Assembly (NCBI RefSeq): GCF_035083965.1
Contig: NC_089735.1
Location: 13,576,501-13,640,500, forward strand
Direction: 5' to 3'
DNA length: 64,000 nucleotides
From: Branchiostoma lanceolatum
Lineage: Eukaryota; Chordata; Leptocardii; Amphioxiformes; Branchiostomatidae
Positions 1 through 64,000 of this stretch are shown here, in pieces. The first letter of the stretch is position 1. Each line of letters starts with the position of its first letter. The translations under genes were made by a program, and so were the position numbers. The notes beneath the pieces were generated by a model. It was not told the DNA's origin and made no database searches. It saw nothing but the letters and a program-made list of their open reading frames with translations.

Positions 1-723
1 CAGAACAAAAGAGATAGCTTTCTTGCCGTTTTGGCTACTTGGCAAATCATATTACGTCCGGAGAAAATACCAGTACTGCTGCAATTTAGTGTGATATAGA
101 AGGATTTCTAGTTTCCAACGTCGAACTACTATCGTGAAACGTAAACATTAGGGCCCCGGGGCGTCTTGTTGGCGGTATCGCAGGTAATTGTAGCTGGGGC
201 AGTATCCACTTTCAAAACAACGCCGACGATCGATATAATAGCGACAATTAAGACACACGACCACCTTGACTTGTTGGCCTTCAATGCCTTTCAGTTGCAG
301 TTGGCAACGTTATTTACAAGACAACCAAATGCCTAGTGGAAAACTTTAACATTTGTTGTGTAATGATATAAATGTAACATATGTCAGTTACTGTGATTTA
401 AACGGGGAAAGGGGGGGGGGTCTTAAAATAAGCAAAGGTGATTAAAAGTTTGTGTGACCTTTGAACTGTTGTAAATCCGTAAACGCCAGCAATGGTGCTG
501 TTTCGTATACTAGTATGTCCAATACAAAAGTTACTCGACGATAGATTAGTGAGCGATATCAGTAACTTATACGTTGTATCATGACATGTATTTGTTGATG
601 ATATACTAGCATATCATTTGATTATCATTAGACAGCGCCGAAGGTGGCACATATTTTACATCGCCGTACCGAGTATGATGTAAAATAGCAAGTTAACACT
701 GTCCTTATGAAGTGTAACACAAA
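1..723. other. Presumed first intron of the CRBP-like gene
   Basis: No exon of the downstream gene was found here. Family first exons encode a start Met followed by a Gly-x-Trp-Lys segment, and no such segment with a donor site is visible. The stretch is AT-rich apart from a run of G near 410-420. It is called intron only because the next exon at 1608 starts in mid-codon. Confidence 0.5.
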
Positions 724-935
724 GTTACTCTCCAAGCAGAGGAGGGGTTCCGGTTGGGTTTTGACGTGTTTTTAGGCGTTTTTGTCGGACTTTCTACTTT
801 TCTACTGTCATTTTCATTTTGTGTCCCAACCCACAGTTGTAGAAATCCCACAGTTGTACAAAGTAGAAAGCCCGACAAAACGCCTAAAAACACGTCAAAA
901 ACCAGCCGGAACCCCTCCTCTGCTTGGAGCGTAAC
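724..935. mobile_element. Foldback MITE, family 1 (copy 1)
   Basis: Two arms of about 75 bp are near-perfect reverse complements. The left arm starts GTTACTCTCCAAGCAGAG and the right arm ends CTCTGCTTGGAGCGTAAC. Both contain GACGTGTTTTTAGGCG, and a short loop separates them. The short ORFs on both strands are by-products of the palindrome. A second full copy is at 55707-55902 and a single arm at 5123-5210, so this is a dispersed non-autonomous DNA element. The superfamily is not assigned. Confidence 0.85.
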
Positions 936-1082
936 ATAAAATAGCGTGTGAACGTTTCCACAGTGTTATTATCCCTGATCCGACACCAGGCCTTTTAAAG
1001 AAACAGAAAGAAATAGAACAATACGATCCGTGTACATGTAAAGAATTAGTGTCCCGGAAACAGGCTACAATAGTTTTGAAAC

Positions 1083-1163
1083 GCGGGTTGGTTGCTATCG
1101 CACCATAGACGCTTTTGCAAATGTAAACGCATAGCGTCTATGGTGCGATAGTAACCAACCCGC
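1083..1163. repeat. Short perfect-stem hairpin
   Basis: Arms of about 31 bp, from GCGGGTTGGTTGCTATCGCA to TGCGATAGTAACCAACCCGC, flank a loop of about 20 bp. It is probably a miniature foldback element. A smaller hairpin with arms around CGATTTTTGGC and GCCAAAAATCG follows at about 1245-1299. Confidence 0.8.
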
Positions 1164-1607
1164 TTAAAGGGATATACGCTTGACAAAACGCCGGTATCCA
1201 CGAAATAGGGATACGGACTGCACGTCTATTTCTTTTAAGGTACCACGATTTTTGGCAAATTTTTATTGTTATTTTTGATTCAAAAATTCGCCAAAAATCG
1301 TCATTTCAAAATATAAACGTTGACTCGCATAATCCTTGATGTATTACTATCATGTACATACCTGCAAATAGTATTGAAAAACATCGTAGTACAAGCCAAG
1401 GAGAGCCTTTTTTCTAAAAATGGGCGTGGCTTTATAACTCTTGATGACGTAATCATGACGTCATACCAATTTTTGTAAATTATCATCTTGCTATAAGGTA
1501 CTACCTGAAAAAAAAATCAAGGTTGAGGAAGGTTTATAAACAGATCAAGGAAGATGATATTTTCACCAATCCAAGTAGGTCCATCACATATCTTCACTCA
1601 TTCTTAG

Positions 1608-3917
1608 ATGTGGGCTTTGCGACCAGGAAGATTGGGAACATGCTCAGCCCTCAGAAGGTGATCACACAAGATGGCGACCACATGAACATCAAGACGCTCA
1701 GCACCTTCAAGAACCACGAGATCGACTTCGACCTCGGGAAGGAGTTTGAGGAACACACGCTGGACGGCAGGACGGTTAAGGTCGGTACCGGGTTAAAAGA
1801 ATTCCAAAACTAGAATTAAGTATTTGTACTACATATCCTTCAGGTTTGCTATGTTAGTTTAGCGATTACGGGGTCTTTTTATAGATATGAATTGGTATTT
1901 TTATTTGAGTTGAATGTGTGATAGTTGTGTGCCGATTTGTTAAAAATAGAGAGAACGCTAGCGACCCCAAAAAACACCCCTCCCAATAAAATGGTATGGC
2001 AACCCTGTGACGTCACAATTCAAGATGGCGGCCACCTCACATGCCAACGGCTCCAACAAAGGTTTTGCTACGTAAACCTGTAATAAAGGCAAGGAGAAAC
2101 GATTCATTCAAAGGACATATTCATCCACCAACATGTCATTAAAATTGTTCTGACATCGTCTGACCTTTGAACGGAAAACTCACTTTTTTGTGACACCTCT
2201 GGGGCGAAGCCGATGGTACCGTGTACGAATTTGTCCCACTTTCAACAAATCGATTGTCGTATATCAGTGCTGATTATTATGTTTGTATATAATGTATTAA
2301 GTGACACATTTTATACAAGCGTTCTCAAACCTTGCCTCAATTGATGTTTATGCTTCTTGCTCTTTGGCATAACAAGTTTTCTGAACGCAAAGAATTGTAC
2401 TGATTCACACTTCAAACACAAGTCAATTTGTGCTGTATTGATGACAATCGCTTTTCCATCCCAGACCACCATTAACTGGGACGGTGAGAAGTTGTGTGGA
2501 GACCAGAAGGGGGAGAAGGCCGACCGAGGCTGGTGTCACACACTGGTGGACGGGACGCTTCACCTGGTCAGTGTCACTTTGAACTCACTGCACGAAATGG
2601 CCTCGGATCCTGACGTATCCTGACGATCCGGAACCTAAGATCCGGAAGAATCCGAACGGATCCGGGGCCGTATATTTCTCGGCAGGCTAATGCGCATACA
2701 AATTTTGGGACTCAAGGTACCACTTGCATATTTGAGTTGTGTAAGTACGTACTTACACAAGTTGTGTAAGTGGTACCTTGAGTCCCAATATTTGGATGCC
2801 CATTAGCCTGCCGAGAAATATACGGCCCCGGCCGGATCCTTTCGTAATATTTCGGATCTTAGGTTCCGGATCACGTTAGGATACTTCAGGATACGTCAGG
2901 ATCCGAGGCCATTTCGTGCAGTGACTGAGAAGGACAATTGTTGGTTTCAATTTGGGAAAGGGGTGACTCAAGTAGCGGAATTTAGAAATGGTTAAAACTA
3001 GGACAATCATTAGAACACATTTTGAAGTTTGTTTAACGGAATTTGACTGTTGGCAGTTGGGCCAATGAGGGAGTGGTACGGAATGCACATCTGCCATTTT
3101 GTCGTTTACATATTACTTTGCAGTTGAGCTAGCCTCCTTTGCAGACTTCCTAGAACGGCGGCGTATATATTTGGGGGAGGGGGGTGATACGATTTCTTAC
3201 ACAGGCCAAGGTTCTCTTATGCCGGCAAGGGAGTTTCGCTGCCGAGGGAGTCTTAGAAAGGCGGTCGTCCCTCGGCGACATAACTCCCTCGGCAGCGAAA
3301 CTTCCGGCTTGCCGGCATTAGAGAACCTTGGCCCGAGTAAGAAATCGCCCCCCCCCCCAATATATACGCCTCCGTTCTAGGAAGTCTGCGAAGGAGGCTA
3401 CAGTTGAGTGGGGTTAATCGGTTGGTCTATGTCTTGTTGATGCTTTTTCTATAGCATACCGTAGAGGTTGCTAGTATCGGTCTTGCAATTATATATGTAT
3501 ATAGCGGTGTTAGTTAAAGTTAAAATCCTCCCACACCATAAGGTGTATAGGGCGGTGCCCATCCCCGTTTCATAACCCTGGGCCACACTGTGGTGCAATC
3601 ACTGCAGCAGGGGGCTAGTCCACTGGTAGTGGAGTGTGTTTTACTGTTTCATAAGTATGTACCATTTTTATGAAGTTTTTGGTATGACTCAATGCACCTC
3701 TTGTCCAGAGGTGTCCTACCCAGGCACGAACTCGGGCCTTCTGGTTCTAAGTAATTTGAACCAGATGTGGTAAGTGGCAGAAGCGCAGACCACTGGAATG
3801 CTTGATATACTACATAGTTGTACCCTATGGCAAAGGTAACATTTTCCCTCCCCCTCCCCGCAGGACCTCCATGTCGGGGACGTCCGCTGCCATCAGGAGT
3901 TCAAGAAAGGATCCTAA
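1608..3917 (+). CDS. Cellular retinol-binding protein-like (intracellular lipid-binding family), exons 2-4
   Basis: Exons are 1608-1780 (173 bp), 2465-2566 (102 bp) and 3864-3917 (54 bp with stop). These are the characteristic exon sizes and phases of the FABP/CRBP family; exon 2 begins at the second base of a codon. The family binds retinol or fatty acids inside a cytosolic ten-strand beta barrel. The sequence resembles CRBPs more than FABPs: VGFATRKIGN, QDGDHM, LSTFKN, GKEFEE, then WDGEKL, QKGEK, RGW, and a C-terminal end DVRCHQEFKKGS. At the position after RGW where vertebrate CRBP1 has the retinol-binding Gln, and FABPs or CRABPs have Arg nearby, this protein has His (RGWCHTLVDG). As I recall, CRBP III/IV also have His there. 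Exon 1 (about 24 residues) is expected left of the window, so the gene is partial only by cropping. Introns hold a CRE/YY1 repeat, two large palindromes and a SINE. Confidence 0.9.
1827..2085 (+). repeat. Dispersed CRE/YY1-bearing repeat, copy 1
   Basis: One of three copies in the window; the others are 7190-7452 and 20030-20232, all in the same orientation. The core shared part runs from GTGATAGTTG through AATAAAATGGTATGGC to ACAAAGGTTTTGCTACG. It contains TGACGTCA (2008-2015) and AAGATGGCGGCC (2022-2033). This copy sits in CRBP-like intron 2. The element class is unknown; no clear terminal inverted repeats were seen. Confidence 0.75.
2585..2924. mobile_element. Large foldback element in CRBP-like intron 3
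   Basis: Outer arms TCACTGCACGAAATGGCCTC and GAGGCCATTTCGTGCAGTGA enclose further matching segments (GATCCGGAACCTAAGATC, GGCCGTATATTTCTCGGC, GGGACTCAAGGTACCACTT). The whole 340 bp can therefore fold into one imperfect stem. It begins 19 bp after the exon 3 donor. Confidence 0.85.
3121..3408. mobile_element. Foldback element with 8-bp target duplication
   Basis: Arms of more than 120 bp run from TAGCCTCCTTTGCAGACTTC to its near-exact complement ending GGAGGCTA at 3400. The direct repeat CAGTTGAG lies immediately outside on both sides (3121-3128, 3401-3408), allowing one extra base on the left. An 8-bp duplication fits hAT- or P-type transposases. It encodes no transposase. Confidence 0.85.
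3522..3800 (-). mobile_element. tRNA-derived SINE, family S1 (copy 1)
   Basis: About 280 bp, closely matching 20756-21046. Read on the minus strand, that second copy begins with a Pol III A-box-like TGGTGTAGTGG. The plus-strand start AAAATCCTCCCACACCATAA is identical in both. This copy has a degraded head. It lies in the last CRBP-like intron. Confidence 0.65.
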
Positions 3918-4237
3918 TATTTGTCTTCAAGCAAGGAGGTTGAAACATGCCTTTAGGAAATGAAGACACTTTTGTTTGTATTCTATGATATTAATGAAAG
4001 ATCTTAATGTTGAGAAAACTTGACCTCTTCAATTCAATTAATACAAAGAATTTGTTTCCTGTGATTGTCGCGATTGTGTCAGAAATATGGTGTGAACATT
4101 TGTCGTGTGGAGATATTGATGTAAACATGTGTATTGATGTAAACATGTGAATAATCTGATAAATCAAACATAACGGGTTTGCTACCGCAATTCGTGCATT
4201 CGTCTTAACCAAAATAACGTGAAGTAGAGTCCAATGT

Positions 4238-4243
4238 TTTGTA

Positions 4244-4272
<29 letters not shown>
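4238..4272. repeat. (AATC)n microsatellite
   Basis: Eight or so consecutive AATC units. A second tract is at 18368-18423. Confidence 0.9.
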
Positions 4273-4274
<2 letters not shown>

Positions 4275-4448
4275 CAAACTTAATTGCACAACAAATGTAA
4301 CAGGTACAATGTATGGCAAGTTCTTAAGCAGTACTAAATATCAAGACATATACGCCTTTGCCTATAACAATGCTGATGATTTCTACATGACTTTGTTTTG
4401 TAAAAGACCCTAGGTAAGTCCAATTTGGCTCAAGTGTTGGGTTTTCAT

Positions 4449-4650
4449 TAGGCTTTACCAGCCTCCGCGGGTCCCTGGGAAAATAGTAGAAATTGGCCAA
4501 ATAGAGTCAATTGTACGAGGGGAGTCGGCTACGGAGAGAGGGTCCAATATTGCAACCCTAGGCCTGTGAATGTAACCCTCCGTGGCCAAAGTCCCCCGGC
4601 AAATATTCTCCCTATAGCCGGCGTAGTTAGTCTGGTAGAGACTAGGTTTT
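4449..4650. mobile_element. MITE family 2 (diverged copy)
   Basis: Shares CTGGGAAAATAGTAGAAAT, GGGTCCAATATTGCAACCCT and the end TCTGGTAGAGACTA with copies at 6118-6276 and 6304-6487. It lies between the CRBP-like gene and the desaturase. Confidence 0.7.
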
Positions 4651-5122
4651 CATGACTGACAATGCCAATTGGAGGGGCCATTTAACATGTCGCACTACAC
4701 ATCGTTTCATTGAAGCAAATACATTTGATACAATGATATAACGTTACAAGGAAAACTATTTTGTACATGATGAAATATCCATAGACAACAAAGCTTCAAA
4801 AATTGAATTTATTTTACATTTTACTGTGGCAACACAAAAGTCACATACAAGTGCATATTGATAAAACGTACGTGGTTTGCTCACTACTTATGACACATTG
4901 CATATTTCTATTGCTATAAAATAACTCCCATAAATTGTGCATCTTCGCCCTGTTGTGAATAAAACGTCGCTATTTTTGCGACGCCTCTGGAGCGCAGCCG
5001 ATAGTAAGGTATCAGAGTTTGGGCTATTCTTATTGTTTGAAAGTGATTGACTCCTGAGTTGCACACATAAGGTAAGCACTCTCGTGCCTTGAATCAGTGT
5101 ATGTTTTTGCTTCTTGCATGAA

Positions 5123-5210
5123 ACCAAGCAGAGGATGGGTTCCGGCAGGTTTTTTTACGTGTTTTTATGCGTTTTTGTCGGGCTTTCTACTTTTTCATTT
5201 TTTTTTGTCT
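5123..5210. mobile_element. Family 1 MITE, single arm
   Basis: Matches one arm of the element at 724-935 (CCAAGCAGAGGATGGGTTCC, then GTTTTTGTCGGGCTTTCTAC). The partner arm is missing, so this is a truncated or half-deleted copy. Confidence 0.75.
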
Positions 5211-5229
5211 CTATAAACCCACTTTCCTC

Positions 5230-5775
5230 TATCAAATTTTGAAGCTCCGCTGCAGTACCTTAGGTACCCGCTAGAAGGCCCGTTATCGAACTTGACCTTC
5301 CTTTTTGTAAACCCTACCAATCCTTGACCCTACCCATCTATTAAATATAATACAGAATTATCAACAGCTTTTTGAGTTATCTTGGCGACATACAGACTCA
5401 GAAACATACACAGCTCGCTGCACAACGGTAGGAAAGCGCCAGGTAAACCATTTTCAAACTTGACCTCCGTTCCCACAACCGCTACACACCTACAAAAAAT
5501 CATGAAGATCCATTAACGTTTCCGTCACTTTTTGTTGCCTACTTGCAAACACACAAACACACAAACATGCAAATTCCGCTGCAGTACTGTTGAAAAACGC
5601 CAGGTGAATGATTTTTAAACTTGACCTTCCTTTGTACAACCACTATACACCTACCAAGAATCATGAAGATTCATCAAAGTTTTCTCGAGTTATGCTCTTC
5701 ACATAAATCCAGACCCATCCTACAGCTTATGTAACCGAAAACATAATCTTCTCGGCGAAGATATTCATGAAAAAA
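5230..5775. repeat. Repeat with about 165-bp internal units, 3' of the desaturase
   Basis: Three diverged units each start around GCTGCAGTAC or GCTGCACAAC, then AACTTGACCT(T/C)C, a run of pyrimidine, and ATCATGAAGAT. The right end AATCTTCTCGGCGAAGATA is the complement of the start of the repeat at 41697. It is probably the same family in opposite orientation. Confidence 0.5.
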
Positions 5776-5821
5776 TGCGAGAATTTAGCGTGATTTTCTC
5801 GGTGTAACCAAGGAGTAACGT

Positions 5822-8800
5822 TCACTGTAGGTGTTCCTTCCTAGACCCGTCTCCGGTCCTAGCGGCTCTGATACGAACCACACCTGGCGAGGCCTTCCTC
5901 ATGTCGTAGGCCAAGCCGAGCCAGGCCATGAAGTTGACGAAGACGGTTGCGAGGTCGAATTTCCATCCAAACTCGCCAGTTGAGTAGTCGAAGGGAAAGG
6001 TGTGGTGGTAGTTGTGCCAGCCATCACCTGATTAGAACAGTGCATAGTCAATCATAAAGCTGCTTGGAGGGTACATACAGTGTAAACATGAGTCACAGCG
6101 CTAGCACCTCTTTCATAGCCTCTACCAGGCTCTGCGGATCGCTGGGAAAATAGTAGAAATCGGCCAAATAGAGTGAATAGTATGGCAAGGGTAGTCCGCT
6201 ATGCAGGGAAACTCAATAGGCGACCAACGGTCGCTTTCTACTATTTTCCCAGCGATCCGCGGAGCCTGGTAGAGGCTACCTCTTTCCGGCACACGCATTG
6301 TATAGGCTCTACCAACCTCTGCGGGTCGCTGGGAAAATAGTAGAAATAGGCCAAACTGTATGAAGGGGGTCGGCTATGAAGACAGGGTCCAATATTGCAA
6401 CCCTGGATGGGAATGTTATCCTCCATGGACAAAGTCCCCCGGCAAATGCTCTGTCTATAGCCGACGTGGTTTGTCTGATAGAGACTACGCATTATAGGTT
6501 ATTTCAAAGGACACGCGATAACTCAACTCAACTCAAACATGCAAAACTACACGAACCTGCGGCGAAGAGGGAGACCACGACGTTTTCAGCTGGGTTGATG
6601 TGTTTGTCATATGGCCTCGTACCCCACATGTGAGCAAAGCTGTTCACGGACCAAGTGCAATGTTGCGTAAATGCCAATCGCAAGAGGGCGCAAATGAAAA
6701 ACCCGTTGGTCATACTCTCGTTCCAGAGAAGCGGCATCAGCGAAGGAATGATGAAGCATATCAGCATGGCTGAGGGCAAGTAGAACCTGCATTGAAGTAC
6801 AAAGTGCAGGCCTCACTCTCAATCAAACATGTACATGTATAGCCTTGTCTTTCTTCCTATAGTTTTTCATGCGAAGTTGCGAACGTCGCCAATTATACAG
6901 TAGGCACCTCTTCATCAGATAGCGGTAGTTAGAGTTAGATATAAATGGCTAAGGCGTGAGAAGTTGTTCGGTGCGATACAGCCAGCCAACTGCGAAGCTG
7001 GCGTGTTTCGGCAAATGGCTGTTATAACTGTTGATTCGATAGCTGTCGAGGTACAATTCTTTCAAGCCCTGCAAATAAATAATTGAAGTTTCGGTCCCAG
7101 AGAAATTTTTTTTTTTAACCCGCTGAAACTTTTAGAGCTATACCTTACAAGTATGCTCAATCAAGATTCTGATCAAGACTAGACTATTCGTGCTACATAT
7201 ACTTAAGGTTTGCTATGTTTGTTTAGCGATTAAGAGTCTTTTATAAATATGAATTGGTATTGATTTTTTTTCTTCTGTTTTTACATATGTGATAGTTGTG
7301 TGACGTTTGTTAAGAATAGAGAAAATGTTAGCGACTCCAAAAAATACCCAACCTAATGAAATGGTATGGCTACCCTGCGACGTCACAATTCAAGATGGCG
7401 GCCACCACACATGCCAACGGATCCAATAAAGGTTTTGCCACGCAAACCTGTCAATACGTTATTGCGAACACCAAGCTACTTACTTCATCTGTATGCGAAC
7501 AACAGGGTCTTCCAATAGGTCACTCATGTCGATACGTTTCCCCTTGGCCTTTACATCCGGGTGCTTTCGCAAGAAGACCCAGCCGACGTGCGCGAAGAAG
7601 AACCCCCGCGCAGCGTTGTAGGGGTCCGCGTCAGTGTCGGAATACTTATGATGAACGCGGTGGTCACGGCACCACTCATAGATACTCGTCTGATAAAGAA
7701 TGAAGAAGAATGAAGACCTTCATTGTACATGTTTGCCCCACTGGGCTAAGCACAGGTCACATGTTAACAAATATATACATATTCATGAATATTACTGTAT
7801 ATAAACATGTAGCATACTCTAGTACTTTCGACTTCCCTCGCTTCTTGGTAATTGTATGAATGTAGGAGGCTGTGTGATTAGTTAGAGTTGGTCTATCGAA
7901 GGCTGTAAGAAATATAAATCTATCTCTACTATTCAGATAAAGAGAACTTTGATATCTGGCCTGATAATTTTACACCAAGCACAGAAACTTAAATTTCATC
8001 AATCATTTCTCCGTTGTTGATTTATTGATCAATTTTCATAGCATTATGTATCACTGGAAAGCTTATTTCGTACCGAATAAAAATAAAACCTATTTTTACA
8101 CAACCAAGAGATTTATTCCACCGACGTTTCGGTGACCATTTGTCACATTCTTCAAGGCAATTCTGACTGGTTCACATAGCAATGCAGCACAGGTGTTGCT
8201 GCTTATACATATTAATGAGATGCATTCCCAAACGCAAAGTATTTTATATGTGTACAATAACAGGGGATGACATCACTATGCGGTCCACCAAAACGTCATC
8301 GATCGATATCATACATTTTGTAAATGGAAATTAGGATTATATCATCAATGAAAAACCTCATCAGTCGTGAAGGTCAATATCATTTGAGGTCGTGTAACTC
8401 TAGTTTCAGACTAATTTTCTTGTCGTTTACGCCAGTCACATTTAAAAAAAAAAGATGTAAATGTTTCTGAACGTCTGCCAGAGATTTCTCACCTGGAAGG
8501 TCATACTTTGGGCAATGGCGAGGAAGATCCTGAGCGGCAGCCTGGCTTTGTAGGACCGGTGACTCCACAGCCTGTGCACGCCCGCAGTTATACCAAAGGC
8601 GGATACCAGGTAACAAAATACCACTGACGAAGAAACAAACGATTTAAGCTGCTGTGCGCCTTTCGAAGCAACTTTCTCTGTTCTTTCATCACAATGATCA
8701 CATTCAACTTCATCGTTATAAACAGAAATATTACAATACTTTTGATGACATTTGGCTCCATCAGGATACAAGGAATTGGGAGATATATTTTCTTGCGATA

Positions 8801-9835
8801 CTCGATGGTAGAGACTTAAACTGTGTTATCCAGGGAATATTTCATATAATAGGATTTTACCATTTCGTCAATATTTGGACGCTGTAAACGTTGCTCTATT
8901 ATTTGCCAATTCATGATTTGCAATTTGTCTTAACCTGGAATCCATACTGGTGCCAGGGCCCAGGCTACATAGGTCAGCTCTTCGTAACCAGGACCAACAT
9001 GCCCCGAGACGAATACTAGTATCTTGCCACAAGGCCCTTCAGCCGCACAAGCGGGGATAGAATTTGAAGCTTACAGTGCCGACTCTGCCGAGGAAACCAA
9101 GCCTGTATCCCTGAGAGAGACCAGCCCAGTTTATATATGACTATCTGTAATGACAGTCTCCCGTTCTACAATGTATTTACCATTATGTCGCACTTACACC
9201 CCTACCAATCAAATCACGTGAATCGCATTGGAACTCAGATTCGTATCAGCCATTTCCCGACAAATCGCTTTCTAACTTGCGATAATGACTACATCCGACC
9301 AAACAAACTCGCCAGTGAGATGGTGGAAGATGTCAGCTTCAGAAAAACGTTTTCAGATTGACAATTTTGGCACTTTGGAAGTAATTGAATCCGCCCGCGA
9401 TTTAACGTTTAGAGAAAAGTAGTAGAAACTAGAAGTGCCAAAATTGTCAATCTGAAAACGTCTTTTTGGAAGCTGACACCTTCCACCATCTCACTGGCGA
9501 GTTTGTTTGGTCAGATGTAGTCGTTAACGCAAGTTAGAAAGCGATTTGTCGGAAAATGGCTGATTTGAATCTGAGTTTCAATGCGATTCACGTGATTCGA
9601 TTGGTCGGGGTGACTTACCCCACAGCAGAGTGTAGACTCGTGCTGAAGGCAGCAGGAACAGACCATAGATCGCTCCCAAGTGTATGAGAACTAAAATCAC
9701 AACGTTACTCCACACAATCTCCAACGGTCGTTTGTCGTTCTGGACAGCGAGCGATTTCACCGGACCTTCTGCGGGGTCAGATGCGACTGCCCCCGCTAAC
9801 GGGCGTACATCGTCGTCGATGTCCTTTGTTGCCAT
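5822..9835 (-). CDS. SCD: Stearoyl-CoA (acyl-CoA delta-9) desaturase, complete, five exons
   Basis: Coding exons in transcript order are 9619-9835, 8493-8623, 7484-7689, 6557-6786 and 5822-6027. All junctions are GT/AG and in phase, giving 329 aa. The enzyme introduces the delta-9 double bond into stearoyl- or palmitoyl-CoA in the ER membrane, using a di-iron centre. The three histidine boxes are present: HRLWSH in exon 2, HRVHH (followed by [11 protein letters not shown]) in exon 3, and [12 protein letters not shown] in exon 5. [14 protein letters not shown] in exon 4 is also typical. The first membrane segment is around [20 protein letters not shown] chose the Met at 9835 (MATKD) because the 18 codons upstream (MHRRFFLSS...) end in a pyrimidine tract plus CTTAG, a likely 5'UTR-intron acceptor. 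The protein is shorter than the human enzyme mainly at the N-terminus. Introns carry MITEs and one CRE/YY1 repeat, and intron 1 contains a palindrome that touches the donor site. Confidence 0.96.
6118..6276. mobile_element. MITE family 2 with about 39-bp inverted ends
   Basis: Ends GCCTCTACCAGGCTCTGCGG and its complement CCGCGGAGCCTGGTAGAGGC, continuing into CTGGGAAAATAGTAG on each side. Inserted in desaturase intron 4. Confidence 0.85.
6304..6487. mobile_element. MITE family 2, adjacent diverged copy
   Basis: Begins 28 bp after the previous copy with GGCTCTACCAACCTCTGCGG and shares the GGGTCCAATATTGCAACCCT interior with the copy at 4449. It lies in desaturase intron 4. Confidence 0.75.
7190..7452 (+). 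repeat. Dispersed CRE/YY1-bearing repeat, copy 2
   Basis: Same core as 1827-2085. The palindrome has decayed to CGACGTCA, but AAGATGGCGGCC is intact. It ends about 30 bp from the 3' edge of desaturase exon 3 (7484). Confidence 0.75.
7705..7790 (-). mobile_element. LINE 3' tail
   Basis: Read on the minus strand it ends with the motif (GCCCAGTGGGG...) TGTACAATGAAGGTCTTCAT, resembling the tail at 15620-15665. No coding part remains. Confidence 0.45.
8079..8260. repeat. Dispersed repeat, family 3 (copy 1)
   Basis: Contains TTTTTACACAACCAAGAGAT, GACCATTTGTCAC and TCTGACTGGTTCACATAG, all shared with 33515-33625. It lies in desaturase intron 2. Confidence 0.65.
9197..9612. mobile_element. 416-bp palindrome abutting the desaturase exon 1 donor
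   Basis: Arms of about 180 bp run inward from CACCCCTACCAATC and GATTGGTCGGGGTG and share AATCACGTGAATCGCATTG, CTCGCCAGTGAGATGGTGGA and CCAAAATTGTCAATCTGAAA. A centre of about 50 bp lies around 9385-9435. The right arm ends at 9612 and the donor of exon 1 occupies 9613-9618. Confidence 0.9.
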
Positions 9836-10001
9836 CACGTCTAAGAAACAGAAGAAGAGAAAAGAACTGAGAAAGAAGCGCCTGTGCACTTCTTGTCTTA
9901 GTGCGGATTGCCATGATCGCCTAAGACGTGTTTTTTTTTAAATGTCACGGTATACCTTGCCCCCCCCCCCCCAAACGACCCGGAGGCCAAGGGACTAGGT
10001 A

Positions 10002-10257
10002 TAGTAGGGAGGTAGTCTGGGTGCCAGACCACCGCGCTCCTGGGGCTAATCCCTCGGCCGGGGAAGCAACTCGCGCCGCCGCCACAGATAGCACACGGCC
10101 CACTAATTATCTCTCGCGCGGGGCGATAGGAATCCGAGTTCGGCTGCCAAGCGCTCCCGGGTGCCAACTCCATCCCTACTACTAAGTCTTCCCCGCCCAA
10201 AAGGGGTTATCATCGCATCGCGCGAAAGGTCTGGTATCCAGGCTAGTAGGGAGGTAG
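10002..10257. mobile_element. Terminal-inverted-repeat element, family 4 (copy 1)
   Basis: GC-rich, about 230 bp, bounded by TCTGGGTGCCAGACC and GGTCTGGTATCCAGG. It is flanked by the 14-bp direct repeat TAGTAGGGAGGTAG at 10002-10015 and 10244-10257. Copy 2 is at 60930-61158. It lies just upstream of the desaturase, so it may fall in 5' regulatory DNA. Confidence 0.8.
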
Positions 10258-10640
10258 GTATATCATGTAAAGTGAATTAGCAAATATTTCATACGATTAT
10301 AAGCAGTGTGATGTGTGTAAATGGTAACAACTATCCCGTAGCAACCATTACCTATCCTTTTCTCTCAGACCCGCAATTTGTATGACACCGTTGCTTGTTA
10401 CTAAGGTAAATAAAGATAGTCCCACTCCCATAGCCGTTTTTGAGGCCGTAGGGCCGGCAAAGGGTTGTCTTGGACACGGTATTAGGAGCCCATCCCACAA
10501 CTTCCACCGCCTTCTACCTCCCCAACCAAAGTCAGGTATCCATTTTTACAGCTAGGAAAGCTGCGAAAAGTGCTTTTCTCAAGGACACAATGTCTAGTCA
10601 GGAATGCCAGCAATAGAACCCACCGCATATTAAGTTATAT

Positions 10641-10899
10641 TTACCCTGGGAGTCCAGACACCGTGTATCGGCGCGCTACCGAGCGCGCAGCAAGCGCGCC
10701 CAAGCTTTCCCGGCCCACCCTCCCGCTGCCCCCGAAGACCGACCCCGCCCCAATCTCCGCAGCGGTGCTTGGGTTTACAGCGGAGATTGGGGCGGGGTCG
10801 GTCTTCGGGGGCAGCGGGAGGCTGGGCCGAGAAAGCTTGGGCGCGCTTGCTGCGCGCTCGGTAGCGCGCTGATACACGGTGTCTGGACTCCCAGGGTAA
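10641..10899. mobile_element. GC-rich foldback element
   Basis: Arms of about 115 bp begin TTACCCTGGGAGTCCAGACA and mirror as TGTCTGGACTCCCAGGGTAA. The inner parts are rich in CG (GCGCGCTACCGAGCGCGCAG). The loop is about 20 bp. ORFs of 78-100 codons on both strands are mirror images and not genes. Confidence 0.9.
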
Positions 10900-10920
10900 G
10901 TTTTATATATAAAAAAATTA

Positions 10921-11405
10921 AGATTACATATGAAAAAGAAAAATATCTAGATATACAAAATTTCAACTATCGCCGAGCTATGACTAAACTAAGGATCAGC
11001 GATCATCCACTACAAATTGAAGTTGGTAGGTACAACCAGACTCCACGAAATTACATAATGTGTACATTCTGTAACAATGATTGTATAGAAGATGAAAGAC
11101 ATTTTATTTTGGAATGCTCACTATACTCAGACATGCGCAGACCCCTTGTAAGTTCCATACAACTAGACAAGAAATATGCGCATCTTACAAATAACAAGTT
11201 ATTCACATGTTTTATGTCTTCTAGAAACTACGATATGATTGAAAAACTATGTGAATTTGTGTACAAATGTTTCAAGAAGAGAGGAGAGACTCTGTAGATT
11301 TAGATGAAGTATAGCACAATGTTCCTTTTCTTTTACTTCATGTTATCTAATGCATTTAGCCCAAGTTGGGCATGAATATGCAATAAACTTCATTGTCATT
11401 GTCAT
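10921..11405 (+). mobile_element. 5'-truncated LINE: C-terminal end of ORF2 plus 3' tail
   Basis: The open frame to the stop at 11297 reads KLRISDHPLQIEVGRYNQ, a CxxC...H...C knuckle (CTFCNNDCIEDERHFILEC) and ends FVYKCFKKRGETL. This is the usual C-terminal block of amphioxus-type non-LTR reverse transcriptase proteins. The tail has GCCCAAGTTGGGCATGAATA then AATAAACTTCATTGTCATTG. The reverse transcriptase core itself is absent. Relatives are at 15240 and 27718. Confidence 0.75.
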
Positions 11406-11496
11406 TATATTTAAATCATACTACCAGGAGTTGCGTCGAATGGGCGAGTGACTATGCTTGGCAGGAGAGGATGTAATATCCAGCTATACCTGACGT

Positions 11497-11760
11497 ATAT
11501 CGCTCGTTCTCATTTAAATGTACACATATGCATTTTTGTAACTTACGTTACCGTTTGAAGTAAGACGTTTCTGACATTAAGATATGCCGCATATAAGGTG
11601 ACAGACTGTCTTTTAAAAGCCAGAAAAGCTTTAAGTCGTCATAAAAAAACGACAGTTTGGCACCTTATATGTGGCAAGTCTTAATGTCAGGAACGTCTTA
11701 CTTCAAACGGTAACGGAAGTTACAAAATGTGTACATTTAAATGAGAACGAGAGCGATATA
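11497..11760. mobile_element. 264-bp foldback element
   Basis: Arms TATATCGCTCGTTCTCATTT and AAATGAGAACGAGAGCGATA continue through TACCGTTTGAAGTAAGACGT and CACCTTATATG. Loop of about 60 bp. Confidence 0.85.
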
Positions 11761-11984
11761 TCTATATTTTCATCGATTAATCCCTCTTTTCGTGCAATGA
11801 ATCCTCCTTCGGGAATTTGTATTAAATTGTTGTCTAGTGTCATAAGAACAGATTATCTGTCCTTAAGCTTTGCCTAACAACTGTTAACGTTTGTCAGTGC
11901 AACTAGCGCGAATTAGCCTTTCCAGTCTGGAGTTGTGAAGGCTCCCCATGTATCTCTGCCCCCCATTGCCTGGATCATGTATAT

Positions 11985-12318
11985 GCTATAATTTACATAA
12001 CTAACAGGAAAAGGAAAGGAAAGTGATCTCGAACCAGTTTAGCTCAAATGAACTCAATGAACAGATGAGCTAATCTTCCACTGGTCGTGACAGAGTAGAC
12101 AGACGCTATGTACAGTATTTACAGGTTAATTGTACCGGGGTAATTCTCCTAGCTCTTTTCGACAAGCACAATGAACAGTGGACCACGGCTTAATTGCGAC
12201 CCTTTCCGGTAGCGTGCATGTCGGGTGAGCGACACAGCCGGGATCGAACCGGGAGCATCTAGTTCCAGAGGCAAGATCGCTAACCACTGTACTACGCACG
12301 CTACATGGTATCCAGTAC
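11985..12318 (-). mobile_element. tRNA-derived SINE, family S2
   Basis: On the minus strand the head reads TAGTACAGTGGTTAGCGATC (A-box-like) and then CCCGGTTCGATCCCGGC (B box) at about 12232-12252. A non-tRNA body follows. It lacks a full cloverleaf and is followed by unrelated sequence, so it is not a working tRNA gene. Confidence 0.7.
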
Positions 12319-12319
12319 A

Positions 12320-14107
12320 AATAACAGTACAGCAGCGTTCAAAATAGACAAGAAGTGTCTACGGCAACGTTTTTCGTCACCAGACAAAAATAATTTCATA
12401 CGACAGATCCATCACAGTCCCAACAATGGCCACAAATTGTGGTCGTATACCTATGACGAATGTGGTAGGGTCCCACAGTAGATTTACCTGTAAGTATTTT
12501 GCTGCCTGCCTTTCTCCCCGGCACACAAGAGTCAAAAGAGACCGTACGAAAGTGTCCGTCACAAGTTATTGGGCTGACCCCAAAGTTGCGTTGCGCAGTA
12601 GAGTGCAAAACATTTGCCTTTATAGTCCTTACTTAAATCTTTAAAACCTTTCTTTTCCTTGAATTTTTTGCCCAATCTGGAGACTTTTTTGGTTAGAGGG
12701 AACAGGTAGGGTCTTAGCTTTCCCATTTTGGTTGAAATTTTTTTTGCCATTTTAGTTGGCGTAAGGATAAATGTGAGTTGTTGGGTCATGCGGAGGGATA
12801 CATCAGAAATCTGGTGTCAAAGGTAGGGTTTCCTTGAAACTGGCAGCTTTCCTCGGAGTTTGAGCTGTACAACCCTCTGTTTTCTTTGCATGGTTATCAA
12901 CTAAACCCTTGTGACTTTCCAGTGTAGAAGAATTTTTAGGATTGAAGTTTGGGTTAGTACTTTTATGAAGCCTTGTTTCCGTGTATCTTAACATGCTTTC
13001 CTATGGGCAGCCATAACTTTGAGGTCAGCCCTTTTCTCGCTCTGCACGCGGGCCACCCATAAGGCTAAAGGGGTTATCATGCCCTGTCAGTTTTCGCAGA
13101 AATAGCCCGAACGCTGCAAATTTGTTTGTTTGTTTGTTTGTTTGTTTGTTTGTGCCTTTATTTACTCTCGAGATATGCTCTAATCGGCCTTCAGGGCCGC
13201 TTTTCATAGAGGTCGAATTCATTACAATGTTGCATTCCTTCACTCTAGAGGTTTGAAAACGCAGGTGGAAACGATAAGTGGACATGCCCATTTAACTAGC
13301 AGGTGGGTATGTCGTGGTGGGAAAAAACGGCGGCCGCGAAATCGTATGTTAAAACACATATGTTGGAGGGTCAGCTTGTCCAACTTTTAGAATAATACCT
13401 ACTAATTACATTACCATAGTGCCAAAAAGTCGTTTGGTACCCAGTCTTACATACTCACTGCCGTAACGTGTGTTTGTCAGCACTTCTGGATGTTATCTAT
13501 AGACACATATGATTGGTTCATCGTTACAATGGACTTAACTGATTAATCAAATTTAGACCAACAAACAGGCAAATATGTATATATGTTTTACATACTCGTT
13601 TACTACATATGCAGAACAAAATCAATATTTGATTTTTTTTCTTTTATTCACTCATTATAGAAAGCAGAACAGAGTAAGGAAATGTTATTAATTTTATCAA
13701 AAATATTTTAGAAAGCAGAACAAAATAGTATGACACAGGCACTAGGCTAATCATTAGCAAGTAGTAGAAGTAGTACGCTAGAAATATACAACGTTTGTGA
13801 GATTAAAACATATTCGTTTGTACATTGTTTTCCACAAATCAAGGTAAGATGCATGTTAACGACAATTTAGGGTATCAGGTAGGTTTTAACTTGTATAAAG
13901 GTTCAGTTCAGTTCAATGGTTCTCTGATACTCTACTATTCATTATTCTGGCTCTGGATATTTGATACCCATAGCCCCTTATCCCAATCTACGATCTATGC
14001 AAAGATATCAATTCACACGGCTTTAAAACGACGGCTAATATGCATATATATATTGAGACGTGTAGCTAGCTCTTTGTTAAGTTTAGGGTGCGAGGGGCGC
14101 AGTAGGT
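12320..14107. other. Intergenic DNA between the desaturase side and GST-1
   Basis: No supported gene. Minus-strand ORFs near 12559-12994 are lysine-rich, have no recognisable domain or splice context, and were not called. It holds a (TTTG)n tract at 13118-13153 attached to what looks like a decayed retroelement tail (GCCTTTATTTACTCTCGAGA). The rest is AT-rich. Confidence 0.5.
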
Positions 14108-14314
14108 TTAGCTGGACTCGTTCCTCGCAGCCACCGCCTCCATCATCCTCTCCTGGATGTCCTTTACGCCAGGCAGCGCCACCATGCGGTCCCGCCAGGC
14201 AACGATGTTCTTGTAGCCGCTGACGTCATACCCGACTATCGCCATCATGCCAGTGGCACCGCCAAGGGAGAAATCTGCAATGAAACAAAGGAAGAAATGA
14301 AAGGATTCAACACA

Positions 14315-14345
<31 letters not shown>

Positions 14346-14532
14346 GCACGCACATACACGCACGCACGCACAGACACACACACACACACACACACACACG
14401 CACTCACATACACGCACGCACAGACACACACACACACGCACAGACACACGCAAGCACGTACACACACATACACACGCACGAGCGCACGCACACACACACA
14501 CACACGCACGAGCGCACGCACGCACACACAAA

Positions 14533-14565
<33 letters not shown>

Positions 14566-14732
14566 GCACGCACGCACACACACATACACACGCACGAGCG
14601 CACGCACGCACACACAAACACACACACACGCACACACGCACGCACGCACGCACACACACACACACATACACACGCACGAGCGCACGCACACACACTGTGA
14701 CACACACACACACACACACGAGCGCACACACA

Positions 14733-14778
<46 letters not shown>

Positions 14779-17508
14779 ACACGAACACACACACAAGGTG
14801 TAATTTTTGTCCTATCACTTAAACATTCTGACTACCCACCCGCCAGCGAAAGCTCGTTGCCTGCGACGAAGTTCTTTCCTTCCAGCATGTTGTTGAAGAT
14901 TTCCAACTGATCTGCCAACTTCTTCTTAGTCTCGTCGTCCGGCTCTTTCTTGGCGAACAAAATTGGGGCCTGGGTTCGTGGAGACGACAAGTCGAGAACG
15001 TCAGACATGTAACGTATACGTTTCCAGTTTCCCAGCTTTCAAATGATTGTAATTCTGTAATGTTGCTCGTGACGGTCGTTTTAGGGCCGTGTGTGTTTGG
15101 ATATCAGATAAGAATGCTAAGGAAATACCTTTCTAATTTTATCTATAGATAGATCTATGTTCCTGTCTGCAACTCAAAACACTGCATGTCACTCAACTGC
15201 AATATCCTAGAATAAAACACAGGATATTTTATATTTATAGTTGCAGGGGGTTTCATTATGTGCTGGTTTCTTTATTTCTCTATGGTTTTCCATCATCATT
15301 CTACCCTCTTTCTGTTACCTGTTGTATGCACATACCCGGTAAAGAAATATTCTTTCAAATTTATTAATGAAAAATTCCCATACTTTGAATATTTAAACGC
15401 AACGGATAAAGTCATATTTTTGTGGCGTCTAGACAACCCTTGTACAAGAAACATCTGTTCATACATCTACACATGTACAAAGAAGCGAGAAGAAGTTAAC
15501 ACTAATGGTTTAGCTTAGCTTATCACTTTCGTCTGACATGTATGTTTAAACTATGTACTGTATATATTTCACTGTATATCACTTACATGTTAGTTAGGTT
15601 TATGCTAGACGACCTGTACCTAGCCCCTTGGGGCACGAATGTACAATAAAGGTCTTCATTCATTAAAACAAGCTATTCGAAACAACCAAAACAATATTCC
15701 CGAGCTTTCACCATCTAGAAGACCTCCAAAAAACTACATTCCTACTGAAATCACAAAACCCACTAATCATCAAAAACGTGGGACTTTTCATCAGCCACTA
15801 CCTCCAAAGAAGAAGTCAAACCCTCCAGTAATGTTGTATGTAGAAACATTAGCTAGATGCATAGAATAGACACTCGTTACCATTGTTACCTTACTACTGT
15901 TTGTACCCTTGCAATTAGGCAACGGGCATGAATTTGCAAATAAAAGGCTGTTGATTATAAGATGTACTGACCACATAGCCGACGATGGCAGGGGTGTATG
16001 TGGTCAGGTCGTACTGAAGCATCATGTTGATCCGTGCCCTTTTCTTGGGGTCCTTCGGGTACAGCTTCTCCGGGGTCGAGCTGTACTTGTCGTTCAGGTA
16101 GATATTGATGGCGCGGCTGGAAGGAGTAGAACAATGCGGGAAGCTTTATTTATCTATTTATTTACATTTATCACATTTGTGGAAGGATTGACATAACAGG
16201 TGACTATCACCTTTTCAAGATGTCAACCCAGACCAGACTGTAAGGTTTGGACCATCGCACACCGGGGCATGCCCCTACTCTTTTTCGTAAGGTGTGGTGA
16301 GTTCTTTAACGTGGGCGGGGTGTGGTTCTCCCCAAACACGGGACCTCCATTTAACGTCCTATCCGAGGGACGTCCCTTACCGAAGCGAGATACTCAAGTG
16401 CCTTTCCCAAGGGCACAACGTCCGGGCGCATGTCCAGACATGTCTGGGGCACTGAGCCGGTATCGAACACGGGTTCCCTTGTTTGACGGTCGAATGTTCT
16501 AGCCGTTACGCCACACGACGCCACTATAAAGCTTTAAAGGGATGTGGCTAAGGAAGGGGCATAGTCTTGAGCAGTTGCTAACCTTTGTATATTACATTAC
16601 AGTGCAGTGCTGGTCTTTGGTATATCGTTCTGACGCCATTGTAGGTTTAGTCTCTTGTCTAGCGTTGTAAAGATTATTGTTTGAGCATGCGTACAGCTCC
16701 AAGAGCAGGTCATAACCTGGTTAATATGGCGACCAATGAAACAATGGGATATGTGACAAACACCCTTTGGCGCAAAAACAAATAGCACAGTCTACGCCAC
16801 AAATCAAATAGACCCTGACAACCTAATATTGCCCTAAAACGGAACACTTCGGAATTGATTTTCAGCATAGACTTATATGGAATATGTGAATTTAATGAGG
16901 TATCACGTTTAGTATCAATTCCACGTACTATCGATGGTGAACGTGTCGTTTACCTTGCAGGTCGGATAGTTCAAAATAATTGGCAACGATAAAATCAACA
17001 TAAAACTTCTTATTGCATGTAAAAAAAACTACATTCGTACTTAAATCCCCAAAACCCACTAATCATTAAAAACGTGGGACTTTTCAGCAGCCACTGCCTA
17101 CAAAGAAGAAGTCAAACCCTCCAGTAATGTTGTATGTAGAAACATTAGCTAGATGCATAGAATAGACACTCGTTACCATTGTCACCTTACTACTGTTTGT
17201 ACCCTTGCAATTAGCCTACGGGCATGAATTTGCAAATAAAAGATTCATATTGCAGGTCCCCGTGCAAGTACTATCAAACGCTACTTTTCTAGTGGAACCT
17301 CAACTCACCTCTCCCACATGATGAACCCGTCGTCGTCGATAGTGGGAACGCAGTGACAGGGATTCATGGCGAGAAACTCTGGCTTCATTTGTTCTCCCGC
17401 CAACAGGTCCACAGGCTTCTCCTCAAGGTCCAACCCGATCGTCTTGGCGCACATCATCACCGCACGACAAGGGGCCGACACGATGTTGTGGTAGAGAGTC
17501 ACAGGCAT
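14108..17508 (-). CDS. Glutathione S-transferase, theta/delta-like (GST-1), complete, four exons
   Basis: Exons in transcript order are 17309-17508, 15972-16116, 14840-14969 and 14108-14274, all in phase, giving 213 aa. The enzyme conjugates glutathione to electrophiles in the cytosol. The N-terminal thioredoxin fold is [19 protein letters not shown], with the active-site Ser in the SAPCRA motif typical of theta and delta classes, then [18 protein letters not shown] (cis-Pro loop and glutathione-binding segment). The all-alpha C-terminal half has [14 protein letters not shown], the conserved Asp motif, and ends in [14 protein letters not shown]. The start Met is the only one available after a likely 5'UTR acceptor (CAACCAG just upstream). 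The third intron is almost wholly a CA-rich repeat. The paralogue GST-2 lies 2.3 kb upstream on the same strand. GST-1 lacks the intron that splits the first domain of GST-2. Confidence 0.93.
14311..14795. repeat. Compound CA/CACG-rich simple repeat in GST-1 intron 3
   Basis: Nearly 500 bp of ACAC and GCAC tracts with higher-order blocks such as CACGCACGAGCGCACGCA repeated four or more times. It produces 130-236-codon ORFs of Cys-Val or His-Thr repeats on both strands, which are artefacts. Confidence 0.97.
15240..15665 (+). mobile_element. 5'-truncated LINE fragment with 3' tail
   Basis: The open frame to 15518 contains [18 protein letters not shown], then [12 protein letters not shown]. It is homologous in pattern to the C-terminal block at 10980-11297 but more diverged. 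The tail is GGGGCACGAATGTACAATAA followed by AGGTCTTCATTCATT. It lies in GST-1 intron 2. Confidence 0.6.
15690..15955 (+). mobile_element. LINE 3' end, family L-A (copy 1)
   Basis: Nearly identical to 17022-17245. Both carry AAACCCACTAATCAT, AACGTGGGACTTTTCA, AAGAAGAAGTCAAACCCTCC and the tail GGGCATGAATTTGCAAATAA. It was inserted next to the preceding LINE tail inside GST-1 intron 2. Confidence 0.7.
16230..16522 (-). mobile_element. tRNA-derived SINE, family S3
   Basis: The minus strand begins GTGTGGCGTAACGGCTAGAA (A-box-like) and has GTGTTCGATACCGGC (B-box-like). The body shares GCCCTTGGGAAAGGCACTT with the SINE at 48060 and GAAAAAGAGTAGGGGCATGC with 27400. It lies in GST-1 intron 1. Confidence 0.7.
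17022..17245 (+). mobile_element. LINE 3' end, family L-A (copy 2)
   Basis: Direct repeat of 15730-15955 with few differences. It ends GGGCATGAATTTGCAAATAA 64 bp before the GST-1 exon 1 donor side (17309). Confidence 0.7.
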
Positions 17509-17919
17509 GGTTCTGGTTGTAGCTTGTTGAGCGGAGGTCTAGTTCTGGAGGAAACGTTTTCTGTGCTGTCAGGAAAGTATTGTTCCTGTGGTTTGACCTT
17601 GGGGTCACCGCTACACAATACGCCGGTGTCGTGTGGCAAGCTACAGCTCCAAAACACCGCATAAACACGAGCTTGGAGTCGACCACTTTATCTTAGGGGG
17701 GATCAGGGTTGTAGAAAAAGTTGTTTATTCTCTTTCATGACGACGTCGTCATGCCTTGACAGAACTTTGTGCCCCAAATGCCTGCATGTTTCTGTGTGGT
17801 TAATGGCATTTTTCACAAGACACAGCATTGGGACTATCGCGCAAAACCGTACGACGTTGAGGAAAGGGTTGAACAAGTCTAAGAAAGCATTTTCAGTTTT
17901 ACAACTGACTGTCGTACAA

Positions 17920-18135
17920 TGTTGAAAGTTTATTGCAAAGTCCTGCCCGTGGGCTAATTGCAAGTACATGCACATGTAACACGGAGTGGACGTACGGACA
18001 ACAACAACAATATAACATACGACTTCTCTAGCCTTAGCTACTGACACTAAGTTCTAACGTATTGGGCTCGGCTTCTTTTTCCGAAACAGTGGAAGACGAA
18101 TGATCCCACTTTTTCTGTTATATGTGGGTTTTGGG
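17920..18135 (-). mobile_element. LINE 3' end, family L-A (inverted copy)
   Basis: Starts on the plus strand with GTTTATTGCAAAGTCCTGCC, the complement of the family tail, and continues to a CCCACTTTTTC...GTGGGTTTTGGG stretch that corresponds to the AACGTGGGACTTTTC region of the other copies. Confidence 0.55.
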
Positions 18136-18367
18136 ATCTTAAGAGGAGAATAGTTTTCTTTTCGTCTGAAAACGTGGAGAAATTAGGATGGAAACAATAT
18201 ACCCACGACTGTAATAAGATTTCTCAATTGAAAATGTTGTATGACGATCTCCATATATTTCAAGACTACAGTATATATGGTTGTGTGTTTGTGATAATGA
18301 ATTTGATTTGAGAAGGTGCGGGTGATAAAATTTCTTACAATATTTCTTACAAGATATCAACTTACAA

Positions 18368-18384
18368 ATCAATCAATCAATCCG

Positions 18385-18419
<35 letters not shown>

Positions 18420-18423
18420 ATTA
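18368..18423. repeat. (AATC)n microsatellite
   Basis: Thirteen or so AATC units with one interruption. Confidence 0.9.
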
Positions 18424-18985
18424 AACAGACAATGGTATTGGGTTGTCATTTGAAGATGTATTTTAGACTTTACAACAGTAAAACATTTAAAACGTTGTAA
18501 CCAGAAGAACATTCTTTATTTAGGCGAAGGCTGTCACTTAGTAAATTGTACAAAGAAAAATACAGAAAACACAAATTATCGTACAAAAATAGTTTTCCAC
18601 TGCAAGTGTATTGATATTCTCATAATCATATTTAGAACCAACATTTCATCCTAAAATCTAAGGCAGTATTTCAATTTTAACTCAAACTATGATTTTTCAA
18701 TGAGAAATATAATTTTTTTCGTATAATACTTTGCTTCTTATAGGCTATTTTCCATAATTCACATTATGGACAATAAACATAATAACATTACTGAAGTTTA
18801 GAAAATGTACATTTTGAAGATCTTCAGCAGCAATAAATGACATACATAACCATGATGCTTTCATGGGAATGTGCTACTCACATTAGTTGATACATGTCTT
18901 AGGCAAAGTGCTGTTTTGTACAATTTTTTGCATACTTCTTAGTAGTCAAAATGTTATTGCTTCCAGAAAAAAGAAACGATGACTT

Positions 18986-19480
18986 AAAGGCATCCAGGGC
19001 ATTTTATGAGGCTTGAGACTTGAATTTCTATTCATTCGTACACATAGCAAGTTTCAATAACACTATACAATACATATCGACATTAAAGGAGCAAAGATAC
19101 GATGTCGTTGTGTGGTGAGAACTGATAAAAAATCCAAGCCCTAATAGACTGATCCCGACTGTCCATCACAATTAGCGGTTCGACCAAGTAGAGAGTGACT
19201 GCATGTTCGTCAAATATGTGCATCTTTATGTTTTAATCTTGCATTTCTACGTTTTGACGGAGGTGGGCGGGGCTATGCGGCATCGGTCTACAGTTGTATT
19301 TACACTAGGCGCGTGAAACTAAAAGATCACCATGTAGCTTATCTTTGTGCCGAGCACTTTTGATGAGAAATCCGCACGCAAATGTGGTCAACAGTGGCCT
19401 TAAATGTCAATTTCATAAAGATAACGGCAACTATAATATTTCCAGTTTTCAAGCCGCATAAAATGCTCTGGGTGCCTTTA
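18986..19480. mobile_element. MITE family 5, about 495 bp (copy 1)
   Basis: Inverted ends TTAAAGGCATCCAGGGCATT and AAATGCTCTGGGTGCCTTTAA (about 30 bp each including TTTTATGAGGCTT). The interior is shared with 35555-36040 and 52392-52756: GACTGTCCATCACAATTAGC, GAAACTAAAAGATCACCATG. It sits between the GST genes. Confidence 0.9.
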
Positions 19481-19743
19481 AGTTATACATAACTATCTTG
19501 TTCTTACATTGGTGTAGCTTTGAATACATCTTGGTTGAAAAGGAACTAAAATGTGTGTTGAACACACTGTCTTTATAGACAAACCTCCCATTGAAAAACA
19601 TGTCTGCTCTTTTATATGTACTATAACCGAATAGCGAGGAGAAGTAGAATTTTTGTATCCGTGAACTGTACTTGTTCTTTTGTTTTGTTGTGACCTGTAC
19701 TTAGCAAAGTGTTGCAGAAATGTGCAATAAAAGTCGTAATTCC

Positions 19744-19749
19744 TTTATT
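19744..19749 (-). terminator. Poly(A) signal candidate for GST-2
   Basis: AATAAA on the minus strand, about 28 bp downstream of the GST-2 stop. This is unusually close, but the spacing to a cleavage site would be normal. Confidence 0.4.
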
Positions 19750-19776
19750 CTCAGCCCCAGGAATGTATTTCTATCT

Positions 19777-21557
19777 TTACGACGGCAATGACTTCAACAT
19801 CTCGTACCATCCCTTGTTGGTCTCCTCAAAGTACGGCAGCGCCCTCATGCGGTCGTTCCAGGCCTTGACGCAAGGGTAGTTGCTTTTGTAGTCGTAATCC
19901 TTGAAGTCTAACATGGTCAGGGAGACCATCATGCTGAAATCTGCGGAAGAAAGTGTCAAGAGTTTTTGAACTACAAGAATGTAACGTTTTAAGAAATCTT
20001 CCATACTCAAAATCTATCACTATCGAACTATTGGATTTTTCTTTTTATTTAAGTTGAATGTGTGATAGTTGCGTGCCGATTTGTTAAAAATAGAGAGAAC
20101 GCTAGCGACCCTAAAAAAAAAACCCCTCCCAATAAAATGGTATGGCGACCCTGTGACGTCACAATTCAAGATGGCGGCCACCACACATGCCAACGGATGC
20201 AACAAAGGTTTTGCTACGCAAACCTGTAATTTGTTCACGCGAGGAGCGCAGACATACCAACAAGGTGTACAAGTCTGTTGTCTTCCATATAATAGAATCT
20301 ATCTTAACGAACAAAAGGATTTGGCCATACACTGACATGTGGCGATCCTTGCAATTGCCTTGTAAATACAGGGCAACAAATAAGGAAGAAAGCTACACGT
20401 GTTTGAAATTCTTGTGCAAACTGTACAGATATGTGACATCATACCATACTATAAAGTCTCTTTTTGAGTAGTTTACTTTCGTTGTTGTTAAGTAATAGAC
20501 ATTACCATATGGTGCACCTTATATACGATAATTGTGCAATGAAGTTATTATGTAAAATGTAACTTAAGATGTTGTACCGTACCTGCCAGTGTAAGACAGT
20601 CCCCCGCTACGTAAGACTTCCCCTCCAAGATTTTGTTAAATAGGTCCAGGGCAGTCTTGACCTTCTCCTCTATCTCCGGGTCTGCATCTTTCCCCTGAAG
20701 AATCTGTGGTACCTGTGACAGGTGAGAAAATGTGTGTTATAGTTCGTGTTAGTCAGTTAAAATCCTCCCACACCATAAGGTGTATAGGGCGGTGCCCATC
20801 CCCGTTTCATAGCCCTGGGCCACACTGTGGTGCAATCACTGCAGCAGGGGGCTAGTCCACTGTTGTATTTTACATACTGTTTCAGAAATATGTACCATTT
20901 TTATGAAGTCTTTGGCATGGCTCAATGTGCCTCTTGTCCAGAGGTGTCCTACCCCGGCACGAATACGGGCCTTCTGGTTCCACGTAATTTGAACCAGATG
21001 TGATAAGTGACTGAGGCGCAGACCACTACACCACAGGGACACCCCCCCCCCAATAGTTCGTGTAACAAAGGAAATACGGGCTCAAGGAGGAGCATCTGTG
21101 TTTGGTATATGAAGTCTGCATACGTAGTCATCATCATCATCATCATCATCGTCGTCGTCGTCATCATCATCATCATCATCATCCTCACCATTGAATGATA
21201 CATCATCAATGATTAATGATTACTAATATAGATAGTAAAGTCAAAGTTTATTGCACAATAATCAACGTTAACAGGTACAATGTACGGCAAAATACTACTG
21301 GCACTGGCTACTCATATTAATCTAGTACAAAGTACAGGGAGGTTCTAGGCTATACAACTATATGATGAGGAGTTGAATGTCTTACGCATGTTCTGAAAAT
21401 CAGTTTATAGACGTGACATGACTGTTACTATTTATCACTATTGAATGCTTGTGTCTTTGTGAGTGTTACGGTTCGTTTGTGTGTGTATGAGTGTGTGCAT
21501 TTTCATGTGTGCACACGTGTGTACTACGTGTTCATTTGTGTCAGTGTGTGTGTGTGC

Positions 21558-21591
<34 letters not shown>

Positions 21592-24500
21592 CTTGCTCGT
21601 CTCAGCTAGACATTAAAATGACGTTTGCAGTGAATCAAACTGTGACATACATGAACACTGATTGATTGACACCTGTAAGGGACGACACTTACTATGTAGT
21701 CGCCGATGTTCGAGCCGAACTGTCTTTGGAATCCGAACACAAGGTTGACTCTAGCTCGCTTCTGAGGATCTGTCGGGTAGAGCTTTGAAGGGTCCTTTGC
21801 GTACTTGTCGTTCAAATAGACCATGATGGCGACACTGAAGAGACGAAATACACACAGTTTAAAGGAAACCCGAGCAATATTAGGGTCCGAAAAATCGGAT
21901 TTTGAAAGTCAATTTATTCAGTCATTTCTAAACATACTTATTTCAAACAACACTATCGCAATGTATAGCAACGTCCATGATGCAAAAATACGACGTTGTT
22001 GTGATGTGAGAACTCACTGAAAATCGACGCCGGAGCTTTTGTAGCCTCACGAAACTAAGGGGATCATCGTACGGTACGATTTTGCGTGGTTTAAAAATCC
22101 TAAAAATATGAAGTTCTTATGTAAATGTGCTAAACAATATTAGTAAATGTCACTACGATAAAGATTTCAATATTTTTGTTTATTTCTCTTCTTTGGCCCC
22201 AATATTGCTTTGGTTGCCTTTAAATCTTTGAAGTGTCTTTTGTTGTCCTTTGTTGATGCGACAAAGTAGTATCAAAACTAACGCGGTGTAAGCAAAGGAA
22301 CAGATTTAGCACAGACTTCCAACTATATCTTCAAATCACATGAGATGTCTATGATATTTTCAATGCAAATGAAAGATTTTATTTGTAAGCAATGGATTAG
22401 AGTGGATGTGAAATATTGGAAATCGCACAGCGTGCATACTAGCTACACTTTGATAATTACCATGTAATCGAGCACCAAACATTTTCTGCTGAGTCATTTT
22501 GTAAGCATACGTGGTGCGTGTGGTGTAATTATACCAATCCGATCAATTTGGTAATCGAGAAACCACATGTTATGTTTGTTATCCTAAAAAAAACCACTAT
22601 CTCCAAATCAACTACCTCTCAGAGTCTTGCTTGCTTACTAACAGAACATCAGACTTTTGAATATTGGCATTTTCTGAGAAGGGAATTTCTTTTTATCAGA
22701 TATACAGTGTGTTATATTCTGTTTCATCGTTATTTTTGTGACACATAGAAGGTAAAAGATTTACAAACACCCTTCTCCTACCCCTTGATGAAATGGAGTA
22801 CTCCAAGACATCTGTACCTTGGAACTTTAAACCGCGTTTCCAAGTAACCGACGCCATAACACCGTCTCAAGTTTTACAACAACACCACGTACACCCCAGT
22901 GAACATTCACACATCAGGCATGGGTGCCATGGATCCCTCTGGCGTTCAAAGAGACCCCAAGAAACGTTTCCAAAGCAAACACAGCTTGTTGCTAAGATCA
23001 TTTCTTAGGCAAACAATGATACCCCTCTCAAGACACGGCGAAAGCCAACATGACAAAGCAAAATTAATCGCTGACCAAAGTTTAGCGGGTTTTATTGGTT
23101 TAATGGACAAAGATTGCTTCCACGACTTTGACCCGAACCGACCCCGTGGCTAGGCACCGAGCTCGTGAATAACATCAACAAAAGGTCTTAAACAGCAAAT
23201 ACGATTATAATAGAAATAATAGTTTATTGCAAATTCATGCCCGTAGGCTAATGATGTTGACAACAATGTCGAAATACAAATGTAAGGTAAAACAAAGGTA
23301 TACATGAATACAAAATCATTCTATATTGCTATTCTACAGATGCCAATCTTTAGATGATTAATTCTTATTTGAATTTGAGTTGGAACCCAGGAAGATATGC
23401 TTAGAAATTATATAGTTAGAGTAGGACAGGGTTAAATTCAAGCAAACCACGGAAGAGAGTGGATCATACGTAGTGTCTACTAACTAAATTATAAGACGTG
23501 TCAATCTTGGGGCACATAATAAACTGTCAAGAAAAGAACCGCAATGTGTGGTAAACTCTTCAATGACAACACCGGTATGTGACGGCGCTCTATATAAAAT
23601 GGCGTCGGAAGTCTTGAGGTAAAGATTATAAAAGCTATGATATGCATGCGCCTATTAACGAAATGTCTTTAAACTACGGTTTAGCTCATAATAGCATGGA
23701 ATTCTTTTAACTTATATGTCTCCCGAGCTAAAGAAAAGTTCTTGTTATGCGGATGATGTTAATACCTGAAGTTGGGGGCGTAGGCGTCAGTTTCCGACAC
23801 AAGATACACCCTCCTTTTCCCACTATGATAACTAAACTAAACCATCATGACGAAACACTTTTTTATGTGATTACATAACCTACAAACCAGTTAACACTTT
23901 TTCACTTATTTCATTGTGGAGAAAATACAGGTCAGCTAATGAAACAAACATATATACTCATAAGAATATTTAGTTTGAACTGCAATTCTATAAAGATGAA
24001 TTGGTACGCACACGTTTTTTATGTTAATAGTGAAACACACGTTTTAGATATTCTTATAAAAAAATTGTATCTAAATGCCTTACCTTTCCCAGAGTGTTAA
24101 GTCCCCGTCCTTGATAGTGGGGACACAGTGGCAGGGGTTCATTGCCAGGAACTCTGGAGTCTTAGTCTCCTATTGACAAGACAGAACACGTTTAGTGACG
24201 GGAAATTAGCCATCTAAACAATCTTCATGTAACCCAAGGGTAAAACACATAAGACACATTTCTTTCCTACAAAGACTAGATAAAATGAATTGCAACGTAC
24301 GTACTGATGTATTGAAAAGTATGAATTTCTTATACCTAGTGTTACTTCGAAAGGTGCTAGAATTTACAGACATATGCTACATGTTGCTTATTAGTTATCT
24401 TCGCCAAGAAGATCATGTTTTTGGTAGCGTTTGTATGTATGTATATAAGTATGTAGAAAAGCAGAATAACTAGAAAAGGTCTGGATGGATTGTCTTGATA

Positions 24501-24834
24501 TTTGGTATGTGGATAGGTCTTGATGAGACCTCCGAATGATTACATTTTGGGCCTCGTAGCGGCTTGTTTATTATAAAGTTAAGAGAGATATCTCTTAGCG
24601 TATTTGTAGGCCTAGCGTATCAACCTATTAGACAGTTAAAAAACAAAGTAGCATACATACCCCCTTCGTGAAATCTACGGGCTTGTGGTTGAGCTCCAAG
24701 CCGGTCTCTTTAGCGAACATAAGAACAGCACGACATGGCGGCGATATGTCCGCCAAGTACAGGTCCACCGACGGTTTCGTTGTACTCGTAGCTGTAGGCG
24801 CGGTCGCGGTCGGCTTCGAACCACCACAACCCAT
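19777..24834 (-). CDS. Glutathione S-transferase, theta/delta-like, with N-terminal acylation signal (GST-2), complete, five exons
   Basis: Exons in transcript order are 24661-24834, 24084-24169, 21693-21834, 20583-20712 and 19777-19940. All are GT/AG and in phase, giving 231 aa. The core is a theta/delta-type GST: VDLYLADISPPCRAVLMFAK with the active-site Ser, [18 protein letters not shown], then AGDCLTLADFSMMV and AWNDRMRALPYFEE. It differs from GST-1 by about 22 extra N-terminal residues, MGCGGSKPTATAPTATSTTK. Gly2, Ser6 and Lys7 fit the N-myristoyltransferase consensus, Cys3 suits palmitoylation, and a flexible Thr/Ala/Pro linker follows. This predicts membrane attachment, unlike ordinary cytosolic GSTs (inference). 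The extension is in the same exon and frame as the catalytic Ser, so it is not a splice artefact. The intron after DFTKG is absent from GST-1. Introns hold a CRE/YY1 repeat, a SINE and MITE family 6. Confidence 0.94.
20030..20232 (+). repeat. Dispersed CRE/YY1-bearing repeat, copy 3
   Basis: TGACGTCA at 20153-20160 and AAGATGGCGGCC at 20168-20179, in the same arrangement and orientation as copies 1 and 2. It lies in GST-2 intron 4. Confidence 0.8.
20756..21046 (-). mobile_element. tRNA-derived SINE, family S1 (copy 2)
   Basis: The minus strand starts GTGTCCCTGTGGTGTAGTGG, giving an A-box-like TGGTGTAGTGG, followed by TCTGCGCCTCAG. The rest matches 3522-3800. It lies in GST-2 intron 3 and is followed on the plus strand by a C-run and a (TCA)n tract at 21127-21185. 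Confidence 0.75.
21127..21185. repeat. (TCA)n/(TCG)n trinucleotide tract
   Basis: About 18 triplets, ATCATCATC with an internal GTCGTCGTC block. A GT-rich tract follows at 21470-21592. Confidence 0.95.
21860..22223. mobile_element. MITE family 6 (copy 1)
   Basis: Ends TTTAAAGGAAACCCGAGCAA and ATTGCTTTGGTTGCCTTTAA. The interior includes GGATCATCGTACGG. Copy 2 is at 62240-62672 in opposite orientation. It starts 26 bp from the GST-2 exon 3 acceptor side. Confidence 0.85.
23212..23300 (-). mobile_element. LINE 3' tail, family L-A
   Basis: TAGTTTATTGCAAATTCATG then CCCGTAGGCTAATG is the complement of the tail seen at 15955 and 17245. The extent to the right is unclear. It lies in GST-2 intron 2. 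Confidence 0.5.
24395..24590 (+). repeat. Short copy of the CTTCGCC repeat family
   Basis: Starts AGTTATCTTCGCCAAGAAGA and contains GGATGGATTGTCTTGATATT and GGGCCTCGTAGCGGCTT. It is parallel to the opening part of the larger repeat at 41697-42862. It lies in GST-2 intron 1. Confidence 0.65.
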
Positions 24835-25079
24835 CGTTAGTCTGAGTCTTAAATCTGTGACCTGCTAGGAACACCTGTTGCAACTTCTGCAGCGCTGGAC
24901 AGCAGTGTTGATGTCCGGTGAAAGTTGAAGCGGCTTGTTTTGTTCACCTGTAATTCACCTGCGTCCTTGGGCAGGCCTCTACGTTGCCATGGGACGATTC
25001 CATTGCCATTGTGGGGGCAGGCATGTGGTGACGTAAACTGTTACCTTCTCCGAATTACAGTCGGTTATATGATAAGTAG

Positions 25080-25360
25080 GGTGCCCCGATGTTGTGCCCT
25101 TGGGAACGGCACTTTACACAACTTTCCTCACTCCACCCAGGTGTGAATGGGTACCTGACTTTGGTTGGGGAAGGTCGTATCGAGGTCACCTGCCGGCACC
25201 GAATGGCAGCCGCCTAGACCCTTGCGACAGTTCCACAAAGTACAAGTGTGGAGTAAATATGTATCTGTTGTGTATTATGTGATTGTAAACCCTGAAGAAA
25301 TTCAGCACTGGCTGCCATTGCACGGGTAATTTCTGACCAATAAACCATTATTATCAATAT
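25080..25360 (+). mobile_element. tRNA-derived SINE, family S4 (5'-truncated)
   Basis: From GATGTTGTGCCCTTGGGAAC onward it matches 48120-48395 almost base for base, including CCACCCAGGTGTGAATGGGT, but the tRNA-like head is missing. It lies upstream of GST-2. Confidence 0.8.
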
Positions 25361-25738
25361 CAATATTAATATCATTATTATATGATACAATCGCCAGGTC
25401 TTTTTAGATACTAGCAATACTGCAGATGATAATAATATGTAATTGTCATCGTTGTGAATCTTGAAGTGATAATGTCGACCCTTTTTTTCTGCCGGCAAAC
25501 TCTTGTGAACCAGGTCATTTCTTCAACGATGGGAATTTTGGATTGATAAGATATAACAGCGTTTGTAGATGACATGTATGATGTTGACATGCAAAGATCA
25601 AAGAAGGAGAAACTTAGAATCAAAGAACAGGCGTTTACTTGCTTGGCTGTCAGTTTATTTGTAAGAAAAACACAACCTCATGATATACATGTATGGCGAT
25701 ATTGTTTTAATATCTATCTGGCAACGTCAGTGTTTTGT

Positions 25739-26163
25739 GTAAGGCTACACCAAGTAATTTTTATGGATGACGTCCGCGCGCGCATTGATTTTGGTCTGTT
25801 CCAAGAAAAAAAACAAGAAATTGTGCTTCCTGTAACTATGACCAAAGAGTTCCTTTTTTATTTAACATATTTCTGCAGGCCTGCAAAATCAATGGGATAT
25901 GGAAAGAAACAGGACAGGACAACAACTGCTGTTCAACTTCAACTGATTTATTCAAATTATTGCTTTTTTCATGATGGATCAAAGAATTGTTAGTTGTTAC
26001 ACTGTGTCCTCTCATTCAATTTGCGTCCTAACATGTGTCGTCGACTATTTTTCAAATCTAGGCATCTTGTTTTTTTCGGCCCTTCTTGTTTTTTTTTCGC
26101 GCTCTCGCATTAGATTTAGGGTCTCCAAAGGACGTCATCCATAAAAATTACTTGGTGCAGCCT
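25739..26163. mobile_element. Terminal-inverted-repeat element, about 425 bp
   Basis: Ends AAGTAATTTTTATGGATGAC at the left and its complement GTCATCCATAAAAATTACTT at the right, about 33 bp each. The interior 139-codon ORF has no recognisable transposase motif. Confidence 0.85.
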
Positions 26164-26340
26164 AAATATATTTCTCGCGAAGGAGAGTAATCAAAGAAAA
26201 TTTAATACATAAAGTAAAATATTATTGTGCATACGTCATTCTATATTTTTAAAAGGATATTTGACCCTAATACAGTACGAAATTTTGAACTTCATTCCGT
26301 TGAAAAGAAACTTGATTTGATTGTTGAAATAGTCAATACA

Positions 26341-26346
26341 TTTATT
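26341..26346 (-). terminator. Poly(A) signal candidate for RD-motif gene A
   Basis: AATAAA on the minus strand about 205 bp past the stop codon at 26549. Confidence 0.35.
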
Positions 26347-26548
26347 TCCTTTATTACATATCGTTATATATTCTTTTCATACAGTAACCATCTTCCAGCA
26401 TAGTAGAATTCTTCAATGTATATGATACAAAAGTTAACGTCTGTTTTTCGATTTTTGCTGCCGACTCATTCCGTTATAGATGCTTTCCATACTTAAACCG
26501 CTGGGTGTCGTTGCTGATCAGTTGTTGGCAGTACTAGTTCATGGTGTT

Positions 26549-29500
26549 TCAGAAGCGATCTGAAAGAAATCGGGAACAATTAGTAGACAAAATATCTAAT
26601 TTCTCCTTCCAGTGCAATGTTTTGTGGCGAGGGTGCCTCTACTTTACTTGGTGATAATGAGTTCCACCAAGGGGGTTATATCATTGGTTCAATTCTACGA
26701 ATTTTTAACACTTCAACCCTGGGTTTAAAACTCTGATACTTGTCTTTTCTTAGCCTACGACAAGCTTTCCTGAGGGGTTATGGAAAGCATAATTCTACAA
26801 AAATAGTGTTAGTAATTGGCCATTAGAGTGATTCCGCGCTAAGGATTATCAAAACAGATACGCTAGCTATGGTGGCCAAACTACCCTGACAAGTTATTCT
26901 CCCTATATGCTAGTTCGGAGTTGCTACTACGCATGTGCAGTGTCAAAGGTGAAGGCCCCCGAGACGTGAACAAAACCCGGCGGGCGTTCTTATGCAAATC
27001 AAGGCAATGTCGAGACGAGCACTGTTTTCAAGCCGGGGCCTTCACCTTTGACATTGCACATGCGTAGTGACAACTCTGAACTAGCTTATTTGGCTAAATC
27101 TTACTATTTTTCAACCAGTGTATGCAATGTTCTTTTCTACCGTGGTACTTACTCAGTTGTTTCTCTGTGTTGAAGGCGTTGTGGTAGGTGGTCTCCCACA
27201 TCACGGGCATGCCGTACACGTCCCGCTGGACCTTGTGTAGAGTCGGCGGCTTGGCGGGGCGGGGAGGGTCCGGGTCCCGGTATGCCGCGGGAGGAGACTC
27301 CTGAAAGTCAAACAGACCCGTCATACATTCGTTTTCGTTTCAAGGCATCCTCATTTTAGGTGAAGCATGATGCTTTTTCAAGTTGCTAGTGGTAGTGCAA
27401 TGCGGCTTCGCTACGGCTCACGTTTTGGGCCAAGCACACCGGGTCACCCCTACTCTTCTCGATAAGTGTGTTGGGTTCTTTTACGTGCAGAGGTTTGGCG
27501 CTTAATGCTAATGCCTGAAGCTCCCTCATACACGGGGCCGCCGGCTTTACGTCACCATCCGAAATGACGAATGCAATCCCTTACAATATGTCCGAGCTCG
27601 AGTCGACCCCGAGGATCGAACGCGGGCCCTAGGATCCACGGAATTTGATCCAGATGGCGAAGAAGCGGGGTTGCCTTACCGCTTGCGCCACGGGGACAAG
27701 ATAACACGAAACAATAATAATAGTCTTTATTGCATATTCCTGCCCAGATGGGCTAAATGCACAGATGACCACACGTGGTCTATAAGAAGTATAATGCAAA
27801 ACATGAATTGATAAAATGCTACATTCTAACATTGAAAACTAAAAATAGAGAAACTGTGGACTATTGCCAAACTAATGTTGATCACCCACACTAGTTTCTT
27901 CTCTCTTTTTGAAACATTTGGAAACATGACTACATACTTTGTCTATTATATGTTCGTCCTTACATGACATCAGGTATATGAAAGTGTCCTGCTTTGAAAT
28001 TTTTGTACATTTCTTGTCTAATTCTATTGTCTTAAACAGCGATCGGCGCTCATCTTCATATAAGGAATAATGGAGTAAAAGATGGGTTGGTTTCATTTTC
28101 AACATATAAATGGTCACAGAATTCGCATGTTCTATTATTCAGAGGGCTACGGTTATGCCTGCCAGATTCTATGTGTAGGGAATGGTCACTGATGCGAAGT
28201 TTACATATCGCTAGAAATAATGGAAAGATAAAATGAGCGAACAGACAGACGTCAAGCACATTTGATAAGCATTTTAATGATTTCTTTTTTTTCTTTCCCT
28301 CTGTCTCTCTCCCTTTCTTTCTTTCTAGTTCTCTCTTTCTCTAGTGTGTTGAACGCCTCGTCTTGACCAGGAATATTAGTAAGTTAATGTCCTCATTCAC
28401 CGCTTGCTTTGCGCTTTTGTTACAAAGCAGACCTGGAAGTTAAGTATGATATATGCCATGATATATGTCTTGTTCCTCTGCAGTATGCATCTTAGGGTAC
28501 TTGAAAATATTTGATGGGAACTAAGCGTAGTGTAGAGGTCTGCGCACTCTGCCATTCATCACATCTGTTTCAGATTCCGTGTAGCCAGTGGCCCTGAGTT
28601 CGCGCCCGTACCTAGACACGACTGGAAAAGATCATACTATCGGATGGGGACGTAAAGCCGGCGGCCCCGTGTATGAGGGAGCTTTAGACCGCCAAACCTC
28701 AGCACGTAAAAGAACCCAACACACTTATCGAAAAGAGTAAGGGTGACCCGGTGTGTTTGTTCAAAAACACGCGAGCCGTAGCGAAGCCGCATTGCACTAC
28801 TAGCTAACGAAAAAGCGTCATGCTTCGTCCTCAGTCTGAGGTTCGACCGCTTTACCTTACCTTAAGCGATGATTAGATATTCTTAACCTTAATTACTTAG
28901 AAGAACAGAAGCTTCCTTACCCCCATCGCCACAGGCGGCTTTCTGGTGTCCTTGACTTGCGCCATGAGTGTAGCGTCTGGTAGCAGGGAGCTCAGGTCTA
29001 GGGCCGTGCCGTTAGATATACTGGAACGAATGGAAGAATGGTTTAGAAGCTTGAATGTCAGCAGTTGTTCAGCAGCTTCATGCCTTCAGTGTGTAACGCC
29101 CCCTGGCGGACCGCTGAGCTCATGCCAATCATGCTATTGCTTAATCTCCAAGCAGATCTATAGGTTGCGAAGACCGTATCCATTTTTTTTGCAATAAAAA
29201 CTCCTGCCAGTTGGATACTGTCTTTGCAACGTTGGGTCTGCTTGGAGATTAGCTATTGCCAACGTAGAATCAGTTCACCATGATAAGGTCGGTCACATTA
29301 GTGAGAAAATATCATAGGGAAAACAGTTTATCAATAGTTGAACAGCGGTTTTTTACAAGGTTTATCTTTATGTTTGGTTCTCAAGGAGATGGGAATACTT
29401 GTTTCCTTGCCCCCGGATATGATACGGTATACGAGGGGTGATCAATAAGTCCTCGGCCTCGCCCAGAAATAAGGTGCAGAACTCAAATTTGATGGCATAA

Positions 29501-32027
29501 TTATGTAGTATGACATTTTTTAGCAATATCCACCAGATTTCAAATCAATGTGGTCATTACTTTTCTATCGACGTCCATCTAAAAATCAGTAGGTAAGTGG
29601 CGAGAAAAACAAGGTTGAACTGTGATCAGAGCTGAGTGAGTGGAGCTCCTGGTGCCATGAATGCCATGGATCGGCAAAAAATCTTCGAAGACATTGTCAA
29701 AATGTTAGATAAACATTTCCTTCTTATTTCTCAAAATGTATGGCAAACATTTCCTTCTTATTTCAACTATAAAGAAGCGGAATATATTATCTGACATTCA
29801 GCAGAGCAATTTGGCCCGCACACCTCAGGTCGCAGGTCAATTGCCCATGTCTTTATCATTCTACCTCACTTAACATTACTAGGTGTTGCCTACAAATCAA
29901 TGATCACAATGATTTTTATTTTGGTAGACATTCATAAAAGCGCTAGCCTTTATAGTTTTAGATCGATCATTCCCCAATATTTAAGTTGTGCGCCTTATTT
30001 CTGGGTGGGGCCGAGGACTGTGATTGCGTGCTGGTGCTGAACAAAGGACGTCAGCTGTTATATTTACAGTAAATATGAACGAAGATATCTCGCACAAGAG
30101 GTTGAAGATATATCCAAACATCGTGTCACGCACTGATTATTTTCTATCAACTGACGATTTTGTTACGGTGACGCGACATTCTAACACTCTATGTACAATA
30201 TTTTGGACACTGGAACGTCCTAATATTTGTGTAGGCGTCGCGAACAAAAGTCGCGCCCCTTGCTAGGCGAAGAAAGGGCGTGAAATGCTCAAAATCTCTT
30301 TAGTCTATGTCCATACGTAAAGCACGTCTAGCTCTAGAGCTCCCACAAAATGCCGGCTGCTTGGCACTTTTCAATGAAACTGTTATAAATCGCTACAAGT
30401 AGCCATTCACATTGTCCTTGCCTACAACGTCAAGAGGCTTGTACATTCACATAGACGTCGCCCAGAGCCCCAGATCAAATAACCAAGCCCTGGGTACAAT
30501 ACGCCGGAATGTTTACGTACACAATCGGTGTTCACATTTCTTCCAACAAAAAATAAACATTTCCAGTTTGCCCACCTTTCGTAGAAACCCACCAAATTAC
30601 GAAGTGTATACGTTAATCAATGTTGTTCATGTTCGGGGTACAGATATGTTTAGGAAAAGATTATCACAACCGGACGAAGCAGGAGAATCTAATATGTTTG
30701 GAATTGGAAGAAAATAGTGCGTGGCACAGATACATACATTGCTAACGTTACACAATTAAGAAACAACTGGTATAACTAGCTATTTATCGGCAAGAACACA
30801 TACTAGAAGCTATGGGACATGTTGAATACTTAGCAGAGTGATTGGAATATGTTTTGGTGACACTTACTTGTCGTCTGGCACCACGATCTCGGGGTGGACT
30901 CGGGCGAACTGGGAAGGGTACAGGCCGTTGACGTCTCTTCCTTTGCGGTAAACGCTGTCAAACAAGACGAAAATGTTTGAACACTCTTTGAGCTGCACTT
31001 GTACTTTCTTTATAATGGGTCGTGTGGCGTAACGGCAGGGTTTTCGGCCCAGAACCCAAGGGTACCGGGTTCGAATCCCCTGACGCCACCGATCTTGTGC
31101 CCATGGGAAAAAGGCACTTTACACGACTTTCCCCACTCCAGCCAAGTGTAAAAAACGACTGCATTATGTGTGTGGGTCACGACAACAGCAATAGCTGCCT
31201 GTGTCCCACGTGTATTGCACTGTTGAAATTCCAATAAAATCCAAATCCAACATGTTTGAACACTCTTCGAACTGCACTTATACTTTCTACAAGCTTAGAC
31301 GAAATGTAAATAGTTCAGAGTTTCTCCCTGTTATTTCAGAAACATTTATAACTTACCACTAAGCACATCTGAAAAACAAATTCACACTTGTTAACTCTAA
31401 ACTTCATCGACATATTCTAACGTTACGCATTGATCGAAAGATCACAAACGGCACAGTGTAGCTTTCTTACCTTTTGGTGAAGGTACGACTCTTAAGCGTT
31501 GTCACACTGTGTAATTGTTGTCCCCCACGGGTAACTTAATAATGAGTTAGCAAACAAGATGTCGGTAATACAAGCCTGGGTGACAAACGTCATCTACAGA
31601 CCGCTAAGGATGATGGGAGTGTCAACAAAAGAAACCCTCCATACATTAACTGGTTTGTTCTACGTTTTAGAAATGTAAATTGAAGTTATATATACACACC
31701 ATGTGTTTATAATATATCTTTAGACAATGTTACATTTATCTGTTCGTTCTATAATATCCAAACAGATCCATCGGTGGAAAGACCATATACAAAGGGCCAA
31801 AAACAGTATCGAACTTGCACCGGTGGCCAGTTGGATACTGTTTTGGCCCTTTAGATTTGTCAGTGAGTGTGTTGCCACCCGTAGATTTGCTTGGAGATTA
31901 TTCGTTATAGTCTTGTCACGCTTCCAAACGTGATATAATTTTACACCAATTCTTACTTTTTGCCTGATTCCTCGACATAGCTGTGATCTTTGAACTCTCT
32001 CAGTTTAGTAGCAGCAGCGCTCGTCAT
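26549..32027 (-). CDS. Small RD-motif protein A (138 aa), complete, five exons, family not recognised
   Basis: Exons in transcript order are 31957-32027, 30868-30954, 28921-29020, 27153-27300 and 26549-26559. All junctions are GT/AG, phases close exactly, and the last exon codes only for the final residues (QLNRF). The protein starts MTSAAATKLREFKDHSYVEE, continues GRDVNGLYPSQFARVHPEIV and has a Pro-rich stretch before VQRDVYGMPVMWETTYHNAF. No signal peptide or membrane segment is visible. It is clearly paralogous to gene B, 3.1 kb upstream: both begin with KLREFK, share an exon 2 of the form G-x-x-V-x-G-x-x-P-x-x-[FY]-[AG]-R-V-H, and share the VQRDV[YW]G[MV]P motif. Short basic proteins with TTY-type motifs are common among axonemal microtubule inner proteins. 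That is only a suggestion. Confidence 0.82.
26910..27084. mobile_element. Foldback element with about 50-bp arms
   Basis: Arms around GTGTCAAAGGTGAAGGCCCC and GGGGCCTTCACCTTTGACAT, with outer CTAGTTCGGAGTTG and its diverged complement. It ends about 70 bp from exon 4 of gene A. Confidence 0.85.
27400..27705 (-). mobile_element. tRNA-derived SINE, family S5 (copy 1)
   Basis: The minus strand starts GTGGCGCAAGCGGTAAGGCA (A-box-like) and has GCGTTCGATCCTCGG (B-box-like). The body AAGCCGGCGGCCCCGTGTAT and AAAAGAACCCAACACACTTA is shared with 28525-28850 on the other strand. Confidence 0.75.
27718..28260 (-). mobile_element. 5'-truncated LINE with C-terminal ORF2 remnant
   Basis: Read on the minus strand: CKLRISDHSLHIESGRHN, a CEFCDHLYVENE knuckle, then a frame shift and YEDERRSLFKTIELDKKC... 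ending CFKKREET. The tail GCCCATCTGGGCAGGAATAT then GCAATAAAGAC is at the left end. It is the same family type as 10921-11405 but broken by at least one frameshift. Confidence 0.75.
28525..28850 (+). mobile_element. tRNA-derived SINE, family S5 (copy 2)
   Basis: The head GCGTAGTGTAGAGGTCTGCG and GAGTTCGCGCCCGT are A- and B-box-like. The body is shared with 27400-27705 in inverted orientation about 1 kb away, so the two could pair across exon-free intron DNA of gene A. Confidence 0.7.
29133..29259. mobile_element. MITE family 7 with 8-bp target duplication
   Basis: About 110 bp with ends TTAATCTCCAAGCAGATC and GTCTGCTTGGAGATTA. GCTATTGC lies directly outside on both sides (29133-29140, 29252-29259). 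A second copy is at 31751-31900. An 8-bp duplication suggests a hAT-type mobiliser. Confidence 0.85.
29437..30022. mobile_element. Terminal-inverted-repeat element, about 585 bp
   Basis: Left end GTCCTCGGCCTCGCCCAGAA with AATAAGGTGCAGAACT; right end complement CTTATTTCTGGGTGGGGCCG then AGGAC. The outer GGGGTGATCAATAAGT is reminiscent of mariner-type ends, but there is no transposase ORF. Confidence 0.75.
31022..31245 (+). mobile_element. tRNA-derived SINE with intact acceptor-stem pairing
   Basis: The head GTGGCGTAACGGCAGGG and B box GGGTTCGAATCCCC close with ACGCCAC (31083-31089), perfectly complementary to GTGGCGT (31024-31030). The enclosed 66 nt is too short and irregular in the D and anticodon arms for a working tRNA. 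The body GAAAAAGGCACTTTACACGA matches family S4. Confidence 0.75.
31751..31900. mobile_element. MITE family 7 (copy 2)
   Basis: Left end TAATATCCAAACAGATCC, right end TTTGCTTGGAGATTA, with the same CCAGTTGGATACTGT interior as copy 1. Flanks TTCGTTCT and TTCGTTAT are a near-match 8-bp duplication. It ends 57 bp from gene A exon 1. Confidence 0.7.
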
Positions 32028-32519
32028 GGCGTAAGGTTACTCTGAAAGAGATGAAAACAACACTTGTTGAAGTTTTGATCAAATGTAATAACTGTTAACT
32101 TTGGTTGATATTTTTTTTGTCATTTGTATTCGCCACTGATCAGTCAGTATTAGTTCTTTTTGTGATTTATATTCTCATGATTCTGTTGATATGGACTTTT
32201 CATATCAATTTGTCAACATTAGTTCTGTTTAATTTCAATATTTTGTTATCTTTGGTCGATACTGATTTTGTTATATTTATCTGCCAATGAGGCTGTTATT
32301 ACTATTATTTTGGATGTTACTTGTATTTACAAAGCAGTCCATTTCTGTTTCCACCTTTTGCTTATTGTTTTGGATCCGTGGCTTATGTTCATTTTCCTGT
32401 ACTTTGATTTTCTAAACGTTTGTATCATGTGTTGTTCATTTTGTGAAATGCAATAAAACAATTTAAAGAACAAAACACTGTTTCAAGCACAAGTCTAGTT
32501 CAAAATGCTATGACACAAT

Positions 32520-32605
32520 ACGAAAACCTGAATGAATGAATGAAGACATTTAATGTACATTCTTTACCCACTTGGATAAGTACCAACAAATGAGTAATTT
32601 ACAAT
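32520..32605 (-). mobile_element. LINE 3' tail fragment
   Basis: GAATGAATGAAGACATTTAA then TGTACATTCTTTACCCACTT resembles the complement of the 15620-15665 tail. No coding sequence remains. Confidence 0.45.
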
Positions 32606-32696
32606 TACATGTATGCATTGTCATGTTATTATTAGTAAGCATCAAAACGCAGATTGAGAATCCCAAATGATTCCAAGTTCAAGCCTGCTTCATATA

Positions 32697-32912
32697 CCGT
32701 AAATGAATTTAAGTTCGCGTGGTTTTTATTTCGTGAGGTGAAAATGGAATGTTCGCGGTGGGGTGAAAATGGAATGTTCGCGGCAGCGCTATAGTTACAT
32801 GCTGCTACAGTGTTCGACAAAAATGTTTGCAGTGGTTTTGAGTTCGCGGTGAAACGGTCGCCGCGAAAACCGCGAACATAAAACCACCGCGAACATTTCT
32901 GCATTTACAGTA
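32697..32912. mobile_element. MITE family 8 (copy 1)
   Basis: Ends ACCGTAAATGAATTTAAGTT and CGAACATTTCTGCATTTACAG. The interior is rich in TTCGCGGTGG and CCACCGCGAAC. Copy 2 is at 47652-47866 in the opposite orientation. A 90-codon minus ORF is a by-product. Confidence 0.85.
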
Positions 32913-33514
32913 CTTTAAAAAAGGCACTTTCTGGTTGTGCTGTAGAAATGACTGGTGTATTTCCAGCCATAGCATGTGGTATCCTGGCACATTTGGAGTT
33001 TTATGGCTCTTCTTTGTATTCTACATAATGTCCTTGTTCGTATGTAAAACAACCTGCTATTCGTTTCGCTGTACGCAATATCAGATTATGTCAATAGATT
33101 TTCATTTTTGCCCCACTTATTCCATTCATATACTGATCATTTCCTAGCAAATAAGTAATTGTCTCATAGCAACATATTTCGTGTTTCAGGCGATGAAATA
33201 TATTTAGCAAGATTATATTTGACAAAAAACGCCAGTAAACACTACGCTGACGATGTCTTAAAAAAACTACACAATTTTTGACATGAAAATTGCATGCATT
33301 GTTTCCGAAGTGTCACCAAACTTAATACATGTATCATATCGTGATATTTGGCCTATATTTGGGCCCCAAACAGAGACAATATTCATTCAACACCGATACG
33401 TGGCGAGTGGATATTCATGACATCGGTAGATTTGAACCAACACGATCGAGAATGTATTGAAATTGTGTTGTTGGTCCCAGACGCATCACCTGACTAAATA
33501 TTGTCGATATAAAT

Positions 33515-33625
33515 GAATAAAAAAGACTCTTTTTACACAACCAAGAGATTGACCATCTGTCACCTTCTTCAAGTCATTTCTGACTGGTTCACATAGTAAT
33601 GCAGCACAGGTTCAGTGACTTACCA
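33515..33625. repeat. Dispersed repeat, family 3 (copy 2)
   Basis: Shares TTTTTACACAACCAAGAGAT and TTCTGACTGGTTCACATAGT with 8079-8260. The middle GTTTCGGTGACC section is deleted here. Confidence 0.65.
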
Positions 33626-34300
33626 ACCTGATGAAACTATTCACGGATGTCGATATAAATGTCTGACTTTCGTATCGGGCATCATCCAAACAATATCGTC
33701 ACCATGGACGGCTATTTTGTAAACTATCCTATGTCAGCACAAAAAATATCCATCAAAAGACCTGCAAGTCCTTCAATGATCTACTCTTTCAATCGTTTCC
33801 TTATATAAACGAAATTTTCACGACTTACCTGAATGATTCCTGAGAAAATGCTGGCAAATCAAGAAGACGAAAGTTTGAATGGACAGACGCGAGTATGTGC
33901 TGCCGCGTTCTGTTAAATCACGGTGTTGGGCAAGGCACTGGTAAGGTTATACATAGCAACGAAAGCCGCATGCGCCTACGCTGGCTTGGCTCTGTTTCGG
34001 CAGTCCCGTCCTTTTGTGTTGTTGCCATGTTCTTCACAATAGCCGTCATACAATCTCCTTCATAATTCATGTGATACGTCTCTCAAAGGACACTGTGTGT
34101 AGCATGAGTCTGTCCTGCAAATCGTCATGCATGGCCGCCCTCTCCACGGCTAAACCTATCGGCATCCAGTCAGTTTGTCCCATACTATATCTCATCTCTA
34201 ACATGTCCGCGTTTTATTTTTCATCCCCATTGTTATTCTATTTCACTTTGCGTTACGGTACATGTACTTCTACGCCTTACAACAAATCCACGGAAGCGTC

Positions 34301-34639
34301 TTAAAAACTCAAACCAAGGAGCTCTAAAACCTCCTTACTCAAACCACTTCCTTTCCATGCCGTTTTGTCAAGACAGAGATCTACAGTATTCCCAAGGAGC
34401 GATTGTTGTAGTTCTCGTAGCGTAACGGCACTAATCGTTAAACAATGCTCAAAGCACAGTTTGTAATGGAATCCTGCCCTGTCTTTGACCGGACGAAACT
34501 GTAGCCGTTGTGCTTGAATGGCCTTCATCTGAATGAACTCCGTATCCCACACCATGCACGCTGTTTGATATCCAAGCAGATGTTTGGGGTGGAAGATCGT
34601 AATGTATTCTAACTGCTGGACTTCTAAGACACGGACCAT
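34301..34639 (-). CDS. Intronless 112-codon ORF between the RD-motif genes, doubtful
   Basis: Opens at MVRVLEVQQLEYITIFHPKH and ends at VLELLGLSF followed by a stop. Amino-acid composition is balanced and not repeat-like, and I recognise no domain. The initiator Met follows GGCAGCTCATAGCCC, so it could also be a 3' exon whose acceptor is the CTCTGGCAG just upstream. No partner exon was found. It could equally be a remnant of a captured gene or chance. The poly-C/poly-G hairpin lies immediately upstream. Confidence 0.2.
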   Translation of the reverse strand: MVRVLEVQQLEYITIFHPKHLLGYQTACMVWDTEFIQMKAIQAQRLQFRPVKDRAGFHYKLCFEHCLTISAVTLRELQQSLLGNTVDLCLDKTAWKGSGLSKEVLELLGLSF

Positions 34640-34665
34640 GGGCTATGAGCTGCCAGAGAAGAAGT

Positions 34666-34742
34666 TATCTCCCCCCCCCCCCAAGCTTTGTTAGAGAGTT
34701 TCTAAACAAAGGTACAGTGTTTTTGGGGGGGGGGGGGGGGGT
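34666..34742. repeat. C-run / G-run hairpin
   Basis: A run of about 14 C and, some 45 bp on, a run of about 18 G flank CAAGCTTTG...CAAAGG, so the ends can pair. The G-run is also a possible quadruplex former. Confidence 0.85.
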
Positions 34743-35144
34743 AGAGAAAAGCGATCATAAAATACTAGTATAAATGGTCTTTATTGACGAAGTTGATAGA
34801 GTTTTAACATATGATTTTGAAGTAAACATGCTCTACAGAGAAAGATAACAAAATTGATAACATTGCCCACATAGTGGACAGCATAATGCATAACAATTCC
34901 AATGTAGCGTACTAGTAATAAAGTCTTTCTCATGCACGTCAAAATGTGTCATATCTCCTTATCATGAGACTGAATGTGATACTTATTTGTGATGCTTCAT
35001 TGGTGTATACACATTTCCGTGTTTATATTGAATATGCTATTGATAATGACAATCATCAAATATGATTATGGAATCTCTTTATAACTTTTGACCTGAGAAA
35101 TATAAAAGCGCGTTTTATTTTGCACTTTCCAGGCAGTAATGTTA

Positions 35145-38100
35145 TCAACGCCAAGAAAATTTGAAAGGCTGGTTGTATGCAGAGCCGTAGGTTGTCTCGA
35201 AACGCATTCTGTTGCCGAAGATATCTTTCCTAGTAGGGACGCTAGAGGGCGCTGTTTCAGGTCGACGCCATAACCGCCTGTCGATGTCAGGATTGGTTGT
35301 TTTGAACTCCATAGGACTAGACCTGAAAGATGACAATGCAAAGCTCAGTTTAGAACTACACGTGTAATGTTGTGGATTCCTCGACAAAATAAGGTCGACA
35401 GCTATGTTCAATAAGCGTTTACATTGTCACAAATATCAACTGACAAAAAGAATATGATAACAAAGGTATCGAAGACTTTTATAGTAAATAAACTTGATGC
35501 CTTGCGTCTTGAAATATAAAAATAATCCGCCCATATCTTCCGTCCTCCCCGCTTAAAGGCATCCAGAGCATTTTATGAGGCTTGGAACTTGAATAAAAAA
35601 CTCCAATTTCTAGTCATTCCTACACATAGTAATTTTCAATAACACTATACAATTACGTAGCGACATTAAAGGAGCAAAGATACGATGTCGTTGTGTGGTG
35701 AGAAATGATAAAAGATCTAAGCCCTAAAAGACTGATCCTGACTGTCCATCACAATTAGCGGTTCGACCAATGAGAGAGTGACTGCATGTTTTAATTTTGC
35801 ATTTCCACGTTTTGACGGAGGTGGGCGGGGCTATATGGTATCGGTCTATTCACACTATGCGTGTGAAACTAAAAGATCACCATGTAGCTTATTTTTGTGC
35901 CGCATTTGAGCACTAGTACTTTTGATGAGAAATCCGCACACAAATGTGGTAAACCGGCTTTAAATGTCAATTTCATAAAGATTATAGCAACTAGAATATT
36001 TCCAGTTTTCAAGCCTCATAAAATGCTCTGGGTGCCTTTAAGATTTACATCGATAGATACACAAGTTGACTTACAGCGCCTTCCACATGTACGACTGGAG
36101 CGTAGGAGGGGGAGGCTTCATACTCATCATCATCTCACGCAACTCAGGAGGGTGACCTGGTAGGGGAAAAAATCACGTGCAGAAATTAGCCTTTTTTTCT
36201 CACCGGGTACAAAAGGACAACAATTAGTTACTGTACTAAAACAGCAGTAGCTAATTGAACTATTTAGCACATATTCATTCAGAGTTTTGGTATAAATCTG
36301 GTGTCCCAGTCCTACCTTAAGTCACTGACGAAAGACAGCGGATGCTGTCTGAAACGTCTGACTGTTTCAAAATTTTATCCAGTTGCTTGAGTAATTATTT
36401 TTGGCGTATCTTACTACCTGGATGTCTAACCTTCATCAACGTATAAAGGAGAACATAATTTCTGGAAAAACTGCATTAGTAGAATCGACATCAAAGACAG
36501 CATAGGACAAACAACCATGTCGATACTTGTCGACTTTGATACAAAGCGCCTACATACTGAGTCATTTCAGTGGGTAGTGCTTTCATGGAGATGTTTCTGA
36601 GAACACTTTTGGTGGAGGTTTAGATCAAAGTTCTCAAATGTTTGAAAAAGACAGACAGACAGGCAGACAGACAGAGAGAAAGAGTGAGAACCTACCGAAA
36701 GCCCAGCGCCTGTCGTAAGACGCCTCGTAAGTAGACTTGGCAGGGTACTTCTGGATCGGTACCCCCCACACGTCACGCTGTACAGCCCGCCGTTCTCCAG
36801 AAGCCGTCACCGGTCGGCCGGTTCTCATCGACTCTTGTGCTCTTTGCTGATAACAACAACAATAATAATAATAATGATAACTTTATTGCAAGTTCATGCC
36901 CGAAGGCTAATTGCAGACAAACAAGTACATGGAAATACATGGGAATCAAAAATAGTTATCTAGTCTACTGTGAAAGTTCTAAGTTAACTAAGGTTGACTA
37001 TGGCTGTGGTTGGGTTTGACTTCTTTTTTGAAGGCAGTGGAAAATGAAGAGACCCACGTTTTGTATCGTAAGTGGGTTTGTTGATTTTAGTAGTGATATG
37101 GATTTTGTATATAACAACAATAACAGAAATTATTTGTAAGTCTTGAATTCAAAACACATGGAAGGAAAACCCTGCACAGAAACCCAGGGAAGACATCCCT
37201 GCACAGAAATCCTAGGGAAGAAACCCTAGCACAGAAAATCCAGGGGGATGAAACACCCCTGTCAAAAAAAGCCCTAGCATATAGGGAGCACGACCTAGAC
37301 AAAAAAGCCAGTGGGAATGACGGTCAATGCCCCCTGTAGATATATGTAACTAGGGAGCACACCCTAGCCAAAAAGCCAGTGGGAATGACCCCTGCAACAA
37401 TATGTAACTGTGTATATTTGTGGAATTGTAAACGTGTAATGTTAATGTGCAGTTATGTTGTGTACTTATGTATCGTTCGAATAGAATTGTGAAAAAAATA
37501 TTCATAAATGAATGTTTCTCCTCTCGTTATACACTTAAAATATGGAAAACTTGTATCTAAGATTCAAGTAGATCAAAATAGACGTCCACATGCAAGGCTT
37601 GAAAAACTTTTTCTGGCCGGTATTTTCCATCCTTCTTTTAATAATATTGATTGATTGATTGATGGTGTTAAACCGTTATAACGTCTATTTCAGCTATTGC
37701 CCTTACTTACTGACGCGCTCAAAAAATCCAACGGCTTATAGGCTTCTCGGCTTATAGGCTGAATTCTATTTCAGAATCTTACTTCTTCAGATGGTTTTAC
37801 TTGAGTTCCCGTTTTTCCCTACCTGTGCATGTTTGATCTGTGCCGGGGCTGTGGTTGGTCTAGCCGGCGCTGTCTGCGGCCGAGGCGTAACACCTTTCCC
37901 TAGAGTAAGACTGAAAATAACAAGAAAACAGAGAACGAACGTTATGAAGCAAAAATCAACAACTGCAATCGTCTACACAACTTGCGATGTGCACCTCTGA
38001 CTGACCTGAAGCCGAAAACCAAAAACAGAAATTTGACTGGAATCTTATAGTTTGTAATCCGCTCCGCCCCTTAGGCTTCGCCAAAAAGGAACACAACTTA

Positions 38101-39035
38101 AACGTTCAATACTGCACGAATACACATTCTGACGACTGCTTGTTACAAAAGTTGGTTTCTTGTATCGTTCTTTGCCAATAATGTAATGTTTTTTAAGTAT
38201 ATGTAAAATCTTGATGTCTAACTGTAAACGAGCCTGTTAATTCAGCCTTGGTTCTGCCACGAGGCCTGTATTTGTTTGCTGAATAAATCTGTCATCTATA
38301 CATACATTTGCTTGATACGTTAAATATTACTGATTGCGTCTTAGAAGATTATAACTCGTTTACGTCCAGCTCAACATTCACAAACTAAAATCACACAGAC
38401 AACGTGCGATATTCTACCTTACATTACATTTTATATTTCCCTCCCGCTAGGGGGAAAGGGGAAATATACTGTGTTCTTTAAGCCTCACTTGTCTCTCGGC
38501 TTGGGTGCGTGGACACGTCCGTATTCGCCCGGCCACACACCTGTTACGTGCTTGCCTTCACGTATAGGGCTGAAACGCGAAGAAAAAATACATGACTTTA
38601 ATTGTATACATACACTGAATTAAATCTTTTTTACTGAGATAGGACAACATATCAATCATATATTCATAAGCACTACGATATAACAGATTACTCAAATACG
38701 CACACGTACTAAGATACGGCACAGTATCACTCATATACGCACAAGTGCTGAGATACGGCACAGCATCACTCATATACAAGTACTAGGATACGATAACGCA
38801 TATACACACAAGTGCATGTACCAAGATACGACAATCGGACAATGTATTGTTCAAATACGCACATGTACATGTATATGTAGCTATTAGATACGGCAAATCA
38901 TATATACACACACAAGTACTAAGATACGAGAGTTACTCATATACGCACAAGTACTAAGATACGATGAAGTATTACTCACTTGTGTTGCACATTATGGCCC
39001 TTGAATTCTCGCAGTTTGATCGATATAGCGCTCAT
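35145..39035 (-). CDS. RD-motif protein B (211 aa), complete, six exons, family not recognised
   Basis: Exons in transcript order are 38980-39035, 38489-38569, 37823-37910, 36696-36846, 36075-36156 and 35145-35322; all are GT/AG and in phase. It starts MSAISIKLREFKGHNVQH, then VTGVWPGEYGRVHAPKPR, a Pro/Thr-rich segment (GVTPRPQTAPARPTTAPA), VQRDVWGVPI and STYEASYDRRWAFG, and a Met/Pro segment. It ends RKDIFGNRMRFETTYGSAYN and PFKFSWR. It therefore has two copies of the RD-[VI]-aromatic-G ... TTY/STY-x-x-[AS]-[FY] unit, where gene A has one. The extra two exons at the 3' end distinguish it from gene A. A 5'UTR intron is likely, because TCTTACAG precedes the start region by about 25 bp. Pattern and charge suggest a cytoskeletal or axonemal small protein, but this is inference. 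Confidence 0.83.
35555..36040. mobile_element. MITE family 5 (copy 2)
   Basis: Ends TTAAAGGCATCCAGAGCATT and AAATGCTCTGGGTGCCTTTAA, interior as in 18986-19480. It fills most of intron 5 of gene B and ends 34 bp from exon 5. Confidence 0.9.
36300..36440 (+). repeat. Dispersed repeat, family 9 (copy 1)
   Basis: GTCACTGACGAAAGACAGCG, GCTGTCTGAAACGTCTGACT and TTATCCAGTTGCTTGAGTAA also occur at 46500-46625 (complement) and 51580-51850. The CAG(A)TGCTG centre is a small hairpin. Confidence 0.65.
36860..37420 (-). mobile_element. LINE 3' end, family L-A, with internal repeats
   Basis: Begins on the plus strand ACTTTATTGCAAGTTCATGC then CCGAAGGCTAATTG, the complement of the L-A tail. It carries the CCCACGTTTTG / AGTGGGTTTG region. 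The 37150-37400 part has irregular units such as AGGGAGCACACCCTAGCCAA and AAAAGCCAGTGGGAATGAC (twice). It is inserted in intron 3 of gene B. Confidence 0.55.
38640..38975. repeat. Minisatellite in intron 1 of gene B
   Basis: Imperfect units of about 40 bp built from CATATACGCACAAGTACTAA and GATACGGCACAGTATCACT, at least seven times. It ends at the exon 1 donor side (38980). Confidence 0.85.
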
Positions 39036-41690
39036 GGTGCTGGATCTGCATTCAGCTCTGTAAGACAAAAAAGGACAGATTCAATTAAAAATTGCTCCAA
39101 TGGGGGAAGTCCTGTTTCTGTGGCTTCTGAAGTTGACGACAATCGGCCACATTACGTACCATTAATGAATCGAAGTAGGTTTTAGTTCTAGCTCCTTACA
39201 GAATGGAAGGTCCCGACTGGTATCTAACGAAAACTTTCCCCCCACACGAACAAAAATCAGTATTTAACCGAAAACTTGGGCCAGTCCGATCAAAATGATC
39301 AATGTCATTATTTGAGAGAGGACATTGTACCCAGGGCAACATATCGTGTCAACAACTTGACCTTCCTAACAAGAATAACACTCCGAACAAAACTTCTTGG
39401 TGGTAGGTTGCCGTCTGAAAGCACCGCCGGTGTTTTTGTAGTCCCTTTGTTTACTCCAGTGTTTACTTTGTACGTGGTAACGCTTGGGCGTTTGGGTGGA
39501 CTTCCGGGTTAGTTTGGCTACTACGTGTTATACTTGTGGTCAATTATTGGTGTAAAATTCTTGTGTTTTTTGTGACATTTTAGATGATTATCAAAATTCA
39601 CATAACCACACTCTTACCCCCATTAATTGTCGACAAAGAATTAATTTTCAGTCAGTCTCGAATCACTCTTCCTTGGTTTTTATAAAGCCTTCGAACTGGT
39701 CGAGTTTACGATGAAAAATCTGTAGACTTTGCTCTTAATCTATCCCTCAGCATGTTTGTGAGTAATTATCCAGCACTCGTAACCGGGCATTACACATTTA
39801 TGCACGCCTAATAGCTTGATTAATGGGCTTAAAATGCCATACAACGTGGTCATTTAACCACATAACTCACCGTGGGGTATAATGGTTTTCTTTCAAGCCA
39901 CACGCTTGTCGTATTAAATATACATCCCGCTTTGAAACATATCATGTGAAAGTGCGAAATGGTTCCCAAACGCTTTTAAATCACTGAAAGTTGATTTTAG
40001 AGTTAAGTAAGGTGTACGCTGAATAGTTGTTTCCCTCGTTTCTTATCATGACATGGTCACAGCTAGCGATGACACGTTGAGTTTATAAATTTTCGGAAAG
40101 GTACCGGCTAAGCTGTCTCTGCTTTTTCTGAAGACAAGGGACACATTTCTTGTAACGTTTGCCATCTTGGGCTGGATAGCAAACAAGGTGTGGTAACTAA
40201 AACATATCAGTTGGGTGTAGTTAGGACAACAAGGATGGGCCTTTGATATCGGGATATTTACACTACACGTCCGCGATTGTTGTGGCTTTTAGCTGATCAA
40301 TTACGACCTGTGTACATTGCAAATCCCCCAAGCAAAACACTCTTTTAAAACTCTGAGCTGAAACTAGTTTGCAAAACTACTACAATTACTAAACCATTAA
40401 AGGGACAAATCAACCGAGCAATATCATATCGATGCTACACTAACAATTGCTGGTCCATATGGCCACATAGGACTGCCTGTCGATAACAACAGAACGGATG
40501 AAATTCCTAGGAGTTTTTAGATGTTTCCGTCGATTTCATCACACGTTAGCACTGTAACACACTGTACAAGAAGACCGAAAACAGGCCACACATGGCACCT
40601 ATGTCTGCGTTTTTGGTGTTTGTAGATATAGTTGTTGCCGACACATTCTATGCAACTGTGTTTTGAGAATGGAATTTATTTGTTTCTTCCGAACACTGAT
40701 TTATTATAGTGGGTTTAACGATAGAATATCCTTATACTTACTATTACGAAGCCAAATCTACCAGATCAAAAGTCTGTACTTGAGAACTTACCTTAACTTC
40801 TTAGTGAGTGGACGCGAAGTAGCACTGCCTCAAGTCATTTTCTTCCCAAATGCCTTGGTGTAGTGAAGTTTCTCAATGAGAATCCTTCCCCCTGGTTTCA
40901 CCACGCTCTACTGAGCACGAAAATCCCTCTTTGAGTAGTCTGAGTGCACATGAATCAACACTCGGTTTGAGTCACCTGAGGGACGGTACATTAGGCATCG
41001 CGGTGGATCGAATTGTGAGGAAAAATCCCAAGCAAACGCACGCAATGGTCCAAAACACGTCATTTGCCTAGAAAAGTGCACTTGAAAGTCTCAAACATTC
41101 ACTATCACGTTTTTGTTTTGGAAGAATTATACAATTTGGAACCTCCCCCAGAGTAAGTCATGGTTTGTCCCGCAGGCGACACGTTCAGTAGCAGGACGCC
41201 GAGACGTAGCCATGGCGACGGGTCGTTTGGCGCATGCCCAGGTCTCCCCCACGTTGCGCTCGGGTTACCATCGCTGGAAAGGTTGCAATTTGTCAATGTC
41301 TTTGTTTCCAAAGCAAAGAAAGGGTCGGGTGGCGTTTAAATGATGAACGTTTCATGTATTCATTATTGCAAGGCCCTTTAAATTGAATTCCACAACATTT
41401 AGAATATGGAATACTCTCTCGTATGTTGTCGAAATGCCAAACGTATACGTATGCCTGTGACATCCATTCATTGGCTTGTTGCCTTTTAAAAAGATAGCTT
41501 TATCGTTTTAAAACGCAGACAGGTAGCTAAGTGCATGTTAGGTTGTCCAAAGAACAGTTAGTCGAACATTGTAGGTATGCTCCCCCAAACCGACAATGTA
41601 ATCTTGAATTATGGCCTAGATTCCCAAAGCTTAATAGTACACAAAATCAAGGAGGTTTTATATTTAAAAAAATCAGCATGAAAGAAAAAT
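39036..41690. other. Intergenic DNA between gene B and macroH2A
   Basis: No supported gene. A minus-strand donor-like AAGTTAAG/GTAAGTTC ends at 40792, possibly a 5'UTR exon of gene B. Upstream of it are short ORFs without splice support. Around 41105-41340 both strands are open for about 70 codons without recognisable protein. Confidence 0.4.
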
Positions 41691-41696
41691 TGCCTT

Positions 41697-42862
41697 TAAT
41701 TACCTTCGCCGAGAAGGTTATGCAGAGGGTAGCGTTTGTTTGTTTGTCTGTCTGTTTGTAGTGGCACAGCATAACTCGAGAATGCCTCGATGGATTGTTT
41801 TGATATTTAGTATGTTGGTAGGTTTTGATGAGACCTAAAAACGATTAGATTTTGGGCCCCCTAGCGACTTCTAACGGTACTGCAGCGGAACTTCCTGTTG
41901 TGATATCTCGTGTTCCGGACATGCTATGGAACTTATTTTTGAGTGGTAGATAGATCTTTGGACAGAGAGTAAGTGGTGTGGGTTTGGGCCCCCTAGCGGC
42001 TTTTTTGGAACTGCAGGAGCAGGTTTTGCATCTGACTTTGAAAGGGAATAACTCAAGAAGGGCTTGATGGATGGTAATGATTTTTGGTAGGTAGATAGCT
42101 TGAGTGATGATGTCCATGATTAGACACTTCTTATGCAAATCAGTATCTAATTTGCATAATTAATGAGGAAAGTTTATACATCCGCCAAATTCCATAATAG
42201 GACTCTGAAACATGTGACATATGTAATTGAGGAAGAGAAAAATATTAATTGATATGAACTATGCAAATGAAGACCTCATTTGCATAATTTATGAGAAAAG
42301 ACTATAACAAGATGGCCTTGATGGATGGTCATAATTTTTGGTATGTGGATAGCTTGTGTGATGCTTAGTATGATTGGACAATAATTATGCAAATCAGATT
42401 CTAATTTGCATAATTAATGAGGCAACTTTAGAAATCCGCTTTGTTCCGTGATATGACTATTCAAATTGTAACTGAGGAAGAGAGGACTGTTAATAGATAG
42501 AAAATATGCAAATGTGGGCCTAATTTGCATACTTAATGGGTAACTTGTATTATTCCACACTGGCAAATGACGGCAATTTCATACATTTAATACTTCTTTT
42601 GTGGCATCGGGAAGTTATATGAATGTTAACATCGTTGAATCAAATTATGTTAATAAGGGCCTCTTCTGCATAATTGATGATAAAAATTAGCATGACCTTC
42701 TTTGTTAAGCTCATAATTTGTTAAGCTGATACTTTGGACATGTTATATTCTAAGACAATCAACTAGTATGATTTATTATTGATGAGAAACACTCCTAATA
42801 CGTCAGTCATAAAGGTTAAAATCATTTGGCGAAGGTATGAGGTCGTGGAACTCTAGTTAGTA
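41697..42862 (+). repeat. CTTCGCC-family repeat, about 1.17 kb, with internal tandem units
   Basis: Starts AATTACCTTCGCCGAGAAGG and ends GGCGAAGGTATGAGGTCGTG, so the tips are weakly inverted. Inside are two or more units of about 250 bp, each with GATGGATGGTAATGATTTTT or its variant, ATGCAAATCAG, and TAATTTGCATAATTAATGAG. The octamer-like ATGCAAAT and ATTTGCAT occur many times. Related pieces are at 5230-5775 and 24395-24590. Confidence 0.75.
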
Positions 42863-43476
42863 AGATATGATAAGAATATTTGATTCAATTCTAACGTTAA
42901 CTATGCAGTTTTTTTCTTTTTGTTTTGAACTGTACCGTTTTCTTCCTTTCTGTTTGCTTTCCCCCTCTCTTCCCTTTTTCATTACGTTGTTGAACCAAAC
43001 TTTTTATTCTTCGGATTCGGCTGGATGTTTGGATTAGGATCTGTCGTTTTGAAAGAAGTCGACAGAAGTCGCTTTTCCAGTGTACGTGACGACACTGCTG
43101 AAACTTGAGGCATGTGTCTTGCATGTCCCGTCTTGTTGTGGCTGGGAGATGCATCATTCTCCAAATTAGTACAAAGGGGCGGGGCCAAACCTTCTTATCT
43201 GCTCTCTGATTGGCTTAGATCTGGAGCAGCTTTTACGTCATCCAGTACGCTTTGCGTCAGCACCCCTTTGATATATAAAGATATTCCTATTCTATGTCCC
43301 ACTATAAATACCGTACTTGGTCGGTAATTCTGGCCTTGCTGATAAGAAATACTAATTTGATATTCTTGTGGGCACAAAAAGGTGTTTATAGAAGATTATT
43401 TATCTGATAAACTGTTTGACTTGACAATGTTGCGGGAGGGAAACCGCAAGACAACACAGCCGCCAGAGGGGGCTCA

Positions 43477-43561
43477 CCTTTGATACAGACCTTGTTTTTA
43501 GAGCGAAGTTCTTCTCATCATCTGCCATTTTCTCGTCTTTAACGCCACACATTTTGGTCAT
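43477..43561 (-). CDS. Possible divergent first exon opposite macroH2A
   Basis: On the minus strand an open frame [18 protein letters not shown] continues [10 protein letters not shown] and meets a consensus donor AAG/GTGAGC at 43476. The internal Met of MADDEK has a strong context (AAAATGG). Its 5' end is only 28 bp from the macroH2A start codon, so it would imply a bidirectional promoter. No second exon was recognised to the left. It may be antisense to a macroH2A 5'UTR. Confidence 0.25.
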
Positions 43562-43588
43562 TATCTCCTGTGCACATTCCTCGGCGGT

Positions 43589-50768
<7,180 letters not shown>

Positions 50769-53164
50769 GTCTTACATGACTGTATGTTCTCTGAGAGTAA
50801 GAGTTGATTTGACAGCCTTGTTTTTGAGCAAACACTAAACAGGATGGATGGATAGACTTTTTCAAAAACTCCTTCCCTTTCCTGATCACGTCCTTGAAAA
50901 TGTCTTCGTGTTCCATCTTCAGATTTTGATCTGTTCTTTTTTCATATATGTATCAACAGAATTATCTATCACACAAAAATTTCTATTTGCCCTCCAGAGG
51001 TAAAATGGAATGGCCGGCTTTGACAGTTTGAGAGATGACAATTGATAAGTACTTGATATTAATAATATAAAAAATGATGATAAAATATGAGGGAGATGAA
51101 GTTGATATATTATTTTGCACTTCTGGAAGAAGTGATTATCAGATAGAGCACAACGCTGTTGCAGTGTTCTTCAGAAAAGTCTTTTGGGAAAATTTTGTAA
51201 AAGCAGCAAGGAAGGTAATTAACTTTTGTGTAAAAAAGCAACAACCATATTCCCAAACAAACAAGTAAGGTATTTTATTCTTACCAGTGACAATGTCAAA
51301 AGTGTGGAATTTGACATCATAATAGTTTACAGTTATACCTGAATACAGGTATTCATCATCGATTTATACATGTATGGATAATTTATTCCTTTTTATCACC
51401 TTAAAAAGGTAAAACTGAAACTATATATAGTCAAGTCAAAGGGAGAAAAGTATGTAGGAGTCTTATTTAAGAGCCCTACTAATATAGATTTGAGTCAATT
51501 TCAGTTGGTCATTTAATTGTTGTCACAGTGATGGTTCAGGCAACATTGTTTAAGATAGCCAAGATTTGCAAAATAACAGTTACTCAAACAACTGGATGAA
51601 ACTTCAGAGTCACTATTTCTGCTGTCTTTTATCAGTGACTAGAATAGAAACTGGAGTTAACAATTTTAAACCAAAACTCTAAATTGATCAATTCAGAGCT
51701 TTCGGTAACTCCAGTTGTTTAGTTAACTGATGAAAGACATTGAGCTGTCTGAAACGTTTGACCACCTCCAAAATTTATCCAATGCTTGAGTAACTGTTTA
51801 ATACCTTGCGTATCTTATTACCAGGATGTCTAACCTTCATCGACGTATACCCTGAATATCTCATTGGTATTCAGGAAAAATTTCAGATCAATTGAAAATC
51901 AATTGAATCTTAAGTTTCCAAACAGAATTCAAGTCAGGAGAAAAAAAAGGGTCATCAGCATGTAACTCGATTGTTATAAGACTGAGTTTATACTATTTCA
52001 TTTAAGTGCATCTTTATAACTTTCTTGAAGCAAAAAAAAGTTTTCATACTTATGGCTGTTATTCACGAAGGCAAAGTAATATTGTCTATGGTATTTTATT
52101 TTATTCTTTTATAGTAAAACAAATTTTACATGCCTGTAACCAGGCATTATAACCTTAAATGGAATATGAAGTGAATCTGTGACTTATGTAGATCACTATC
52201 TAGAATGGTGCCGCATGAAATTGTTGGGTGGCATAAGAATCAGACACATTAGTCATGATCAGTTAATGATATGTACTTAAAAAGCTTTGCATGGATATTT
52301 ACTTTGAGGATAATGTTTTATTTCACCTTGATTTTATATGTGCTTCTTAGTTTGCACTGAGTATTAGACAGGTGTTGAGAGATATTCAATTAAAGGCATC
52401 CAGAGCATTTTATGAGGCAAGAAATTGAGAACTGTAGAAAATCCAAGCCCTTAGTGACTAGACTGATCCTGACTGTCCATCACAATTAGCGGTTCAACCA
52501 ATAAGTGAGTGACTGCATGTCCATCAAATTTTTGCATTTTGAGGTTTTAATTTTGCATTTCTACGTTCTGACGGAGGTGAGCGGGGATATGGTATCAGTC
52601 AATTTTACTAGGCGCGTGAAACTAAAAGATCACCATGTAGCTTATTTTGTGCCACTTTTGATCAGAAATATGCACGCAAATGTGGGTAAACAGTGGCATT
52701 AAGCAACTAGAATATTTCCAGTTTTCAAGCCTCATAAGATGCTCTGGGTGCCTTTAAAGAAATATGGACAGTAGGTCACATTTATTATGTAGTAAATTGT
52801 CAGTGAGGTCTATCCTGAGTAAATGACAGGAGTTGCTTAAGTGCTATAATGTTGCTTTGACAATTGATTTGTAAAAGAATATTTTCACCAGATGCGATAA
52901 TCTTAGATGTGCAATTTGTTAAAGACTCTTATATGACATAGCTATTTGCTATTAATGTTGCTAAATGTGCCATGAGAGGTCACAATTATATCATCATCAT
53001 TTGTGAAGACAGTGTTGTGTCATCATTTCAAGAGATTTATGGTGAAAGAACACTAAATACGGATTCATAGTACTACAGGAAGACCTAATAGTTTAACGAT
53101 ACTTACTAATTCTATACTTTTATAGGGTAGAAATTTTCCTGGCTGGTTAGTCCATTGTCTGGAC
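50769..53164. other. Intergenic DNA 3' of macroH2A
   Basis: No gene supported. It contains repeat family 9 (51580-51850, with GAAAGACA and CAGTGACTAG parts in both orientations) and MITE family 5 copy 3. The remainder is AT-rich. Confidence 0.5.
52392..52756. mobile_element. MITE family 5 (copy 3, internally shortened)
   Basis: Ends TTAAAGGCATCCAGAGCATT and ATGCTCTGGGTGCCTTTAA. About 130 bp shorter than the other two copies, mostly missing the CACATAGCAAGTTTCAATAA part. Confidence 0.85.
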
Positions 53165-53391
53165 AAAGAACAATTAGGCCAAACCATTTTAATTTCTTGG
53201 TTAACGGAATTTTAAAAAAATTGCTAGATTGGAAAATCAGAATCTCAGAGGGAAGTTTGTACTTTGGTGCACACAATTTCAGGGAGTGAACAAGTTTTCA
53301 CCCCAGCCTTCTGTTTCCATGATTTTTTGTGTGTGTGCTAAACTTAAAAGAAAAATCAGTTAACCAAGAACTTGAATTGGTGTGGCCTTAT
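53165..53391. mobile_element. MITE family 10 (copy 1), upstream of the FAD enzyme
   Basis: Ends GGCCAAACCATTTTAATTTC plus TTGGTTAACGG, and the inverted GTTAACCAAGAACTTGAATT plus GGTGTGGCC. The interior TTTGTACTTTGGTGCACACA is shared with 56390-56625. Confidence 0.85.
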
Positions 53392-53490
53392 CATGGACCA
53401 AAAAATAAGTGAGAGACTGAAAGAAAGCTTGTTTTGTTTCAAGTCACATAATTTGTGCCCCCTAATTTGAAATGGAATAATCGCTTATAG

Positions 53491-53500
53491 TCTCGCGAGA
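53491..53500. promoter_or_regulatory. TCTCGCGAGA promoter palindrome
   Basis: A perfect 10-bp TCTCGCGAGA, 272 bp upstream of the FAD enzyme start codon. In vertebrates this element is bound by BANP and drives TATA-less CpG-rich promoters. Use here is inferred from position alone. Confidence 0.5.
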
Positions 53501-53772
53501 ATTAACGAGATTTAAAAGTCATGACGTGTTGGCAGACGACGTTACATAACTAGCAGACGACGCGCTACTGAAGCACACAAAATCTGCCGCTATTCCAGGT
53601 TTTTATGGCCGAAGATTGTTACGATTACTAAATTCTTTTCATCTTGGACAAAATTTCACGGCATTTTGGTGTACAACTGAAGTTGGCGCCAGAAATTCGT
53701 GCGCAGCAGCTCAGGCACCTCCTCTTGCCCCCCTCCCCACTTATTCCAGGACTGACGTTTTGTAACGCCACG

Positions 53773-56342
53773 ATGGCGACCAACGTGCACGGACCTTCCG
53801 TTGCTATCGTCGGCGGTGGTATAGCGGGCCTGGTGTGTGCAGCTCGCCTGGGACAGCTCGGCATCACCGCCGCCACCGTGTTTGACACGGGAAGCCACGC
53901 CCCAGGCGGCCGGTGCTCCACCAGGAAAATCGACGTCGCAGGAAAAACGTTCCTCTTCGACCACTCGGCCCAGTATTTCACCGTCAGCGACAATCGTTTC
54001 GCCAAAATCGTCTCATTTCTGCATGCCAAAGGAGCCGTGAAGGTATGGAACGGGCCAGTCGGTGTACTGAAGGGGGGTCGGTTTGAGAGGAAGTCCAACC
54101 TGCAAGCGTTTGTGGGTACAGAGGGCATGAAATCCGTCCCAGAGTGCCTTGCTACTTTGTCAAGAGTGGAGAGGCCGGTTTGGATCGGCAACGTGGTCTG
54201 GGAACCTATGGCCAAGAAATGGAAAGTTGGCAAGTAAGTGTAGTAACTATGTACAGGGCTCGAAAAAGTGGGTGCATGTGCACCTGTGTGCACCCAAAAT
54301 TGGAACTGTGCACCTGATTTGAGCTGTGGGTGCACCAGTGCACCTAGGTATTTTTGTAGGCTATAGGGTAAAAGTACTAATTGTACACTTGTATACAGAA
54401 TATTGTTGAAATGTAAGTATCAGAACAAGTTATGCAACTATTTGTTTTACTTTATTTGATGTATTTAGCATTACTTAGAATTACAGATTGAAGTTCAAGA
54501 GAGGCAGTAGCATAAACTTTGTAATTATGTTTTGCTGACATTCTACTTAATTTTAAATTGTGCACCCAAAATTCATACTGTGCACCTAATTTCTTTGGTT
54601 GGGTGCACCAGTGCACCTATTTCCAAAAATGAATTTCAAGCCCTGATGTATGTGAGTGTGTGTGAGTGCATGTGAATGTACAAACGCGTGTATGTGTGCG
54701 TGTGTGTGCGTCCATGATGGGCGTGTGTGTGCATTTGTAGTTATTTATGTTCCCTGGTTGACAAGTCTCGATGTTACAGACTGTTATGAGTATATATTTA
54801 AATGCAACGATCCCCACAAAGCAAAAGTAGGTAAATATTCAAATGACTGCTTTATCATTAGAAAAAGTACCGAAACAAATGATTAGCCCTACTTGATTAT
54901 AACACTATATCAAAAATGTATGCTAGCCCTTATTGCATTAGTAATTAGGATGTTAAGTTTTATTCTATACTTCTATTTTGCATTATGTTTAAGCCATACT
55001 TTGTACCATGCACAATTGTCGTGCAATAAAAAAGTTCTTCTTCTTCTGTCTTCTTGAAACAGATTACAAGGTACTGAGACATAAGATGTTACAATCTGCA
55101 CAGGTCACTGTCAACTTACAAGAACTAACATATTATCTAACTATGTTCTTGTTCATAACAGGAATGGATACTTTGACTACCTTGTGATTGCACACAATGG
55201 GAAGTGTGCAGACCGTCTGATGGGCAATGCTGGGGCTCCGAAGATCCACGAACTTCTCCGAGTGCGCTTCACTCCCAAGCTGATCCAGAAGGTTCAGCAA
55301 ATGCAGTTGTGCTCTCTGTGGGTGCTACTGGCGGTGTTTCCTACCAGCCTGAAGTTACCGTTCGAAGGAGCGTTCGTGGAAGACTCGGACGTGACATGGG
55401 TGGCAAACAATACGGCCAAGCTGGGTCAAAGGGCAGCTGGGGACGGCAGCGAGTGTTGGACTATTTTTAGCTCCCGACAGTTTGGAGCTGCCCACAAGGT
55501 GAGGGCTTTCATTATGTCAAAGTGTTCTTTCAAACTTCACAATCATTAATGCTGATCTTTGAACAGTCTTGTATCTTTTCTGTAATTTTCTAACTGTGAT
55601 GTATTTCATGATGTTATCAACTTTATGCCACTTTGCATTGAATGTTAACATAATATTCATTTGTACATAAGATTATAAAATATTGCATATGGAGAGTAGG
55701 TGAATAGTACTCTCCAAGAAGAGCATGGGTTTCGGCTGGTTTTTGACGTGTTTTTAGGCGTTTTTGTCGGGCTTTCTACTTTGTATTTTTTTGTGCGGAG
55801 TTGGCTAGACAAAAAAAAACATGACAAAGTAGAAAGCCCGACAAAAACGCCTAAAAACACGTCAAAAATCAGCCGAAACCCATGCTCTGCTTGGAAAGTA
55901 ACTGAATAGCTACTTTTTTATCTTCTGGTTGCAGGTGCCACAAGAGAACATCCCGCCAGGCAAAGCTGACGAGGTGACAAAGCGACTCCTAGCAGCCTTT
56001 GCAAAATCTGCAGGTCTTGATTCAAGGGCTCTCCCGAGTCCAACCTACACCAAAGTCCAGCTCTGGGGGGCAGCCGTTCCACTGAACGTGTTGGACGGAG
56101 CAGACTGCGTGTTCCAGTCATCGCAAAATGTGGGGATCTGTGGAGACTGGCTTGTTAGCCCTTGTATTGAAGGCGCCGCCGTCAGTGGACTGGCCCTTGC
56201 GGAGTCTATCCACCGCCATGTTAGGGGGGAGCGGAGAGATACAGGCCTCGGCTGTACATTTAAGCCTGTTCATGGACCTGCCATCGGGTCGTTTCCAACC
56301 AACAGTAAACTGGTTTTCAACCCTGGAGGAAAAACTGTTTAA
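53773..56342 (+). CDS. Renalase-like FAD-dependent oxidoreductase, complete, three exons
   Basis: Exons are 53773-54233, 55162-55498 and 55935-56342, all in phase, giving 401 aa. The N-terminus carries a Rossmann dinucleotide site VAIVGGGIAGLVCAARL, then GGRCSTRK and DHSAQYFTV as in renalase and related NAD(P)-binding amine-oxidase-like flavoproteins. The C-terminus has the second FAD motif VGICGDWLVSPCIEGAAVSG followed by LALAESI. Such proteins oxidise small reduced substrates; the substrate here is unknown. An in-frame upstream extension exists but has no ATG (it opens with TTG), so the Met at 53773 is used. No secretion signal is visible. Both sides of the gene carry a copy of MITE family 10. 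Intron 1 contains a GTGCACC-rich element and intron 2 a family 1 foldback. Confidence 0.93.
54254..54650. mobile_element. TIR element rich in GTGCACC, intron 1 of the FAD enzyme
   Basis: Ends CAGGGCTCGAAA and TTTCAAGCCCTGA are inverted. Near each end lie two or more GGTGCACCAGTGCACCTA-type palindromes and GTGCACCCAAAATT. The middle is AT-rich. Confidence 0.8.
55707..55902. mobile_element. Foldback MITE, family 1 (copy 2)
   Basis: Same arms as 724-935 (GGTTTTTGACGTGTTTTTAG, GTCGGGCTTTCTACTTTG). It ends 32 bp before the acceptor of exon 3 of the FAD enzyme, so it may occupy the branch-point region. Confidence 0.9.
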
Positions 56343-56389
56343 AAGACTTGATCTTAAGCCTATCAAAGATTTCTTTTACATTCATAACA

Positions 56390-56625
56390 TGCTAAGACCA
56401 CACCATTTTAATTTCTTGGTTAACAGAATTTAAAAAAAATGCTAGATTGGAAAATCAACAGGAAAACAGAATCTCAGAGAAGAGTTTGTACTTTGGTGCA
56501 CACAATTTCAGGGAGTGAACAGGGCCAGGTACAAGTTTTCAACCGAGCCTTCGGTTTTCATGATTTTTTTTCCTAAAATTAAAAAAAAAATCCGTTAACC
56601 AAGAAATTAAATTGGTGTGGCCTAA
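56390..56625. mobile_element. MITE family 10 (copy 2), downstream of the FAD enzyme
   Basis: Ends GACCACACCATTTTAATTTC and its complement around GTTAACCAAGAAATTAAATT plus GGTGTGGCC. It begins about 50 bp after the stop codon and is therefore probably inside the 3'UTR. Same orientation as copy 1. Confidence 0.85.
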
Positions 56626-56629
56626 ATGT

Positions 56630-57510
56630 GAGATTTTTAACAATGCCTTACAATAAGAGATTCCCTTGAAAATGCTCCCTTTTTAAAGAAGATGAATAAT
56701 TATTCATAATCAGCAGAAGAAACAGAACGATGCACACGTTAGATAAGCAATAACGATTTAGTATTTAAAAAAAAGCTTAATTAAAATTCTTAAGTTCACA
56801 CATCTAGCTGATGCATGGATTTCTGAAATGGTATCAAAATCGACATATTCATTACCCATTGGACTCAATGTTTCAATCTGTTGTACAATATAGTGACAAA
56901 CTGTATCAGGTGGTCTGGTAAATTTTACTAATGTAATCAACTTTTCAATAATTTATTTAAGGCTGAAACAATAGTTGCCTTGATGACATATTCGACAACA
57001 AAATTATGTTAGAATTAGATTATGTTACATTGGGTTCCCCAAGTTGATGAAATGTGATAATTCGACTTTAATTACAATTTATGAAGAAAAGCTAGCGTTG
57101 TATCATCTGTATAATACAATTAGCAATTTGATGTTATTCTTTATAAAGCTACTATACTGTGAATTTCACTTTACTGTCCAACACAAGTACACGAGCAGAG
57201 ATTATTGTGCAAATAAAATAACTACCTCAAATATGCTTCAAACATTATTGTACTTACGTCTCAAACATTTTAATCACACGACTTAACGTTTTCACTGATA
57301 CTATGTATATCTAGCAGAATATATGTATCAGTTTTGCTCTTTTGAATAACCTAATCCATTGCAGCCCTCTTGTCTGCATCTACTTTTGTCCATCCACAGC
57401 TCCCACTATTTATTGATAGGTTGGGCAGGCATGTGAGGGCATCGATAACATGTAAACTAATCTTATATTCTACAGCTGGTAGTAATGGTAGTTATACTAC
57501 GTCATAAAAA
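56630..57510. other. AT-rich DNA between the FAD enzyme and a large MITE
   Basis: No gene or clear repeat seen. Short ORFs on both strands are AT-driven. Confidence 0.5.
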
Positions 57511-57512
57511 CT

Positions 57513-57883
57513 TAATCCTCCCAGCAGGCCCGATATGCTCGGTTCATTACCTCCCATTGCGGCCCTGCAATTTCCAGCATGTGAACTCGCTTCTGGCGAC
57601 GTTATTGACAGTTGCTCATGAATAATTAATGAGCTAGCCCTCTTTGGCACAAACAGCCGTTATGGCTCATGAATAATTAATGAGCGATGTAAGACGTAAC
57701 CTGATTGGTTGATAGCCTCCCAGCGTCCTTTGCGCTTTTGCTCGAGATGAGTTTTAGCAAACCCTCTGATTGGCTGAAGCTATTTTGGTGGTGACGTCAC
57801 CAGAAGTGAGTTCACAGGCTGAAAATTGCAGGGCCGCTATGGGAGGTAATCAACCGAGCATGTAGGGTCTACTGGGAGGATGA
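57513..57883. mobile_element. MITE with about 68-bp inverted ends
   Basis: Left AATCCTCCCAGCAGGCCCGA through GATTACCTCCCAT-like sequence and GCGGCCCTGCAATTT; right mirror AAATTGCAGGGCCGC... ACTGGGAGGAT. The interior holds two copies of CTCATGAATAATTAATGAGC. Confidence 0.85.
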
Positions 57884-58044
57884 AAAACCTTTGGCCGCTA
57901 CTTTAACATCAGGTTGTATGACATGGCCACGTAATAGTGGGCCCCTTATGCCTCATTACACAGTAGATGGATCTAAACTTACCGTGCGTCTACTTTGACC
58001 TATGGATGAAATTAAAAACTGTGGTGATCACATCGCATCACAGC

Positions 58045-61000
58045 TTATTTTAACCAGACGCTGACGAAGTTGGAGTGTCGTCTCCTGCCGTCCCGTGCGA
58101 TGGGGGCGTGCAGGATGTCTGTGTCGAACCCCTCCACCATGTCATCAGTCTTCATCACACCTACTGCCACACACCTAGCGGATTGATAAGAAATTGCATT
58201 GGCTTTGACTGCTTAGACGGTTGTCAAGGAAACATTAGAACTCAGATATCTACCATTTCAACGCCAGCTTGTCTCTGTTTTGGTTTAGATCTCTTTCCAT
58301 CTGTAATATTTCGCTTATGTTTCCTACTTTTGCTGTCAGCTATATTCGGCCACAAAGATATACTGATGGGTCATTGAGGGAAAGGGATCATATTCCCAAT
58401 TAAAGTGTGTAGATATCGATAGCTATAAAAAGGCTAGTTGCCATTGTGCTACTGCCCAACTCAGTCTACAATGCTCCACTAACATCAACCCAGACCTTAC
58501 CTGTCAGAGAAGTCCACTGTCCCTGCCATGTCCGAAGCTAGGCCCGGGAAGGCGCCGCCATTCTCCGGTCTAGGCAGCACGCCGTACTTGTTCTGATAGC
58601 ACACCGACTTCTCTCCGTCCCATGACGTCACCACTACGGGGGTCAACTTCTCAGCAGACACTGAAGACTGTGAACAACATGGACGATGTTAGTTTTATAC
58701 AACATACCTTAAGGTAATAGGTGCTAAGCTGGCGAATGCATTAAGCTCATGGGACAGACCCCTTCCTCAAGTGATGGCGTTCAGCACCAAGGACAGGATC
58801 CATACACTTGCAAACGTATGTAGTGAGAGTCTGCTTACTTGGTGACGGTATTCAGTATAGAGTTGGAACCTGTCCTGTCTGTCACTGTACGAAATAACGA
58901 ATTTGCGGGGTGGAAATCGTGTTCTACGTGCCTGCAAATTCGAGTTTTCCGTGACTCTCCAGGTCGTGTCGACCTGCCCAGCTCTTCTGCACGGGACCCG
59001 CGCAGTCCTGGGAAATACCGGATATGCACCACTTACGCTGCGCAGGAAGTGTCCGCGCCCTGTTAATTCTCGTGCAGCTAGAGGGAAACTCATACACATG
59101 TCCTGCCCAGTGAACGCTTTGCTGCCGGTATCTGCATAATTTAGCGACAATTATCACCTAATTATCATTTAATTACTCGTGCAGCTAGAGGGAAATTCAT
59201 GCACACGTCCTGTCCAGTGAACATGATTGCCGCCGGTAGCTGCATAATTTAGCGACAATTATCACCTAATTAGCATTTCATTACCATCCAAGGTTTGACC
59301 AGGCCTGGTCTGCGGCCAAAATGCCCCCCCCCCCCCCCCCCAAAAAAAATATCCCTTATGCGCTTTCCACTTTCCCGGCCCAAAACCCTGTGAAAAGATG
59401 CTTTTATTGGTTCAAAATGGTGATTAAACTTTCATTGTTGTTTCTCCGTTATCCACGAATGCCACTATTTGCATTTTGCGGCTAAGTATCGGCTACAAAA
59501 GTTCCAAAGAGTGTGTTCCTTTTTTTATCTTGACGACTCCGCCGGCCACAGTCGCTCAGGTCAAATGAAATTCAGTTCTCAGTGCGGGTCTCCGTGATGC
59601 TGTCATTCCTGCACCTTTCCTTCCATATGCTTCAGATAAAAGCGCAGATACTCCCAGTCAGATTAGCTCGCTTGGTCTCGCATCAGTTGAAAGAGTGTCG
59701 TCCACAGTTAGTCTTGCAACAAGTTCTAATTGGGTCCTTGAAAATCCTTGAACTAGTAGACTGTTGCCTCGCTGACGATCCAGGTCGCGAGATTTACCAA
59801 TGTTGATGTAGGAACACGACCAAAGCTTCTCAGTGTTCCCAGCGCCGTGGCTGCCTATACCTGGCAAAGAGGACAGGGAGTGGAGAGCATATATCCACAC
59901 ATAGCCTGTTTACCAGTCTCTACCGAACGGTTTAGTCTGCTATGCACCGATCCGTTTCTGTCAGTTATGCCTCTCCGTAGACCGAGCTAATTGATCCAAG
60001 TCCGTACAATTACCCCATGCGCGGTATTCTCACATGGCGGGCAGGTAACACTCCCTGCGCCGTAGAGATAACGCGGAACGCCCGATGGTATGGTTTCCAG
60101 GCTAGCCCACACACTAAGTCAGTTACTAGTAGTCCTCATCTGGGATACGTGTGCCAACTAAGAGATTTGAAAATAGCGACACGGGCGTTGATTGGCTGTT
60201 GTTTTCAAACCATATAGTATGTGAATTGCAATTGGCTGACAGTCATGTTTTACAGAGCCCTGCACAAATAAAGACACAATGAGTTGTGAAATGCCACGTG
60301 CCCGCTGGTCAAGTCTTTGTTGTGTAATTATTCAGTGGTTTATTTAAGATGCACGCTTGTACAACAATAAACTTCCGTGTTTACAGGTTAATAGTACGTA
60401 GAAATTACTTGTACGACTCAAAATTTAGTCAAATAAGTTCGTTTCATTTCAACACAGACCATTGCAACATAGACCATTGCAATTGATTTGCAAAAACAGA
60501 AAATCAATATGGACGCCGCAAAGACATTCCAATACACATCTTACAACATTATGCACAGCTTGTATCTTACAGACGACTCGTGTTTACTTTTTAAATACAA
60601 TAATTCAAATCATGTCAAATGATCATTTCCCATACGCCGATTGGAAACCTTCGGGACCTTCCCGGCGTCTCTGCGGCGTTGGGAGTACCCGCCACCCAGA
60701 CAGATTGGCCCGCTCGGGGGTATAGTTCGCTCCCGCTACGATGGCGGCGAAACTAAAGCTAAGAAGACGAGCTATCAGAACGGTTCACTATAGCACACTG
60801 GGTCCAGTAAAACACACCTAAGCCGACACGCAGAGACAAGATACCAGGCAAACCTCCTTGGTACACCATATATGTTACCACAAGAATATCCTTGGTTATC
60901 CATGCAACTTTTAGAGTACTCTGAAACCTAGCCTGGGTGCCAGACCACCGCGCTCCTGGCGCTAATCCTTCGGCCGGGGAAGCAACTCGCGCCGCCGCCA

Positions 61001-63420
61001 CAGATAGCACACGGCCCACTAATTATCGCTAGCGCGATAGAAATCAGGGTTCGGCTGCCAGCGCCCCCGGGTGCCAACTCTATCCCTACTACTAGGTCTT
61101 CCCCGCCCAGAAGGGCTTATCATCGCATCGCGCGAAAGGTCTGGTATCCAGGCTATTTGAAACCCATACTATTGCCAGGGCCTCCACGTACGTACAAAAC
61201 AGCTTGTCTGGTGCGCCCCTAACTCTCCTACCCTGGAGAAACCCGACTAGGGACCGGGCTGCTAGCGAGTCTCTTCGGCGGTCCGAGACTGTCAGCCCGT
61301 CGGATCTAAATTAACACTACGGAGAGTTGCAGCCCGGGGAGTGGACCGTGCCTTTTACCCGCAAGGACCGGTCAACTCTCGGGATTTTTTAGAACTCCCC
61401 CGGTGCGGTAATACAATTTCTATCGGCGGGCTTAGAGCTCTGGGCCGCCGACTGAAAGGGCGCGATAACAGTCTGGATCCCAGCGATCTAAACCGTCATA
61501 GTATCATTCGCATTCGGTAATATTATTTTCAATCCTACTACTACCCAACAGAAAAAAAAAATAGAAACAGAAATTTATTTAGTCCTTTACAGTCCTTAAT
61601 TTATTAATGATTTTTGTTAAGTGTCGAACACAAAGTCACAGCAAATAAAGATCATTTGCCTATCACAGCTCCGTGTAGTTCACACACCGTGGCTTATAAT
61701 GCGTGAGCTAAAGCTTATTGTTATCTACCCGGCAGGGTCACATGCGAGTGTGCAACGGCCTGGGAATCAACGCACAGCTAACTGTGCATGAAAACGCAGA
61801 ATTTTCCCGGTCGGCACACGCCGGACCCGGAAAACTCTTCACACTTCCTGCCCGCCTCGGTTTTAACGGACGTGCGCAGACTCGGAAAGAACCGGAAACC
61901 TGAGCTTTCACGCAGTGTGTAGGACCACAATTGCCTCCCAATTTCCGTGATTTACTGTTAGCGGTAGAGACACGGGTAGGTTAGGTAGGGGTCGGAAACG
62001 ATACCCGGAAATTTTGGCGATGCCTTAGGGGCGGGGCGACTGGTACTTCATTGATTTTCTAGGTCGTCGTCGAAGATCATGTTAGAGAAACGAGCCTTAG
62101 TCCAGTACGTACAGCATCACAATAGTTTCTACAGTCAAGCATGTTTACCCTATGGTAAGGCGACAGCACGAGACGTGTTTGATTCCTCACCTCACCTATC
62201 CCTTGACCTCTTTTGGGGTCGTTGGGGCACGTGTTTGATTAAAGGCAACCAAAGCAATATAAGGGCCAAAAATATGGAAATAAATAAAATGCTGAAATCT
62301 TTATGGTAGTGACATTTACTAACACTACTTAGCATATTTGCGTAATAACTTCCTACTTTGAGCATTTCAAACCCGCACAAAAATGTGCCGTACGATGATC
62401 CCCTGCCCGTTTCCAAAATCATATCCAGTTGTTTGAGTAACTGCTTTTTTTGGCGTGTTTGATGATCCCCTTAGTTTTCCGAGCCTACAAAAACTCTGGG
62501 GATGATTTCCTGTGAGTTCTCACATCACAACGATGTCATATTTGTGCATGATGGACGTTGCTATACATTGAGATAGTGTTGTTTGAACTAAATCATGCAT
62601 AGAAATGACTGAATAAATTGACTTTCAAAATCTGATTAATTTCTGGGCCCTAATATTGCTTGGGTTTCCATTAATATAAAAACTACCTGTGCAGAGTGAT
62701 CCCATAGGGACCCCACAGTTCTCCACTCTGGCAGCTGCCATTTGACCCAACGGCTCCCGAAGCCGTGGTCACTGTCTCCATTCGACATCAGAATCTGTGG
62801 AGGGTAAGAAAATACGGAAAATAGTCGTCAGACTGCAATAAACGTATAGAGGGCTGGGCGTGAATCTATTCCGTGTAACCGATGCAAAGTTATTCAAAGA
62901 AAGGTACCGTGGCCGACAGGAACAACGAGCAACACACACCTAGTTTGGCTGCCAAACTTGCGGTGTCGACGCTCTGCCAAACTTGCGGTGTGACGCGCCC
63001 AAAGTAGGTGTGTGCACGCCCAAAGTAGGTGTGTGCACACCCAAACTAGGTGTGTGCACACCCAAACTAGGTGTGTGCACGCCCAAAACACCCGAACTAG
63101 GTGTTGCACATTGTTCCTGTCGGCCACGGTAGAAAGCAGAGGCAGAGAGAAGTGAAGGGACTGAACATGTTGTTTTTACCTCATTTGCATGTTCTACTGC
63201 CAACATCCGGGCATCCATGCTGGCGTAAGTGTCGTCTGCAATCACCCGCGGGTACTGCAGGTCTCGCGTGTTGTGATTGGCTACTAGCCAGTTGTCATGG
63301 ATATCGCCAACATTCCCGCCAATTTTGCCCACCATGGTCCAGCCTCCATGAGTCATGTCGCAGAACGCCTGCACTGCGTGATTCTCACTGGTCTTTATCC
63401 AATAGAAACCATCTTCAAGC
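58045..63420 (-). CDS. Fibrinogen-like-domain protein, last four exons (5' end outside window)
   Basis: Exons in transcript order are 63180-63420, 62687-62794, 58501-58667 and 58045-58174, all GT/AG and in phase, with a stop at 58045-58047. The first exon visible here starts in mid-codon after an acceptor at the right, so the N-terminal part is missing by cropping. Sequence blocks: DGFYWIKTSENHAVQAFCDM then THGGWTMVGKIGGNVGDIHD, the CDM...GGWT signature of fibrinogen C-terminal-related domains, and SRWVKWQLPEW. Next come VTSWDGEKSVCYQNKYGVLP and GFDTDILHAPIARDGRRRHS, ending FVSVWLK. Proteins of this kind are usually secreted and lectin-like; ligand and function are unknown here. The domain lacks the calcium-site DxDND motif of ficolins, so it is an atypical FReD. 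Intron 1 of this segment holds a 21-bp tandem repeat that is in frame with the upstream exon. Confidence 0.85.
59069..59283. repeat. Two tandem 107-bp units
   Basis: CTCGTGCAGCTAGAGGGAAA begins each unit (59069 and 59176). Both contain TGCATAATTTAGCGACAATT and ATCACCTAATTA. About 85-90% identical by eye. It lies in an intron of the fibrinogen-like gene. Confidence 0.9.
59322..59348. repeat. Poly-C / poly-A tract
   Basis: About 20 C followed by eight A. Length may be unreliable in the assembly. Confidence 0.9.
59350..60929. other. Intronic DNA of the fibrinogen-like gene, no feature recognised
   Basis: Short ORFs have no splice context or recognisable domain. No inverted repeats longer than about 20 bp were noticed. 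Confidence 0.45.
60930..61158. mobile_element. Terminal-inverted-repeat element, family 4 (copy 2)
   Basis: Bounded by TAGCCTGGGTGCCAGACC and GGTCTGGTATCCAGGCTA (one mismatch). The interior is about 95% identical by eye to 10016-10243 (GGGGAAGCAACTCGCGCCGC). It is flanked by CTGAAACC and TTGAAACC. Confidence 0.85.
61190..61495. repeat. GC-rich block of unknown nature
   Basis: A 300-bp patch much richer in G and C than its surroundings (GGGACCGGGCTGCTAGCGAG, CAGCCCGGGGAGTGGACCG). It ends CAGTCTGGATCCCAGCG, which resembles the right end of family 4. It may be a diverged relative of that family; it is not rRNA as far as I can tell. Confidence 0.35.
62240..62672. mobile_element. MITE family 6 (copy 2)
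   Basis: Ends TTAAAGGCAACCAAAGCAAT and TATTGCTTGGGTTTCCATTAA, inverted relative to copy 1. The interior has CCGTACGATGATCCC. It ends 15 bp from the donor side of exon 62687-62794. Confidence 0.85.
62904..63132. mobile_element. TIR element with internal 21-bp tandem repeats
   Basis: Ends TACCGTGGCCGACAGGAACA and TGTTCCTGTCGGCCACGGTA are perfect inverted repeats. Inside are four 21-bp units of TAGGTGTGTGCACGCCCAAA type at about 62998-63090 and two GCCAAACTTGCGGTGT units. It lies in an intron of the fibrinogen-like gene, 47 bp from exon 63180-63420. Confidence 0.9.
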
Positions 63421-63639
63421 CTAGATTGGAAAATATCATGATAGAACTTCTAATACTGTGCTTCACATATCGGTACCCGCCGAATCGGCTAGAGGATCGA
63501 ATTGCATTGTTCGTCTTGATCCCGACGAGCTAGCGAACATTTGATACTAGTAATCTACGTAAAACAAAAATGATTTGCTTTTGGGGGATGAAAGATTTAA
63601 AAAAAGCATTTTTCAAGGTTATTCGATAATGTCTTTAGA

Positions 63640-64000
63640 TTGGTTTATTGTTTATTGGTTTATTGGTAAAACGACTCCATTAGTGAGTACACAAGTGTAC
63701 TGCACTACTCTTCCTGGAGTCACATAACATAGAGATAACATTGGAACACATACCCATAACATAACATTACATAATATATACATATTTACATCAATTTCAA
63801 TTTGCCACCAGTTCATAATGTTTGTGTCCGTTTTTAGTCTGTATTTGATGTGTATTTTTGAATGTGGATGGTACAGATGTTCTGATATGATATGGAAGAG
63901 TGTTGTATGATTTTGAGCACCGGTAGAGAAAAGACTTTGTTGCAGATGTTGTTTTTGGTTTTGGCAGTTTGAAATCGTTCCTTTTTGAAGATCTTGTGCT
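63640..64000 (-). mobile_element. LINE 3' end with reverse-transcriptase C-terminal remnant
   Basis: The minus-strand frame, open from the window edge to the stop at 63797-63799, reads TRSSKRNDFKLPKPKTTSAT, then KSFLYRCSKSYNTLPYHIRT. This is the familiar post-RT block (TRSS...F..P...T...K.SF.YR....N.LP) of CR1/L2/RTE-like elements. It is followed by a 3'UTR and a tail of three AATAAACC units (63640-63668). It lacks a Met, so ORF callers miss it. It belongs to a different LINE family from L-A and 10921. Confidence 0.75.

Follow-up and report, generated by a model that had tools for sequence, protein, structure and literature searches.

A delta/theta-like glutathione S-transferase of Branchiostoma lanceolatum with a predicted N-terminal dual-acylation tag

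A cytosolic-type GST with a putative lipid anchor

We analyzed a window of 64,000 nt from the Branchiostoma lanceolatum genome (contig NC_089735.1, positions 13,576,501 to 13,640,500, forward strand) and found that the glutathione S-transferase gene GST-2 opens with a reading frame that encodes a complete N-myristoylation motif, a short linker and a GST fold with an intact signature, while its tandem paralogue GST-1 starts directly at the fold. Judging from these features, GST-2 is probably a catalytically complete, delta/theta-like GST of the cytosolic type, which an N-terminal dual-acylation tag would hold on the cytoplasmic face of a membrane.

Gene models of GST-2 and GST-1

Both genes were located by a tblastn search of the window with the GST-2 protein as query, and the exon ends were refined by choosing GT-AG junctions near the expected boundaries with the frame kept open. 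GST-2 was modeled on the minus strand as five exons (24834-19777) separated by GT-AG introns and encoding 231 residues. Exon 1 (24661..24834, minus strand) contains 58 codons, which cover the tag, the linker, the start of the fold and Ser31. Exon 2 (24084..24169, minus strand) encodes the glutathione-site loop NPCHCVPT and the beginning of WES. The 3' boundary of exon 3 (21693..21834, minus strand) is one among several open choices, and the 5' boundary of exon 4 (20583..20712, minus strand) is one among two. Exon 5 (19777..19940, minus strand) includes the stop codon, and an AATAAA lies 27 nt beyond it. With the start and stop fixed, the splice search yielded 24 open combinations, and filtering on the expected residues at three junctions left 6 distinct models of 228-234 residues. 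These 6 filtered models vary at the exon 3/4 junction only, which is distant from the N-terminus. An AlphaFold prediction of the exon 1 frame (68 residues, the last ten being readthrough into intron 1) was uninformative, with a mean pLDDT of 59 and a pTM of 0.31.

GST-1 (14108..17508, minus strand; exons 17508-17309, 16116-15972, 14969-14840 and 14274-14108) lies downstream of GST-2 in the same orientation and encodes 213 aa; two open models, of 213 and 212 aa, were obtained. The two proteins are identical at 99 of 210 aligned positions (47%). GST-2 carries a phase-0 intron after Gly58, which is absent from GST-1.

The N-terminal tag and linker

Positions 24775-24834 on the minus strand correspond exactly to codons 1-20 of GST-2, MGCGGSKPTATAPTATSTTK. 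The first seven codons encode the heptapeptide MGCGGSK (24814..24834, minus strand), which combines a predicted N-myristoylation signal (Gly2, Ser6 and Lys7) with a predicted S-palmitoylation site at Cys3. The motif had been recognized in the initial annotation; translation confirmed it, and it satisfies every position, Lys7 included, of the N-myristoyltransferase (NMT) substrate motif M1-G2-[^DEFRWY]-X-[^DEKR]-[ACGST]-[KR]7, as quoted in PMC9018777. The heptapeptide is followed by a translated linker rich in Thr, Ala, Pro and Ser (residues 8-22, PTATAPTATSTTKPS; 24769..24813, minus strand). In three alignments that were viewed, the solved delta GSTs pair from their second residue with GST-2 residue 22-24 onward, and thus approximately the first 21 residues of GST-2 are an addition outside the fold. 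Translation and these matches bear out the annotated Thr/Ala/Pro linker ahead of the fold, and the linker shares one exon and one frame with the active-site Ser, as had been claimed, since Ser31 falls within exon 1 (24834-24661). The tag and linker contain only two basic residues, Lys7 and Lys20; therefore, GST-2 lacking palmitate would probably bind membranes only weakly. When the tag was used as a 26-residue query against solved proteins, it returned one chance match (E 2.5) and no homologue.

Sequence controls were used to compare the motif with chance. The window contains 2434 ATG triplets on both strands and in all frames, and 1700 of them are open through codon 7. Gly2 was encoded after 57 of these open triplets, and a loose PROSITE-style pattern was present in 15. 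The strict NMT motif occurred at 1 of the 1700, which is the GST-2 start; because most ATGs in the window are not starts, this count is a control on the sequence and not a proteome rate. Requiring eight open codons gave 52, 13 and 1 cases, respectively. With generic amino-acid frequencies, MGCxx[ST][KR] is expected at about 2e-5 per start, which corresponds to about half an occurrence per genome if 25,000 genes are assumed. By the controls used, MGCGGSK at the GST-2 start is above chance. The MGCxxSK arrangement of GST-2 is that of the Src family (Lyn, Hck), and the N-terminus of BAALC is very similar.

Fold, active site and class of the enzyme

GST-2 matched two Pfam domains above the cut-off, PF02798 (1.8e-12) and PF00043 (2.6e-11), and it thus belongs to the cytosolic GST superfamily, having a thioredoxin-fold N domain and an all-helical C domain. 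The three delta enzymes viewed have identical residues at the positions aligned with Ser31, His72, Glu86 and Ser87 of GST-2, and GST-1 shares them as well, which suggests that the glutathione site of GST-2 is intact. In such enzymes the N-terminal Ser, the His and the Glu-Ser pair belong to the glutathione site, and the Ser is catalytic. Overall, GST-2 resembles the delta GSTs 3vk9, 1pn9 and 5zwp in having both GST domains together with the Ser, the NPxHxxPT His and the ES pair at aligned positions, whereas in the three alignments viewed the delta enzymes have no counterpart of its tag. Delta GSTs are best known from arthropods, whereas GST-2 is an amphioxus gene. A microsomal (MAPEG) GST was also considered and rejected: Pfam gave 6 matches with an E-value of 0.001 or less, which comprised only cytosolic GST domains and no MAPEG domain. 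As a separate observation, the loop NPCHCVPT of both amphioxus GSTs contains Cys-His-Cys, and Gln precedes the His in the three delta enzymes viewed.

The best solved relative of GST-2 was 3vk9, named Delta (E 9e-47), and the best relative named theta was 4mpf (theta-2, 4.4e-26). Sixteen solved sequences ranked ahead of the first named Epsilon (2il3, 7.2e-36), including 10 of delta or D1/D2 type and 6 of unnamed class. For GST-1, the best solved relative was 1pn9 (1.1e-53), for which the table gave no class; the best named Delta was 9nxw (8.1e-53), and 4mpf (theta-2) followed at 1.4e-23. Both 1pn9 and 5zwp are Delta enzymes. The earlier label of "theta/delta" is sharpened slightly toward delta by the rank of 3vk9 over 4mpf. 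It has been described that theta and delta labels are confused and that delta, epsilon and theta can be grouped in one Theta-like subgroup (PMC3995644); on the basis of that description, GST-2 and GST-1 are termed delta/theta-like here, without a class assignment.

The paralogue GST-1

GST-1 opens with MPVTLYH at the fold itself, and an in-frame TAG lies ten codons upstream. These observations agree with the initial annotation, in which the paralogue had no extension, and they indicated that the contrast between the two genes is real. The possibility that GST-1 also carries a tag-like extension was excluded within its first exon by the same in-frame stop.

Neighboring repeats and genes

Several repeats were observed around the two genes. 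At 25742-26163, which is about 0.9 kb ahead of the GST-2 start codon, 34-nt terminal inverted repeats with 97% complementarity lie 354 nt apart, and a 28-nt core of the arms (up to 3 mismatches) occurs at those two sites only in the window; the element looks like a MITE-type insertion. A 24-nt motif, of which no copies were expected by chance, occurs three times, at 16396-16419 (minus strand), 25091-25114 (plus strand) and 48128-48151 (plus strand). The first of these falls within an intron of GST-1, and the second precedes the GST-2 start by about 0.26 kb; all three may be fragments of a dispersed SINE-like repeat. A 193-nt repeat with 96% identity is located in two GST-1 introns (15754-15946 and 17050-17242), with a related 32-nt piece inverted at 17933-17964. 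The last GST-1 intron consists mostly of an AC-rich microsatellite (14310-14795, about 119 four-base units).

Other genes were also seen in the window. A histone H2A-like piece with MSARGGKK... at 43502-43789 (plus strand) had no Pfam match at 0.001, and a second piece at 45604-45975 (plus strand) gave a Histone_H2A_C match (2.5e-13) followed by a Lys/Pro-rich stretch, an arrangement that resembles macroH2A. An ORF at 53632-54234 (plus strand) matched NAD_binding_8 (E 7.6e-13), as in an FAD/NAD oxidoreductase-like gene, and a lipocalin/fatty-acid-binding-type domain (E 3.4e-9) was found at 1448-1810.

Proposed membrane anchoring

NMT modifies suitable N-termini during translation, and the fitting N-terminus of GST-2 is therefore likely to be modified. 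In the proposed mechanism, Gly2, exposed by loss of Met1, would be myristoylated co-translationally by NMT. Cys3 could next be acylated by a palmitoyltransferase of the membrane, and the protein would thereby be trapped on the cytoplasmic side of the plasma membrane, the Golgi or the ciliary membrane; the Thr/Ala/Pro linker would serve as a flexible tether. Tethered GST-2 might act by conjugation or reduction on electrophiles at their source, lipid-peroxidation products among them, and untagged GST-1 would supply the cytosol. Both acylations, the location, the substrates and the division of labor with GST-1 are what we infer from sequence; acylation and tethering are plausible rather than proven. 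A membrane-bound GST-2 would fit local lipid-electrophile detoxification or redox signaling, and the sequence, apart from the intact glutathione-site residues, favors neither. The ciliary membrane is a lead only, suggested by the theta-type GST of sea urchin cilia described below.

Alternative explanations

The proposal depends on translation from the modeled start codon. The GST-2 ATG stands in the context AACGATGG (A at -3, G at +4), and the frame is closed by a stop ten codons upstream, immediately before 24864. The next in-frame ATG of exon 1, at 24720, falls beyond Ser31; thus an exon 1 AUG start that yields the whole fold must be the one at 24834. If the main start lay elsewhere, in an upstream exon or at an alternative promoter, MGCGGSK would be untranslated, internal or restricted to a minor isoform. 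Upstream ATGs do exist, out of frame or opening short frames, and AG dinucleotides in and before the tag offer candidate acceptors. However, the pyrimidine fraction at the 12 AGs in or upstream of the tag is 0.41-0.59, against 0.65-0.76 at the four modeled acceptors, so that splicing past Met1, which would strip the tag, is possible and looks weak. Together with the upstream in-frame stop, the good ATG context and the lack of another exon 1 ATG ahead of the fold, the first modeled exon of GST-1, which likewise opens directly with a start codon and the fold, makes a start elsewhere quite unlikely. It is far less probable still that the extension is a mitochondrial presequence for organelle import instead of an acylation signal. 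Residues 1-22 include 12 Ser, Thr or Ala and two Lys, and no acidic residue occurs ahead of Asp24, as such a presequence might have; yet the same residues contain three Pro, three Gly and no Arg, and a hydrophobic moment of 0.11-0.16 across 8 windows of 18 residues gave no sign of an amphipathic helix. The presequence was disfavored on these grounds.

A further explanation accepts the extension as real and regards acylation as irrelevant: a former 5' leader would have become a neutral tail after duplication, leaving an N-acetylated or unmodified, soluble protein. The low complexity of the linker would suit such a tail. So would a weak alignment (anchored score 16) between the DNA upstream of the GST-2 fold and the untranslated leader of GST-1. 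Among 500 dinucleotide shuffles, 18 scored at least as high, as did 4 of 500 positions sampled at random in the window; the highest value in the latter set was 60, which suggests that one sample fell close to the locus. With a different set-up, an earlier shuffle test gave no signal, the score being matched in 1101 of 2000 shuffles. Growth of the tag from an old leader is accordingly a hint only. The third-position GC content was 0.55 in codons 1-22, against 0.70 in the remaining coding sequence, and a leader origin is neither proven nor excluded by this difference. A functionless tail nevertheless seems unlikely, because the full NMT motif with Cys3 is rare by chance (1 of 2434 ATGs in the window; about 2e-5 per start for MGCxx[ST][KR]) and co-translational NMT would likely modify an N-terminus that fits. 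The preferred reading, a dual-acylated GST-2, can be extended to the origin of the tag: after duplication, the GST-2 leader may have turned into the dual-acylation tag, giving a permanently tethered scavenger of lipid electrophiles or a redox signaler at the ciliary or plasma membrane, with GST-1 remaining soluble. We regard this extended scenario as possible, though somewhat doubtful.

Significance

Cytosolic GSTs are commonly regarded as soluble enzymes, and the route by which some, such as GSTP1, reach membranes is an unsettled question. If the anchoring of GST-2 is real, an enzyme with a built-in and genetically simple tag beside an untagged paralogue would be a natural experiment on the effect of membrane placement on this enzyme. 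It would also add a further soluble protein that acquired a lipid anchor through a short N-terminal addition.

Comparison with known systems

Among the papers listed from the open-access literature, no report of a myristoylated GST was found, an absence that is no proof; nor was any occurrence of "MGCGGS" found in that literature, and the papers listed on amphioxus GSTs included none, judged by title, on the GST-2 gene. One scan each of viral contigs and prokaryotic genome contigs gave 20 and 47 pattern matches, respectively, and tblastn showed a relative in none of them.

Among GSTs, human GSTP1 is like GST-2 a cytosolic-type enzyme, and it has been described at the plasma membrane and as lipidated with palmitate (PMC11398671). 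It differs from GST-2 in the absence of Gly2, for which reason its authors considered myristoylation unlikely (PMC11398671). As described there, membrane binding was not significantly altered by palmitoylation in vitro, and no CDNB activity was detectable in the membrane-associated form, which calls for caution in assuming that a tethered GST is active (PMC11398671). A theta-type GST from another marine deuterostome, the sea urchin, is reported as a major component of the apical-tuft cilia of embryos; Triton X-100 releases it, and its location is given as "membrane-bound or cytosolic" (PMC3812683). The main text of that paper contains no match to "myristoyl" or "lipid".

Parallels to the tag come from other families. 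The dual-acylated MGC proteins of the Src-family, G-alpha and globin X type carry an S-palmitoylated Cys next to the myristoylated Gly, and GST-2 has Cys3 at that position. For G-alpha-o, the N-terminal seven residues, among them Gly2, Cys3 and Ser6, served to map membrane targeting; the Gly2 mutant is reported to have lost membrane association, and the C3N mutant to have stayed largely cytosolic on fractionation (PMC9018777). Fish and amphibian globin X, like GST-2, belongs to a family of soluble proteins and bears Gly2 and Cys3 on an N-terminal extension, and both acylation sites are described as required for correct membrane localization, as established with mutants and GFP fusions; it differs in being a globin and in that its sites were probed by mutation (PMC3176823). 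Arabidopsis thioredoxin h2 also has an N-terminal extension, in which Gly2 is reported to be myristoylated, keeping the protein on endomembranes, but it is a plant thioredoxin, and the palmitoylation site predicted in its subgroups is Cys4, not Cys3 (PMC8389195). In sperm hexokinase 1, whose fold is unrelated to that of GST-2, N-terminal acylation is described in one isoform; HK1S is reported to lack a classical myristoylation motif, whereas GST-2 has one (PMC4736023). Rheb, again of unrelated fold, is described with N-terminal myristoylation and/or palmitoylation in seven protist lineages (PMC5869587). The accounts of hexokinase 1, thioredoxin h2 and Rheb indicated that N-terminal acyl anchoring recurs in unrelated proteins. 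Such anchoring is a known device; a GST that carries it seems out of the ordinary, although it would not be a new type of system.
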